Source of the DNA: Actinomycetota bacterium
GTDB lineage: Bacteria > Actinomycetota > Acidimicrobiia > Acidimicrobiales > Ilumatobacteraceae
Direction: 5' to 3'
DNA: 64,000 nt
Assembly (NCBI GenBank): GCA_007279905.1
Contig: QYPH01000048.1
Location: forward strand, 1 to 64,000
Each line of letters starts with the position of its first letter. Position 1 is the stretch's first letter. Under the pieces are notes generated by a model that was not told where the DNA came from, ran no database searches, and saw only the letters and a program-made list of their open reading frames with translations. This document shows, one piece after another, positions 1 to 64,000 of this stretch. A program made the position numbers and the translations under genes.

Positions 1-128
1 GAGCCTCCAAGAATCTGTGTCATTGGAAGTGCTGCACCTGCTGCAACTGCAGCGGCACCTTGCACGAAGTGACGACGCGAAATTCCTGCTGTCGCTACTT
101 CTTGGACCATTTCATTTACTTCTGACAT
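1..128 (-). CDS. Tat-exported protein, N-terminal fragment (runs off window)
   Basis: Reverse-strand reading from ATG at 128: MSEVNEMVQEVATAGISRRHFVQGAAAVAAGAALPMTQILGG; twin-arginine SRRHFVQG followed by an Ala-rich hydrophobic stretch; purine-rich SD (agggggaagtac) upstream. Not in ORF track because it is truncated. Confidence 0.7.
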   Translation of the reverse strand, partial: MSEVNEMVQEVATAGISRRHFVQGAAAVAAGAALPMTQILGG

Positions 129-216
129 GTACTTCCCCCTGTTTGGTAATTGGTAGGGAGTCCTTTATCCACAAGCGAAGGGTCGGTGTCAACTTTCTTT
201 CAAACCCCTTTGAGGA

Positions 217-510
217 TCAGACTTTGAGCAGGCTGGCGGGGGTAACCGCAAGGGCAGAACTGAGGCGTACGAGGGTGTCGAGGGCGGGAGAGAAATGGCC
301 GTTTTCTATACGGTTAATGGTCTTGCGGTCGACTCCAGCCAATTCGGCAAGGCGGGCCTGGCTGAGGTCGTGTTTGGCTCGCAATGTGAGCAAGCGCTCG
401 GCAAGCTCGGTGCGCATAGTGAGGACATCGCGCTTGAGCGCTGCTTCGCTTGGCTTGGAAGCAGGCTTTATGGCGGTTTTTGCAGTTGCTCGTGGTGCAT
501 GTTTCGTCAT
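217..510 (-). CDS. XRE-family helix-turn-helix regulator with basic N-terminal extension
   Basis: HTH-3 pattern LSQARLAELAGVDRKTINRIENGHFSPALDTLVRLSSALAV. Confidence 0.8.
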   Translation of the reverse strand: MTKHAPRATAKTAIKPASKPSEAALKRDVLTMRTELAERLLTLRAKHDLSQARLAELAGVDRKTINRIENGHFSPALDTLVRLSSALAVTPASLLKV

Positions 511-601
511 GCCACTGATAGTACTAATTAGTACGACTTGAAGTGTTACTCAGAACACAAGTCACATCAGAAGTCGTGTCAAATTGCACTCGTAGGCTGA
601 A

Positions 602-1651
602 GTGATGCGCATCGGAGTTTTGACTGGTGGCGGTGATTGTCCCGGCCTCAATGCGGTGATTCGCGCAATCGTGCGCAAGGCGACTCGAGACGGGGCAAAC
701 GAAGTGTTTGGTTTTTATGACGCGTGGGACGGCGTCATGGAACAACGTGGATTGTTATTACATGATGCAAGTGTGCGAGGGACACTGCCTCGCGGTGGCA
801 CAATTCTTGGCACTCGTCGTGGAAGCCCGCTTGAAACAAGCGATGGTGTGGATCGTGTCAAGAAATCTTTTGCCGACCTGGCCATCGACGCATTGGTAGT
901 GATCGGCGGAAATGGATCACTCACTGTTGGATCTATTTTGGCCGAGCAACATGGTTTGCCAATAGTTGGTGTGCCCAAGACGATCGACAATGACGTAGTC
1001 GGCACCGATACCACATTTGGTTTCAATACTGCGGTGCAAATTGCCACAGACGCAATTGATCGATTGCACACAACGGCCGAGAGTCATGATCGGGTGATGG
1101 TGGTGGAAGTGATGGGGCGTGATGCGGGATGGATTGCTTTGCATGCAGGCATTGCTGGAGGCGCCACTGCAATTCTTGTTCCTGAAGTTGCTTTTGATAT
1201 CAACAAATTGTCAGACGTGGTTGCACATCGTCATGATCGCGGCAGGTACGCATCTGTTGTGGTTGTTGCAGAAGGTGCAAAACCTGTAAGCGGGTTGGGG
1301 GACAACGCGTTGGTGTTGCCAGATCGACAATACGACTTGTACGGGCGCGAACGCCTTGGCGATATTGCGCACGTGATTGCGCCCGCGATAAGTGCGCGCA
1401 CAGGGTATGACTCGCGCGTTGTGCAACTTGGCTATGTGCAACGAGGCGGCACGCCAACAAGTTTCGATCGCGTACTTGCCACACGATTTGGTTTGGCTGC
1501 AGTTGACGCCGTGCACGACCGAGCCTTTGGCCAGATGGTGGTGTTGCGTGGAGACAACATAGAGCGCGAGTCGATGACGGTCACTGCAGGGAAAACGCGC
1601 ACGATAGACCTTGCGCTATTTGATGATGTTGCCAAAACTTTTTTTGGCTAG
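602..1651 (+). CDS. pfkA: 6-phosphofructokinase (ATP- or PPi-dependent)
   Basis: MRIGVLTGGGDCPGLNAVIR, GGNGSLTVGS, PKTIDND, VEVMGRDAGWIAL motifs; starts GTG 602 or ATG 605. Confidence 0.93.
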   Translation: MMRIGVLTGGGDCPGLNAVIRAIVRKATRDGANEVFGFYDAWDGVMEQRGLLLHDASVRGTLPRGGTILGTRRGSPLETSDGVDRVKKSFADLAIDALVVIGGNGSLTVGSILAEQHGLPIVGVPKTIDNDVVGTDTTFGFNTAVQIATDAIDRLHTTAESHDRVMVVEVMGRDAGWIALHAGIAGGATAILVPEVAFDINKLSDVVAHRHDRGRYASVVVVAEGAKPVSGLGDNALVLPDRQYDLYGRERLGDIAHVIAPAISARTGYDSRVVQLGYVQRGGTPTSFDRVLATRFGLAAVDAVHDRAFGQMVVLRGDNIERESMTVTAGKTRTIDLALFDDVAKTFFG

Positions 1652-1664
1652 CTAGAAACCGAAA

Positions 1665-2300
1665 TCAGTTTGGAGGACCAAATTGACGGTCGCCTGCGTC
1701 GCCAAGACCTGGCACGATGAAGGCGTGCTCGTTGAGTCGCTCATCGACTGATGCGGTCACGATGTGCAAGTTCATTCCAGATTTTTCGAGATAGGCAATG
1801 CCCTCTGGTGCGGCGAGCACGCATGCAATAGTGAGCGGTTGTGGAGCGCCGCGTGCGGCAAGAATTTTGCAACCATGCTCGAGTGATCCACCAGTCGCAA
1901 GCATCGGGTCGAGCACGATGCAGTGACGGCCGTCGAGACGCGCCGGAAGTTTTGCAACGTATTCACTTGGTTCGTGAGTGACTTCGTCGCGTTGCACACC
2001 GACAACAGCAATGTCTGCATCTGGCAACAACTCCATTGCTGCTGGCAACATGCCAAGACCTGCGCGAAGGATTGGAACGAGCACTGGTCGTTGGGCGATT
2101 TGCCAACCATCGGTTTCACATAATGGAGTCGTTACTCGCACCTTTCGCGTCGGCACCGATCGTGTGGCTTCGGCAATCACGATGAGTGAAAGCCTGCGCA
2201 TCTCGGCGCGAAAGACCTGGTTGGAAGAATTTTGATCGCGCAGATTGGTGAGGGCTTCGGCTGCAATTGGGTGATCGACAATGGTGACGGTGACGGGCAT
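1665..2300 (-). CDS. upp: Uracil phosphoribosyltransferase
   Basis: MPVTVTIVDHP..., VPILRAGLGM, VLDPMLATGGS PRPP-binding motif; start placed at ATG 2300. Confidence 0.95.
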   Translation of the reverse strand: MPVTVTIVDHPIAAEALTNLRDQNSSNQVFRAEMRRLSLIVIAEATRSVPTRKVRVTTPLCETDGWQIAQRPVLVPILRAGLGMLPAAMELLPDADIAVVGVQRDEVTHEPSEYVAKLPARLDGRHCIVLDPMLATGGSLEHGCKILAARGAPQPLTIACVLAAPEGIAYLEKSGMNLHIVTASVDERLNEHAFIVPGLGDAGDRQFGPPN

Positions 2301-2336
2301 ACCCACCATCTTGGCTGATCGGTAGGGTTTTAACCA

Positions 2337-3131
2337 ATGGACAAAAATGCGAACCCCAACGACCCAAGAAAATTGGGGCAAGTTGAGATTCGGATCGCCC
2401 ATACGCCTGCCGATTCGGCTGTGATTGCCGAGTTGTTTGATCAGGTGTGGGACGTGAAATCAATGGTTTCGCCAGAGATCATGACCGCAAGCCTGCACAA
2501 CGGCGGCTACGGAAGTGTCGTATATATAGAGAGCGGCAACGATATTGGTAGCGGTGATAGGAGCAGGCCGGTTGGGGCGGCCTTTGCTCTTGTGGGCAGG
2601 GCTCTACCGGGATGCAGTGGCCCAAATCTTCATTCGCATGCCACTGGTGTAGTGCCCGAATTTGTGGGCATGGGCATTGGCGAAATGATCAAGAGGCATC
2701 AGTGGGACTGGGCAAAGGAGAATGGTTTTGACACCATCACCTGGACCTTTGACCCACTTGTGCGACGTAACGCGCATTTCAACCTTGTCAAACTGGGTGT
2801 CCGAGTGCTTGGGTATCACCAAAACTTTTATGGTGAACTCGATGACGGCATCAATGCTGGCGAGCAGAGTGACCGAGTGTTGGTGCGCTGGAATGTTGCT
2901 GGTGTTGAGGCACCTCAAGCAAACACATTTGTTGAACCATCAAAGTCTGCAGTTGTTATTGAGACACCAGCCGACATCGAGCACTTGCGCAAGACTGATC
3001 GTGTGCAGTCTGATGGGTGGAGGGCTCGACAGCGCGCAGCGTTTGAATCTGCGCATTTGAATGGTTTGCGAGTGGTTGGGCTGAGTAACGATTTTTCGTA
3101 TGTACTAGATGAAACAGATGGAGTGTTATGA
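2337..3131 (+). CDS. GNAT-superfamily acyltransferase (COG3375-like)
   Basis: GNAT-like body (GVVPEFVGMGIGEMIKRHQWDWAKENGFDTITWTFDPLVRRNAHFNLVKLG); stop overlaps start of the downstream MenC-like gene. Confidence 0.8.
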   Translation: MDKNANPNDPRKLGQVEIRIAHTPADSAVIAELFDQVWDVKSMVSPEIMTASLHNGGYGSVVYIESGNDIGSGDRSRPVGAAFALVGRALPGCSGPNLHSHATGVVPEFVGMGIGEMIKRHQWDWAKENGFDTITWTFDPLVRRNAHFNLVKLGVRVLGYHQNFYGELDDGINAGEQSDRVLVRWNVAGVEAPQANTFVEPSKSAVVIETPADIEHLRKTDRVQSDGWRARQRAAFESAHLNGLRVVGLSNDFSYVLDETDGVL

Positions 3132-4234
3132 CGATTGAACACATAGAGATCAGGCGAGCGCACATCAATCTCGTTTCGCCATTTCGAACTTCATTTGGGG
3201 TGGAGGTCGATCGCGATCTTTTGTATGTGCATGTTGTGGGTAGCGACGAAGAAGGGTGGGGCGAGTGTGTGGCGATGGCCGCTCCGTTGTATTCGTCTGA
3301 ATATGTTGATGGCTGTGATGAAGTGATCACGAGGTATTTGCTTCCGATGATCACACCAACAATGACGGCTCAAGAGTTTGTGTTGGCGGCCTCAAGTATT
3401 CGGGGCAACTTCATGGCCAAAGCCGCAGTAGAGACTGCACTTCTCGACTATCAATTGCGACGCGACAAGATATCGCTTGCCACATTTTTGGGAGCAACCC
3501 AAACCCGTGTTGCGTCTGGCGTGTCGGTAGGCATTCAGTCAACGACTGAAGAACTCTTAGAAGCGGTAAGCGGGTATTTGGCGCAAGGGTATGTGCGTAT
3601 CAAACTCAAAATAGAGCCGGGCCTAGACATTGAGCGCGTGCGTGCTGTGCGCGAAGCGTTTGGTGATGACATGTTGTTGCAAGTGGATGCCAACTCAGCA
3701 TACACGATTGACGACGCATCGCACCTCGCGAAGCTCGATGAATTCAATTTGCTGCTGATTGAACAACCACTACCTGAAGAAGATTTGATCGGACACGTTG
3801 AATTGAGCAAAAAAGTAGGGACACCAATTTGCTTGGATGAGTCGATTACGACATTGGATGTGGCTAGAGGTGCGCTAGATATTGGTGCTTGTTCAATTAT
3901 CAACATCAAGCCTGGGCGGGTTGGCGGATATTTGGAATCGAAGAAAATTCATGACCTGTGTGTGTCGCGTGGCGTGCCAGTGTGGTGTGGGGGAATGCTA
4001 GAAACAGGCATTGGGCGTGCTGCAAACTTGGCGCTCGCTGCACTTCCAGGTTTTACATTGCCGGGTGATACTTCGGCTTCGTCTCGGTATTTCACTCAAG
4101 ATGTGACCGAACCATTTGTGCTGCGTGACGGCTACATCGATGTGCCAAACACGGTAGGGATTGGCGTGCGACCAATAGCCGATGTGCTTGATGCAATGTC
4201 TTCAAAGACGACGAAGCACTCAGTGCTTCGGTAA
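3128..4234 (+). CDS. Enolase-superfamily o-succinylbenzoate synthase / N-acylamino acid racemase
   Basis: KLKIEPG, VDANSAY, IEQPL, CLDESI motifs of the MLE/OSBS/NAAAR subgroup. Confidence 0.88.
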   Translation: MTIEHIEIRRAHINLVSPFRTSFGVEVDRDLLYVHVVGSDEEGWGECVAMAAPLYSSEYVDGCDEVITRYLLPMITPTMTAQEFVLAASSIRGNFMAKAAVETALLDYQLRRDKISLATFLGATQTRVASGVSVGIQSTTEELLEAVSGYLAQGYVRIKLKIEPGLDIERVRAVREAFGDDMLLQVDANSAYTIDDASHLAKLDEFNLLLIEQPLPEEDLIGHVELSKKVGTPICLDESITTLDVARGALDIGACSIINIKPGRVGGYLESKKIHDLCVSRGVPVWCGGMLETGIGRAANLALAALPGFTLPGDTSASSRYFTQDVTEPFVLRDGYIDVPNTVGIGVRPIADVLDAMSSKTTKHSVLR

Positions 4235-4238
4235 AAAT

Positions 4239-4646
4239 TTACGGCGTGATTTTTAGAATTACCGCAGCTTCGGGCAGGCCTTTTGATTTTCCGAAACGGT
4301 CTTTGAACCAGAGCGAGATCGAAAACACTTTGTAGGTGAGCCCGTACTTGTGCGCAATCGCATCTCGTACTTCCTCGGCTCGTTCGTGCAATACAAGTGA
4401 TGCCTCACAGTTGTAGATGGTGGCACCTGGTGTAATAACACCCTTGATGTTGCACGCTTGGATGGTTGCACGAGATGTATGGGCGAGTCGCTTGGCTTTA
4501 CCCGAGGTGCTTTCAACGGTGAAGCCGTATCCGTCTTCAAAGGGCGCAATCCACACCGGGGTAGCTACGGCTTGGCCTGATTTGCGAAACGAGACGAACG
4601 AAACGTATTTGGCGTTGTCGATCTCGTGGTGAGGTGTAGATGTCAT
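4239..4646 (-). CDS. PPOX-class F420-dependent oxidoreductase-like protein
   Basis: YVSFVSFRKSGQAVATPVWIAPFEDGYGFTVESTSGKAKRLAHTSRATIQACNIKG: flavin/F420 split-barrel pattern. Confidence 0.8.
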   Translation of the reverse strand: MTSTPHHEIDNAKYVSFVSFRKSGQAVATPVWIAPFEDGYGFTVESTSGKAKRLAHTSRATIQACNIKGVITPGATIYNCEASLVLHERAEEVRDAIAHKYGLTYKVFSISLWFKDRFGKSKGLPEAAVILKITP

Positions 4647-4687
4647 ATCTATTACCTTACTACTTTGTCGGGTACCGTACTACTTTG

Positions 4688-4760
4688 TCGGGGAGGGGGG
4701 ACTTGAACCCCCGGCCTCCTGGTCCCAAACCAGGCACGCTACCAACTGCGCCACTCCCCG
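4688..4760 (-). tRNA. tRNA-Pro (anticodon TGG)
   Basis: Reverse complement CGGGGAGTGGCGCAGTTGGTAGCGTGCCTGGTTTGGGACCAGGAGGCCGGGGGTTCAAGTCCCCCCTCCCCG folds as a cloverleaf: 7-bp acceptor CGGGGAG/CTCCCCG, anticodon loop TTTGGGA, T-loop TTCAAGT. CCA not encoded. Confidence 0.95.
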
Positions 4761-4785
4761 GACTTGAACATCCTAGCGATGTGAA

Positions 4786-5961
4786 TTAGTGATGAGACGC
4801 GAGCGAAGTCACAACTTGTAGTAATCGTGAAACGTCGTCGCTCGTGACATATCTCGTGATTCCTGCACGAACTACACCACCACTTTCGGTAAGTCCGAGT
4901 TGGTCGACGGCCTCTACTGCGTATGAGCTGCCAGACCACACGGCAATGCGGGCATCGGCAAGTACTTGAGCAACATGATCGGGATGGTGGCCGTCAATAG
5001 TGAAAGAAACAGTGGGGACACGCCCAGAGAGGGTTGGAATACCCCAGACTTTGACGTTTTTGATTGCTAACAACCCTGAAAGAAGTGGCGAAAAAATATC
5101 GTTTTCGTAGGCCATGACTTTGTGCATGTCTTCTTCAAGTAAGAAACGCGCAGCGGCTTCGACTGCTGCAATGCCTTCAAAGTTTGGAGTACCAGTCTCG
5201 AACCTGCGGGGACCAACATTTTCAGCAGGACGAACTTTGGCGATGGGAAGTGAGTTGAGTACATCGGGATCGACACACAACACGCCGGCATGCGGGCCAT
5301 ACCACTTGTATGGCGAAGTGGCTAACACATCGCAACCAAGTTGTGCAATATCGATAGGGCGGTGCACTGCCAAGTGCACCGCATCGACAAAAACTCGCGC
5401 ACCGACGTCGTGCGCGGCATCGATGATTGGCTTGAGATCTGGAGCAGTGCCGAGCAAGTTGGATGCGCCAGTAATTGCAACCCACTTGGTGTTTGGTGTA
5501 ATCAACTTGAGCATTTCCTGCGTATCGAGCATAAATGTGGTGGTACTAAATGGCGCGAGCACATGTTCTGCACCCGAGAGTTCACACGCAATGCGCCATG
5601 GAGAAACGTTTGCATCGTGGTCGAGTTTGGTGCCGACAACTCTGTCGCCAGGTTTCAGCGTGCGAGCAACAGCGCGAGTGAACGCCATTGTCATCGTGGT
5701 CATGTTGGCGCCAAAACAAATGCCTTCTGGGTCTGCACCAAACAATGTGCCAACAACTTGGCGTGTGCGCTCCAGTAGGGCATCGCAGTCGTTGGCAGAA
5801 GAAAAATATCCACCGGTGTTTGCGTTTGACCCGCTGGCTGCAAAGTCGCTCATCGCGCGAATAGCCGAGTCAACCATCTGTGTGCCCGCGGGCCCATCGA
5901 AACGAGCCCAGTCATTGCTGGTGCCGGGAAAACGATTGCGAATATCGACTGGTGTTGTCAT
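4786..5961 (-). CDS. Class V aminotransferase / cysteine desulfurase-like protein
   Basis: VFVDAVHLAVHRPIDIAQLGCDVLATSPYKWYGPHAG PLP-lysine region (SPYKW). Confidence 0.88.
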   Translation of the reverse strand: MTTPVDIRNRFPGTSNDWARFDGPAGTQMVDSAIRAMSDFAASGSNANTGGYFSSANDCDALLERTRQVVGTLFGADPEGICFGANMTTMTMAFTRAVARTLKPGDRVVGTKLDHDANVSPWRIACELSGAEHVLAPFSTTTFMLDTQEMLKLITPNTKWVAITGASNLLGTAPDLKPIIDAAHDVGARVFVDAVHLAVHRPIDIAQLGCDVLATSPYKWYGPHAGVLCVDPDVLNSLPIAKVRPAENVGPRRFETGTPNFEGIAAVEAAARFLLEEDMHKVMAYENDIFSPLLSGLLAIKNVKVWGIPTLSGRVPTVSFTIDGHHPDHVAQVLADARIAVWSGSSYAVEAVDQLGLTESGGVVRAGITRYVTSDDVSRLLQVVTSLASHH

Positions 5962-6000
5962 GGCGCGAACTGTATTACAAGTCAGCTGAATTTTTGTACG

Positions 6001-6273
6001 TTACGAGGCGCGCTTGGCAGCGCGCTCAAGGCGGCGAGCAGTCTTGCCAATTGGCGCAATGTTGCGGTGGTCAAGATCGCCTACTTCGGTGCCATTTGCA
6101 AAGCGCACGCGATAGCGCAACCAATTGAAACCATTGGCCAAAATGACCTTGCCCTCGGTGCCGGCGGGCAACCCTTCGAGGTCGACGATGAGCTGTACCT
6201 TGTCGCCATTTTTGAGGTCGATCTGGCCAGCATGCGGCGTGGCAAGTGAATGTGGTTTCCATGAGGCTGTCAC
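6001..6273 (-). CDS. Small KOW/SH3-like conserved hypothetical protein
   Basis: GDKVQLIVDLEGLPAGTEGKVILANGFNWLRYRVRFANG; divergent from tig. Confidence 0.6.
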   Translation of the reverse strand: MTASWKPHSLATPHAGQIDLKNGDKVQLIVDLEGLPAGTEGKVILANGFNWLRYRVRFANGTEVGDLDHRNIAPIGKTARRLERAAKRAS

Positions 6274-6300
6274 AACTGAAAAGGGTACACTTTGCGCTCT

Positions 6301-7644
6301 GTGAAAAGCATCATTGAGACCCTCGAGGGCAACAAAGTCAAACTGTCAGTGGAAATTGACGAGGTCGAATTCGATCGAAACATCGATAAGGCATTCCACA
6401 AAATCTCACATGAAATCCGAATTCCTGGGTTTCGACAAGGCAAGGCGCCACGAAAGTTGTTGCAGGCCCAGATCGGACTTGGCGCTGCGAGATCGCAAGC
6501 GATTCAAGATTCCATCCCCGAATATTTGGCACAAGCAGTGCGCGAGCACGATGTTGATTTGATTGCAACGCCACAGATTGAAGTCACCAAGGGCGAAGAA
6601 GAAGGCATTGTCAGTTTTGATGCAACGTGTGAAGTGCGACCAGTCATCACTGTGCCGGGCTACAACGGTTTGCGCATCGAACTCCCAGGGCTGCTTGTCA
6701 AAGAAGAAGATGTGACCGATGCGATGAAGTCTGAGCGCGCTCGCCATGGTGTATTGAAAGACGTAGACAATGGTCGCGCGATTGCCACAGGCGATCATGT
6801 GTCGCTCGACTTGAGCGGCACTCGTGAAGGTAATCCTGTACCAGGACTCAACGTTGAAGACTGGGCATACGAAGTGGGCAAGGGTTGGGTGTCTGCAAGT
6901 TTTGATGAGAAGTTGGTTGGCGAAAAATTGGGTTCGACAATTACTTATTCTGAAGCGCCAAACGGCACCACCGACATAGCCGAGATGACTGTCGTCGTGA
7001 AAAAAGTGCAAGAGATGGTGCTCAATGAATTGAATGACGAGTGGGTTGCCGAGCATGTTTCAGAGTTTGAAACAGTTGACGCATGGAAGGCATCACTGCG
7101 CAAGCGACTTGAAGAGATCAAGCTCAATCAGACACGCAGCGTGTTTGTGGAGCGCACAACAGCAGCATTGGCCGAGCTCGTGACAATCGAGATTCCTGAA
7201 GCAATGATTGCAAATGACTTGCAGTCGCGCGTGCGCAATACCGTCGAGCAGTTTCAGTCGCAGGGGGTTTCAATCGATCAGTGGTTGTCGGCAACCGGAC
7301 AAACCACAGAGGGCTTCATCGAAAACTTGCGCACCGAGTCACAAAAAGCAGTCAAAGTTGATCTTGCACTTCGTGCTGTTGCAGTTGCACGAGCGATCTC
7401 GGCAAGCGATGATGACATCGAACAAGAGATCGAGCGCATTGCGATGCAAGTGGGCCGCAAGGTCAATCAAGTGCGCAAGGCCTACCAAGAGAACGATGCC
7501 CTGACCGAATTGGCTGCCCAAATTCACAAGTCGCAAGCAGTCGACTGGTTGTTACGCAATTCAACCCTCGTAGACCCAGAAGGCAACCCAATCAACGCTG
7601 ATGATCTATTTGGTGATGAGTCACAAGGGAATTCCACCGAATAA
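6301..7644 (+). CDS. tig: Trigger factor
   Basis: VKSIIETLEGNKVKLSVEID; IPGFRQGKAPRKLL ribosome-docking motif; PPIase-like middle. GTG 6301 preferred over TTG 6292. Confidence 0.95.
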   Translation: MKSIIETLEGNKVKLSVEIDEVEFDRNIDKAFHKISHEIRIPGFRQGKAPRKLLQAQIGLGAARSQAIQDSIPEYLAQAVREHDVDLIATPQIEVTKGEEEGIVSFDATCEVRPVITVPGYNGLRIELPGLLVKEEDVTDAMKSERARHGVLKDVDNGRAIATGDHVSLDLSGTREGNPVPGLNVEDWAYEVGKGWVSASFDEKLVGEKLGSTITYSEAPNGTTDIAEMTVVVKKVQEMVLNELNDEWVAEHVSEFETVDAWKASLRKRLEEIKLNQTRSVFVERTTAALAELVTIEIPEAMIANDLQSRVRNTVEQFQSQGVSIDQWLSATGQTTEGFIENLRTESQKAVKVDLALRAVAVARAISASDDDIEQEIERIAMQVGRKVNQVRKAYQENDALTELAAQIHKSQAVDWLLRNSTLVDPEGNPINADDLFGDESQGNSTE

Positions 7645-7722
7645 CCAATCGCTCCAACTACTATCTAGCGAGACGGTCGTGCAGTTGTCTGCCGGCTAAA
7701 AACCTTGCAAGGAGACGGCGTG

Positions 7723-8361
7723 ATGCGTGAACAGAATGTGATGCGGAATTACTACATTCCCAATGTCACCGAGCAGACCAGCCGTGGAGAGCGTACGTCT
7801 GACTTGTACAGCAGATTGCTCAAAGAAAACATCATTTTCTTGGGTACCCCTATTGACGACACGATTGCCAACTTGATTTGTGCACAGTTGATTCACTTAG
7901 AGAGCGAAAATCCCGATAAAGACATCAACATCTATATCAACAGCCCTGGCGGAGACATCACCGCACTGTTTGCGATTTACGACACAATGCAGTTCATTAA
8001 AAACGATATTGCCACTATTTGCCTGGGGCAGGCTGCATCCGCCGCCGCCGTGTTGTTGGCAGCCGGCACAAAGGGCAAGCGACTTGCATTGCCGCACTCG
8101 CGCGTTTTGTTGCACCAGCCATACGGACAAGTTGGCTACAGCCAAGTGACAGACCTCGAGCTCGCTGCTCGCGAAATTTTGCGAATGCGCGAATTGCTTG
8201 AAGAGATTTTGTCAGAGCACACCGGTCAGTCGATCGAGCGAGTGCACAACGACACCGATCGTGACTTTGTGCTCGAGGCTCCTGCGGCGCTCGAGTACGG
8301 CGTGATTGACGAAATCATTACGGCGCGCAAACATACCGATCGCACTGGCCCAATCCGCTGA
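7723..8361 (+). CDS. clpP: ATP-dependent Clp protease proteolytic subunit
   Basis: [45 protein letters not shown] caaggagac upstream. Confidence 0.96.
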
Positions 8362-8378
8362 GCACTGGAAACTAACTC

Positions 8379-9656
8379 ATGGCAAAATTTGGTGATACAG
8401 CCGAACTGATCAAGTGTGCATTTTGTGGCAAGTCGCAAAAGCAAGTTAAAAAACTTATTGCTGGCCCTGGCGTACACATTTGTGACGAGTGCATTGAGCT
8501 GTGCAACGAAATCGTCGACGAAGAGTTTGGTCAGGCTGCCGAAGTTGGTTTAGAAGAACTTCCGATACCTCGTGATATTCGTGCATTTTTGGATGAATAT
8601 GTTGTTGGCCAAGAACAAGCTAAAAAAGTTTTGGCTGTTGCGGTGTTTAATCACTATCGACGCATCAAGTACAAAAATTCTGGTAGTTCCCGTAGAGATG
8701 AAGTGGAACTGCAAAAGAGCAATATCTTGCTACTCGGTCCAACTGGCTGCGGCAAGACGCACATGGCTCAGACACTTGCTCGCTTGTTGAATGTGCCGTT
8801 TGCAATTGCTGATGCAACTGCGCTCACTGAGGCTGGCTATGTAGGTGAAGACGTAGAAAACATATTGCTCAAGTTGCTGCAAGCCGCCGATTTTGATGTC
8901 AAGCGCGCCGAAATGGGCATTGTTTACATCGACGAAATCGACAAGGTCGCGCGCAAGAGCGAAAACCCTTCGATTACGCGTGATGTGTCGGGCGAAGGTG
9001 TTCAACAAGCACTACTCAAGATTCTTGAAGGAACCGTTGCATCGGTGCCGCCACAGGGTGGTCGCAAACATCCGCACCAAGAGTTCATTCAGATTGATAC
9101 CACCAACGTTTTGTTTATTGTGGGAGGAGCATTTGCTGGTCTCGACTCGATTATTGAAAATCGGATCGGTCACAAGGGCGTTGGCTTTCATGCTGAAGTT
9201 CGCTCGAAAGCCGAGAAGAACGCCGGCGAATTGTTTGCCCAAGTGTTGCCAGAGGACTTGTTGAAGTTTGGAATGATTCCTGAGTTCATTGGACGATTGC
9301 CAATGGTCGGTGCGGTGCACAGTCTTGACAAGGCAGCATTGATTTCGATCTTGACCGAGCCAAAGAATGCACTACTCAAGCAATATCAGAAGTTTTTCGA
9401 ATTTGAAGATATCGAACTTGAAGTGACCCCTGATGCACTCGTTGCTATTGCCGAACAGGCTTTGCATCGTGGCACTGGTGCTCGCGGTCTGCGAGCGATT
9501 TTGGAAGAAGTTTTGCTCAACACCATGTATGAAATACCTGGTCGCACCGATGTGGCTCGCGTGATCTTTAATGTTGAGTCGATCACCACAAAAGCGAGCC
9601 CTGAACTTGTTATGCGAAATACTCGTGTCACACGCCAGCGCCGCGCCGCCTCTTAA
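8379..9656 (+). CDS. clpX: ATP-dependent Clp protease ATP-binding subunit ClpX
   Basis: C4 zinc finger (KCAFCGKSQ...CDECIELC), Walker [18 protein letters not shown]. Confidence 0.98.
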
Positions 9657-9673
9657 GAACTAGCCTGCGCATT

Positions 9674-10966
9674 ATGCAATACGGTGAGGCTCTGACATAT
9701 CTAGACGAGCACGCCAGCTATGAAAAGACTGGGCGAGTGGAGTCTCCTTCACTCGACAACATCAATACATTTATGGATTTGATGGGGCATCCGCACTTGA
9801 ATTACCCGGTCATTCACATCACTGGCACAAACGGCAAAGGTTCGACAACCCAAATCATTACCCAATTGCTGATGGCGCACGGGTTGCAAGTTGGTACGTA
9901 TACAAGTCCGCACTTGGAAGCGCTGACCGAACGAATATCACGCAATAACGAGCCCATCAGCGAACAAGATTTTGCTGACTGTGTTGCGGCAATCGCAGAC
10001 ATCGAAGTGCTTGGAGGGGTGCGGCCATCGTATTTTGAGGTCATGACCGCAGCAGCCTTTAGGTATTTTGCAGACACCGCAGTCGACGTGGCTGTCATTG
10101 AAGTAGGAATGCTCGGTAGGTGGGATGCAACAAATGTTGTCAACGCGTCAGTTGCTGTGATTACCAATATCGCTCTTGATCACACCGAGTTTGCAGGACC
10201 ACTTTTGCAAGACATTGCTTTCGAGAAAGTAGGAATTTCAAAACCAGGCAGTGTGCTCGTGATTGGCGACACCAATCAGGATCTGCGAGAGATATGGAAT
10301 ACCGCCGATTCGTTGTCGGTGTTGCTGCGTGGAAATGATTTTGAATGCGCAGAAAACGAGTTGGCGGTTGGCGGTCGAATGATCGATGTACGAACAGAAC
10401 GAGCTGTGTATAAAGAACTGCCGCTTCCTTTGCACGGGCAACACCAAGGCGACAATGCGTCAGTTGCGATTGCTGCGGTAGAAGAGTTTTTTGGCAACGC
10501 ACTAGACATTGAAGTGGTGCGTGAAGGCTTTGCAGCAGTAAAGATGCCTGGTCGTTTTGAAGTGGTTGGACGAGGACCACTTGTCATCATCGATGGCGCG
10601 CACAACCCTGCTGGGGCCGATGTATGTGCCCAAGTATTTTTCGATGATTTTTCGCCAGAGGGTAAGCGAATATTGGTTGTCGGTTCACTCAAGGGTCGAG
10701 ACCCACAAATGTTGCTCTCTGCACTGCGTGCAGACGAATTTGATGTGGTGATCTGTTGCACTGCACCCTCACCACGCGGACTCAATGCAAGCGATCTTGG
10801 AGATGCGGCTCAGCAAATGGGCTGCGAAGAGGTTGTGGTGTGTGAAACGGTGGAAGCAGCATGCGATCGAGCACTCAAGATTGCACACGAAGACGATGCG
10901 GTGCTTGTGGCTGGAAGTTTGTATGTCGTAGGTAGTGCCCGGACCTATTTGCGCCGTAAACTGTAA
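9674..10966 (+). CDS. folC: Folylpolyglutamate/dihydrofolate synthase
   Basis: HITGTNGKGSTTQI, YTSPHLEALTERI, GRWDATN, DGAHNPAG. Confidence 0.93.
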   Translation: MQYGEALTYLDEHASYEKTGRVESPSLDNINTFMDLMGHPHLNYPVIHITGTNGKGSTTQIITQLLMAHGLQVGTYTSPHLEALTERISRNNEPISEQDFADCVAAIADIEVLGGVRPSYFEVMTAAAFRYFADTAVDVAVIEVGMLGRWDATNVVNASVAVITNIALDHTEFAGPLLQDIAFEKVGISKPGSVLVIGDTNQDLREIWNTADSLSVLLRGNDFECAENELAVGGRMIDVRTERAVYKELPLPLHGQHQGDNASVAIAAVEEFFGNALDIEVVREGFAAVKMPGRFEVVGRGPLVIIDGAHNPAGADVCAQVFFDDFSPEGKRILVVGSLKGRDPQMLLSALRADEFDVVICCTAPSPRGLNASDLGDAAQQMGCEEVVVCETVEAACDRALKIAHEDDAVLVAGSLYVVGSARTYLRRKL

Positions 10967-10968
10967 CG

Positions 10969-11379
10969 ATGAGCACTAAAACACTTGTCCTATTGAAGCC
11001 AGATGCAGTCGAGCGCGGTCTCGTTGGAAGCATCCTTTCAAGGTTTGAAACCAAAGGTCTCAAAATCGTGGCAATGGAGTTGCGCACATTGAATGCTGCA
11101 ATTCTTGAGCGTCACTACGAAGAACATAAGAGCAAGGGTTTTTATCCAGAGCTTGTTGCATTTATGTCGCGTGGCCCTGTGGTTGCACTGGTGATTGAAG
11201 GCCCAGAAGATGCTTGGGAAGTATTGCGCACGATGATGGGCGCAACCAATCCAAAGGCTGCTGCTCCAGGCACTATTCGCGGTGACTACGGCACACTCTT
11301 TACCGAGAATCTCATTCATGGAAGTGACTCAGCAGCTTCTGCAGCTCGCGAGATCGGAATCTTCTTTCCAAACCTGTAG
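10969..11379 (+). CDS. ndk: Nucleoside diphosphate kinase
   Basis: LVLLKPDAVERGLVGSI; NLIHGSDS active-site His motif. Confidence 0.97.
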   Translation: MSTKTLVLLKPDAVERGLVGSILSRFETKGLKIVAMELRTLNAAILERHYEEHKSKGFYPELVAFMSRGPVVALVIEGPEDAWEVLRTMMGATNPKAAAPGTIRGDYGTLFTENLIHGSDSAASAAREIGIFFPNL

Positions 11380-11465
11380 AACCTGATCAATATGCAGGTT
11401 TAGGTAGGATTTGTTCATTGATCGCGCGCTCAACCACGGCGTTGGCGCGCTAAGGAGACCAAAGC

Positions 11466-12500
11466 ATGGCTGGTGGAGGCGCACTTTCGTTGGGACGTGA
11501 CATTGCCATCGATTTGGGTACGGCCAACACCCTTGTCTACGTAAAGGGCGAAGGCGTTGTTTTAAACGAACCGTCATCGGTTGCAGTGGACAGCAGGACT
11601 GGCGAACTAGTGGCTGTTGGTTTTGAAGCCAAACGAATGTGGGGGAGAGCCCCGCAGAACATCCGACTTGTGCGACCTTTGCAAGATGGTGTTATCGCGG
11701 ACTTTGATGTGTGCGAAAAAATGCTCCGCTACTTTATTCAACAAGTTCACACCAGTAGGTGGAATAAGCCACGAATGATTATCTGTGTACCGTCGGAGAT
11801 CACAGGCGTTGAGCGCAGAGCAGTTCAAGAAGCTGCCGAGTTTGCTGGAGCGCGTCGACCTGTGTACATCATTGAAGAACCGATGGCCGCAGCGATCGGT
11901 GCAGGTTTGCCGGTGCATTTGCCGAGCGCAAGTTTGATTGTCGATATTGGTGGTGGCACAACCGAAGTTGCTGTCATCTCAATGGGTGGCATTGTGACTG
12001 CCTATTCGGCGCGTGTTGCTGGCGACGAACTCAACCAAGCAATAATTGCGATGTTTAAGAACGAGTTTTCGTTAGACATTGGCGAGAACACTGCAGAAGA
12101 AGTAAAACTGCAACTTGGGTCGGCTTGGCCACTTGATGAAGAGCTCACTGCCGACGTGGGTGGTCGCGACACAATGACTGGTCTTCCTCGCACGCAAGTA
12201 GTCACGAGTGAAGACGTGCGGATTGCCATAAACCCAGGGGTGACCACAATTGTCGACGCAATCAAGACAACACTTGAGCGCACACCGCCAGAGTTGGCGG
12301 CCGACATTATCGGCCACGGACTGACATTGTCGGGAGGTGGCGCATTGTTGACCGGACTTGCTGAACGCGTAACGCACGACACCGGAATCCATGCTTACTT
12401 GGCGCCCGAGCCTTTGTTTTCGGTGGTTCTCGGTTGCGGCATGGCGCTTGACAACATTGAAGCCATGAAAGGTCTGACTGCTCAGACCTCATTTGAGTAG
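11466..12500 (+). CDS. mreB: Rod shape-determining protein MreB
   Basis: IAIDLGTANTLVYVKG, IVDIGGGTTEVAVIS, LSGGGALL actin-fold motifs. Confidence 0.98.
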   Translation: MAGGGALSLGRDIAIDLGTANTLVYVKGEGVVLNEPSSVAVDSRTGELVAVGFEAKRMWGRAPQNIRLVRPLQDGVIADFDVCEKMLRYFIQQVHTSRWNKPRMIICVPSEITGVERRAVQEAAEFAGARRPVYIIEEPMAAAIGAGLPVHLPSASLIVDIGGGTTEVAVISMGGIVTAYSARVAGDELNQAIIAMFKNEFSLDIGENTAEEVKLQLGSAWPLDEELTADVGGRDTMTGLPRTQVVTSEDVRIAINPGVTTIVDAIKTTLERTPPELAADIIGHGLTLSGGGALLTGLAERVTHDTGIHAYLAPEPLFSVVLGCGMALDNIEAMKGLTAQTSFE

Positions 12501-12519
12501 GTCTGCGTAGGGTTGCACT

Positions 12520-13581
12520 ATGCCGGTTCGGTCAATGAAGTCAAGACGGATCATGGCACTGCTTGCGTTGACGTCGATCATTTTGATAACCCTCGATTTG
12601 CAAGGAAGTTCAGCAACACGTGCGTTGCGTTCGACATTCGGCACAATTTTCAGACCAATTGAAAGCGTGACACGAGTGGTGACTCGCCCCGCATCAAATG
12701 CGTGGTACGGCATCACCCATTACAACGATGTAACCGCCGAAAATGAGTTATTGCGCGAAAAGATTGCACAACAAGAAGGTGCCGCAGTTGCCGCCGCTGC
12801 TTCGGTGCGATTGTCACAAGAGCTACTTGCGCTGAACGGTCTGCCTACGCTTGCCGGCATTAACTCGGTGAGTGCACAAGTGATTGGTGATTCACCTTCT
12901 AATTTTGTTCAGAGCGTAGAAATTGATCAGGGCACAGAGAGCGGAATCAAAGTTGGGATGCCGGTATTGAACGCAGCAGGTCTAGTGGGCAAGATCACGC
13001 AAGTATTTGCAAACCGAGCGGTAGTGATGCTGATTACTGATCCGCAATACGCACTGTCGGTCAAGATTATTAATACACCAAAACCAACAACAACGACATT
13101 GCCACTGCAAGACCCTGCAACTGCTGTAACTGTGGTGTCAGTACCCGAAACCATTGATCCACAGGTGACAATTCCGCCAGTTGCTGTGACGTCAAATATT
13201 GCAGGGTTTACGCCGGGTTCAATTGTTGCCCCGCGAACACCGATCATTTCCTCATCATTAACTATTCCTCCCGGTAGCAATGTGTCGGTGCGTGAAACTG
13301 GAGTCTTGGAGGGAAGGGGCGCTGGTCGAGTTCCAACTGTGCGATTCATCGATACGGCTCAACGCTTTGGGGTTGTACAAGCAGGCTCGCCAATTGTGAC
13401 GGCAGGTGGTTCACTCAGCCTTGCTCCGCCCGACATCGTTGTTGGCACAGTCTCTCGCGTGAGAGAAAGGCTGGGTACAGCAGGACCACTGCTAGAAATT
13501 GACATTGTTGCAGACCTCAGCAACTTGAGTTTTGTGCGCATCTTGCTCTATCAACCGATTACTGAACGAACGGCACCGTGA
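12520..13581 (+). CDS. mreC: Rod shape-determining protein MreC with a Thr/Pro-rich insertion
   Basis: N-terminal TM plus coiled coil; GMPVLNAAGLVGKITQVFANRAVVMLITDPQYALSV; position between mreB and mreD. Confidence 0.93.
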   Translation: MPVRSMKSRRIMALLALTSIILITLDLQGSSATRALRSTFGTIFRPIESVTRVVTRPASNAWYGITHYNDVTAENELLREKIAQQEGAAVAAAASVRLSQELLALNGLPTLAGINSVSAQVIGDSPSNFVQSVEIDQGTESGIKVGMPVLNAAGLVGKITQVFANRAVVMLITDPQYALSVKIINTPKPTTTTLPLQDPATAVTVVSVPETIDPQVTIPPVAVTSNIAGFTPGSIVAPRTPIISSSLTIPPGSNVSVRETGVLEGRGAGRVPTVRFIDTAQRFGVVQAGSPIVTAGGSLSLAPPDIVVGTVSRVRERLGTAGPLLEIDIVADLSNLSFVRILLYQPITERTAP

Positions 13582-14096
13582 GCGAAAGACTCTTGCGCTT
13601 TATGGCAAGTCGCTGGACGCGACTTGTGTTGGTGTCGTTACTGTTGCTTGGTCTACAAACCACTGTGCTGAACGACATGCGCCCATTTGAAGTCATGTTG
13701 CCACTGATGTTGTTGTTTGCAGTCGCTGCTGGAACCATTTATGGCTCTGAAGTAGGAGCAATATCAGGACTCATCATTGGAGTGATGTATGACATGGTGC
13801 TTTCTACGCCACTTGGCCTTGCGTCATTGGTGTTTGGTGCCACGGCTTTTGTGGCCGGCATGTTGCCATATTTTATTCGCGAACCAACTTGGTGGACGAG
13901 GGCACTCACCATTGGTGTTGTTGGTGCATTGGGAGAGTTGGCGTTTCCGATTGCTCAATCAATGGTGGGTTTTAGCGGACAGTTGCAACCGCGTGTGATT
14001 GTTGTAATTGGCCTTGTAGCAGTGGCGGGAACTCTTGGCGCACCGCTGTTATTGCTTGTTTGTCGTTGGACGCTTAAAGAAACGCTTGTTGGTTAG
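13578..14096 (+). CDS. mreD: Rod shape-determining protein MreD
   Basis: Polytopic membrane protein of MreD size overlapping the mreC stop codon. Confidence 0.85.
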   Translation: MSERLLRFMASRWTRLVLVSLLLLGLQTTVLNDMRPFEVMLPLMLLFAVAAGTIYGSEVGAISGLIIGVMYDMVLSTPLGLASLVFGATAFVAGMLPYFIREPTWWTRALTIGVVGALGELAFPIAQSMVGFSGQLQPRVIVVIGLVAVAGTLGAPLLLLVCRWTLKETLVG

Positions 14097-14101
14097 TCGA
14101 G

Positions 14102-16273
14102 ATGGCAATTAATAATCGTTCGAAGAGGTTTACTGCATTGGCGGTTGCCGCATTCGTACTTTTAGGATCGCTGTCGGTGCGGATGTGGTTCATGCAAGCC
14201 ATTCAAGCCAAAGACAACGAGACTGTTGTACTAGCGGTGCGCACTCGAACCATACGGTTGCTCCCAGAGCGCGGCCGCATTTTTGATGCGAAGGGTCGAG
14301 TGGTCGCCGACAACAAACGCATCTTGACAGTGACTATTGATCGCGAAGTATTGAAAGACCCGATCGATCGACTCGAAATGTTTCAGCGATTGTCTGGTCC
14401 ATTAGAGATGCCGATCGAACTTCTGTTTAAGCGTTACGAAGACAAAAGGTTTGGACCACTAGAAGCATTGCCATTGAAAGAGGATGTCTCTGAGGAGACT
14501 GCCCTATTTTTGGAAGAACGCATTGAGGATTATCCGGGTATCTATGTACGCGAAGAGTGGAAACGAAATTATCCTTTTGGCGCAATTGGTAGCCACGTCG
14601 TTGGTTATATCGGCGCAATATTGCAAAAGACTCTGGCGTATTACAAATCGATTGGTTACGACCCGAATGAACGCGTTGGGGGATATGGCGTCGAACAATC
14701 GTATGAACCAATCTTGCGGGGAACACCTGGGTATTTGCGTTATGAAGTGAATGCCCAAGGCAAATTGTTGCGACTCATTGAGCGTGTGGAGCCAATTGTT
14801 GGCAACGATTTGCACTTGTCGATTGATATGGGTATTCAGCAATTTGCTGAGCAAGCATTGGAAACTCAATTGGTATTGCGCCGCCGTGTTGAAGCCGGCA
14901 ACGTGCGTCTACCGGACGGCACGCTTGACCCGTTGTTTCCTGATGCTGTGTATTACAAAGCACCCGCAGGTTCGGTTGTCGTGATGAATCACGACACGGG
15001 GCAGGTGATCGCAATGGCGTCATACCCGAGATTTGATAATCGATGGTTTGGTGGAGGAGTTTCGAGCAATAAATTTGCACAGGTTTTTCCGCAAACCGAT
15101 GATCCTGACTTGTCGATCTTGGTCAACCGCGCACTTTCTGGCCGTTACAACTTGGGTTCGTCGTTTAAACCTTTTGTTGCCTATGCAGCGCTCAACACAG
15201 GACAACTTCCTGGCGGCTCGGCTTACGAATTGGACGACCGCGGCACATACAAACTTGAAAGTATTCCTGATGATCGATGTCAACAGGGTGTGAAGTGCGT
15301 GTTTAGAAATGCCGTCTGTGCAGCTACCGGATCACCGTGTAGGTATGGGACCGTCACGGTAGAAGATGCGCTTGCTGTTTCTAGCGATGCATTCTTTTAC
15401 AAGATTGGCGAACAGATTTTGACCGAGCGTGGGTACAAGCCAATTCTTGAAGAGCAAGTACGACTGTTTGGATTTGGTTCGCCGACCAACATCGATTTGC
15501 CGAACGAATTTGCTGGCACAATTCCGAGCAAGGCCTTGAAGAAGCGAATGGCGGATATTGGAGCCATCTCACAAGAATCGGGTAAGGCGTATTACGTCGG
15601 CGATCAAGTGTTGTTCGCAGTTGGTCAGGGCCTGTTGTCGGCTACGCCACTTCAGGTGGCAACCGCATACGGAGTTTTGGGCAATGGAGGCAAACTCATG
15701 ACGCCGCACGTCGTACAAGCGATTCTTGCTCCAGGCACTCCCGACAAATTGACAGGAATTGCGGACTTGACACTTTCAAAAGTTGTTGAGCGGTTTGATG
15801 CACTCGACCCCGCAAAAACTCTGGATATGACAGGGGATCGACGTGAGCCAATCGTGCGCGGTATGTCGAGAGTAATCACTGGACCTGGTGTGAATTTTGA
15901 TTTCTACCACAAGACAACTGGTGAGCTGTTGTTTAAAGGGTACCCGTATGACCTGCTTCCAATTGCTGGCAAGACTGGAACAGCGCAAGGATTTGGAAAC
16001 CTGCCATGGAACGACTCGTCTGCGTTCGGTGCATACAGTCTCGATCCGCTACAGCCGTATTCGGCCTTTGCGTATTTGGAAAAAGCTGGATACGGGTCGC
16101 AAGCCGCCGCACCTGTTTTGAAATGCATATTTACTGCGCTAGCAGGCCGATACAAATTGGATGGCGTTGTCACCGCTGATCCGCTCAATGTTCAAAGTGG
16201 AATTGCGGCACCGCCGACGTACTTGCGTAATCCTTCGTGTTTGGCCGGTGGACGATCGGAGAGCCGCGACTGA
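14102..16273 (+). CDS. mrdA: Penicillin-binding protein 2 (class B PBP)
   Basis: LLPERGRIFDAKGRVVADN; YNLGSSFKPF (SxxK); AVSSDAFFYKIG; AGKTGTAQ. Confidence 0.95.
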   Translation: MAINNRSKRFTALAVAAFVLLGSLSVRMWFMQAIQAKDNETVVLAVRTRTIRLLPERGRIFDAKGRVVADNKRILTVTIDREVLKDPIDRLEMFQRLSGPLEMPIELLFKRYEDKRFGPLEALPLKEDVSEETALFLEERIEDYPGIYVREEWKRNYPFGAIGSHVVGYIGAILQKTLAYYKSIGYDPNERVGGYGVEQSYEPILRGTPGYLRYEVNAQGKLLRLIERVEPIVGNDLHLSIDMGIQQFAEQALETQLVLRRRVEAGNVRLPDGTLDPLFPDAVYYKAPAGSVVVMNHDTGQVIAMASYPRFDNRWFGGGVSSNKFAQVFPQTDDPDLSILVNRALSGRYNLGSSFKPFVAYAALNTGQLPGGSAYELDDRGTYKLESIPDDRCQQGVKCVFRNAVCAATGSPCRYGTVTVEDALAVSSDAFFYKIGEQILTERGYKPILEEQVRLFGFGSPTNIDLPNEFAGTIPSKALKKRMADIGAISQESGKAYYVGDQVLFAVGQGLLSATPLQVATAYGVLGNGGKLMTPHVVQAILAPGTPDKLTGIADLTLSKVVERFDALDPAKTLDMTGDRREPIVRGMSRVITGPGVNFDFYHKTTGELLFKGYPYDLLPIAGKTGTAQGFGNLPWNDSSAFGAYSLDPLQPYSAFAYLEKAGYGSQAAAPVLKCIFTALAGRYKLDGVVTADPLNVQSGIAAPPTYLRNPSCLAGGRSESRD

Positions 16274-17463
16274 TGCCAATTCAAACCTTGAAACGCAAAC
16301 TTCTGCAACAAAATTCTAGAAACACATTTGGCTTTAGCGGTAGCTACGCCGACCCGATTCGTAACATCGACTGGATCTTGATTTTCGTTGTTGCCGCCCA
16401 ATCAATTATTGGAATATTCAATGTTTTTTCAACAACTCACTTGCGGTTACTCGATCAGAGTTTTGATCCATTCGTGTACACACAACGCCAAGCAGGATTT
16501 ATTGTCCTTGCAGCAGCCGCCACAGCCACAGTGATGGCGGTAGGGCATGAATGGTTTAGAACTCAAGTTGGTCTGCTGTATGGCGGGCTGATGTTGTTGC
16601 TCGTTTTGGTGCTCGTCTATGGAGCGGTACGCGGTGGCGCAAGATTGTCGTTCAACGTACCAATCATTTCGTTTTCACTGCAGCCTGCCGAATTTGTGAA
16701 ACCAATAATTTTGATATTGATAGCGAGTTATTTTAGTGAAGCAAGTGAGAAGACGATCGATTGGCATCATTTTGTGATGTCGATGTACATCGTTGGTGTA
16801 CCAATTGCGTTGATCTTGTTGCAACCCGATCTTGGTTCGGCAACCGTGATCATCGCAGGTGTTGTTGGAATTTTGATTGTTGCTGGCGCGCGACGTCGCT
16901 ATTTGCTGATGATCACAGGACTTTCAATTGCGACTATGGGCACCGTGATGGTCAACGGTTTTATTGGTACGTATCAGTTGAGACGTTTTGTTTCATGGCT
17001 GCACCAAGACTCGCGAGACAAGGCTCTTGAGTCGGTGGTATTGCAAGTTCGTTTTGCAAAGCGTGCTGTTTCGACAGGTGGTTTTTTTGGTAAAGGGTAT
17101 TTGCAAGGACCTCTTACTAACGGCAAGTACATTCCGGTGCAGTTCACCGACTTTCCATTTTCTGCAATTGCAGAACAATTTGGAATGCTGGGGGGAGGCA
17201 TCGTGATCGCGTTGTTTGCTGTGATGTTGTGGCGAGTATGGCGAATTGCCCAGATGGCTCGAGATCGATTTGGCTATTACATGACGTGCGGAATTTTTAC
17301 CCTGATGACCTTTACGATTTTTCAGAATATTGGCATGACCCTTGGGTTGACCCCGGTGAGCGGACTGCCCCTACCGTTTATTTCATATGGAGGGTCGCAC
17401 ATGCTGTCGATGGGGATCATGGTTGGTCTCGTGCAGAGTGTGCATATGAGGCGCCTGGAATAG
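16273..17463 (+). CDS. rodA: SEDS peptidoglycan glycosyltransferase RodA
   Basis: LQPDLGSATVI, GLPLPFISYGGSHMLSMGIMVGL; start ATG 16273 overlaps the mrdA stop. Confidence 0.95.
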   Translation: MPIQTLKRKLLQQNSRNTFGFSGSYADPIRNIDWILIFVVAAQSIIGIFNVFSTTHLRLLDQSFDPFVYTQRQAGFIVLAAAATATVMAVGHEWFRTQVGLLYGGLMLLLVLVLVYGAVRGGARLSFNVPIISFSLQPAEFVKPIILILIASYFSEASEKTIDWHHFVMSMYIVGVPIALILLQPDLGSATVIIAGVVGILIVAGARRRYLLMITGLSIATMGTVMVNGFIGTYQLRRFVSWLHQDSRDKALESVVLQVRFAKRAVSTGGFFGKGYLQGPLTNGKYIPVQFTDFPFSAIAEQFGMLGGGIVIALFAVMLWRVWRIAQMARDRFGYYMTCGIFTLMTFTIFQNIGMTLGLTPVSGLPLPFISYGGSHMLSMGIMVGLVQSVHMRRLE

Positions 17464-17672
17464 GAAAAATGTGCCGCTGTAGGCAGGAAGCCACGGGGTA
17501 GCCTGAAGGGTAAGGACGGGCGTTTTGCCCATCCCAAGGTCGATCACGCGATAGCGATTCGGACGCGAAGACAAGTCTTCGAAATCTGAAGCGCTGGACC
17601 GCGACGATATTGCACGTGGATGGCAACGCTGCCACCTCGGTGCGATATCTCATCAAGGAAACGAGCAAGAAT

Positions 17673-19742
17673 ATGAGTGAAGTAGTTCCAGGAGACGCTG
17701 TATCTGAGTATGCAGGCGATCAGTCGGGCAGTGATACAGAAGTCGGCGGCGCGCCTACCGAGCGTGCTGCTTTAAGCCCACAGTCGATGGCGGCGATTGC
17801 TGCTGCCAAAAAACGACGTCGCGGCCGTCGCGGGGGCCGAAATCGCAATCGCACAAGCGCATCGGGCACTCGCACAAACTCGGCTGGTGCTGGCGTCGGC
17901 ACTGCAGACGACAACGACATCGAGAGCGGCAATGAGAACGACAACGATTTGATTGACGAAGTCGACAATTTTCATGCAGGCAGTGTTGATGCAGACAGCG
18001 CCGTATTGGTCACGAAATCTGAGCAACCTCCTCGTGCTCCTCGTGCTCCTCGTGTGCCGCGTCCGCAGGATCAAGTTGAGCTGCCAGAACTTCCTGACCT
18101 TCCAAATGAAGGTCGAATGATGACTGCCGAAGTGGCCGCCGACGCATTGGTGCGAAAACCCCAAATTGGTGACACACGCCCAGCACCAGCTGCTGCACAG
18201 ACGACACCACCGACAGTGCAGGCGTCTAAACAACCAAGACGAACAGGCCAGAACGCGAATAAAGACCAAAACAAGAACAAAGAACAGAACAGCAATCAGC
18301 AGGACGACACCGATACACAAGGCGGCGAACGCAACAAGAGCCGTCGTGGTGGAAAGCGCGGTGGACGTAACCGCCGCGGTCGATCTACTCGTGGTGACGA
18401 TCGAGAGTCAACACCTGGCACTGATGCCGAATTGATGGAGCGTCGCAAAGGCAAAGAGCGCAACGGCAAGGCTGTTGGTCGTTACTTGATGTGCGTGCAA
18501 GTGCGTCCAGACTTTACACAAGTTGCCATGCTTGAAGGACGAAGCCTGATTGAGCACTATGTTTCGTGTCCCGCAGATGACGACTCGCAAATTCATGGAA
18601 ATATTTATTTGGGACGCGTGCAAAACGTGCTACCTGGAATGGAAGCGGCATTCGTCGACATTGGCACGCCAAAAAATGCGGTTTTGTATCGCGGCGATGT
18701 GCAGTTTGATAAAGAAGATGTTGTTGAGCAGGGTGCAGATCCTCGTATTGAGCAAGTGCTCAAGGCGCGTCAATTGATTTTGTGTCAAGTAACGAAGAAC
18801 CCGATCGCTGCGAAGGGCGGTCGACTCACGCAAGAAGTGTCGTTGCCTGGTCGCTTTGTCGTGCTCATTCCCGACTCGCGAACATATGGAATATCGAAGC
18901 GATTGCCGGATGGCGAGCGTCGTCGACTTCGCGGAATTCTTGATCGAATCAAGCCTGAGCAGCACGGAATCATTGTTCGCACTGCAGCAGAAAATGCGAC
19001 CGAGCATGAATTGACAACAGACATGACCCGCTTGCTTGCGCAGTGGGATGCAATTCGTGCAGCAGCGGAGAAGGCAAACTCGCCAACGTTGTTGTACCGC
19101 GAGCCGCCATTGGCTGTGCGTGTTATTCGTGAGGAATTTACGAGTGAATATCGTGGCGTGGTGATCGATGATCCAGTGTTGTTTGCTGAAGTGCGCGACT
19201 ACATCCAGGCATTTAACCCAGAGTTTGCAGACCGTGTCGAGTTGTACAACCCGTCCACCGACGAACTTCCATTGTTTGAGCAATACCGAGTTCACGAGCA
19301 GTTGCTCAAGGCGCTGGATCGAAAAGTGTGGTTGCCATCTGGTGGCTCGCTGATTATTGAGCACACCGAGGCATTGACGGTGATCGATGTGAATACTGGC
19401 AAGAACGTCGGCAAGTCAAACCTTGAAGAGACCGTCTTTTACAACAACCTTGAAGCGGCCGAAGAGATCGCTCGACAATTGCGTCTGCGCGATATTGGCG
19501 GCATCATCGTCATCGACTTCATTGATATGGAGATCAGGGACAACCGCCGCAAGGTGCTCGAGTCGTTTAAAGATGCGCTTGCTCGCGATAAAACCCGCAC
19601 TCAGGTGTTTGAGATATCTGAGCTTGGGCTTGTGGAAATGACTCGCAAGCGTATTGGCGAGGGCTTGTTGACGAGTTTTGCCGATGCTTGTGTGGTCTGC
19701 GACAGCCGCGGATTTACGCTCGACCTGGAGATGCTCGACTAA
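17673..19742 (+). CDS. rng: Ribonuclease E/G with disordered Arg/Asn/Lys-rich N-terminal region
   Basis: NIYLGRVQNVLPGMEAAFVDIG (S1), LTVIDVNTGKNVG, GGIIVIDFIDM, VEMTRKRIGEGL, CVVC Zn-link motif. Confidence 0.95.
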   Translation: MSEVVPGDAVSEYAGDQSGSDTEVGGAPTERAALSPQSMAAIAAAKKRRRGRRGGRNRNRTSASGTRTNSAGAGVGTADDNDIESGNENDNDLIDEVDNFHAGSVDADSAVLVTKSEQPPRAPRAPRVPRPQDQVELPELPDLPNEGRMMTAEVAADALVRKPQIGDTRPAPAAAQTTPPTVQASKQPRRTGQNANKDQNKNKEQNSNQQDDTDTQGGERNKSRRGGKRGGRNRRGRSTRGDDRESTPGTDAELMERRKGKERNGKAVGRYLMCVQVRPDFTQVAMLEGRSLIEHYVSCPADDDSQIHGNIYLGRVQNVLPGMEAAFVDIGTPKNAVLYRGDVQFDKEDVVEQGADPRIEQVLKARQLILCQVTKNPIAAKGGRLTQEVSLPGRFVVLIPDSRTYGISKRLPDGERRRLRGILDRIKPEQHGIIVRTAAENATEHELTTDMTRLLAQWDAIRAAAEKANSPTLLYREPPLAVRVIREEFTSEYRGVVIDDPVLFAEVRDYIQAFNPEFADRVELYNPSTDELPLFEQYRVHEQLLKALDRKVWLPSGGSLIIEHTEALTVIDVNTGKNVGKSNLEETVFYNNLEAAEEIARQLRLRDIGGIIVIDFIDMEIRDNRRKVLESFKDALARDKTRTQVFEISELGLVEMTRKRIGEGLLTSFADACVVCDSRGFTLDLEMLD

Positions 19743-19814
19743 TACTGTTTAATGAACAAAGTCCAGCCGGTGGTTGGGTAACGGATGACCAAAGGGATAG
19801 AGTAGGGACTTCTT

Positions 19815-20126
19815 ATGTACGCAATTATCGCAACCGGAGGCAAGCAAGAGAAGGTCGCCAAGGGCCAACAGGTCCATGTCGAACTGCTCGATGCTCAAGA
19901 GGGCTCAGAGGTGAAGTTCACCCCAATCATGCTCGTTGATGGATCAACTGTCCTTGCAACTCCTGCAGAACTAGCAAAGTCTTTAGTTACCGCCAAGGTT
20001 ATGGGCATTGCTGCTGGCCCAAAGATCGACGGCTTTACGTACAAGCGTCGTACTAACCAGCGTCGTCGTTTTGGTCATCGCCAAAAATATTCGGTGATTG
20101 AAATCACCAGCATTCAGAAAGGCTAA
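19815..20126 (+). CDS. rplU: 50S ribosomal protein L21
   Basis: [18 protein letters not shown]...[16 protein letters not shown]. Confidence 0.98.
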
Positions 20127-20131
20127 CTCTC

Positions 20132-20386
20132 ATGTCGAAAACCAAGGGTGGCGGTTCAACCCGCAACGGTCGCGATTCGAACGCGCAACGACTCGGCGTC
20201 AAAGTATTTGACGGCACAAAGATCACTGCAGGAACAATCTTGATTCGTCAACGCGGCACAAAAGTGCACCCAGGTAACAACGTGGGCATTGGCAAAGACG
20301 ACACGCTGTTTGCGCTTTCGCACGGCAGTGTCAAGTTTGGTGAGCGCCGCGGCCGCAAGGTTGTCGACGTTATTCCAACTGTCTAG
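20132..20386 (+). CDS. rpmA: 50S ribosomal protein L27
   Basis: [28 protein letters not shown]...[23 protein letters not shown]. Confidence 0.98.
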
Positions 20387-20404
20387 TTCGTTAACAACGA
20401 CTCG

Positions 20405-21559
20405 TTAGTTTGTATCGATTCCCTGCGGGAGTCTGCTCGAATCCCATCCAAGTAATGCAATGCCTTGACGGCATGCATATCGGTCGGTCATGCCCCCAAC
20501 GTAGGCAACAGCATTGTGTAGAGCCTCGGTGGAATGCGCGGGAGCAATGTGACTCGCGATTTTATCGCTTGTAAGAATATTGTCGGCAAGCATCAGGTGC
20601 GGGTGACTTGCGTAATGCTCGACGAGTGCTTGGAGCAAGTCGACAACCGACTGTGCTTGGTTGCGAGATGCATCACGCATGTAAATGTTTTCGTAGTTGA
20701 ATCGGCGAAACTCGGCGAGTGCATCGGCTTGTGCTGGTTGCATACCGATACGTCCTGTTGATGCTGTTGCAGCAATCATTGACGAAATGAACGCGCGAAG
20801 TTGTTGTGAGCGAGCGGTGCCGCAATAGGTGCGAACTTGGTCGGGAAGTTGATCGACTGTCACGATGCCAGCAGCAGTCGCGTCTTCGAAGTCGTGACAC
20901 ACGTAGGCAATGCGATCTGCCCATGAAACGACCTCTCCTTCAGCCGTCATTGGCGCAGGACGAGACCAAGAATGGTTGCGAATGCCATCGAGGGTTTCGA
21001 TGCACAAGTTGAGTGGAACCAAAGTGACGTCGGCACCCCACACTGCGTGATCAAAACCGTTTGGTACAAATGGACTCAATGCGTCTTCTGATGCATGACC
21101 ACCTGGGCCATGACCACAATCGTGGCCCAAAGCAATGGCCTCGGTGAGCGCAACGTTGAGTGCCAATGCGCGTGCGACCGAAGTCGCAACTTGTGCAACC
21201 TCGAGTGCATGAGTGAGGCGAGTGCGCTGGTGGTCTTGGGGGAAAACAAAGACTTGAGTTTTGCCGGCAAGCCGACGAAATGCTGAGGCATGCAGAATTC
21301 GGTCGCGGTCGCGCTCGAAACATGTGCGAAACGGGTCTGCTTCTTGAGCAATTGCCCTGTTGCCAGCACCAAATGCGCGAGTAGCCAATGGGGCAAGAAG
21401 AGTGTCTTGACGAGATTCACGCTCGTTTCGATCAATGACGTGCCGCTGACCAGGCCCAGCCCACGAGTCTTTGTGAGCAAAGCGAACCTGATCGTCGGAT
21501 TGAAATCCTTCCATCGTTTGAGCCCATGCAACGCTTCGCGAGAGTGGTTCAGATGTCAT
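20405..21559 (-). CDS. dgt: dGTPase-like HD-domain nucleotide triphosphohydrolase
   Basis: HASAFRRLAGKTQVF, RTRLTHALEVAQVA, LGHDCGHGPGGHASEDAL. Confidence 0.92.
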   Translation of the reverse strand: MTSEPLSRSVAWAQTMEGFQSDDQVRFAHKDSWAGPGQRHVIDRNERESRQDTLLAPLATRAFGAGNRAIAQEADPFRTCFERDRDRILHASAFRRLAGKTQVFVFPQDHQRTRLTHALEVAQVATSVARALALNVALTEAIALGHDCGHGPGGHASEDALSPFVPNGFDHAVWGADVTLVPLNLCIETLDGIRNHSWSRPAPMTAEGEVVSWADRIAYVCHDFEDATAAGIVTVDQLPDQVRTYCGTARSQQLRAFISSMIAATASTGRIGMQPAQADALAEFRRFNYENIYMRDASRNQAQSVVDLLQALVEHYASHPHLMLADNILTSDKIASHIAPAHSTEALHNAVAYVGGMTDRYACRQGIALLGWDSSRLPQGIDTN

Positions 21560-21607
21560 ATATCTACACGATACGTGGAGGGTGTACTAGTAGGATTGAC
21601 ACCCCCT

Positions 21608-22858
21608 ATGAGCGCCTTTGTCGATGAAGCCCAATTAAACGTTCGCGGTGGCGACGGTGGTGCTGGCTGCGTCAGTTTTAGACGAGAAGGCCCAGTTGCA
21701 TTTGGTGGTCCAAACGGTGGCGACGGTGGAGACGGCGGATCGGTATGGCTTGTAGCCGACCACAACGTTGCATCATTGCTGGCATTTCGCGATCACCCCC
21801 ACCGACGGGCGGGCGATGGTGTGCACGGTATGGGCAAAGATTTGCACGGCAGGCGTGGCGAAGAGATGGTCATCAAAGTTCCTGAAGGCACTGTTGTGCG
21901 CGACATGTACACGGGCGAAATTTTGGCCGACCTTGCAGTCAACGGCACACGTTGGCAGTCTGCAAAAGGCGGACAGGGCGGTCGCGGTAATGCGCGCTTT
22001 TTGTCCAACCGCAGACGTGCACCAAAATTTGCGGAACAAGGCGAGCACGGCAAAGACCGTTGGTTGAAACTCGAATTGAAACTGATGGCCGACGTTGCAC
22101 TTGTTGGTTTTCCTAATGCGGGTAAATCAACATTCATTAGTTCGGTGAGTGCCGCCAAACCAAAGATTGCAAACTATCCATTTACCACTCTTGAGCCACA
22201 CCTAGGAGTCGTGCGCATGGGTGGGTCGAGTGAATTTATTATTGCCGACATTCCTGGCATCATCGAAGGTGCAAGCGAAGGTCGTGGACTCGGACATCAA
22301 TTTCTCCGTCACATCGAGCGCGCTCGAGTGTTGTGTGTGCTGGTAGATCTTGCGCCAATGGATGAGGTGTCTGCAGATGAGCAAGAGCGGATCTTGTTGC
22401 AAGAATTGAAGGCGTATCAGCCAGAGCTGCTCGAGCGACCACGACTCGTTGTTGGCACCAAGACAGATGCTGCAACACAAGAAGTGCTCGAGGCATGGAA
22501 GGGCAAGCGCATGTCGGCAGTAACCGGCGACGGAGTACGGCCAATCTTGGGCGCGCTTGCCGAGTTGGTGCAACGCGCACGCACACTTGTACCTTCACAA
22601 GAATCTTCGGTAGTGATACGCCCAGAGCCTGAAGGCACACACATCGAGCGCATTGGTGACAACGAATTTAGATTGGTTGGTCGAGACGTAGAGCGCTCGG
22701 TTGCCCTGAGCGACGTATCAACACCAGATGCCTTGAATTACATTGATGAGCGACTCAAGCGACTGGGCGTCGCGCGCCTGTTGTCGCGCGCGGGAGCAAG
22801 CGATGGTGCAGTCGTGCACATTGGGGTATTTAGTTTCGAGTACACACCGGAGACGTAG
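21608..22858 (+). CDS. obgE: GTPase Obg/CgtA
   Basis: MSAFVDEAQLNVRGGDGGAGCVSFRRE; VGFPNAGKSTFIS; DIPGIIEGASEGRGLGHQFLRHIER; C-terminal OCT domain. Confidence 0.97.
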   Translation: MSAFVDEAQLNVRGGDGGAGCVSFRREGPVAFGGPNGGDGGDGGSVWLVADHNVASLLAFRDHPHRRAGDGVHGMGKDLHGRRGEEMVIKVPEGTVVRDMYTGEILADLAVNGTRWQSAKGGQGGRGNARFLSNRRRAPKFAEQGEHGKDRWLKLELKLMADVALVGFPNAGKSTFISSVSAAKPKIANYPFTTLEPHLGVVRMGGSSEFIIADIPGIIEGASEGRGLGHQFLRHIERARVLCVLVDLAPMDEVSADEQERILLQELKAYQPELLERPRLVVGTKTDAATQEVLEAWKGKRMSAVTGDGVRPILGALAELVQRARTLVPSQESSVVIRPEPEGTHIERIGDNEFRLVGRDVERSVALSDVSTPDALNYIDERLKRLGVARLLSRAGASDGAVVHIGVFSFEYTPET

Positions 22859-22860
22859 AG

Positions 22861-23955
22861 ATGCGAATCGTTGTAAAGATTGGAACATCATCAGTCACTG
22901 ACGAACGTGGCGCTATCAAGAACGAAGCAATTCGTGCGTTGTGCGAGCAAGTGGCAACTGTGCGCAATGAAGGCAACGAAGTCATTGTCGTAACGTCGGG
23001 TGCTATCGCTGGCGGTGTTGGAGCACTTGGTCTCGCACATCGTCCAACCGATACGCAAACACTGCAAGCGCTGGCTGCCGTAGGGCAGAGTCAGTTGATG
23101 AACAAGTACAACGAACATTTGGCTACGCACGGTTTGGTTGGAGCGCAGGTGCTGCTTGTGCCAAATGACTTCATCGATCGCACCCAGTATCTGCATGCAC
23201 GTCAAACACTTGTGCGATTGCTTGAGTTGGGGTGCGTGCCAATCATCAACGAAAACGATGCAATTGCCAGCGACGAAATTCGTTTTGGCGACAACGACCG
23301 AATTGCTGCACTCGTTGCACACAGCATTAATGCCGATGTGCTGGTGTTGTTGACCGACATTGCTGGGCTTTTTACCGCTGACCCAAGTGTGGATGCATCC
23401 GCAACGTTTATTGAGCAAGTCGCTGCTGATGATCCGTTATTGTCGGTGCGCGCAAGTGCGAGTAGCACCGCGCGGGGTAGCGGTGGCATGTCGTCCAAAT
23501 TGTCTGCAGCGCGAATTGCATCGTGGTCTGGCGTGCGCACGGTAATAGCTGATGCGACCAAGCAAGATGTGGTGGTGCATGCACTTGCACAAACACCCGG
23601 AGCTGGCACACAATTTTTGCCACACAATCGAAACCTCTCGGCACGCAAGTTGTGGATTGCATTTGCAGCACAACAGAGCGGCGTAATCGTGGTGGATGCT
23701 GGCGCGAAGCAAGCGTTGATTGAACGCCACACTTCATTGTTGCATGCAGGTGTTGCTGAGGTGCACGGAGATTTCGTGGAAGGCGACACCGTCGAGATTC
23801 AGGATCTGCGCGGAGTGACTTTTGCGCGTGGAATGGTGAGTGTGAGTGCAGTGCACGCAAGTGCTGCTGCTGGTCGCAAGAGTGCCGAGCTACCCGATGG
23901 TGTCGTAGCGGAACTTGTTCACCGCGATGACTTGGTTGTTCTCGTCGACCAATAG
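22861..23955 (+). CDS. proB: Glutamate 5-kinase (with PUA domain)
   Basis: VVKIGTSSVTD, VTSGAIAGGVGALG, NENDAIASDEIRFGDNDRIAALVA. Confidence 0.96.
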   Translation: MRIVVKIGTSSVTDERGAIKNEAIRALCEQVATVRNEGNEVIVVTSGAIAGGVGALGLAHRPTDTQTLQALAAVGQSQLMNKYNEHLATHGLVGAQVLLVPNDFIDRTQYLHARQTLVRLLELGCVPIINENDAIASDEIRFGDNDRIAALVAHSINADVLVLLTDIAGLFTADPSVDASATFIEQVAADDPLLSVRASASSTARGSGGMSSKLSAARIASWSGVRTVIADATKQDVVVHALAQTPGAGTQFLPHNRNLSARKLWIAFAAQQSGVIVVDAGAKQALIERHTSLLHAGVAEVHGDFVEGDTVEIQDLRGVTFARGMVSVSAVHASAAAGRKSAELPDGVVAELVHRDDLVVLVDQ

Positions 23956-25547
23956 CTGCGCAGGTGGGGTTCGCCAAGTAGTGCGAGCATGCCGATGTAT
24001 GTAGTTGCGCCCACTACAACCCCAAGTGATACGCGTGCCAAAGCACCTGTTCCAATAGTCGAGCCAACCGAGTTGGTAGCGAGCCACACGGCAAGTGCCA
24101 TTGCGGCACCGGCAGCAGTGATGCGCAGGATGTCGAAGACAAGCCGGTCGAGATTGGCTGAGTGGGTAGTGGAGTTGAGTACGACGAGTGCAATGACAGC
24201 GCTCACGATGTAGGCAATAGAAAACGAAAGGCCGAGGCCGAGCACATCGAAGCGATCGACGAGAACGATGGCAAGAACAATGTTGATTGCGTTTTCGCCA
24301 AGGTTGATGAGAAACGGTGTGCGCGTATTGTGCTGAGCATAAAAACCGCGCAGCACAAACAGGTAGACAGAAAAACCAGTGAGGCCGAGCGCAAGGCCAG
24401 TCAATGCGCGAGCGGTGTTGTGTGTGGCCAGTGAAGAGAAATTGCCGTGCTGGAGCACGAGCCCAACGATGGGTTTTGACAATACGAATAAACCAAATGA
24501 AGCCGGAATTGTGAACAGCGCGGTAAGTGTGACGCCGCGCTTCATCTGCTCGGCAAATGCGTGGTGATCGTTGTCGGTGGCAAGTCGAGCGAGATCGGGA
24601 AGAAATGTTGTGGCGATAGAGACCGCAAGTAAACCGTGCGGAAGCTGAAACAGCACGAATGCTTTTGAATATGCATCAACCAAACCGCTACCAGGGGATG
24701 CAAGATTTTTGATGACGACCAATGCGATTTGATTGGCAACTACATAGCCAAATGTCCACAGTGAAAGCTGAACCAGCTTGCGAACAGCGGGGTGAGAAAA
24801 ATGTGGTGAAAACGAAAATGGAATCGCACTGCGTTTCACTGCAATGACTTGAATGAGCGCCATGACTGCGATGCCGACTGTTGTGCTGAGACCGAGTTGC
24901 CACATCAACTTCGACCCACTGAGTACATCAACAATTTGTGGTTGAGTATTGCCCGAAGAGAAATTGCCATTGAAATGAATTGATGACAAAAAGATGATGG
25001 CAATGATGTTGGCTACAGCAGGTGACCATGCTGCAGCAAAGAATCTTCGTCGGGCATTGAGCAAGGCGGAACACAATGCGCTTACGCCATAGAAAAATAT
25101 TTGAACAACAAAAATGCGAGTGAGTGCAGTGCCGGCGCGACGAAAGACTTCGGCGTCGATGCCAGGCGCAGGGTGAAGCGAAAAGAGATGGAAGATGGCG
25201 GGTGATGCAACAACTGCTGCAATCGTGATCACGGTCAACGCAATAAGTGAGACACTGATGATTGCATCGGTGCCACGCTGACGAACGCTGTGATTGCTGA
25301 TGTCGTGCGTAATTTCATAATCGCTGTTGAGTAACGAGGTGAACAGCGGCACAAGGCTTGCAGCCAGCACGCCACCGATGAGCAGTTCGTAGATGGAATT
25401 AGGCGAATTATTGGCAGCATCGAATGCATCGGCAAGCGCGGTCTGACCAATGATCACCCCAAAGACGATGATTCGGGCAAGACCCGTGATGCGGGACAGA
25501 GCAGTGCCCGTGGCAACTACGAGATTGGATCGACCAAGACCAGGCAT
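23919..25547 (-). CDS. murJ: Lipid II flippase MurJ (MviN)
   Basis: TALSRITGLARIIVFGVIIGQTALADAFDAANNSPNSIYELLIGGVLAASLVPLF; many TM segments. Confidence 0.93.
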   Translation of the reverse strand: MPGLGRSNLVVATGTALSRITGLARIIVFGVIIGQTALADAFDAANNSPNSIYELLIGGVLAASLVPLFTSLLNSDYEITHDISNHSVRQRGTDAIISVSLIALTVITIAAVVASPAIFHLFSLHPAPGIDAEVFRRAGTALTRIFVVQIFFYGVSALCSALLNARRRFFAAAWSPAVANIIAIIFLSSIHFNGNFSSGNTQPQIVDVLSGSKLMWQLGLSTTVGIAVMALIQVIAVKRSAIPFSFSPHFSHPAVRKLVQLSLWTFGYVVANQIALVVIKNLASPGSGLVDAYSKAFVLFQLPHGLLAVSIATTFLPDLARLATDNDHHAFAEQMKRGVTLTALFTIPASFGLFVLSKPIVGLVLQHGNFSSLATHNTARALTGLALGLTGFSVYLFVLRGFYAQHNTRTPFLINLGENAINIVLAIVLVDRFDVLGLGLSFSIAYIVSAVIALVVLNSTTHSANLDRLVFDILRITAAGAAMALAVWLATNSVGSTIGTGALARVSLGVVVGATTYIGMLALLGEPHLRSYWSTRTTKSSR

Positions 25548-25609
25548 GTGTACACATCGTAGATCGTCTAACAGGAATGCAGAGGCGATCAAACGCTAGG
25601 GTTGCTCAA

Positions 25610-26476
25610 ATGGAAAATCGCTTTGAGTCAGTAGAACAAGTCCGTGACGGACTAAAAAAGGTCCACTATTTGGCAGATGATGGCATTGCCGGAGTGGTGT
25701 TTCTTGCACAACGACTTGGCAAGCCAATTTTGGTTGAAGGACCTGCTGGAACAGGAAAGACGCAGTTGGCAAAAAGCGTTGCCGAAATGCTCAACGCCCG
25801 CCTTATTCGTTTGCAGTGTTACGAAGGATTGGATGAATCGAAGGCACTCTACGAATGGAACTACAAGAAGCAATTGCTGCGCATTCAGGCAGACAAAACA
25901 AGTGACTCGTGGTCGCAAGTGCATGACGACATCTTCAGTGAGGAATTTTTGCTCACTCGGCCATTGCTCGAAGCGATTAGTAGCCCAGACCCAGTAGTGC
26001 TGCTGATCGACGAAGTCGACCGCGTCGAAATCGAGACTGAGGCACTTCTGCTTGAAATTCTTTCCGAATACCAAGTGTCGATCCCCGAATTGGGAACGAT
26101 TGTTGCCAAGCAAATTCCGATGGTGTTTCTCACGTCGAATAACACGCGTGAACTATCGGAAGCGTTGAAGCGTCGTTGCTTGTTCTTGCACGTTGATTAT
26201 CCAGACATGGAGCGTGAAAAAGAAATCGTCATGACCAAGGTTCCTGACATCACACAAAACTTGGCCGATCAGATTGCTCGCATTGTTCGCAGTATTCGTC
26301 AGCTGGATTTGAAGAAGGCTCCATCGGTAAGCGAGACGCTTGACTGGGCACGCACACTGATGTTGATGGGAATTGAAAACATCGATGCACAGGAAGCCAA
26401 AGACACCTTGCACATCTTGCTCAAGTATCAGACCGACATCACGAAGGCAGCCAAGGAGCTGTCGGTCGACAAGTAA
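25610..26476 (+). CDS. MoxR-family AAA+ ATPase
   Basis: VEGPAGTGKTQLAKSVAEML Walker A; LLIDEVDRVE Walker B; TSNNTRELSEALKRRCLFLHVDYP. Confidence 0.95.
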   Translation: MENRFESVEQVRDGLKKVHYLADDGIAGVVFLAQRLGKPILVEGPAGTGKTQLAKSVAEMLNARLIRLQCYEGLDESKALYEWNYKKQLLRIQADKTSDSWSQVHDDIFSEEFLLTRPLLEAISSPDPVVLLIDEVDRVEIETEALLLEILSEYQVSIPELGTIVAKQIPMVFLTSNNTRELSEALKRRCLFLHVDYPDMEREKEIVMTKVPDITQNLADQIARIVRSIRQLDLKKAPSVSETLDWARTLMLMGIENIDAQEAKDTLHILLKYQTDITKAAKELSVDK

Positions 26477-26485
26477 GGACCAAAT

Positions 26486-27931
26486 ATGACGCTGCTCGAT
26501 TTGATGTCGGGTTTCATCGCTGAATTACGAAAAGCAGGTTTGCCCGTCAGTTTGACGGAGAACTTGGATGCGATGGAAGCCGTCAAGGAGATCCCCATTG
26601 AGGATCGTCAAGCATTTAAGTATGCGTTGGCGGCAACGCTTGTCAAGAGCAATTCGCACTGGCGAGCATTTGAGACAATTTTTGAGGTCTACTTTTCGCT
26701 GCGCGGACCGGAGCATCAAATTCCCAGCGACTTGAGCGACGCCGAAGCAGAGCTGTGGCGAGAGGAACAAGAGGCCCAGTTGCAGGGCGATGGTGCAGCC
26801 GGAAGCGGCGGCGGCATGGACTCGCTCACTCCTGAAGAGATTGCCCAGATGTTGATGCAAGCGTTGATGAATGGTGATCAAGCGATGATGCGAGCACTTG
26901 CTCGGCAATCGGTGCAACGTTTTGCAGGAATGGAGCCTGGCAGACCAGTTGGGGGCACGTATTACCTGTATCGAACATTGCGCAATCTTGACCTCGACAA
27001 CATGCTTGACAAATTGATGGAAGCAAACCGTGAACAGGCAGCACAAGAACTTACAAAGCTTGAAGAACGATTAGAGAAAGACGAATTTGAAAGTCGAATC
27101 GAGCAATTTAAGCAGGAAGTAGAAGCCGAAATTCGTAGGCGTTTGGTGGCCGACAGGGGCGCCGAGGCAATGGCCAAGACTTTGCGTAAGCCATTGCCAG
27201 AAGATGTCGAATTTATGCATGCCAACAAAGAAGAGATGCAGAGTTTGAAAAAAGCGTTGCAACCACTAACTCGCAAGTTGGCGGCAAAACTTGCGCGCAA
27301 GCGCCGACATGGACGTCGTGGTCCGCTCGATTTTCGATCCACTGTGCGTCACTCACTGAGCTATGGCGGTGTTCCCGCAGATCCGAAATTCAAGTATCCG
27401 CGCCCGTCGAAACCTGAACTGATGGTGGTGGCAGATATTTCAGGAAGCGTTGCGGCGTTTGCTCGGTTTACGTTGATGTTGGTGTACGCAATTCAGGGTC
27501 AGTTCTCGAAGGTGCGCTCGTTCGTATTCATCGACGGAATAGACGAAGTGACCGACTACTTCAAGTCGAATGTTGATATTAGCGATGCCATTCATCGAGT
27601 GAACACCGAAGCAGACGTGGTGTGGGTTGATGGGCATAGCGACTACGGTCATGCATTTGAAGTGTTTTGGGAACGATATGGCAAAGACATCAACCCGAAG
27701 ACGACGATCTTGCTCTTGGGCGATGCACGCAACAACTATCACGCAGCATCGTCATGGGTGATCAAGGAAATGCAAAAGCGCGGTCGACATGTGTACTGGC
27801 TGAATCCAGAGCCGAGAAGTTATTGGAACACTGGCGACTCAATTGTCGGCGAATACGGAAGTTTTACCGATGGTGTTTACGAGTGTCGAAACCTTCGACA
27901 ACTTGAAGCATTCGTTGAAAAACTCGCGTGA
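26486..27931 (+). CDS. VWA-domain CoxE-like protein
   Basis: MVVADISGSVAAFARFTLMLVYA (MIDAS DxSxS), LLLGDARNNYHAA; partner of upstream MoxR. Confidence 0.93.
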   Translation: MTLLDLMSGFIAELRKAGLPVSLTENLDAMEAVKEIPIEDRQAFKYALAATLVKSNSHWRAFETIFEVYFSLRGPEHQIPSDLSDAEAELWREEQEAQLQGDGAAGSGGGMDSLTPEEIAQMLMQALMNGDQAMMRALARQSVQRFAGMEPGRPVGGTYYLYRTLRNLDLDNMLDKLMEANREQAAQELTKLEERLEKDEFESRIEQFKQEVEAEIRRRLVADRGAEAMAKTLRKPLPEDVEFMHANKEEMQSLKKALQPLTRKLAAKLARKRRHGRRGPLDFRSTVRHSLSYGGVPADPKFKYPRPSKPELMVVADISGSVAAFARFTLMLVYAIQGQFSKVRSFVFIDGIDEVTDYFKSNVDISDAIHRVNTEADVVWVDGHSDYGHAFEVFWERYGKDINPKTTILLLGDARNNYHAASSWVIKEMQKRGRHVYWLNPEPRSYWNTGDSIVGEYGSFTDGVYECRNLRQLEAFVEKLA

Positions 27932-28581
27932 GTCTGACTCGGATCATTTTGGTTCGTCACGGCGAATCGGTGGTGATGGTGAAAAGGATTCTTGGTGGAC
28001 CTCGTTCGTGTACAGGCTTGAGTCAATTGGGTGAGATTCAGGCTGCAGCCTTGCGCAAGCGCCTTGAATCGACAGGAGAGATACAGCCTGATGTGTTGTA
28101 TTCGAGTGCATATCCGCGTGCACTGCAAACCGCACAGATAATTGCGCCGGCATTTGCGGGTCTCGAGATCAATGTTGAGGCTGGGTTTGGCGAACACGAT
28201 CCTGGTCCGCAATGTGACGGAATGACGTATGTAGATTTTATTGCCAAGTATGGGAGACCCAATTGGGGTGGTGATCCCAACGCCGTGTTTTTTCCTGGTG
28301 GCGAGACGATCGCGCAATTTCATTCGCGAGTGGCGACCGCATTTGACAAAGTGGTGAAAGAGCATTACGAAAAGACAATTGTTGTGGCGTGTCACGCTGG
28401 CGTGGTGGACGCAGTGATCCGACGACACCTCAAGACTCCGCAAACGGGTGCTTTTGAGATGCATACCAAGAACTGTTCACTGACTGAGTTGGTGGAAATT
28501 CGAGCCGATCACTGGATGTTGATGCGCTACAACGATCATGCACATCTACAAGGTTTGCCTGTCGCCACAAATATTGATTGA
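27928..28581 (+). CDS. Histidine phosphatase superfamily protein
   Basis: ILVRHGESVVMVKRILGG (RHG motif), SSAYPRALQTAQIIA, VVACHAGVVDAVIR. Confidence 0.92.
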   Translation: MSLTRIILVRHGESVVMVKRILGGPRSCTGLSQLGEIQAAALRKRLESTGEIQPDVLYSSAYPRALQTAQIIAPAFAGLEINVEAGFGEHDPGPQCDGMTYVDFIAKYGRPNWGGDPNAVFFPGGETIAQFHSRVATAFDKVVKEHYEKTIVVACHAGVVDAVIRRHLKTPQTGAFEMHTKNCSLTELVEIRADHWMLMRYNDHAHLQGLPVATNID

Positions 28582-28611
28582 GTGCGCACGCTATAACCTA
28601 GGGGCACTCTC

Positions 28612-30111
28612 ATGGGACCACAGCGTCAATTCACACAACAGTCAACACGACAAGCTAAACGGCCCAGAGTTGTAGTCGTGGGTGCTGGTTCGGCTGGAGC
28701 CGTTATCGCAACACGCTTGTCGCAGGATTCAAGTATCGATGTGCTGTTGCTGGAGTCGGGACCTGACGTCACCTCTGCACAGGAAGACGTTGGCATTATG
28801 AGCACAAATTTTGTTGATGCCCTTGATGTATCGAGCCGCAATTTGCGAATACCTGTGCGACGCACGGTTGCTCAAGACGTCAGTGAATATGTGAGGGGCA
28901 TAGGCACAGGTGGCAGCTCGAGTGTAAATGCAATGGTTGGCATGTGGGGAATGGCAAGCGATTATGACAGATGGGCTCGCGATTTGGGATGCGATGGCTG
29001 GTCGTGGAGCGATGTTGCTCCAATATTTGCAAGCCTGCCAATTCCGATGCACACAACTCTGCAATCGGAGTGGGGAAATGTAGATCGAGCACTTGTTGAT
29101 GCGGCAATTGACATGGGATTTGAACGCCGAGACGACATGAGCATGGCACCACTTTGCGCTCGTGGTGCTGGGTCGGTGTCGCTGACATGCGCTGGTGGTC
29201 GGCGCGCATCAGTAAACGACGTCTATCTGGAGCCAGCGAGATCGAGAGCCAACCTGGAGATTCGGGGTAATGCGACTGTTGATCGACTTCTTGTGAATGG
29301 ATCTCACGTGGTGGGTGTGCAATTGGTGAATGGAGACGACGTTGACGCCGATGTCGTGGTGGTGTGTGCTGGTGCAATTGCTACGCCACAAATATTGTTG
29401 CGCTCAAAGATTCAGCGAGATGGTATTGGCCGTGGAGTAAAGGATCACCCAGCAGTTTCGTTTACTCTTGCGCTCAACGAACCGAGTGTCGCCCAATTTG
29501 CAGTATCGGCACTGTTGAGGTCGACATCAACAACTGCAGGCGGTGACGAGAGAGGCAATATTCATCTGTTGCCACTCAATCATGTTGGGTCACACGAGCC
29601 ACATTTTGGAGCGATGTTTGGTGCCTTGATGAGGGTTCGCTCGAAGGGGAGCATCACGCTTGACGATGCAACAAATGCATTGGATGTTGAATTGAACATG
29701 TTGAGTGATGAACGCGATGTATTGGCAATGCAAGAAGCGACATCGATGTTGATCGACATGGTTCATCAACCGGCATTTTCGACAATGAGTGAAGCCGTAA
29801 CCTGTGATGATGAAGGTACACCTGTGTCGGTGTTGGTAGACATGAGCAGTGATCAATTGCAAAAGTGGTTGATCACCCACGTTGGTTCGTATTCACACAT
29901 TGGGTGCTCAAGCAAAATGGGTGCGGTGACCGATGAAGATGCCGTGGTCGACACCGACGGCAAAATTATCGGCTATGACGGCGTATGGGTGTGTGACGCT
30001 TCAATCTTTCCCGATTTGCCAACTGGTAACACTCATTTGCCCGTGGTGATGATGGCCGAGCGCATCTCGACTCGAATACATGCGGCAGTCACAACAAATT
30101 ACGACCAATGA
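28612..30111 (+). CDS. GMC-family FAD-dependent oxidoreductase
   Basis: VVVVGAGSAGAVIATRL...VLLLESG; GIGTGGSSSVNAMVG; C-terminal VCDASIFPDLPTGNTHLPVVMMAERI. Confidence 0.93.
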   Translation: MGPQRQFTQQSTRQAKRPRVVVVGAGSAGAVIATRLSQDSSIDVLLLESGPDVTSAQEDVGIMSTNFVDALDVSSRNLRIPVRRTVAQDVSEYVRGIGTGGSSSVNAMVGMWGMASDYDRWARDLGCDGWSWSDVAPIFASLPIPMHTTLQSEWGNVDRALVDAAIDMGFERRDDMSMAPLCARGAGSVSLTCAGGRRASVNDVYLEPARSRANLEIRGNATVDRLLVNGSHVVGVQLVNGDDVDADVVVVCAGAIATPQILLRSKIQRDGIGRGVKDHPAVSFTLALNEPSVAQFAVSALLRSTSTTAGGDERGNIHLLPLNHVGSHEPHFGAMFGALMRVRSKGSITLDDATNALDVELNMLSDERDVLAMQEATSMLIDMVHQPAFSTMSEAVTCDDEGTPVSVLVDMSSDQLQKWLITHVGSYSHIGCSSKMGAVTDEDAVVDTDGKIIGYDGVWVCDASIFPDLPTGNTHLPVVMMAERISTRIHAAVTTNYDQ

Positions 30112-31577
30112 CGACTGCGTTCTACAGCACGTTTCCATGTTGAGTAGTCGCTCTCGGTCGCGGCGTTTGGATGGGGTGTGAACGTACGATCCAGTTTCCA
30201 CGAATTGCTGATTGACTGCAATGAAGGCCATACTCCCTCTGCTAATCCTGCGAGGTATGCAGCACCAAGCGAAGTAGTTTCCAGATCTTGTGGTCGCACA
30301 ACGCTGACGCCAAGTTGATCGGCCTGCATTTGCAGCATCATGTCCATCACTGCAGCACCTCCATCGACACGCATGTCAACAAGGGGTACACCAGTTGCGC
30401 GAACCATTGCCTCAACTACATCGCGCGTTTGAAATGCCATTGACTGCACAACAGCCCGAGCAAAATGCGCGCGACTGGTGCCCCGTGTAATACCGCAGAT
30501 GATGCCTCTCGCGTGTGGGTCCCACCACGGGCTTCCAAGTCCGGTGAATGCTGGAACGACGACGACTCCGCCACTATCGGGAACCGATGCTGCGAGTGGC
30601 CCAACATCGGATGCACTGTCGATGATGTTGATGCCATCGCGAAGCCATTGAACGGCACTGCCAGTGACAAAGATTGATCCTTCAAGTGCATACGTCGGTT
30701 TGCCAGAACCAAGATCCCACGCCACGGTGGTGAGCATGCCGTCGATCGGTGGCGGGCAAGTCGTGCCAACGTTCATCAAAACAAAACTGCCAGTGCCGTA
30801 TGTGTTTTTGCTGCTTCCGATATCGAAACAAGCTTGACCAAACAGTGCTGCTTGTTGGTCGCCAGCGATTCCAGAAATTGGGATTCCGCTTGGAATGTTG
30901 AAATCGTTGGATGCGTTAAGACCTGCGACAGTGTTTCCGCACCTACCACTCGATGGCACCACTGTTGGCAGGGAATCGATTGGGACATTGAATGTGCTGC
31001 AGAGTTCTTGGCTCCAATGCATGTTTGCAATGTCGAACAACATGGTGCGACTTGCATTGGTTGGGTCGGTAACAAACGATTTTCCGCCAGTGAGATTCCA
31101 AATGATCCATGAATCGATGGTGCCAATGGCCAAGTTGGTTGTAAGCGGAATCTGGCCGTTGTCAATCATCCATTGAATTTTGGATCCGGAAAAATAGGGA
31201 TCGAGCACAAGACCGGTAATGGCGCGAACGCGAGCAAGCATGGGTTGCAACTCGTGGCAACGGTCGGCAGTGCGGCGGTCTTGCCACACGATTGCGCGAC
31301 CAAACGGTATGCCGGTCGACTTGTCCCATGCAACAACTGTCTCGCGCTGGTTGGTGATGCCTATTGCAGTGATTGGTACATCTAGTAGAGCGACAACTTC
31401 GCTCAATGTCTGGAGTACAGCAGACCAAATTTCGAGTGCGTCGTGTTCGACCCATCCTGGTTGCGGGAAATACTGGGGAAACTCGCGGTAACTTGCGATC
31501 GATGGACGACCATCAGCGAAAACTGCTCGGGACCGCACACCCGTCGTGCCTGCGTCGATGGCAACTACAACGCTCAT
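30099..31577 (-). CDS. glpK: Glycerol kinase (FGGY family)
   Basis: VVAIDAGTTGVRSRAVF; ITNQRETVVAWDKSTGIPFGRAIVWQDRRT; GDQQAALFGQ; start placed at ATG 31577. Confidence 0.94.
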   Translation of the reverse strand: MSVVVAIDAGTTGVRSRAVFADGRPSIASYREFPQYFPQPGWVEHDALEIWSAVLQTLSEVVALLDVPITAIGITNQRETVVAWDKSTGIPFGRAIVWQDRRTADRCHELQPMLARVRAITGLVLDPYFSGSKIQWMIDNGQIPLTTNLAIGTIDSWIIWNLTGGKSFVTDPTNASRTMLFDIANMHWSQELCSTFNVPIDSLPTVVPSSGRCGNTVAGLNASNDFNIPSGIPISGIAGDQQAALFGQACFDIGSSKNTYGTGSFVLMNVGTTCPPPIDGMLTTVAWDLGSGKPTYALEGSIFVTGSAVQWLRDGINIIDSASDVGPLAASVPDSGGVVVVPAFTGLGSPWWDPHARGIICGITRGTSRAHFARAVVQSMAFQTRDVVEAMVRATGVPLVDMRVDGGAAVMDMMLQMQADQLGVSVVRPQDLETTSLGAAYLAGLAEGVWPSLQSISNSWKLDRTFTPHPNAATESDYSTWKRAVERSRHWS

Positions 31578-31582
31578 GAGCG

Positions 31583-31744
31583 CTACTTGCCGTTCAGTTC
31601 GGTCTGTCGCGATGGGTCGATGTCGCGTGGAGATGGGTCGGTGCGGATGCCGCAAGCAGACAGCGCGCACGCAGCCAGAGCAACGCCAAGAAGCACAAGA
31701 ATTTTGCGTCGTTCGCGTCGTTTGCTTCGAGTGGTCAATCTCAT
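31583..31744 (-). CDS. 53-aa predicted lipoprotein, probable truncated LpqB/GerMN-type lipoprotein
   Basis: Reverse-strand translation MRLTTRSKRRERRKILVLLGVALAACALSACGIRTDPSPRDIDPSRQTELNGK*; lipobox LSAC; ATGA overlap with the sensor-kinase stop. Not in ORF track (below size cut-off). Confidence 0.72.
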   Translation of the reverse strand: MRLTTRSKRRERRKILVLLGVALAACALSACGIRTDPSPRDIDPSRQTELNGK

Positions 31745-33258
31745 GCGCTTGCCTCAGTAGTTGGCAGCGACTTTTCTGGCACTGTGCTGGCGACAAAAAT
31801 ATCGAGTTCCACGATAAATCGCGCTCCGCGAATACCATCAGTTCTGTTTTCGGCCCAAATGCTTCCGGAGTGCAGTGCGACATGCTCGGCGGCAAGTGCA
31901 AGACCGAGGCCAGCACCTTCCGATCCGGCACGTTGACCGGCAGACCCACCACGAGAAAATCTTTCAAAGATCTTTTCTTCCTCGCCATCAATGAGTCCGC
32001 TTCCATCGTCTTCAACAATGACCCAAACATGCGACATAGTTGGGTCGTCGTCGGCTAGCTGAATAACGATTTTTGGCTTACCACCGCTGTGGATACGGGC
32101 ATTGTCGATGAGGTTTGCAAAGACACGCGCAAGTCTGCGCTTGTCGCCCTGAACCAATATTTGTTCGGAAGCAGATGCATAGACAATGTCGGTGCGAGGC
32201 AGCGAACTTACTGCGATGGCTTGGCGCACAAATTCAATAAGCACGAGCGGTTCGTTGATTAATCGGATAGCACCCGCATCAAATCGAGATATTTCAAGCA
32301 AGTCTTCCACTAAGCCTTGAAAGCGAGTTACATCACCAATCAACAAGTCGAGAGCAGCCTGAGACCGTTCTGGCAATTCATCGCGACGCGAGTGCATGAC
32401 TTGGGCGGATGCGGCAAGTGTCATCAGTGGCGAGCGCAACTCATGGCTGACGTCAGAGGTAAATCTTGCATCGCGCTCGACTCGCATTTGTAATGTCTCG
32501 ACCATGTCGTTGAACGCGGTGGTGAGTGCCTGCAGATCTCGATCCTGCGTAGTTTCGAGCCGTGTATCAAAACGTCCTTGGGCAATTGCTTTGGCGGCTT
32601 GTGCTGCTTGGACAAGTGGTTGCACAGTGCGTCCAGAGACGAGTAGTCCTAATCCGATACCGACGGCGGTGGTGATTGCGCCAGAAAGCAAAAGTGCGAT
32701 CAACACGCTACGAAGAGCATCTTGGGTTTGGCGAAGAGATTCGAGTTCGAAGTAGACGGCATTGACTTGTTCGAGTGGAATACCAACGATGAGCGCAGTG
32801 TTTTGCGCATGATCAACAATCATGTTGGCGGCCCTCAGGTCGGTAATAACACGAGTCTTGAGCGACGTTGGAATATCGGCTTGGGTAAAATTTTTCGAGT
32901 TGCTTGTCCAGACACCACCGATGTAGACCAAGCGTTGGGCAGAACCGAATTGTTCGAGTGCGCCAATGACATCAGTCGGATTGGCAAGTAAATCATTTTG
33001 GACTCGCTTTGCATTTGCAAAGGCTTGATTGATCTCGGCAGTCTCGCGCTGTTGGACAAAACTGCTGCGCGTGAAGCCATACGTGGTGATTGCCAGCACG
33101 GCCGACAGGATCATGGCACCGGCGCCGAAGGAAACAAGGATTCGGTGCCGCAAGCCAATGCGACGAGGCAAGAGACTCAGAGTCAAATTGCGGATTATGC
33201 GTCGGGCTCGTGTGCGCCGATAACGCGGCGGTCGTGTTTTTGTATTTTCGCTATTCAC
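31741..33258 (-). CDS. mtrB: MtrB-like sensor histidine kinase
   Basis: HAMP region, FTSDVSHELRSPLMTL H-box, FANLIDNARIHSGG N-box, AGLGLALAAEHVALHSG. Confidence 0.9.
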   Translation of the reverse strand: MNSENTKTRPPRYRRTRARRIIRNLTLSLLPRRIGLRHRILVSFGAGAMILSAVLAITTYGFTRSSFVQQRETAEINQAFANAKRVQNDLLANPTDVIGALEQFGSAQRLVYIGGVWTSNSKNFTQADIPTSLKTRVITDLRAANMIVDHAQNTALIVGIPLEQVNAVYFELESLRQTQDALRSVLIALLLSGAITTAVGIGLGLLVSGRTVQPLVQAAQAAKAIAQGRFDTRLETTQDRDLQALTTAFNDMVETLQMRVERDARFTSDVSHELRSPLMTLAASAQVMHSRRDELPERSQAALDLLIGDVTRFQGLVEDLLEISRFDAGAIRLINEPLVLIEFVRQAIAVSSLPRTDIVYASASEQILVQGDKRRLARVFANLIDNARIHSGGKPKIVIQLADDDPTMSHVWVIVEDDGSGLIDGEEEKIFERFSRGGSAGQRAGSEGAGLGLALAAEHVALHSGSIWAENRTDGIRGARFIVELDIFVASTVPEKSLPTTEASA

Positions 33259-33935
33259 GACTGCAGGCGATAGCCGAGTCCGCGAACTGTGACCACATGT
33301 GTTGGCTCTGCTGGGTCTACTTCCACTTTCATGCGCAACCGCCGAATATGAACATCGACTAATCGTCCATCACCAAAATATCCGTGACCCCAAACTTTAT
33401 CGAGCAATACTTCACGACTGAACACACCGTTTGGATCGTGAGCGAGCTCACACAACAAACGAAATTCGGTTTTTGTGAGCGGCACCTCTTTGCCATCGAG
33501 AGTAACTTTTCCTTCATCTGGAATGATTTCGAGATTTCCGAACACGAGTTTGGAGTGTCCTGGTGCAGATGGACGAACTCGTCGAAGTAGTGCACGGATG
33601 CGCGCGGAAAGTTCTTTTGGTGCAAAAGGCTTGGTGAGGTAGTCGTCGGCGCCGGCTTCAAGACCAGCGACAACATCGTGCGTGTCTATGCGTGCAGTAA
33701 CCATGACTATCGGGACATCGCTGATTTTGCGGATCGTGCGGCATAACTCGAATCCGTCGATGCCAGGCAGCATGATGTCGATGAGGACCACGTCTGCAGG
33801 GGATGACTGGAAAATTGTGATCGCGTCTTCGCCGGTTGGTGCTTCGTCAACAATCCAACCTTCGTCTTCCAATGCAAGTTTGACTGACGCTCTAATGCGC
33901 TCATCGTCTTCAACGGTTAAGACACGAATCGTCAT
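33255..33935 (-). CDS. mtrA: MtrA-like OmpR-family response regulator
   Basis: LTVEDDERI, DVVLIDIMLPGIDGFELCR receiver; winged helix VLLDKVWGHGYFGDGRLVDVHIRRLRMKVE. Confidence 0.93.
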   Translation of the reverse strand: MTIRVLTVEDDERIRASVKLALEDEGWIVDEAPTGEDAITIFQSSPADVVLIDIMLPGIDGFELCRTIRKISDVPIVMVTARIDTHDVVAGLEAGADDYLTKPFAPKELSARIRALLRRVRPSAPGHSKLVFGNLEIIPDEGKVTLDGKEVPLTKTEFRLLCELAHDPNGVFSREVLLDKVWGHGYFGDGRLVDVHIRRLRMKVEVDPAEPTHVVTVRGLGYRLQS

Positions 33936-33946
33936 GGCTTCAATAC

Positions 33947-34750
33947 TTACCGATCACGGGCGCTGGAAGCCAAAATAAGGGTGGAGAGTTGGCGAAAGAT
34001 TTGCGGAGGCGAAACCAGTACTTGGGCTGGTCGGATGGCATTGCCCTCGAAGTCACCGGTTTGGCACCCTGCCTCACGGGCGATCAAGTCGCCAGCCGCA
34101 ATGTCCCACGAGTGGAGATTCTCCTCAAAGTAGGCATCGAACCTGCCACATGCGACGAAACACATGTCGATGGATGCTGCACCAAATCGGCGAATGTCGC
34201 GAACTTGGTGAATGAACCGTGCAACTCGTGTGGCCTGAAGAGTGCGTTGATCGGCGGCGTAACTAAATCCGGTGCAGACAAGTGCCTTCGACACGTCATC
34301 GAGGGGATTGCAGCGGATCGGTGCGCCGTTACAAAAGGCTCCGCCGCCGCGTGTGGCAAAAAACATTTCGTCAAGAGCCGGAATGTATACCGCTCCAGCA
34401 ATTGGCCCTTGCTCGTCGACTGCGCCAATAGAAACCGCCCATGTTGGCAGTGCATACAAAAAATTTGTCGTTCCATCTATCGGGTCGATATGCCAGGTGA
34501 TACCAGAAGTGCCCGAATGGCTCGCACCTTCTTCGCCAATGATCGCATCGTCGGGTCGCATCGATTCAAGTCCTTGCACGATCATCACTTCGGATGCTTT
34601 ATCGAATTCGGTCACCATGTCGGTGGCTGTTGATTTGGTTTGCACATTCTGTAAACCGTTGCGACGCCCCTCTAAGGCCATCGCACCAGCTTGTCTTGCC
34701 AATGTCGTAGCAGTATGCAGTAATTGAGTAGTGAGATTGCTAGTTGTCAT
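33947..34750 (-). CDS. Inositol monophosphatase-family protein
   Basis: GEEGASHSG, WHIDPIDGTTNFLYALP, WDIAAGDLIAREAG. Confidence 0.93.
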   Translation of the reverse strand: MTTSNLTTQLLHTATTLARQAGAMALEGRRNGLQNVQTKSTATDMVTEFDKASEVMIVQGLESMRPDDAIIGEEGASHSGTSGITWHIDPIDGTTNFLYALPTWAVSIGAVDEQGPIAGAVYIPALDEMFFATRGGGAFCNGAPIRCNPLDDVSKALVCTGFSYAADQRTLQATRVARFIHQVRDIRRFGAASIDMCFVACGRFDAYFEENLHSWDIAAGDLIAREAGCQTGDFEGNAIRPAQVLVSPPQIFRQLSTLILASSARDR

Positions 34751-35009
34751 CAAGTTCACGCCATTCTCCGACCGCGCGCAACACCAAAACACTCACGACT
34801 GCCATTCCAAGTGCTCCAATGATCGCCCCAGAAAATAAACCAATGCCGGTACCAACTGAGCATGTGCCAGCACATTGCAAGTCGACAAGCGCAAAGCCGA
34901 TTGCTGCACCTGCCGCACCAGCTATCAGCACCCCAACAAAGGCAACCACTCGTGCAAATGGTGAAGGGAGTGCGGAAAGGGCGCGCTTGTCGGTGGGGGA
35001 TTGTTGCAC
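34740..35009 (-). CDS. Small membrane protein, two predicted TM helices
   Basis: RVVAFVGVLIAGAAGAAIGFALV and GIGLFSGAIIGALGMAVVSVLVL; stop overlaps the start of the inositol phosphatase gene; start uncertain (GTG 35009 or ATG 35057). Confidence 0.55.
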   Translation of the reverse strand: MQQSPTDKRALSALPSPFARVVAFVGVLIAGAAGAAIGFALVDLQCAGTCSVGTGIGLFSGAIIGALGMAVVSVLVLRAVGEWRELDDN

Positions 35010-35030
35010 CCGATTAGCGTAGTTGTTGTT

Positions 35031-36287
35031 GTGAAACCAGCCCGAACAATTCTGCATGTAGATATGGACATGTTTTACGTAGCGGTTGAGTTGCGTCGTC
35101 GCCCCGAACTGATTGGCAAGCCAGTAGTTGTTGGCGGTGACGGCAAGAGGGGTGTCGTTGCTGCGGCATCATATGAAGCACGCAGATTTGGAGTATTTTC
35201 TGCGATGCCATCGATCAGGGCTCGGAGGCTCTGTCCTGACGCAATTTTCTTGCCGGGAGATATGGATTTGTATGTGCAAGTGAGTGCACAGGTATTTGAT
35301 ATTTTTCGCGACTTCACACCACTTGTCGAAGGACTCTCTCTCGACGAAGCTTTTTTGGATGTGACTGGTGCACAAAAGTTGTTGGGCGACGGGGTGGCAA
35401 TAGCCGAGTCAATTCGAAAGCGTGTGCTGGATGAAGTTGGGTTGGTGTGCAGTGTGGGCGTTGCGACAAGCAAGTTTGTAGCCAAATTGGCATCGAAGAC
35501 TGCAAAACCAATTGCGGATCATCAGGGCGTTCGTGCAGGCCGCGGAGTTGTGCGGATTGATGAAGGCGCCGAGATTCAATTTATTCATGGACTCAAGGTG
35601 GAGTCGCTGTGGGGTGTTGGACCTGCCACGCTCGCCAAATTGCAAAGACTCAGTATCAAAACCGTGGCGGATCTTTCGGTAATAGATCTGTCCAATCTGA
35701 AGCACATACTTGGCGATGCTCACGCTCTTCAACTTCATCAACTCGCAAACGGCATCGACAACCGCGAAGTGGAGCCGAATACGGGTTCTAAATCAATCGG
35801 TCATGAAGAAACATTTAGCCAAGACATTTCTGACATTGAAGAAGTACGTCATCATCTTGTTCGGATGTCTGATTTGGTTGCGCGTCGGTGCAGAGACGAA
35901 GAGTTGACACCACGCACGTGCACAATCAAAATCAAGTATGCCGACTTCGTGTCGATCACTCGATCGAACACAAGTGTCACTCCGATTTCGAGTGCGCAAG
36001 CAATGATGCAGTTGGTGGAAGGATTGTTGGTCGATATCGATATGTCTCGAGGTGTGAGATTGGTTGGGATATCGACGCGCAATTTTGCGGCACCCGAGGC
36101 GCAGTTGAGTTTGTTCGATGAAGGCACTAAAACCGACGATGTGACATCTTTGGACGAAGTCTGGGCTCCTGCCACTGCCGCAATTGATGACATCCGCTTG
36201 CGATTTGGCAACGATGCAATTGGGCTAGCCAGTACTCTTCGCTCAAAGCGCAGACCAGGTGCCTCGAGATGGGGTCCAGAGCAATAA
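35031..36287 (+). CDS. dinB: DNA polymerase IV (Y-family)
   Basis: ILHVDMDMFYVAVELRRRPEL, SLDEAFLDVTGAQ, GVATSKFVAKLASKTAKP; GTG start 35031 preferred. Confidence 0.95.
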   Translation: MKPARTILHVDMDMFYVAVELRRRPELIGKPVVVGGDGKRGVVAAASYEARRFGVFSAMPSIRARRLCPDAIFLPGDMDLYVQVSAQVFDIFRDFTPLVEGLSLDEAFLDVTGAQKLLGDGVAIAESIRKRVLDEVGLVCSVGVATSKFVAKLASKTAKPIADHQGVRAGRGVVRIDEGAEIQFIHGLKVESLWGVGPATLAKLQRLSIKTVADLSVIDLSNLKHILGDAHALQLHQLANGIDNREVEPNTGSKSIGHEETFSQDISDIEEVRHHLVRMSDLVARRCRDEELTPRTCTIKIKYADFVSITRSNTSVTPISSAQAMMQLVEGLLVDIDMSRGVRLVGISTRNFAAPEAQLSLFDEGTKTDDVTSLDEVWAPATAAIDDIRLRFGNDAIGLASTLRSKRRPGASRWGPEQ

Positions 36288-36299
36288 GATGAGGGAACT

Positions 36300-36653
36300 A
36301 TGCCACTGTCAGCAGAAGAACAACGGATATTGCAGCAGATCGAGCAGTCGCTCGAGACGGATGAGCGTTTTGCAAGCGCGGTCAAGCCGTCCGGAATCTA
36401 TGCGCATTCGGCACGCAAAGCGTGGTGGGCAGGAATTGGCGCAATTGCTTCGCTTGTATTTACCGTTATTGCCTTGCAGGTGCACTTTCTTCTTGCCTTC
36501 GCCGGTTTTTTAGCAATGCTCGGTTGCGTATTGGCGATCGAGAAACAATTGCGCGCAATGAGCAAAGTTGGCCTAAAAGATGTGGCTGCGTCATTGCGTA
36601 ACTCGCGTCTGAACGCATCGGCGAGTCGAATCAAATTTGGCAAAGACATTTAA
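36300..36653 (+). CDS. DUF3040-family membrane protein
   Basis: MPLSAEEQRILQQIEQSLETDERFA followed by a TM pair; located downstream of dinB as in other actinobacteria. Confidence 0.85.
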   Translation: MPLSAEEQRILQQIEQSLETDERFASAVKPSGIYAHSARKAWWAGIGAIASLVFTVIALQVHFLLAFAGFLAMLGCVLAIEKQLRAMSKVGLKDVAASLRNSRLNASASRIKFGKDI

Positions 36654-37500
36654 CACTTCTGGTTTTCTCGCCATCGATATAGGTGGAACAAAACTTGCTG
36701 TAGGGGTGGTGTCGACGAGCGGTGTGTTGCTGTCTCGCATGCAAGCTCCTACACCAGTGACCGGAGTGTGGAGCGTGCTCGAAGGTCTGATTCGATTGCA
36801 GATGCAAGAAACCGCTGTTGAACTTGTGGCCTGCGGCGTTGGTTGCGGTGGGCCAATGACGAGAGGTGGCGAACAGGTTTCGCCATTAAATATTCCTGAT
36901 TGGCGTGGATTTCAATTGCGCTCCGCCATCGAGGGCGCAACCGAACTTGCTACATATATTGCCAACGATGCTCAAGCTCTTGTGCTTGGAGAAGTGTGGT
37001 GTGGAAACGCAGTCGGAGTCGATGATGTAGTTGGCATGGTTGTCTCGACCGGCGTGGGCGGCGGCATCGTGCTTCATGGCAAACTCGTGACCGGTCGGCT
37101 TGGCAACGCAGGGCATATTGGACATGTGATTGTGGAGCCCGATGGCAGGCTGTGTGAATGCGGGGCGTATGGATGTTTGGAAGCGCACGTGTCGGGTAGA
37201 TCAATTGAAGCGATAACAGGGCGTCCAAGTAATCAGGCAACTGAGGATGTGAAAATCACTGCAGGAAAACTCGTTGGGCGAGCGCTTGCCTCGGTAGGCG
37301 CCATCATGGACCTGAAACTGTGTGTGATTGGAGGTTCTGTTGCGCTTGGCTTTGGAGAACCATTTTTTGCAGCGGCGCAAAACGAATTGGATCGATGTGC
37401 GCGACTCGAATTTATTCAGGGAATACAGGTAATGCCCGTTGGGTTGGGAGACGCTGCGCCGTTGATTGGCGCTGCGAGTCTTGCCAGGTCTTCGTACTAG
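36637..37500 (+). CDS. ROK-family sugar kinase (glucokinase-like)
   Basis: LAIDIGGTKLAVGVV; GTGVGGGIVLHGKLVTGRLGNAGHIGHVIVEPDGRLCECGAYGCLEAHVSG (ROK Cys/His signature). Confidence 0.93.
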   Translation: MAKTFNTSGFLAIDIGGTKLAVGVVSTSGVLLSRMQAPTPVTGVWSVLEGLIRLQMQETAVELVACGVGCGGPMTRGGEQVSPLNIPDWRGFQLRSAIEGATELATYIANDAQALVLGEVWCGNAVGVDDVVGMVVSTGVGGGIVLHGKLVTGRLGNAGHIGHVIVEPDGRLCECGAYGCLEAHVSGRSIEAITGRPSNQATEDVKITAGKLVGRALASVGAIMDLKLCVIGGSVALGFGEPFFAAAQNELDRCARLEFIQGIQVMPVGLGDAAPLIGAASLARSSY

Positions 37501-37511
37501 CGTAAGAACCT

Positions 37512-38732
37512 ATGAACCCGTCTTATAGCGCAGCCGCCGAAGAATATCGCGAGAAGGTGCAAGCCTTTTTGGCTGAGAAGTTGCCTCCAAATTGGAAGGG
37601 GACGGGTGCACTCACGGGCGAGGCTCTTGACCACTTCATCACCGAGTGGCGCGCGACCTTATTTTCGTCCGGTTACCTTGCGCCGGGTTGGCCTGTCGAG
37701 TTTGGTGGCGGTGGGTTATCTGATCTTGAACAAGTGATCATCGCCGAAGAATTTGCACACGCTGGTGTGCCAACAGGTGGCCACAATGATGTGTTTAGCA
37801 TTCAGATGCTTGGCAACACGTTGTTGATGTTTGGAACCGAGGAACAAAAGCGTTATTACTTGCCGCGATTGCTCGCGGGACAAGACACATGGTGTCAGGG
37901 TTATAGCGAACCGAATGCAGGAAGCGATTTGTCGAACGTTGGTTTGCGAGCCGAGTTGGACGGCGATCAATGGGTGCTGAACGGTCAAAAGATTTGGACA
38001 TCGGCTGGACATCTTGCCGATCACATTTTTACTCTTGCCCGCACTGATCCGGATGCTCCAAAACATAAAGGCATTTCGTTTTTGCTCGTTGACATGCGTC
38101 AACCAGGTATAGAAGTTCGTCCGATCAAAATGATTTCTGGAGAGAGCGAATTCAACGAAGTCTTTTACACAGATGCCGTCGTGCCAAAAGAGAATGTTGT
38201 CGGCGGAGTTAATAATGGTTGGGCAGTGGCGATGGGATTGCTTGGCTTCGAGCGTGGCGCTGCAGCATCTATTGCGCCTATCGCATTTGCTGCCGAATTT
38301 GATCGATTGCTACAGCTTGCAAAAGACCGAGGTGTCAATAACGATCCTCGCATTCGCCAAAAGTTGGCGTGGTGTCATACAAAAGTTCAGGTCATGCGAT
38401 ATTTGGGAATGCGGACTCTGACCAAGTTTCTGGCAGGACACCATCCAGGCCCAGATGGAGCCATCTTCAAGTTGTACTGGAGCGAATATCACCAGGTGAT
38501 CACCGAATTGGGTGTTGACATTCTGGGAATGGATGCAATGGCTCCGACAGGACGCAAACCGTCTAGCTCATTTTCAACAGACGATGCTGGTGCCCCGAAT
38601 GATTCGATGAGCTGGGCAATGACGTTTTTGAATGCTCGCGCAGGCACTATTTATGCAGGTTCGTCACAGGTGCAGCGCAACATCATCGGCGAAATGGTGT
38701 TGGGTCTACCCAAGGAACCAAAACCGGGTTGA
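37512..38732 (+). CDS. Acyl-CoA dehydrogenase
   Basis: WCQGYSEPNAGSDLSNVGLRAELDGDQWVLNGQKIWTSAG; YAGSSQVQRNIIGEMVLGLP. Confidence 0.94.
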   Translation: MNPSYSAAAEEYREKVQAFLAEKLPPNWKGTGALTGEALDHFITEWRATLFSSGYLAPGWPVEFGGGGLSDLEQVIIAEEFAHAGVPTGGHNDVFSIQMLGNTLLMFGTEEQKRYYLPRLLAGQDTWCQGYSEPNAGSDLSNVGLRAELDGDQWVLNGQKIWTSAGHLADHIFTLARTDPDAPKHKGISFLLVDMRQPGIEVRPIKMISGESEFNEVFYTDAVVPKENVVGGVNNGWAVAMGLLGFERGAAASIAPIAFAAEFDRLLQLAKDRGVNNDPRIRQKLAWCHTKVQVMRYLGMRTLTKFLAGHHPGPDGAIFKLYWSEYHQVITELGVDILGMDAMAPTGRKPSSSFSTDDAGAPNDSMSWAMTFLNARAGTIYAGSSQVQRNIIGEMVLGLPKEPKPG

Positions 38733-38736
38733 TCTG

Positions 38737-39024
38737 ATGTTGAACGGTCGGACGTACTTGCAACTCATCAGTGCTGTCATTGTGAGACCTCGATTGTGGG
38801 TAAGCGCATTGCGCCAAGCCAAGCGGCTGATTCCTCGTGAATGGTGGCGCAGCGGAAGTCATTTGCCGGTGCCGACTCGTGCGTATATTGATTTTCGGAT
38901 GACAACTCAGTATGGACACGGAACGCATCAGCCAGAGATCGCTGACGTTATTGACTACTTGGAGTGGTCAAAAGATTGGCACAGTACCGGAACGTCGACT
39001 CGTCGACGACCTCGAAAGATTTAA
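38737..39024 (+). CDS. Conserved hypothetical protein
   Basis: MLNGRTYLQLISAVIVRPRLWVSALRQAKRLIPREWW...RMTTQYGHGTHQPEIADVIDYLEWSK; tight operon spacing. Confidence 0.65.
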   Translation: MLNGRTYLQLISAVIVRPRLWVSALRQAKRLIPREWWRSGSHLPVPTRAYIDFRMTTQYGHGTHQPEIADVIDYLEWSKDWHSTGTSTRRRPRKI

Positions 39025-39027
39025 CTG

Positions 39028-39525
39028 ATGCGAAGCGCGCTGGTATTAAATGCAACATACGAGCCGCTGAGTGTGGTGTCTGCGCGACGCGCGGTGTGTT
39101 TGGTGTTATCTGACAAAGCCGAAATTATTGAAGATGATGGAACCCAAGTGCATTCGGAAACAATGAGCATTCCAAGTCCACTCGTGATTCGGCTTCGGTA
39201 TATGGTCAAAGTTCCGTATCATCGTCGCACCGCGCTTTCTCGTCGCGCAGTGTTCGCTCGCGATGATCACCGTTGTCAATATTGTGGGGGTGTTGCAGAC
39301 TCGATCGATCATGTCATGCCGCGATCGCGCGGGGGCATGCACATTTGGGAAAACGTAACGGCCGCATGTCGTCCATGCAATTTGCGCAAACGCGATAGAA
39401 CTCCGGAAGAAGCAGGAATGCTGCTTGAGTCGCAACCACTTGCACCTCGAGAACTTGCATGGATCACTGTGTCAGTAGGTCGCGTACCCGAGGAGTGGAA
39501 GCAATATCTTGCCGCAGCATCCTGA
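39028..39525 (+). CDS. HNH endonuclease
   Basis: RDDHRCQYCGGVADSIDHVMPRSRGGMHIWENVTAACRPCNLRKRDRTPEEAG. Confidence 0.93.
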   Translation: MRSALVLNATYEPLSVVSARRAVCLVLSDKAEIIEDDGTQVHSETMSIPSPLVIRLRYMVKVPYHRRTALSRRAVFARDDHRCQYCGGVADSIDHVMPRSRGGMHIWENVTAACRPCNLRKRDRTPEEAGMLLESQPLAPRELAWITVSVGRVPEEWKQYLAAAS

Positions 39526-40231
39526 GCAGAATTGGCGTGTGCATCACGTGCGCACAACTGCGAGTGAACAACATGGACGCGATCTTCCGGCCGAAAGAAG
39601 TGTGTGGAACGTAGATGTTGTCGGGCCGGCAATTGTGTTGGGGTCGCGACAGACTGAAGCCGAACTCGATTTGGATGCTTGTGCCGCAGCAGGAATAGAG
39701 ATAGTGCGAAGGCGCAGCGGTGGCGGGATGGTGTATCTGGTGCCCGGAAATCACATTTGGCTCGACGTGGTCATACCAAAGGCCGACACGCTGTGGGTAG
39801 ACGATGTTGGGCGCGCCTCGTGGTGGTTGGGCGATGCATGGTTGGCTGCGATCGAATCGCTGGGAGTGAACGGGGCACATGTCCACCGTGAACCCATGAC
39901 GACGGGCGAGCACGGCGATTTGGTGTGCTTTGCCGGAGTTGGCCCTGGTGAAGTGATGTTTCGTGGTGCGAGAGGCACAGAGGCAAAGGTTGTTGGCATC
40001 AGTCAGCGCCGCACGCAAGAATTCGCACGGTTTCAATGCACTGCGTATATGCAGTGGGGCACAGTCGAGGCAGATGATCTTGGTCGGATACTGAACAACA
40101 CCAATATGGCACGACCCAGACTTGGTACGGCCATCGAGCAGTGCGTCATGCCCATGAGCCAGATGTTGGGAACGGTCACAAAAAGTGATGTAGTGACTGC
40201 GATGCTGACTCAGCTCGCACTGTTGCACTAA
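39509..40231 (+). CDS. Lipoate-protein ligase-like (BPL/LplA/LipB family)
   Basis: IVRRRSGGGMVYLVPGNHIWLDVVIP; GTEAKVVGISQRRT (catalytic Lys region). Confidence 0.85.
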   Translation: MPQHPEQNWRVHHVRTTASEQHGRDLPAERSVWNVDVVGPAIVLGSRQTEAELDLDACAAAGIEIVRRRSGGGMVYLVPGNHIWLDVVIPKADTLWVDDVGRASWWLGDAWLAAIESLGVNGAHVHREPMTTGEHGDLVCFAGVGPGEVMFRGARGTEAKVVGISQRRTQEFARFQCTAYMQWGTVEADDLGRILNNTNMARPRLGTAIEQCVMPMSQMLGTVTKSDVVTAMLTQLALLH

Positions 40232-40329
40232 GCCCAGTTTCTTACTGGCAATCCAAATCGCAATGACTCCTGGCCGCTGCATGCCCCGAATCAGTCATTC
40301 GCTGAGAAAGCAGAGAAGAGTAAAGAAAA

Positions 40330-40375
40330 GTGGAGGAAAGTGGGGGACAATGCTTGCAAGTGGGGGAAAGTGGGG
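40330..40375 (+). promoter_or_regulatory. Predicted MraZ box array upstream of mraZ
   Basis: GTGGAG (40330), GTGGGG (40340), degenerate slot (40350), GTGGGG (40360), GTGGGG (40370): 10-bp phased repeats as in the known MraZ operator, followed by ataatg. Confidence 0.85.
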
Positions 40376-40491
40376 ATAATGTAATCCCACTTGGTGAGAG
40401 CGATGGCTCAAACCCGGTGGCAGCAAGGGAAACAGAAAAACAGGAAAACGAAGAGCAAGGCAAGAAGTACTAAGCGGCAGCGGAGGCCACA

Positions 40492-40908
40492 GTGTTTGTA
40501 GGGGTACATGAGCGTCAGTTGGACCCAAAGGGTCGACTTGGATTGCCTGCTTCGTTTCGTCCGCGATTAGAGCCCCGTTGTTACCTCTCCATCGGCCGCG
40601 ATAAATGTGTTGACATTTTGACGGCAGAGGCATTTGAGGCAGTGGCCAAAGACGCGGTTGAAAAGGTGCGATCTGGCGAGATGGACCGCAATCAGCAGCG
40701 CGCTCTTGCGAGTAACACATTTGAAGTTGTCGTCGATGCCCAGGGGCGAATCAACATCGACGAAATCTTGCGCGAATATGCCGGTCTCACGCTCAATTCA
40801 CGAGTAGTGGTCAGCGGCTCTTTCGATCGTGCCGAAATTTGGGATCCATCGCGCCATCAGCGCATCAGCGACGAAGGCCTGCAGCAAATTGCCGGCACTG
40901 GTCAATAG
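40492..40908 (+). CDS. mraZ: Transcriptional regulator MraZ
   Basis: FVGVHERQLDPKGRLGLPASFRPRL; VVVDAQGRINIDEILREYAGL (two SpoVT/AbrB-like repeats). Confidence 0.96.
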   Translation: MFVGVHERQLDPKGRLGLPASFRPRLEPRCYLSIGRDKCVDILTAEAFEAVAKDAVEKVRSGEMDRNQQRALASNTFEVVVDAQGRINIDEILREYAGLTLNSRVVVSGSFDRAEIWDPSRHQRISDEGLQQIAGTGQ

Positions 40909-40978
40909 AGAAACTGACGAAGGGAGACAAGTCACGAACCAACGCAACGTGTAGCAAGTTCGAGACCACTCCAAAAAG

Positions 40979-41104
40979 GTTTCGCTCTTCAGCAGTCTTC
41001 CGGTGAGCAAGGTAGACAGCATCAACTCCGCCCGCTTCTATCTCGTACGCGCGGGGAGACATCCCGGCGGCACCGCAAGCCGGGGGACTGCTGAAGAGCG
41101 AAGC
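40979..41104 (+). ncRNA. Structured 5' leader of rsmH, candidate mraW RNA motif
   Basis: Perfect 17-bp inverted repeat TTCGCTCTTCAGCAGTC (40981-40997) / GACTGCTGAAGAGCGAA (41086-41102) closing an 88-nt GC-rich interior, immediately upstream of rsmH (mraW) in an actinobacterium. Confidence 0.65.
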
Positions 41105-41154
41105 TCAGGTTTTGAAACGTTGCGCAAGCACATTGCAATCGTGAACAACTCTTT

Positions 41155-42162
41155 ATGTCAAGTGCAAATAGCCAAGCAAATAGCCAAGCAAATAGTGTTG
41201 CGTCGCCGAATGAATCGAATTCGTTTGGTCACCAGCCAGTGATGGCTGCAGAGATCGTAGAAGTGTTTGCCACAGTTCCGCACGGTGTTGTTGTGGATGC
41301 AACGTTGGGCGGAGCGGGTCACACAGTCAAGTTGCTCAATGCATACCCGTGGATGCGTGTTCTCGGCATCGATCAAGATCCTGTTGCAGTTGTGCACGGC
41401 CGCAAACTTGCAAGCGAAAATACGGAAGTTGGCGAGCGCTTACTAGTCGAACAGGGACGCTTCGATGAGATTGCTGCAATGCTCGAGCGCAACAACATTT
41501 CTCAAATCTCTGGGGCGTTATTCGATCTCGGTGTTTCTTCACCCCAACTTGACATGGCCGATCGAGGTTTTTCGTATCGCAATGCCGGACCACTCGATAT
41601 GCGCATGGATACAACTCAAGAATTCTGCGCATCAGACGTAGTCAATTCATATGGCCTCGATGAGCTCACGCACGTGTTGCGAAATCATGCCGATGAACGC
41701 TTTGCCTTTCGCATCAGTAAGGCCATCATCGCGTCACGACCTATCACTGACACCGTTCAATTAGCCGAAATTATTGCTGGAGCGATACCTGCTCCTGCAC
41801 GTCGCACTGGCGGGCATCCAGCCAAGCGGAGCTTTCAAGCAATCCGTATTGAAGTGAATAAGGAACTTGATATTTTGCCTCGCGCGTTGAATGAAGCGAT
41901 TCGTGCTACGAGCCCAGGCGGTCGTATTGCGGTTCTTTCGTATCACTCTGGCGAAGACCGCATCGTTAAGCAGGCATTTCGCGACGCAGAGGCAAACCCA
42001 ATGGTGCAAATAGTTGCATCGCCGTATCACCATCATGCCTCGCCGTTGCACAAGCTTGTTCGCAAGGTTCGTGTGAGCGAGCGTCCAAGCGCCCAAGAGA
42101 TTGAACAAAATCCGCGAGCAGCATCCGCGCGATTGCGTGTTATAGAAAAAGTGAGTAGTTGA
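41155..42162 (+). CDS. rsmH: 16S rRNA (cytosine1402-N4)-methyltransferase
   Basis: HQPVMAAEIVEVF, VDATLGGAGHT, ALFDLGVSSPQLDMADRGFSY. Confidence 0.97.
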   Translation: MSSANSQANSQANSVASPNESNSFGHQPVMAAEIVEVFATVPHGVVVDATLGGAGHTVKLLNAYPWMRVLGIDQDPVAVVHGRKLASENTEVGERLLVEQGRFDEIAAMLERNNISQISGALFDLGVSSPQLDMADRGFSYRNAGPLDMRMDTTQEFCASDVVNSYGLDELTHVLRNHADERFAFRISKAIIASRPITDTVQLAEIIAGAIPAPARRTGGHPAKRSFQAIRIEVNKELDILPRALNEAIRATSPGGRIAVLSYHSGEDRIVKQAFRDAEANPMVQIVASPYHHHASPLHKLVRKVRVSERPSAQEIEQNPRAASARLRVIEKVSS

Positions 42163-42163
42163 G

Positions 42164-42655
42164 ATGGCGCTAGCGATTGCAGTCGAGCCGAGGTCACAAT
42201 CTCGTGCACGAAGAGTTCAATCGGCACCCCCTGAGCGCCATCTCGCACTCGTTCCCGAGACGACTCGCCGCACACTGCGATATTTTGCGGCTGGGGCAGT
42301 AGGGCTCTTTTTGCTGATGGGAATCGCCATTGGATTTCAGGCTGTAATTGCCGAGCAGCAGTTGAAATTGGATCATGTTTCGGGCGAATTGCGCCTGGCG
42401 AAACTGTACGAAGACCAACTACGTCAGCAACGAGCAGAACTCTTGGCGCCAGAATATTTGCGAGTACAGGCTGGCCTGCAGGGTATGTCACAAGGGCTCG
42501 GATCACGGTTTGTGGAGATTCCACAAGATGTTGTTGCTCAAGTAGCGATTGCGATCAGCTCAATGGATCCGCAACTAGCGAATCCGTCCCCGATGTCGAA
42601 ATATAACCCACTTGCTCCACTCGCAACTCTGCAACAAACACAGGTGACACCATGA
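42164..42655 (+). CDS. FtsL-like small bitopic division protein
   Basis: Single TM (FAAGAVGLFLLMGIAIGFQAVI) plus coiled coil between rsmH and ftsI; positional. Confidence 0.7.
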   Translation: MALAIAVEPRSQSRARRVQSAPPERHLALVPETTRRTLRYFAAGAVGLFLLMGIAIGFQAVIAEQQLKLDHVSGELRLAKLYEDQLRQQRAELLAPEYLRVQAGLQGMSQGLGSRFVEIPQDVVAQVAIAISSMDPQLANPSPMSKYNPLAPLATLQQTQVTP

Positions 42656-44571
42656 GTGTCGTAACGGGAGGACGCCCCAGGCGTTTGCCGGCTGCTCGAG
42701 TGCAGCCGCGACAACAGCCGCGACAACAATCGCGACAACGACCAAACGCGGCTGATGTGGTGCGCGATCGTGCACGATCTTCGGTGACGTCGTTCTACAC
42801 CAATTTGCAAGGTGGCAAAATTCGCTTTCGTCTCGTAGCAATGTATGTGCTGATTTCATTGCTGTTGCTCACGATGCTTGTTCGGGTTTCATACCTTCAA
42901 ACAATTGGTGCTGGTGGTTACCGCGATGCAAGTGTGAATCAGCGAACTCGAATTGCCACTGCTCACGCAGAGCGTGGTTCGATACTTGATCGCAATGGAC
43001 TGGAGCTTGCATTGCCGGTTCCAACACGCACGGTATTTGCTGATCCAAGAATAATTGTTGATCCAGTTGCAACAGCACATGCGATCGCTGGTGTACTTGG
43101 TATGTCACCAGAAGATGAGCTAGTGCTTGCAAGCAAGTTGCAAAACACTGGTTCGAGTTTTGTCTACATTGCCCGCCAGGCGACTACTGAGGTTTCTGAT
43201 GCGCTCACCGCACTCAATTTGCCAGGGATCTCTGCATACGGAGAAGAAAGTCGTTCGCTGACATCTGACGGGTTGCGTGCACTAGTTGGACGCACAGATA
43301 TTGACGGCATTGGAATTTCGGGAATTGAAGAGCAGTTCAACGAATTGCTTGCCGGCGCCGACGGGCGAGTTGTGCGCGAAGTAAATAGCAAGGGTCAATC
43401 GATTCCTACTGGAGATGACGCCAGTCAGGCCGCTGTGCCAGGTCAAGACTTAGTGACGACGATTGATCGAAATATTCAGTTTCAGGTGGATGCAATTGTG
43501 ACCCAACAGATCACTCGACTCAACGCTCGCGGCGGTGCGGCGATCGTGATGGACTCAACGACTGGCGAAATTTATGCGATGTCGACAATTCGCAAAAATA
43601 CAGATGGCACCTACACGGCAGACTCGGGCAACTTTGCTGCAGTGGATGCCTACGAACCAGGATCGGTAGCAAAAGTATTTAGCGTTTCGGCCGCGCTCAA
43701 TGAAGGAACCGTGCAGACAAACTCGGTTTTTCAGGTGCCAGGTAAGCAAGTCTTCAACGAAGGAACGAAGTGGGTGCACTCGATCACCGATGCTTACCCG
43801 CACGGGCTCGAAGAGATGACGGTGCGCAAGATCATCGTTGACTCATCAAACCTTGGAACGGTCCAAATTGCGCAGACAATGCCAGCCGAGACATTGCACA
43901 AGTATCTCAAAGAGTATGGGTTTGGTGCCAAGACCGATGTTGACTACCCGGGCGAGAGCAAGGGGCTACTCAAGTCGTTTAACGAATTGCGCGGCACAGA
44001 GAAAATCACGACTGCCTACGGCTATGGCTATTCAGCCAGTGCGTTGCAGTTGATTGCGGGTGTCAACGTGGTTGCAAATAATGGTGTGTATGTTGCACCA
44101 CGACTGATTAATTCGGTGATTGACTTGGCGGGCATCAATCAGCCAAGCGCACCATCGGCTACCCATACAGTGATTACACCGGAAGTGGCAGCAACAATGC
44201 GCTCATTGATGAGTGACGTCGTGTGCTTTGGAACTGCGTCGCTTGCAAAGGTGCCTGGCATGACTGTTGCTGGAAAGACGGGTACGGGCTACAAACGCCA
44301 AGACAACGGCACCTATGTCAAAGATGATGGCTCGCGCGCATATTTCGCTTCGTTCGTTGGATTCTTACCTGCCGAGAACCCACGCTTCACCGTGTTGGTG
44401 TCGATCGACGAACCAGATCCGGCATCACGCGACCGTTTCGGCGGCACTGCTGCTGCACCAGTATTTGCAAATATCGCACAGGTGCTGATCAACGAACTCG
44501 ATATTCGACCAGCAGCAACAGACATGGGTTGTCCGAAACAACGTCCTGCCGAGCTAGGTCCGGCTCACTAA
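42652..44571 (+). CDS. ftsI: Division-specific class B penicillin-binding protein FtsI
   Basis: ERGSILDRNGLELA; YEPGSVAKVFSV (SxxK); DSSNLG (SxN); VAGKTGTGYK. Confidence 0.96.
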   Translation: MSVVTGGRPRRLPAARVQPRQQPRQQSRQRPNAADVVRDRARSSVTSFYTNLQGGKIRFRLVAMYVLISLLLLTMLVRVSYLQTIGAGGYRDASVNQRTRIATAHAERGSILDRNGLELALPVPTRTVFADPRIIVDPVATAHAIAGVLGMSPEDELVLASKLQNTGSSFVYIARQATTEVSDALTALNLPGISAYGEESRSLTSDGLRALVGRTDIDGIGISGIEEQFNELLAGADGRVVREVNSKGQSIPTGDDASQAAVPGQDLVTTIDRNIQFQVDAIVTQQITRLNARGGAAIVMDSTTGEIYAMSTIRKNTDGTYTADSGNFAAVDAYEPGSVAKVFSVSAALNEGTVQTNSVFQVPGKQVFNEGTKWVHSITDAYPHGLEEMTVRKIIVDSSNLGTVQIAQTMPAETLHKYLKEYGFGAKTDVDYPGESKGLLKSFNELRGTEKITTAYGYGYSASALQLIAGVNVVANNGVYVAPRLINSVIDLAGINQPSAPSATHTVITPEVAATMRSLMSDVVCFGTASLAKVPGMTVAGKTGTGYKRQDNGTYVKDDGSRAYFASFVGFLPAENPRFTVLVSIDEPDPASRDRFGGTAAAPVFANIAQVLINELDIRPAATDMGCPKQRPAELGPAH

Positions 44572-44573
44572 GT

Positions 44574-46031
44574 ATGGAGGCGACGACGAACATGGTCGCG
44601 TCTCAAACGCTTGGTGCGCTGATCAGTTCTGTTTACGGTCATCAATTGCCAGGTGTGCAGCACTCGGCATTTGGCGACTTGAGTGCGATGATTCGCGATG
44701 TCACTAACGACTCCAAGAAGGTGTCGCACGGATCATTATTTTGTTGTTTGATTGGCAGTCAAACCGATGGTCATGATTTTGCCCAGGAAGCAGTCGATGC
44801 TGGGGCAGCAGCTCTTCTCGTGCAGCGCAAATTACCTCTGAACGTTGCGCAAGTAGTGGTAGATGATGCTCGTCGTGCGATGGGCGAGTTTGCTGCTGCA
44901 CTCTATGAACACCCGAGTAGAAATTTGCGCGTTGTTGGCATTACAGGCACGAATGGCAAAACATCAACGGCGCATCTTTTGGGTGCAATCTTTCGTCAAC
45001 AGGGTGTTAAGACACGTGTCTTGGGCACATTGTCTGGCGCGCGAACCACACCAGAGTCTTGCGATCTACAAAAAGAGATGTGGCAGGCGCACATGGATGG
45101 CGCGCAGGCGGTGGTGATGGAAGTGACCTCGCATGCGATGTCGTTGCATCGCGTTGTCGGCACAGAGTTTGACGCTGCCGTCTTTCTCAATCTTTCGCCA
45201 GAACATTTGGATTTTCACAAAACCCAAGAGCAATATTTTGCAGCGAAGGCAAGTTTGTTTCACTCTGAATTTACAAACCTCGGCATCATCAATCGGGACG
45301 ACGTATACGGACGTCTGTTGCTCGATGCGACGAATATTGAAACCGTGAGTTTCGGTCTCGACGATGTAAGTGAAATTGAAGTCTCCGTTTCTCATCATGC
45401 ATTTCTTTGGCGAGGTCAAAAAGTACGCGTCAACCTCGGTGGCAAATTTAATGTCCTCAATTCGCTTGCTGCTGCCACTGCTGCAGCCAGTCTCGGTGTC
45501 GGTGTCGCAGACATCGTTTCGGGACTGGCTGTTGCTACATCGGTTGCTGGCAGATTTGAATCAGTCGCGATTGATGCACCGTTCGATGTAATTGTGGACT
45601 ATGCGCACACACCGGACGCGCTCAACCGCGTGCTCGATGCAACACGCGAAGTCATCGCACAGGGATCTCGAATAATTTTGGTGTTTGGCTGTGGCGGTGA
45701 TCGAGACAAAATGAAACGGCCAATGATGGGAATGGTCGCTGCACAAGGATCCGATTGTGTGATCGTGACGTCTGATAATCCGCGATCGGAAGATCCACTC
45801 GATATTGCACAGCAAATCATTGCTGGCGTTGGTGATCTTGAGCGCAAGGCTGTGGTGAGTGTCGAGTTGGATCGTCGCACTGCAATAGAATTGGCAATGA
45901 TGACAGCCAGAAGAGGTGATGTTGTGATCATCGCTGGAAAAGGTCATGAAACAACCCAAACCATCGGTGATCGCATAGTGCCGTTTAACGATGTTCTCGT
46001 AGTTCAAGAACTGATAGGTGAACTCTCGTGA
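44574..46031 (+). CDS. murE: UDP-MurNAc-tripeptide ligase
   Basis: GITGTNGKTSTAHLLGAI; VMEVTSHAMSLHRVVGTEFDAAVFLNLSPEHLDFH; VFGCGGDRDKMKRPMMG; start placed at ATG 44574. Confidence 0.95.
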   Translation: MEATTNMVASQTLGALISSVYGHQLPGVQHSAFGDLSAMIRDVTNDSKKVSHGSLFCCLIGSQTDGHDFAQEAVDAGAAALLVQRKLPLNVAQVVVDDARRAMGEFAAALYEHPSRNLRVVGITGTNGKTSTAHLLGAIFRQQGVKTRVLGTLSGARTTPESCDLQKEMWQAHMDGAQAVVMEVTSHAMSLHRVVGTEFDAAVFLNLSPEHLDFHKTQEQYFAAKASLFHSEFTNLGIINRDDVYGRLLLDATNIETVSFGLDDVSEIEVSVSHHAFLWRGQKVRVNLGGKFNVLNSLAAATAAASLGVGVADIVSGLAVATSVAGRFESVAIDAPFDVIVDYAHTPDALNRVLDATREVIAQGSRIILVFGCGGDRDKMKRPMMGMVAAQGSDCVIVTSDNPRSEDPLDIAQQIIAGVGDLERKAVVSVELDRRTAIELAMMTARRGDVVIIAGKGHETTQTIGDRIVPFNDVLVVQELIGELS

Positions 46032-47077
46032 TTCCAATATTTATCGCAGGGTCAATCGGCATGATTATGTCGTTGATCGGAACCCGCGTGCTGATGGTTG
46101 TTTTCGCCAGACTTGGCAAGGGCCAGCCGATTCTGGGAGCAGAAGATCATGGTCCTGTGCATCAAATGGGCAAGCAGGGCACGCCAACAATGGGCGGAAT
46201 TGCGATCCTGTTTTCTGGGGCAATTGGCTGGACCATTGCGCATCTCAGATCCGGACTTCCATTTTCTGATCAGGCAGCAATTATTTGGTTGACCGTACTT
46301 GTGCTTGGTGCAATCGGATTTCTTGACGACTATTTGAAAGTACGCAGGCAGCACAACCGCGGAATTTTTTGGAAGAAAAAGGGATGGATCACTTTTGGCA
46401 TCACGCTGTTGATGCTGTGGCTCCTATCTTCGACGACTGGCATTGTGGAAACAATCTCATTCACGCGTGCAACGAGCCCAGGTTGGGACATCTCTGGTCC
46501 AATATTTATCGTGTGGACAGCAATCATGGTCTGGAGCACCACGAACGCTGTCAATGTGACCGACGGATTAGACGGTCTGGCAGCTGGTTCAGCGCTGTTT
46601 GGTTTCTTGGCATTTACGGTGATTGCATATTGGGCGTTTCGTAATCCGCGTATTTATGACATCGTTAACCCACTCGACATAGCGGTGCTGTCGGCATCGC
46701 TTGCGGGGGCATGTGCGGGATTCCTGTGGTGGAACGCGGCGCCCGCTCGAATCTTTATGGGTGACGTCGGGGCATTGGGGCTTGGGGCAGCGCTTGGAAT
46801 GCTTGCAGTAACAACTAATACGCACTTGCTGTTGCCAATTGTCTGTGGCATCAATGTTTTCGAAGCTGGTTCGGTCGCTGTGCAAATGGGAGTTTTCAAA
46901 GCTTCTGGTCGAAAGCGACGTTTGCTCAAGATGTCACCGATACATCATCACTTTGAGTTGAGTGGTTGGCCCGAAACAACCGTCATCATTCGTTTTTGGA
47001 TTATTTCAGGTATCTGCGTGGCGACTGCTGTTGCACTGTTTATTGCAGATTTCACCAGACAAGCAGCTCTCCGTTGA
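46028..47077 (+). CDS. mraY: Phospho-MurNAc-pentapeptide transferase
   Basis: GTPTMGGIAIL, DDYLKV, NAVNVTDGLDGLAAG, MSPIHHHFELSGWPE. Confidence 0.97.
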   Translation: MIPIFIAGSIGMIMSLIGTRVLMVVFARLGKGQPILGAEDHGPVHQMGKQGTPTMGGIAILFSGAIGWTIAHLRSGLPFSDQAAIIWLTVLVLGAIGFLDDYLKVRRQHNRGIFWKKKGWITFGITLLMLWLLSSTTGIVETISFTRATSPGWDISGPIFIVWTAIMVWSTTNAVNVTDGLDGLAAGSALFGFLAFTVIAYWAFRNPRIYDIVNPLDIAVLSASLAGACAGFLWWNAAPARIFMGDVGALGLGAALGMLAVTTNTHLLLPIVCGINVFEAGSVAVQMGVFKASGRKRRLLKMSPIHHHFELSGWPETTVIIRFWIISGICVATAVALFIADFTRQAALR

Positions 47078-48432
47078 GTTCGCAACATACGACCTTAGTG
47101 TTCGGCCTTGGTATCGCGGGAATGTCTGTGGCTCGTGAGTTGCACGAGCGTGGCGAGTTGATTGTTCTCGCTGACGATGAAGCCACGCAAGAGCATCGCT
47201 CATTTGCTCGTTCAATAAATTGTGAATTGGTGGACATGTCAAGCGAAGTCGCAGTAGTCGACGCTTTGAAGAGTGCTTATCGACTTGCACCTGCCCCTGG
47301 CATTTCTGAAAGTCATCATGTGCTGGTGAAGGCCCGCCAAATGGGTTTGACGATTTCTTCAGAGTTGGAGTTGGCTTACAACTTTGAAGAACGGCGCACT
47401 GGTGGACCGCGACCAATGCTCGGGATTACGGGAACTGATGGCAAGACAACTACGACATTGATGACAGCAGCAATGTTGCATGCTGCGGGGCACAAGAGCA
47501 TGGCTGTCGGCAATACCGAAACACCTCTGATAGCCGCACTCTCATCTGATGCTCAAGCATTTGCGGTTGAGTGTTCGAGTTTTCGATTGTCCAATTGCGA
47601 ACATTTTCGAACCCGCGCTTCGGTCTGGCTAAATCTTGCACCAGATCATTTGGACTGGCATGTAAATATGGAGAGTTACACAATGGCAAAAGCGCAACTG
47701 TGGGCACACACCAGAGCTGGTGATGTTGCTGTTGCACCAACGGACGACTCGCGGATACTTGGTTTTGCCCAAGAGAGCAGCGCGCGAACTGTTACATTTG
47801 GCGCGCTTCAGGGCGACTATCACGCACAAGATGGAAAACTGAATTCGCCACACGGTGCAATTATGAAAATTTCTGAGATGCAGCGTGCAATGCCGCATGA
47901 CATCACCAATGCTCTTGCTGCTGCAGCAATAGCGATCGAATCTGGATTAGTCGAACCAAGCCATGTTCAGCGAGCGCTTGCTGAGTTTGAAAATGCACCA
48001 CACCGAATTGAGTTTGTGGCAGCACTCGACGGGGTGAGTTTTTATAACGACTCAAAAGCAACAAGCCCACATGCTTCTGCCGTCGCCATTCAATCTTTTG
48101 ACAGCATTGTTTTAATAGCGGGTGGCCGAAATAAGGGTCTTGATCTTTCGACTCTTGCGAGTCATCCACGTCGAATGAAAGCTGTTGTTGCAATTGGGGA
48201 CGACGCCCTTGACATCGAAAAATCTTTTGAAGGTGTTTGTCGCGTTGTGGTGGCCACGTCAATGAAGAGTGCCGTTGCGTCTGCTCGCGAGCTTGCATCA
48301 ACCGGAGATGTCGTGCTGCTATCACCTGCGTGCACTAGCTATGACTGGTATAACAATTACATGGAGCGTGGGGAAGATTTCATGAACTGCGTACGAGATT
48401 TGGCGAAGTCCGAACAAATTGTGAAGAAATAG
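47074..48432 (+). CDS. murD: UDP-MurNAc-L-Ala:D-Glu ligase
   Basis: GITGTDGKTTTTLMTAAML; NLAPDHLDWH; YNDSKATSPHAS; TTG start overlapping the mraY stop. Confidence 0.94.
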   Translation: MSSQHTTLVFGLGIAGMSVARELHERGELIVLADDEATQEHRSFARSINCELVDMSSEVAVVDALKSAYRLAPAPGISESHHVLVKARQMGLTISSELELAYNFEERRTGGPRPMLGITGTDGKTTTTLMTAAMLHAAGHKSMAVGNTETPLIAALSSDAQAFAVECSSFRLSNCEHFRTRASVWLNLAPDHLDWHVNMESYTMAKAQLWAHTRAGDVAVAPTDDSRILGFAQESSARTVTFGALQGDYHAQDGKLNSPHGAIMKISEMQRAMPHDITNALAAAAIAIESGLVEPSHVQRALAEFENAPHRIEFVAALDGVSFYNDSKATSPHASAVAIQSFDSIVLIAGGRNKGLDLSTLASHPRRMKAVVAIGDDALDIEKSFEGVCRVVVATSMKSAVASARELASTGDVVLLSPACTSYDWYNNYMERGEDFMNCVRDLAKSEQIVKK

Positions 48433-48443
48433 GGAAGGTACTC

Positions 48444-49631
48444 ATGGCAACGATCTCAACAGACAATCAATTGACGGCCGCCGAGAGGCGACGAGCCGTT
48501 TTGAACAGAACCGGCAAGGCGCAGTCGAGCAGACTTGCGACAGAGGTACCAAGCCGTGTCTATTACGGAATTGTCGGTGTGATTACAGTGCTCGTTGTAT
48601 TTGGCCTGATCATGGTGCTGTCATCGTCGTCAATTGTTTCGATCAACAATGGCGGTTCGGCTTGGTATATGTTTCGCAAGCAGTTGGCGTGGTCGTTTTG
48701 TGGTTTCTTTGCGCTTTTGTTGACCTATCGAATGCCGTATCACATCTGGAACCGGCTCGTGAAGTATGTGCTTGGAGTAGGAATATTTTTGATGCTGCTT
48801 CCGTTTTCTCCGCTCGGTATCACCATCAACGGAGCTCGCGCGTGGGCCGAAATCGGCCCAGTTCGTTTTCAGCCATCGGAAATGTTGAAAGTTGCAGTGT
48901 TGTTGTATTGCGCTAGCTTGCTTGGTCGTCGACGTAAAGAGATTGAAGACCTTCGACGAACGTTTACACCTATAGTGCTCGTTTGGTTTATTTCGGTTGT
49001 GTTGTGCATGATGCAAAAAGACTTTGGTGCGGCAATCGTTTTTACATGCGTGATTTTGTCAACGATGTTTATCGCTGGTACGCCATTGAGGCTGATCGGC
49101 ACTGTTGGTGCTTTCACAGTGTTGGGTTCGGTCATCGCAATTTCTGCAAGTTCTCGAATGCAACAGCGCTTCTTGTCGTTTAGGGATCTTGATGCCAACA
49201 AAGGCCATTCGGCGTATCAAGTGTGGCAATCAATTTTGAGTATTTCGAATGGTGGCATTACTGGTGTGGGTGCCGGTCAGGGAACTGGCAAGTGGGGCTA
49301 TGTACCACTAGCGCACAGCGATTTCATCTTCGCGATTGTTGCTGAAGAGTTTGGACTCATTGGGTCTGCAATGGTGCTCGGTCTGTTTTTGGCACTTGCG
49401 TTACTCGGTATTCAAGTCGCGTTGCGCGCACGAGATCCGTTTGGTGCGGTACTTGCTGGTGGCATCACAACTTGGTTATGTATCCAGGCAGCAATCAACA
49501 TTGGTGGAGTGATTGGCGCATTGCCCGTTACCGGTTTGACTTTGCCATTTATCTCATACGGAGGCAGTTCGCTGTTTATGGTGATGGCAGCTTCAGGGCT
49601 TTTGCTCAACGTTGCGCGTAATATGAAGTAG
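48444..49631 (+). CDS. ftsW: SEDS division glycosyltransferase FtsW
   Basis: QKDFGAAIVF; PVTGLTLPFISYGGSSLFMVMAASGLLLNV. Confidence 0.96.
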   Translation: MATISTDNQLTAAERRRAVLNRTGKAQSSRLATEVPSRVYYGIVGVITVLVVFGLIMVLSSSSIVSINNGGSAWYMFRKQLAWSFCGFFALLLTYRMPYHIWNRLVKYVLGVGIFLMLLPFSPLGITINGARAWAEIGPVRFQPSEMLKVAVLLYCASLLGRRRKEIEDLRRTFTPIVLVWFISVVLCMMQKDFGAAIVFTCVILSTMFIAGTPLRLIGTVGAFTVLGSVIAISASSRMQQRFLSFRDLDANKGHSAYQVWQSILSISNGGITGVGAGQGTGKWGYVPLAHSDFIFAIVAEEFGLIGSAMVLGLFLALALLGIQVALRARDPFGAVLAGGITTWLCIQAAINIGGVIGALPVTGLTLPFISYGGSSLFMVMAASGLLLNVARNMK

Positions 49632-49635
49632 AGCC

Positions 49636-50802
49636 ATGGTTGTCCCTACCCCTACGACTTATGCCGTTATCACGGGGGGCGCCACGAGTGGGCATGTTGT
49701 TCCTGCACTTTCGATCATCGAACTCTTGGTTGAGGCCGATCATGCAAAAGAAAATTTATTGTATGTGGGCTCGAATAGGGGTATTGAAACTACGTTGGTT
49801 CCGCCAACCGGTGTTGCGTGCATGTTTTTAAGTGTTGATGGATTTCAACGGGGATTTTCTTTCTCAAATATCAAGCGTAATTTCAAGATGCTGCCGCTGA
49901 TGATGCGAGCAACACAGAAAGCGACACAGATTTTGGTGCAAACTCAGCCGCGCGTGGTCGTGTCGGTTGGTGGGTATGTCAGTGCCCCAATCTGTAGGGC
50001 TGCACGACGACTCAAGATTCCTGTAGTGACATGTTCATACGACAGTCAGCCTGGATTGGCGACAAAAATGCAGGCTCGGTATGCGGCCGTAGTTGCAGTG
50101 GCGCAACTGCCAAGCGCGTTGCCACATGCTCGTCTGAGTGGCGCACCTGTTCGTGGCGAACTTCGTACGTTGGATATTCGAGCAACACGAACTGCAGCGC
50201 GTGAACGATTGGCATTTTCGCCTACTGTCAAACTTGTTGTCGTGATGGGTGGTTCGCTTGGCTCATCTGTGTTAAATAATGCGACCCAAAAGTTTGTTGC
50301 AGACATGAATGAAAAGCTGGCTGCGAATGTTTCTGTGTTACACATTGCTGGCGAGAGATTTATGGATTCGTTCAGTCTTCCAAGCGTGATCAAGCGACTC
50401 GACGGCACCGTTCAATATCAGCGCATCGCCTACAGCAACCAGATGCGCGACATCTATGGGGCTGCGGATGTGGTGGTGTCGCGCTCGGGGGCTTCAACAG
50501 TTGCAGAAATCGCGACTGTCGGTGTTGCTTCAATTTTGATTCCTTGGAAGGATGCAGCAGAAAATCATCAGATGACTAATGCCAAGTCATTGAGCGAAAG
50601 AGGTGGCGCGGTTTTGCTGGAAGAATCGCACCTTACCCCCGAGGTGTTTTCACAACGAGTTTGCGAACTATTGCAAGACGACACTCTGCGGTTGCAGTTG
50701 GCAAAAACGGCTCGTGAGATCGGATCGGCTCATCGCAATTGCTCAATTGCGGCTCTTGTTGAATCGGTTGCTCTTGTCGCGCCGAGATTGGAATCGAAGT
50801 GA
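49636..50802 (+). CDS. murG: UDP-GlcNAc:MurNAc-pentapeptide-PP-undecaprenol GlcNAc transferase MurG (divergent acceptor motifs)
   Basis: TGGATSGHVVPALS; VSVGGYVSAP; SRSGASTVAEIATVGVASILIPW; NHQMTNA. Confidence 0.93.
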   Translation: MVVPTPTTYAVITGGATSGHVVPALSIIELLVEADHAKENLLYVGSNRGIETTLVPPTGVACMFLSVDGFQRGFSFSNIKRNFKMLPLMMRATQKATQILVQTQPRVVVSVGGYVSAPICRAARRLKIPVVTCSYDSQPGLATKMQARYAAVVAVAQLPSALPHARLSGAPVRGELRTLDIRATRTAARERLAFSPTVKLVVVMGGSLGSSVLNNATQKFVADMNEKLAANVSVLHIAGERFMDSFSLPSVIKRLDGTVQYQRIAYSNQMRDIYGAADVVVSRSGASTVAEIATVGVASILIPWKDAAENHQMTNAKSLSERGGAVLLEESHLTPEVFSQRVCELLQDDTLRLQLAKTAREIGSAHRNCSIAALVESVALVAPRLESK

Positions 50803-52235
50803 CCACGCAAGTGTTGTTTGATCTGTCAACGCCACGTCGCATCCATATTGTGGGCGTAGGAGGACCGGGCATGAGCGCGATTGCACAAGTGTTGTGCGAA
50901 ATGGGCCATGCAGTTTCCGGAAGCGATATTCATGATTCGCATGTGCTCGATCGTCTGCGTGCAATTGGCGTAAGCATCATCGTTGGTCACAATGCACAAA
51001 TCGTGAATGATTGTGACCTAGTGACTGCATCAACCGCCATACCCGCCACAAATATCGAAATTGTAGAAGCGGCGAGGCAAGCGATTGTGGTGCTGACTCG
51101 TGCTCAGATCCTTCGTTCAATTTGTGCCATGAAGAAATCTGTAGGTGTGGCTGGCACACACGGCAAGACCACAACCTCGGCGATGTTGATGCATATTCTG
51201 TCGGCAGCGCAGCAGCACCCAAGTTTTGTGATCGGCGGTGATGTGCACGGACTTGAGTCTGGGGCAGGGTGGCGAAGCGGGGAGTGTTTGATTGTCGAGG
51301 CCGACGAAAGTGATTCGACTCATTTGGCACTGCCATTACACGGAACGATATTGACCAACGTTGATGTCGATCATCTCGACCACTTCGCAACATTTGACAA
51401 GATCGTTGAAAGTTTTGACCTCTATCTCACGAACATCGGCGGTCCGAAGGTGTTGTGCCTAGATGATCGGGTCTGTCTGTCGCTGAGTCAATCTCATGCA
51501 TGCAGCACCTACGGCATACATGCTGATTGTGATGTTCGCGCGATCAATGTTGTGCTCGCAGATGGAACGAGTCATTTTGATGTTGAGATGCGCCAGTCGG
51601 GCTCTCATGACAAGCGCGAAATGGTTGGGTCGGTAAATGTTCCATTGCGTGGAGTACACAACGTGCTCAACGCATTGGGTGCTTTGACGATGGCGATGCA
51701 ACTTGGGGTTGATTTTGCGGCTGCCAGTCGAGCAATGAACAATTTTGGTGGTGTTGCACGTCGGTTTGACATTAAGGGTGTTGATGGTGGCGTGACATTT
51801 GTAGATGACTATGCGCATTTGCCGAACGAAATTGCTGCAGTGTTGCAGGGCGCTCGAGACACAACCGATTCATGGAATCGTGTCGTGGCTGTATTTCAGC
51901 CAAATAGATTTAACAGAATGAGTGTGATGTCCGATGCTTATGCGGATGCCTTTGTCGATGCAGATGTAGTGGTGGTCACCGAAATCTATTCTTCTGGAAC
52001 CACGCCGATACCTGGCGTAACTGGCAAACTTGTTGTTGATGCAATCCGGCGCGAACACCCTGCAACACGAGTTGAGTGGATTGCTCAGTGGGATGACCTC
52101 GTGAGCTTCCTCGCTTCCGAACTCACGACAGGCGACCTGTGTATCTCGATGGGCTGCGGAGATGTCGCGTTACTGCCTGGTGAAGTGATGTCTTTGCGTC
52201 AGAGTCATCGCGCTCATAACCCTCAGAGCAAATAG
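50799..52235 (+). CDS. murC: UDP-MurNAc:L-Ala ligase
   Basis: IVGVGGPGMSAIAQVL, GVAGTHGKTTTSAML, VEADESDSTHLAL, FVDDYAHLPNEIAAVL. Confidence 0.96.
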   Translation: MTTQVLFDLSTPRRIHIVGVGGPGMSAIAQVLCEMGHAVSGSDIHDSHVLDRLRAIGVSIIVGHNAQIVNDCDLVTASTAIPATNIEIVEAARQAIVVLTRAQILRSICAMKKSVGVAGTHGKTTTSAMLMHILSAAQQHPSFVIGGDVHGLESGAGWRSGECLIVEADESDSTHLALPLHGTILTNVDVDHLDHFATFDKIVESFDLYLTNIGGPKVLCLDDRVCLSLSQSHACSTYGIHADCDVRAINVVLADGTSHFDVEMRQSGSHDKREMVGSVNVPLRGVHNVLNALGALTMAMQLGVDFAAASRAMNNFGGVARRFDIKGVDGGVTFVDDYAHLPNEIAAVLQGARDTTDSWNRVVAVFQPNRFNRMSVMSDAYADAFVDADVVVVTEIYSSGTTPIPGVTGKLVVDAIRREHPATRVEWIAQWDDLVSFLASELTTGDLCISMGCGDVALLPGEVMSLRQSHRAHNPQSK

Positions 52236-52239
52236 CCAT

Positions 52240-54501
52240 ATGAGCACGCATCGATCTTTGCAACGACCAGCAACTCGAGCGGAGCTAGATCTTGCGACGC
52301 AATTGTTCGAAAATCGTGCGCAAATCAATGTGTCTCTTGCGCAATTTACGACGTACAAAGTTGGCGGCAGCGCCGCGCTGCACATGCATATTGAATCAAT
52401 TGAAGATTTAGAACGAGTGAGTGCAGTCCTGGCTCAAGTAGATCTGCCGCTTTTGGTGATTGGACGAGGCAGCAACATGTTGATAGCCGACACCGGTTTT
52501 GCTGGTTTGGCAATTACTTTTGGAAATTTTCTGGAATACATCGACTTACCCGACCGATCAGAACAAGATGTTGAACCGATTGCGCTTTTCGGTGGATCGG
52601 TGTTGTTGCCAGTGGCAGCTAGGCAAAGTGTTCATCGTGGATTGACTGGGCTCGAGTGGGGCGTTGGTGTACCAGGCACCATTGGCGGTGCCGTGCGCAT
52701 GAATGCTGGTGGTCATGGTTCTGATATGGCTGCTTCGCTTGTGTCAGCACGCATCTTTCATCTACGACGCGGTATTGAGGCGTATGTTGACGCAGTCGAT
52801 TTGGGATTGCGATTTAGGGGTTCAGCGATTGCGGATCACCATGTGGTGCTGAGTGCAACGCTCAATTTGGGTTGGGCAACCGATACGGATGCATGTGAAG
52901 ACAAGCTCACAGAGATCGTGAAATGGCGCAGAGACAACCAGCCAGGTGGTCAAAACGCAGGATCTGTTTTCGTTAATCCTGTACCAGGAGAAGTCTCGGC
53001 TGGTGCCCTCATCGATCAGATTGGAATGCGCGGATTTCGAATAGGAAGCGCGCATGTCTCGGAAAAGCACGCCAATTTTATTCAGGCCGACGAAGGTGGG
53101 TTGGCTGCCGACATCGTGCAAGTGATGGCCGAGATTCGTCGTCGTGTAAAAGAGTCATCTGGGTATGACCTGCGAAGCGAAATACGACTCGCAGGTTTTG
53201 ATGCTGCAATTGATCCGAGTCTTGCCGATGTATTGACCAGTGAATCGGATACGAGTGTGGCAACAGTGAGGCTTGAACACATTTTTGATCGCAATGCGAG
53301 TACGTCGATTGTCGCCGACACATCCATTCCGTTGTCCATCATCACTGCTACAACTTTTCAAGATTCAATGGACGTGTCGGAGCAGGTACTTGATGAGTTG
53401 CGTTCGGTTTTTAATGACAACACATTTGTCGGCGAGGATCAGCCCACAGTTGCATCGGTCACCGATATCAAAACCAGGGAAGTGACGGTAAATACAACTG
53501 CGACTGTTACATCGGCAACAAATTTGCCGACTACTTCGTCTATTGCTTCGTCTATTGCTTCGTCTGATACTGCGCCTACGCGAGTTGTCATTGTTGATGA
53601 CGACTTCCGTCAGCCATCCGAAACAGATTTCCCAAGTGACACCTCGTCGCAATCGGTACACCAGGCACCGACATCGGTACGTGTGCTGATCACTGACGAA
53701 GATATTGCCAGCGAGAATGATGCACAAATCATTGTTGGCACTGAATGGAGCAATTCGAAGCGATCTCGCAAGTTACTTCGAGCGGCTAAAAAAAGAGTTG
53801 TTGGTGGTAATGCACGAAAGCGTTTGGTGATAACAGGTTTTGGTCTTGTGATTTTGATTGGCATTGTTCTTGTCGTGCTCGCTTCGCCAATCGTGGCTGT
53901 ACGAACAGTGCGCGTGGAGGGTGCAAAATATGCTGATGCCGCTCTTGTGCGAAGTGTTGCCGAGTCGTTGAAGGGCAAGTCTGTGCTTACCGTTGATACG
54001 AAAACGGCGCAACAACGACTTGAGGGTGACCCATGGATCGAATCGGTGCGGATCTCAACAAGCCTGCCAAGTCGTGTATTGATTCAAATTAATGAGCGCA
54101 CTCCTGCTGCTTGGTTTCTTGGGGTTGACAATCGGGCTCGAGTGATTGACCCGAATGGATTGGTATTAAGTGTGGTGGAGGGGCGACCAACCCAATACAT
54201 GTGGATCGAAGGAACGGGACCAAACTTGACTCCCGGCGCGAGTTCGACGGCTGCGTATAAGGCTGCTGGTCAATTGGCTCTGTCATTACCGCCAGAGCTT
54301 GCCCCAATGGTCAAGCACCTTGGCGTGGCTGGCTCGGATCAGATCACGATGACCCTCAAAACAGGCACAATTATCAATTTTGGATCGCCTGTAGATATGC
54401 GAAACAAGCTTGTGAATGTCGTGGTTTTGCTACGGCGCCAAGATGTCAACTCGATTATCAGCATTGATGTCTCGACGGGAACTCCGGTAGTTCAGTCGTA
54501 A
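52240..54501 (+). CDS. murB-ftsQ: Fused UDP-N-acetylenolpyruvoylglucosamine reductase (MurB) - FtsQ division protein
   Basis: N-terminal MurB (FTTYKVGGSA, VIGRGSNMLIADTGF, GVPGTIGGAVRMNAGGHG, QNAGSVFVNP, RSEIRLAGF); about 200-aa Ser/Thr-rich linker; TM RLVITGFGLVILIGIVLVVLAS; POTRA/FtsQ (IVAVRTVRVEGAKYADAALV...DPWIESVRISTSLPSRVLIQINERTPAAWF). One uninterrupted ORF. Confidence 0.93.
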   Translation: MSTHRSLQRPATRAELDLATQLFENRAQINVSLAQFTTYKVGGSAALHMHIESIEDLERVSAVLAQVDLPLLVIGRGSNMLIADTGFAGLAITFGNFLEYIDLPDRSEQDVEPIALFGGSVLLPVAARQSVHRGLTGLEWGVGVPGTIGGAVRMNAGGHGSDMAASLVSARIFHLRRGIEAYVDAVDLGLRFRGSAIADHHVVLSATLNLGWATDTDACEDKLTEIVKWRRDNQPGGQNAGSVFVNPVPGEVSAGALIDQIGMRGFRIGSAHVSEKHANFIQADEGGLAADIVQVMAEIRRRVKESSGYDLRSEIRLAGFDAAIDPSLADVLTSESDTSVATVRLEHIFDRNASTSIVADTSIPLSIITATTFQDSMDVSEQVLDELRSVFNDNTFVGEDQPTVASVTDIKTREVTVNTTATVTSATNLPTTSSIASSIASSDTAPTRVVIVDDDFRQPSETDFPSDTSSQSVHQAPTSVRVLITDEDIASENDAQIIVGTEWSNSKRSRKLLRAAKKRVVGGNARKRLVITGFGLVILIGIVLVVLASPIVAVRTVRVEGAKYADAALVRSVAESLKGKSVLTVDTKTAQQRLEGDPWIESVRISTSLPSRVLIQINERTPAAWFLGVDNRARVIDPNGLVLSVVEGRPTQYMWIEGTGPNLTPGASSTAAYKAAGQLALSLPPELAPMVKHLGVAGSDQITMTLKTGTIINFGSPVDMRNKLVNVVVLLRRQDVNSIISIDVSTGTPVVQS

Positions 54502-54502
54502 C

Positions 54503-54544
54503 AATCTGGCGTGGACAAACTGGCGTGGGCAATCTGGCGTGAAC
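54503..54544. repeat. Three tandem 14-bp repeats upstream of ftsZ
   Basis: aatctggcgtggac / aaactggcgtgggc / aatctggcgtgaac, directly after the ftsQ stop. Confidence 0.85.
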
Positions 54545-54647
54545 AACGCGAGGGTGAACGATCAACTAGCCTATAGCCAACATAAAAACCTGCGTTTTTG
54601 ACAGAGCAACTGGGGTTGTCACCAACGCTTCGTAGGAGGATTACGCA

Positions 54648-55751
54648 ATGGCTGGTGCACCACAAAACTTTTTGGCTGTAATCAAAGTAATAGGAGTCGG
54701 TGGAGCGGGCGTTAACGCCATCAATCGAATGATCGACTCCAATTTGAGAGGAGTCGAGTTTGTGGCAGTCAACACCGATGCGCAGGCATTGTTGATGAGC
54801 GATGCAGATTTCAAGATTGACATCGGTCGCGAAATTACTCGTGGCCTTGGTGCAGGTAGCGACCCAGCGATTGGTCAAGACGCCGCCGAAGCAAGTCGAA
54901 GTGATATCGAAGAAATTGTTAGTGGTGCAGATATGGTATTTATTACCGCTGGTGAAGGTGGTGGTACCGGTACTGGTGCAGCACCGATCATCGCAGAGAT
55001 CGCACGCGCCGCTGGTGCATTAACAGTTGGCATCGTGACACGTCCGTTTGGTTTTGAAGGTCGTCGTCGTGCGATGCAAGCGGAAGCTGGTATCGCAAAG
55101 TTGCGCGAAAAAGTCGACACGCTGATCATCATTCCCAACGAACGGTTGTTGTCGGTTGCCACCGAGAAGACGAGTTTGTTGGATGCCTTTAAGCGCGCGG
55201 ATGAAGTGCTCTTGCAAGGCGTTGCTGGTATTACCAATTTGATCACCACACCAGGTCTGATCAACACCGACTTTGCCGACGTCAAAATGATTTTGACAAA
55301 TGCAGGCACGGCTTTGATGGGCACGGGCAAGGCAAAGGGCGACAATCGTGCGATTGCTGCAGCAACTTCTGCAATCAACTCGCCACTGCTCGAGTCCTCA
55401 ATTGAGGGCGCAAGAGGCATTTTGCTGAACATCACCGGACCTTCCGACATGGGGTTGTTTGAACTGAATGCCGCTGCCGAAATTGTGCATGCCGTTGCGC
55501 ATCAGGACGCCAATATCATTTTTGGAACAGTGATCAACGACGAACTCGAAGACGAGGTGCAAGTCACCGTTATCGCCGCCGGCTTCGATCGATCTGACCC
55601 TGGAATGGCGAGAGGCTCGAATCGCGGAGACGGTCGCGCCGATACTCGCGGCGAACAGCGTGGAAGTCGAATCAAAGAGTTGTTTGGTTCTGGCGAAGAC
55701 CCACTGCGTGATTCCTCTGATGGCTTTGACGTTCCAGACTTTCTCAAGTAG
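54648..55751 (+). CDS. ftsZ: Cell division protein FtsZ
   Basis: [45 protein letters not shown]-terminal peptide DVPDFLK. Confidence 0.99.
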
Positions 55752-55788
55752 AAGCGTGGAAGTTTGGCGCTAGCGCCAATACGTAATT

Positions 55789-56460
55789 GTGAACCAGATT
55801 GATGTTGCGCAACGCGTTGTCGAGTTGCGAGATCGCATTTTGCGTGCAGGTGGAAAGAATGTTGGCATCGTTGCCGTCACGAAGACGTTTGGCGCGCAAT
55901 CTTGGCATGACGCGAAGTTTGCTGGATGCGAAGCTATTGGCGAAAACTATGCCCAAGAAATCATTGCCAAATCGGACCTAGTACCACGGGCTGATCGATT
56001 GCCGGTGCACTTCATTGGCCAATTGCAAACCAACAAGATCAAGTCGCTCTTTGACATTGTGGACGTATGGCAGTCGGTAGACCGGGCTTCAGTGGTGAGC
56101 GAACTTGTCAAGCGGCATGCAGTACGAACAATTGATGGCCGGTGCGAGATGTTTTTGCAGATCAACACCACGAATGAGCCTGATAAGGGTGGTTGTGACC
56201 CAAGTGAGGCCCAATTGCTTCTCCATCAAGCCCAAAATGGGGGACTGGACGTGATTGGTCTGATGACCGTAGGACCAACCGATATGGATCCAGTGACCAC
56301 TCGAGCATCTTTTCGGCTGTTGAAGCAGCTGGCAAACGACCTCGGGGTGTTGCAGTTGTCGATGGGGATGTCGAGCGATGTGGAGATTGCGGTCGAGGAG
56401 GGCTCAACCTTGGTGAGGGTTGGCTCAGCGTTGTTTGGGGATCGTCCACATTCTCACTAG
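55789..56460 (+). CDS. YggS-family PLP-binding protein
   Basis: IVAVTKTFGAQSWHDAKFAGCEAIGENYAQE; HFIGQLQTNKIKSL; GMSSDVEIAVEEGSTLVRVGSALFG. Confidence 0.95.
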   Translation: MNQIDVAQRVVELRDRILRAGGKNVGIVAVTKTFGAQSWHDAKFAGCEAIGENYAQEIIAKSDLVPRADRLPVHFIGQLQTNKIKSLFDIVDVWQSVDRASVVSELVKRHAVRTIDGRCEMFLQINTTNEPDKGGCDPSEAQLLLHQAQNGGLDVIGLMTVGPTDMDPVTTRASFRLLKQLANDLGVLQLSMGMSSDVEIAVEEGSTLVRVGSALFGDRPHSH

Positions 56461-56483
56461 CAGAGTGCTGTAAAGTGTTCATA

Positions 56484-57059
56484 ATGTCAATGTTTAGACG
56501 CGCAATGGACTATTTGGGTCTTGGCCCTGATGATGCCTACGACGATTACGACGCCTCGGTGGCTGTTGAACGTCCAGCAGCTCGTAACACGCGCGGGGCA
56601 GGTGCGTCACGTCGCCCTCAACCTCAACCGTATAGAGATGGGTATGGCGATGAGTACGAAGATGATGTCGAAGACGACATTGAGGTTGCACCGCGTGCGC
56701 GAAATGGTTCTGGAGCACGGCCTGCCGCGGTGAGGGCGCAAGGTCAACGCGACGACTCAAGTGTGCAACTACGACCTTCTGGTGCGAGCACTGGTGGAAC
56801 GGTGAAAAAACTTACTCAGACAACAGCTGAGCCCGTATTGATTCGTCCTACGCGCTACGACCAAGCAAAAGATATTGCAGACTTACTCAAGAGTGGTCAA
56901 CCTGTTGCAATGAATATTGGAGCAGCAGACTCCGAGATTGCTCGAAGGCTGATTGACTTTGCAAGCGGAGTTATTTACGGAATCGAAGGTCAAATGGAAA
57001 AGATTGCACCGGGTGTATTTCTGCTCACACCTCGTGGCACGCGCGTAATTCGTGACTGA
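56484..57059 (+). CDS. sepF: Cell division protein SepF
   Basis: MSMFRRAMDYLGLGPDD; C-terminal RPTRYDQAKDIADLLKSGQPVAMNI...RLIDFASGVIYGIEGQMEKIAPGVFLLTP. Confidence 0.95.
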   Translation: MSMFRRAMDYLGLGPDDAYDDYDASVAVERPAARNTRGAGASRRPQPQPYRDGYGDEYEDDVEDDIEVAPRARNGSGARPAAVRAQGQRDDSSVQLRPSGASTGGTVKKLTQTTAEPVLIRPTRYDQAKDIADLLKSGQPVAMNIGAADSEIARRLIDFASGVIYGIEGQMEKIAPGVFLLTPRGTRVIRD

Positions 57060-57303
57060 AATTCTCTGCAAGCTTGTAGATCTCTACATTTACCTGATCA
57101 TTGGAAGAGTGATTCTGTCGTGGTTTCCTGCCAACCCCAATGGGCCACTTGGCCAAGTGGTGGCCGTAGTGATGAAATTGACCGATCCAGTCCTCGTACC
57201 TGTTCGACGTGCCTTGCCGCTTGCAGGGTCGCTCGATCTTTCGCCCCTCGTGGTATTACTGTTTTTGCAAATCGTTGTGCAGGGCATGTTGCTTCGTTGC
57301 TAA
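57052..57303 (+). CDS. YggT-family membrane protein
   Basis: LYIYLIIGRVILSWFPANPNGPLGQ...LTDPVLVPVRRALP. Confidence 0.9.
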   Translation: MTEILCKLVDLYIYLIIGRVILSWFPANPNGPLGQVVAVVMKLTDPVLVPVRRALPLAGSLDLSPLVVLLFLQIVVQGMLLRC

Positions 57304-57346
57304 GCATCTAGCCAGTGCGACACATTTGCCTTTACAATGACGCATC

Positions 57347-60300
57347 GTGACTTATCCAAAGGTTGACCCTCAGCCAAGCTTTCCGGCACTCGAAAACGAG
57401 ACGCTCGCTTTTTGGGCTCAAGACGGCACCTTCCAGGCCTCTATTGACCAACGCGACGCTGGGGTGAATGGCGACAACGAATATGTATTTTACGACGGAC
57501 CGCCGTTTGCAAACGGATTGCCGCACTACGGACACCTGCTCACCGGCTATGTAAAAGATGCAGTGCCCCGATATCAAACGATGCAAGGCAAGCGAGTCGA
57601 GCGGCGTTTTGGATGGGACTGCCATGGGCTGCCAGCAGAGGCGGAAGCCGAGCGACAACTAGAAATTTCGGGGCGACAAGCGATTACCGATTTTGGTATC
57701 GACAAATTTAATGAGTACTGCAAAGTTTCGGTACTGCGTTACACCAGCGATTGGGAGCGTTATGTAACTCGACAGGCTCGTTGGGTTGACTTTGCCAATG
57801 ATTACAAAACTCTCGACGTCTCGTACATGGAAAGCGTGATGTGGGCGTTTAAAACACTGTGGGATAAAGGACTCATCTATGAGGGCTTTCGTGTACTTCC
57901 GTATTCGTGGGCTCTTGAAACACCGTTATCAAATACAGAGACGCGCATGGATGACGCGTACAAACAAGTTCAAGACCCGGCATTGACCGTATCGTTCGTG
58001 CTCGAATCGGGTGAGTCAATGTTGGCATGGACAACAACGCCATGGACACTGCCAAGCAACTTGGCGCTCGCGGTCGCGCCAGATGTTGAGTATGTGCGTG
58101 TGCTGCACAACGGTACGACGTATATTTTGGCCGAGGCTCGCCTCGATGCGTACGAAAAAGAATTGGAAGGTCGAGAGATTCTTGACACGGTGCTTGGTTC
58201 GACATTGGTTGGACGCTCCTATACGCCGATGTTTTCGTATTTCGCTGATCAGCCAGGAGCATTCAAGGTTCTCGCAGGCGACTTCGTGACCACGCAAGAT
58301 GGAACCGGCGTGGTTCACCTTGCACCCGGCTTTGGTGAAGACGACCAACGTGTGTGCAGCGAAAATGGGATTGGGTTAGTTGTACCTGTAGATAGTCGGG
58401 GACAGTTCACAAGCGAAGTTCCCGAATATGAAGGCCAGTTGGTTTTTGACGCAAACCCGTTGATCATTAAAGAGCTCAAGACTCGCGGTGTGGTGTTGCG
58501 TCACGAAACATATGACCACGCCTACCCACACTGTTGGCGAACGGGAACGCCACTGATCTATAAAGCAGTGAGTTCATGGTTCGTCAACGTGACTGCCGTA
58601 AAAGAGCGAATGCTTGCATTGAACGAACAGATCACCTGGGTGCCTGAGCATCTGCAACACGGGAGTTTTGGCAAGTGGCTTGAAAACGCACGCGACTGGA
58701 CAATCAGTCGTAATCGGTTTTGGGGTTCACCCATTCCGGTATGGCGCAGCGATGACCCGACGTATCCGCGTATTGATGTGTACGGAAGTTTGGCCGAATT
58801 AGAACGAGACTTCGGTCAGAAGGTCACAGAGTTGCATCGCCCAGTTGTTGATGATTTGGTGCGCCCAAACCCCGATGATCCAACCGGTAAGTCGATGATG
58901 CGCAGAGTGCCCGAAGTGCTCGACTGCTGGTTTGAGAGTGGTTCAATGCCGTTTGCTCAGGTGCATTACCCGTTTGAAAACCAAGAGTGGTTTGATCAGC
59001 ACAACCCCGGCGACTTCATTGTCGAGTACATCGGTCAGACGCGCGGTTGGTTCTACACATTGCACGTTTTGGCTACCGCGTTGTTTGATCGCCCGGCATT
59101 TTCGACATGCGTGAGTCACGGAATTGTGTTGGGCGATGATGGCGCAAAGATGTCGAAGAGTTTGCGCAACTATCCAGACCCGATGAATGTATTTGATACC
59201 TATGGCGCCGATGCAATGCGCTGGTATCTCTTGTCATCATCAATCTTGCGTGGCTCAGACTTTGCGGTTACCGAAGAAGGTATTCGCGACACTGTGCGAC
59301 AAGTGATGTTGCCGTTGTGGAATAGTTGGTATTTCTTGACGCTCTATGCAAATGCCGAGTCGATGGTGGGCGAAGTTCGGTACGACTCCACGAATGTGCT
59401 CGACAGGTATATCTTTTCCAAACTGAAGCGTTTGATTGAAGACACAACTGCATCGATGGATGAATACGACATTTTCAATGCTTGCCAACAAGTTCGATCA
59501 TTCTTGGATGTTCTCACCAACTGGTATATCCGCCGCAGCCGAGACCGTTTTTGGAAAGGCGAGAAAGACGCCATCGATACCTTGCACACGGTTTTGGAGG
59601 TGCTCACGCGTATTGCTGCTCCGCTCTTGCCGCTGACCACCGAAAAGATCTACAAAGAATTAACTGGCGCACGAAGTGTGCATCTTGAAGATTGGCCAGA
59701 CGCGAGTGTTATCCCGGCAGATGCACAGCTAGAAGTGGTCATGGATCAGGTGCGAGATGTGTGTTCAACTACGTTGTCGTTGCGCAAAGTGCATGCTCGC
59801 CGAGTGCGACTTCCGCTTGCAGAACTCACTGTTGCTTCTCCACTTGCTAGTGCACTCGCATCATTCGTCTCGATCATCACCGATGAAGTGAACGTGCAAA
59901 AGGTGACGCTGACAACCGAACTTGGAAAAGTTGCCAAGCACGAATTGCAACTCATTCCTGCAGCACTCGGGCCACGACTTGGTGCCAACACACAACAGGT
60001 GATTGTGGCGGTGAAAAAAGGAGACTGGTCGATCAATGGCGATGAAGTCATTGCAGGTGGAGTCGCACTCGAGCCACACGAATTTCAGGTCAAATTGGTC
60101 GCCGCTACAGGTGACACAGAAACGATGGCCAGTTCTGCTCTTGCCGACGGACAGGGAATTGTGTTGTTGGATATTGCATTGACTGATGCTCTATTGGCCG
60201 AAGGTGCGGCGCGCGACATCGTGCGCATGGTGCAACAGGCTCGGCGCGAGAAGGGTTTGGCTGTTTCGGACCGAATTGTGTTGACACTTGGATTGACTGC

Positions 60301-60445
60301 GCACCAGCAGGCGCAAGTGTCTCAGTTTGAGGCATATATTGCCTCGGAAACTCTGGCACAGCAGATTTCATGGGTTTCAGACCTAGAACCCACTGGGGAA
60401 TTAGACGGGAATCCCGTCCATATAGGTGTTGATCAAGTACGGTAA
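57347..60445 (+). CDS. ileS: Isoleucyl-tRNA synthetase
   Basis: [16 protein letters not shown] (HIGH); [16 protein letters not shown] (KMSKS); [10 protein letters not shown]. Confidence 0.98.
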
Positions 60446-60468
60446 AGCGCCAAGTTCGAGAGGGAATC

Positions 60469-61617
60469 ATGCCAACAGCATTTGCAAAGAAAAAGGCCGC
60501 AGCACAAAAGAAAGCCGCGCTAGCCAAAAAAGCCGCGCTAGCCAAGAAAATTGGTGCGCAAAAGGCGGCTGCACAAAAAATAGCGACGCAGAAGAAAGCC
60601 GCGCTAGCCAAGAAGGTTGCATTGGCCAAGAAAGTTGCAGATCAAAAGGCTGCGGCACAGAAGAAAGCCGCGCTGGCAAAGAAGGTTGCATTGGCCAAGA
60701 AAGCCGAATTGGCAAAAAAAGTAGCAGCACAAAAGGCCGCAGCTCAGAAGAAAGCCGTGCTAGCCAAGAAAGCCGAGTTGGCGAAGAAAACTGAATTGGC
60801 TAAAAAGATAGCAGCGCAAAAGACTGCAGCCCAAAAGAAGGCTGCGCTGGAAAAGAAAACTGAATTAGCGAAGAAAGTTGCAGCCAAAAAGGTCGCAGAT
60901 GCCGCGCGCAAAAAAGCATTACGCGACAAAGAGACGGAGCGCAAGAAGATTGCGGCTCAGCGTAAAAAAGATCTTGCTGCCAGCCAGAAGTTGAAAGCAA
61001 TTGCCGCAAAGGAAGCAGCCAAAGAAAAGGCTCGCATCGCTGCCGAAAAACTGGCGCTCAAGATTGCACAAGACGCCGAAAAGGCTCGTCTTCGTGATGA
61101 AAAGGAAGCGGCTCGACTTGCATTAGCTGCCGAAAAAGAAGAAGCGCGCGAAGCCGCATTGCGAGCAAAGCGAAAGCCAGAGCCACCACCGCGTCCAGTA
61201 ATTGTCAAAACAGAGTTTGCCGACGGAATCCAGGCGACAAAAGAATTTGATCTCAAATTCTTGGCAGGTCAGCGCGAGGCAATGTTGGAAAAGAAGTCCG
61301 TACTGCTTCGCCAAGCACTGCGACTTGATGATGAGGCAAACTCGCTGATTCAAGATGTAGAGATGGGCGATGTGCAGTTTGATGAAGAAGGCGGAGAGGG
61401 AGACACCATGGTGGTTGAACGCTCGCGTGACCTCATGTTGTCGGCCCAAGCCCGACAGATTGCCGAAGAATTAGACGCTGCTCTCGAGCGAATCAAGACC
61501 GGTGAGTATGGGTATTCCATTCACAGCGGCTTGGCAATTCCGCGTGAGCGTTTGAAGGCAATTCCTGAGACAACCGAATCGGTTCTTGAACGTGTCGGTG
61601 GCATTGGTCGTCGATGA
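60469..61617 (+). CDS. Lys/Ala-rich histone-H1-like repeat protein with C-terminal DksA/TraR-like domain lacking zinc ligands
   Basis: Repeated (A)KKAALAKK/AAAQKK units, then ALERIKTGEYGYSIHSGLAIPRERLKAIPETTESVLERVGG aligning with the YGxCxxCGxxIPxxRLxAxPxAxxCxxC DksA/TraR finger; no Cys in the translation. Confidence 0.82.
   Translation: MPTAFAKKKAAAQKKAALAKKAALAKKIGAQKAAAQKIATQKKAALAKKVALAKKVADQKAAAQKKAALAKKVALAKKAELAKKVAAQKAAAQKKAVLAKKAELAKKTELAKKIAAQKTAAQKKAALEKKTELAKKVAAKKVADAARKKALRDKETERKKIAAQRKKDLAASQKLKAIAAKEAAKEKARIAAEKLALKIAQDAEKARLRDEKEAARLALAAEKEEAREAALRAKRKPEPPPRPVIVKTEFADGIQATKEFDLKFLAGQREAMLEKKSVLLRQALRLDDEANSLIQDVEMGDVQFDEEGGEGDTMVVERSRDLMLSAQARQIAEELDAALERIKTGEYGYSIHSGLAIPRERLKAIPETTESVLERVGGIGRR
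60490..60900. repeat. Imperfect in-frame DNA repeats encoding Lys/Ala-rich heptad-like units
   Basis: Recurrent 'aagaaagccgcgctagccaagaa(a/g)' and 'gcacaaaagaaagccgc' blocks. Confidence 0.8.
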
Positions 61618-62174
61618 TCGACGCCGATCCAGCGGCACTCCAAACACCACCAATCAGTAGCCGCGCTGTCTTGATGAAAGCGACGCGCACGAGCCTTGCG
61701 ATCGCGGCGTGCATTGTGCTGCTCGATCAATTGTCAAAGACTTGGGCTGTGAAAGATCTGGATGACGGTCATGTCATCCACGTGATCTGGACACTGCAAT
61801 TCAATCTGACCCATAATCAGGGGATGGCGTTCTCTCGCGGAACCGGAATTGGGCCAGTCATAGGCGTCATTGGGCTCGTTGTTGTTGTGCTGTTGTTACT
61901 TTCATTGCGTCGAGCCGACAACGCTCTCACGCGGTTGGCTACCGGATTGATCATTGGCGGTGCTCTAGGCAATATTTTGGATCGCTTGTTTCGTGGTGCT
62001 GGTTGGATGCGGGGAGCAGTAGTCGACTTCATCGATTTTCAATGGTGGCCAGTATTTAACGTCGCTGACATGGCAATCATGATTGGAGCCGCGACAATGA
62101 TTGGAGCGATGCTCAAGTACCAGTCACATTCTTCAACTCAACACAACACAGGGACGGTCAACAGTGCTGAATGA
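61614..62174 (+). CDS. lspA: Lipoprotein signal peptidase
   Basis: VLLDQLSKTWAV, FNLTHNQGMAF, GGALGNILDRLFRGA, VVDFIDFQWWPVFNVADMAI. Confidence 0.95.
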   Translation: MIDADPAALQTPPISSRAVLMKATRTSLAIAACIVLLDQLSKTWAVKDLDDGHVIHVIWTLQFNLTHNQGMAFSRGTGIGPVIGVIGLVVVVLLLLSLRRADNALTRLATGLIIGGALGNILDRLFRGAGWMRGAVVDFIDFQWWPVFNVADMAIMIGAATMIGAMLKYQSHSSTQHNTGTVNSAE

Positions 62175-63078
62175 AATAATTCCGGCAGCCCTCAATGATC
62201 AGCGACTTGATCGAATTGTTGCATTGATTGCAGACGTCAGTCGTGCCTCTGCAGCCTCACTGATCAAGGCTGGTGGCGTAATTGTGGACGGAGTATGCGC
62301 CGAGGCAGGAAAAGTAAAAATTTCCGAAGGTTCCACGATCGAGATTGACACCGCGTTACTCCCCAAAAAAGAATTGCCAACTGCCGATGCTTCTGTCGTA
62401 CTCGATGTTGTCTTTGAGGACAAAGACGTTGTGGTAATCAATAAGCGCGCAGGTTTGGTAGTGCACCCAGGGGCAGGCAATCCAACTGGCACCATGGTCA
62501 ATGGCGCTCTTGCCAAGTATCCAGAAATGGCTATGGCAGGCGACCCATTGCGACCTGGCGTTGTACACAGGCTGGATGCAGGCACTACAGGGCTCATGGT
62601 GATGGCGCGAACGCAAGCAGCGTACGAAGCATTGGTCGATGCATTGTCGAAGCGTGAAGTGAAGCGCACATATCTGGCTCTGGTGTGGGGACACCCGACC
62701 GTGTTGTCGGGAACAATCGACGCGCCCATTGGCCGCGATCAAAAGGATCCGACTCGCATGGGCGTTGTAGTCGATGGCAAGGCTGCGCGCACACGGTTTG
62801 AAGTCAAGTCCAAATTTGACTTGCCGTTGCCATGCGCGCTTGTTGAATGCAATCTTGAAACTGGTCGGACGCATCAAATCCGAGTCCACCTCGAATCAAT
62901 TGGTCATCCCGTCGTTGGCGACTCAACATATGGGGGAGCACGCAGTTCGCTCTCGGCGCCACGCCCAATGTTGCATGCAGCACAATTGGCATTTGTTCAC
63001 CCGGTCTCAGGAGAATCAATGTCGTTCGAGGCCGAGATGCCCATTGATATGAAAGTGTTACTTGCGCGCTGCAGTTGA
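62164..63078 (+). CDS. rluD: RluD-family 23S rRNA pseudouridine synthase
   Basis: S4 domain; VINKRAGLVVHPGAGN; GVVHRLDAGTTGLMVMARTQAAYEAL; GRTHQIRVHLESIGHPVVGD; GTG start 62164. Confidence 0.94.
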   Translation: MLNEIIPAALNDQRLDRIVALIADVSRASAASLIKAGGVIVDGVCAEAGKVKISEGSTIEIDTALLPKKELPTADASVVLDVVFEDKDVVVINKRAGLVVHPGAGNPTGTMVNGALAKYPEMAMAGDPLRPGVVHRLDAGTTGLMVMARTQAAYEALVDALSKREVKRTYLALVWGHPTVLSGTIDAPIGRDQKDPTRMGVVVDGKAARTRFEVKSKFDLPLPCALVECNLETGRTHQIRVHLESIGHPVVGDSTYGGARSSLSAPRPMLHAAQLAFVHPVSGESMSFEAEMPIDMKVLLARCS

Positions 63079-63085
63079 AATGTAG

Positions 63086-63532
63086 CTAGTGATGCAATTC
63101 TGGCCAAGGTGATGTGCCTTTTGCGGCTGATGCAATCTTGGCAAGTGTGTAATCCTCGAGATGCTCGCGCATGTGTTCACCAGCAACGTTCCAGATAGCG
63201 AGTAGTACGCAGTGACCTTCATGGTCGCACGAACCATCTTGGTGCGGCTTGCCAAAATCACCAAGACTGATCGGACCATCGGCTGCCGCAATTATTTGCG
63301 AGAGCAAAATTTCTTCTGGAGGCCGCGAGAGTGTGTACCCACCGCCGACTCCGCGTTTTGACTTGACGAGTCCAGCACCCTTGAGAACAAGAAGAATCTG
63401 CTCAAGATAAGGCTGCGGAAGTGCGGTGCGCGTGGCGATATCGCGTACCGAGGTAGGTCCGGGCTCGCCTTCATGGAGAGCAAGAGACAATAGAGCGCGA
63501 CATGCATAGTCGCCCCGAGTAGATACACGCAC
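63086..63532 (-). CDS. Rrf2-family transcriptional regulator
   Basis: MRVSTRGDYACRALLSLAL; TALPQPYLEQILLVLKGAGLVKSKRGVGGGYTLSRPPEEI. Confidence 0.94.
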   Translation of the reverse strand: MRVSTRGDYACRALLSLALHEGEPGPTSVRDIATRTALPQPYLEQILLVLKGAGLVKSKRGVGGGYTLSRPPEEILLSQIIAAADGPISLGDFGKPHQDGSCDHEGHCVLLAIWNVAGEHMREHLEDYTLAKIASAAKGTSPWPELHH

Positions 63533-63550
63533 GGTTGTAGTGTAGATCGC

Positions 63551-64000
63551 GTGTTACTTCCAACCCTTCCCAACTATCTCGGGGGTTGTGTCTCAAGCAT
63601 TATTCCAAGCCTTCTCGGGCCGCGAGGCACCCAAACAGTGCCGTCATGGATGCCGCCCGTGGTGCAGGGGGCCAATCAGGTCGTGTTACTCGTGGTGGAC
63701 GGACTTGGCTGGCATCAGTTGCAAAGCAACCTCGCGCACGCCCCAACTTTGGCGTCAATGCAGGGTGGATTCATCACAACAGTCGCACCCACAACGACCG
63801 TCACGGCGCTGACATCAATAGCTACAGGTTTGACGCCGGGTGAGCATGGTCTCATGGGATACCGCATGGATATGGGTCGGCATGTGATGCAGATGCTTCG
63901 TTGGGGCGACGAAAAGGGTGATTTGCGCACAACGTATCCGCCCGAGATAGTGCAACCATGCCCTCCCTTTATGGGCGCTTCTGTGCCTGTGTTGAGCAAA
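63551..64000 (+). CDS. Alkaline-phosphatase-fold phosphodiesterase/nucleotide pyrophosphatase-like protein, N-terminal part (runs off window)
   Basis: Reading from GTG 63551: VLLPTLPNYLGGCVSSIIPSLLGPRGTQTVPSWMPPVVQGANQVVLLVVDGLGWHQLQSNLAHAPTLASMQGGFITTVAPTTTVTALTSIATGLTPGEHGLMGYRMDMG; VVDGLGW metal motif and T-rich nucleophile region. Absent from ORF track because no stop is reached. Confidence 0.82.
   Translation, partial: MLLPTLPNYLGGCVSSIIPSLLGPRGTQTVPSWMPPVVQGANQVVLLVVDGLGWHQLQSNLAHAPTLASMQGGFITTVAPTTTVTALTSIATGLTPGEHGLMGYRMDMGRHVMQMLRWGDEKGDLRTTYPPEIVQPCPPFMGASVPVLSK

Follow-up and report, generated by a model that had tools for sequence, protein, structure and literature searches.

A MurB-FtsQ fusion conserved in three genera of Ilumatobacteraceae

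The window analysed here (64,000 nucleotides, from a metagenome-assembled genome, MAG, of Ilumatobacteraceae, Acidimicrobiia, with a completeness of 69%) contains a single open reading frame in which murB is joined to ftsQ. The fusion is real, old and conserved within a clade of aquatic actinobacteria with small genomes. We consider it probable that it is functional, giving one chain in which MurB is held at the septal membrane via the FtsQ part.

One reading frame for MurB and FtsQ

The frame opens with ATG and closes with TAA without interruption. Its features and those of its direct neighbours, all on the forward strand, are the following:

50799..52235, + strand, murC, directly upstream and unfused (Mur_ligase domains; its stop lies 4 nt ahead of the ATG of murB)
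52240..54501, + strand, MurB-FtsQ fusion ORF of 753 aa (753 codons plus stop; from the ORF listing)
52240..53205, + strand, MurB domain (type II), aa 1-322 (Pfam/NCBIfam, PDB alignments, fold match to 4pyt)
53206..53364, + strand, junction segment, aa 323-375 (the fused clade keeps L345/F349 and D360; pN/pS 0.25)
53386..53412, + strand, motif A, VLDELRSVF, aa 383-391 (amphipathic helix that is conserved in FtsQ tails; AlphaFold2 helix 381-390)
53575..53682, + strand, motif B region (RVVIVDDD ... APTS), aa 446-481 (residue conservation; pN/pS 0.16)
53812..53883, + strand, transmembrane helix, aa 525-548 (AlphaFold2 helix; basic residues before it)
53896..54099, + strand, FtsQ-type POTRA, aa 553-620 (PF08478, POTRA_1, 53.3 bits against a cut-off of 23)
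54100..54498, + strand, C-terminal extracytoplasmic FtsQ domain, aa 621-753 (sub-threshold NF004039 match; FtsQ structures by fold)
54648..55751, + strand, ftsZ, directly downstream (Tubulin and FtsZ_C domains)

In the MurB half, FAD_binding_4 (PF01565, aa 51-171) and MurB_C (PF02873, aa 220-317) both matched above their curated cut-offs, and the NCBIfam murB model TIGR00179 reached 168.9 bits for a cut-off of 144.5. Residues S242, E314 and R193 line up with solved MurBs and do not vary among 34 fused homologues; we take the first two to be the catalytic Ser and Glu of MurB and R193 to be the Arg of the (Y/F)RxS motif. By sequence, this half is a complete type II UDP-N-acetylmuramate dehydrogenase (MurB) with intact catalytic residues, for which NADPH-dependent reductase activity is predicted.

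The remainder of the chain has the organization of FtsQ, with one transmembrane helix followed by POTRA_1 and a dcw position ahead of ftsZ. The NCBIfam ftsQ model NF004039 matched aa 506-747 with 66.9 bits, under its cut-off of 353; this miss was not counted against FtsQ identity because the model is a lone equivalog with a very high cut-off. In an AlphaFold2 model built from the 34 fused homologues, the best PDB fold matches were 4pyt for MurB (E 1.9e-25) and 6h9o for FtsQ (E 2e-8), and Foldseek matched the C-terminal beta domain to the FtsQ structures 6h9o, 5z2w, 2vh1 and 8hhf. The pLDDT values were mostly 80-90 in MurB, confident in the POTRA and beta domains and mostly below 50 in the linker, which is thus modelled as largely disordered.

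The single-frame fusion that had been predicted from the letters alone is therefore borne out by Pfam/NCBIfam, by the structural model and by the occurrence of the same frame in about 60 species, and the domain borders first proposed were correct within a few residues. The proposed topology, with MurB inside and the POTRA outside, also agrees with the absence of a transmembrane helix before MurB and with the positive charge preceding the single helix (hydropathy peak at aa 536-554).

The dcw order is normal, murC - [murB-ftsQ] - ftsZ, with sepF further along (PF04472 at 56475-57059, downstream of ftsZ). Elsewhere in the window, a 382-aa ORF at 60469-61617 carries a long Lys/Ala-rich repeat (AKKAALAKK...) and has no Pfam match; by eye its C-terminus looks DksA/TraR-like.

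MurB and FtsQ functions are essential in most bacteria. The POTRA of the fusion is the sole POTRA_1 match in the window genome, and genomes of the same genus (g1) have one POTRA_1 locus and one MurB match each, including genomes 90-98% complete; in G002 there are two POTRA_1 matches, each on its own contig, and one of these is truncated by the contig end. An extra copy of murB or ftsQ was rejected, as no second one was found in fused-clade genomes. With a single match for each, the fused gene must supply both functions, unless the assemblies lack a further copy.

Composition and constraint of the linker

The linker of about 200 aa between MurB and the transmembrane helix is acidic and cytoplasmic. 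The original prediction described it as a Ser/Thr-rich linker; most of it is in fact the cytoplasmic tail that FtsQ already had before the fusion, and it contains conserved motifs. In unfused relatives, FtsQ has a long cytoplasmic tail that is acidic and carries VLxELxxxF near its N-terminus and at least one (I/V)xIxDDD-type motif. VLxELxxxF was present in 37/39 fused linkers and in 38 of the 49 unfused FtsQ tails (mean for shuffled tails at most 0.03), and an R(V/I)VIVD(D/E) motif is kept in the fused-clade linker, where R448, V450, I451, D453 and A476-S479 of motif B are at least 85% conserved. The unfused FtsQ of genus g48 aligns to the fusion starting from aa 377-378. Because of these shared motifs and of this alignment start, aa ~377-524 can be assigned to the ancestral FtsQ tail, and by sequence comparison the linker is mainly this old tail. 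The segment aa ~323-376, on the same grounds, is MurB C-terminus plus new sequence, with L345 (97%), F349 (94%) and D360 (100%) conserved across the three fused genera; no counterpart of this post-MurB segment was seen in unfused relatives. Helices were modelled in the linker at aa 326-333, 339-354 and 381-390.

Whether fused or not, cytoplasmic FtsQ tails of the family share VLxELxxxF and DDxLPDxVYLD / VFIxDDD motifs; unfused examples are L067, L069, L072, L094 and L110. Many unfused tails also have a clear Arg/Ala-rich stretch, similar to that of the Mycobacterium tuberculosis FtsQ discussed below, which is less evident in the fused clade.

Comparison of the window with five close relatives, for which synonymous sites are close to saturation, gave a pN/pS of 0.13 both in MurB and in the FtsQ part; within the linker, the value was 0.16 in motif B, 0.25 in the junction and 0.41-0.45 elsewhere. 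This pattern implies that the linker is translated in frame and constrained. Its fast-evolving parts show 47-57% identity vs 85% in MurB.

These data bear on the question of an assembly or sequencing artefact, that is, a stop or frameshift missed in the linker, which had been named at the outset as a way in which the fusion could fail. In favour of such an error, the window's MAG is only 69% complete. However, an identical in-frame fusion occurs in about 60 independently assembled MAGs and the linker is under clear purifying selection; since so many assemblies share the open frame, the artefact is excluded.

One could also suppose that the product is processed, or that FtsQ is made in addition by internal initiation, so that the cell runs on separate MurB and FtsQ. 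Being long and disordered, the linker would be protease-accessible and may contain a cleavage site. For initiation, the window has an ATG at aa 377, just ahead of motif A and near the ancestral FtsQ start, where the g48 alignment also begins. However, this ATG lacks a Shine-Dalgarno-like site, and among 39 distinct fused sequences no ATG, GTG or TTG with such a site is kept in position; an internal FtsQ start was accordingly rejected. We regard separate products, by either route, as improbable.

Distribution and origin of the fusion

A survey of 223 genomes of Ilumatobacteraceae found that three genera (g1, g4 and g9), with about 60 species between them, carry the fused frame intact; no assessable genome of these genera lacked it. 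The fusion was present in 20/20 assessable genomes of g1, the genus of the window (outside this count, two genomes were broken at contig ends and an incomplete one had no match), in 28/28 of g4 (two of these called from frame length; one more was broken at a contig end) and in 12/12 of g9 (one further genome had no assignable state). Separate ftsQ genes were found in g2, g3, g6, g13, g40, g48 and other genera. The suspicion that relatives might all keep murB and ftsQ apart thus holds for the rest of the family but not for these three genera, and MurB-FtsQ can be described as a clade-specific fused allele. Those neighbours that carry names are MAGs of Ilumatobacteraceae/Acidimicrobiia and include acIV and BACL27 bins; their names indicate a largely aquatic origin.

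No further MurB-FtsQ fusion was found among the matches listed for samples of the order (199 genomes) and of the phylum (398). Long MurB frames in g6 and g13 were rejected as fusions, murB and ftsQ being separate genes there; those found elsewhere in the order and in further actinobacteria were extended mainly upstream and had no FtsQ (20/20 loci). In four actinobacteria of another family, f76 (L157, L158, L159, L160), an in-frame Gfo/Idh/MocA-like oxidoreductase domain precedes MurB, by eye; from its sequence this frame resembles a different kind of MurB fusion.

A maximum-likelihood tree of MurB+FtsQ, which is built from the fused genes themselves, placed all 39 fused rows in a single clade (support 97/91) and grouped the nine MurC-MurB-fused rows in another (100/100). 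A MurC tree was considered as an independent marker and set aside in favour of the MurB+FtsQ tree, because some of its branches are too long and it separates the three fused genera from one another, though with little support. On this sequence evidence, a single merger of murB and ftsQ in the ancestor of the three genera best explains the data. The end of murB overlaps the start of ftsQ by 4 nt (ATGA) in several near relatives, so that a small indel could have fused the frames.

Two other arrangements were observed at this locus. In the g13 genome G034 (L126, 2819-2822), murB and ftsQ lie in the same frame with one stop codon between them, possibly an intermediate state toward fusion. In the sister genus g2, murC and murB share one frame and ftsQ is separate (L029, L073, L078, L086, L088, L092, L093, L109, L131 and L132); this fusion is apparently independent of the MurB/C fusion of Verrucomicrobia.

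The main rival to tethering is a neutral origin by genome streamlining, in which overlapping murB and ftsQ lost the intervening stop in a small-genome lineage and MurB is tethered without benefit. The cell would tolerate the fused chain, as both domains are insulated by the long, disordered tail of FtsQ. The ATGA overlap of near relatives fits this explanation, as does a single origin, which requires no repeated selection; moreover, since g2 merged murC with murB instead, fusions recur in this small-genome family. On the other hand, no re-split of the fusion was seen across the fused species, and L345, F349 and D360 of the post-MurB segment are conserved in all three genera. We therefore hold a neutral fusion to be possible but clearly less likely than a functional one.

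Probable septal tethering of MurB and known systems

In the functional fusion that we favour, one chain would be translated with MurB cytoplasmic and the POTRA outside. The FtsQ part is predicted to join the divisome through FtsB/FtsL and to be septal, while motifs of the cytoplasmic tail may bind a partner near the Z-ring. MurB would thereby be kept at the septal membrane, where UDP-MurNAc could be passed to MurC and then to MraY/MurG, tethering raising its supply near these enzymes; the linker would be long and disordered enough to leave catalysis unconstrained. Because it is fused to a divisome membrane protein, MurB is probably carried to the division site, as judged from architecture. Purifying selection on both ends and on parts of the linker supports a working fusion. 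Against tethering, MurB must also serve elongation, where septal anchoring is of no obvious use, and the fast divergence of parts of the linker is what would be expected of a mere spacer.

A stronger form of the proposal, which we put forward tentatively, is that a precursor enzyme has been hard-wired into the divisome. UDP-MurNAc synthesis would then be fixed to FtsQ spatially and stoichiometrically, with septal synthesis as its privileged consumer, and the tail motifs, including those new in the fused clade, would help to organise a MurB-MurC-MraY/MurG assembly. Whether cytoplasmic Mur enzymes work at the division site as a localised complex is usually approached through weak interactions. 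Here the link has been made covalent by evolution and retained in a whole clade, which provides a natural experiment on whether substrate is channelled to the septum.

The unfused FtsQ of Mycobacterium tuberculosis is likewise an actinobacterial FtsQ with a long, largely disordered cytoplasmic tail (99 aa) having acidic and basic parts, and the Arg/Ala-rich helix of this tail binds both acidic lipids and the GTPase domain of FtsZ (PMC10036325). FtsQ tails of the phylum can therefore act near the Z-ring, an analogy that lends indirect support to septal tethering. The M. tuberculosis protein differs in having no N-terminal enzyme and in its Arg/Ala-rich helix, which has no clear counterpart in the fused clade; VLxELxxxF was not seen in its description (PMC10036325). 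That fused and unfused proteins alike carry this motif points to a divisome contact that has gone unrecognised in this family of Acidimicrobiia.

Consistent with the original prediction, which knew of no described case, a search of the open-access literature yielded fusions of the MurB/C and MurC-Ddl types but none of MurB with FtsQ. In Verrucomicrobium spinosum and relatives, murB is likewise joined in a single gene to another member of the dcw set; the MurC part of this MurB/C fusion is functional by complementation (PMC4803751) and the fusion is essential in vivo (PMC12283558). It unites, however, two soluble cytoplasmic enzymes of consecutive steps, with no membrane or division protein. 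The MurC-Ddl fusion of Chlamydia, as cited in PMC4803751, similarly joins two peptidoglycan-pathway genes, but those of two soluble enzymes, without FtsQ or a transmembrane helix. Neither gene pair matches the present one, in which the partner is FtsQ and murC has its own stop. Mur enzyme complexes scaffolded by MurG, as outlined in PMC6420597, share with the fusion the idea of concentrating cytoplasmic Mur enzymes near the membrane steps, whereas in that outline they rely on non-covalent interactions without an FtsQ tether. What is new relative to known dcw gene fusions is thus the partner, a divisome membrane protein.
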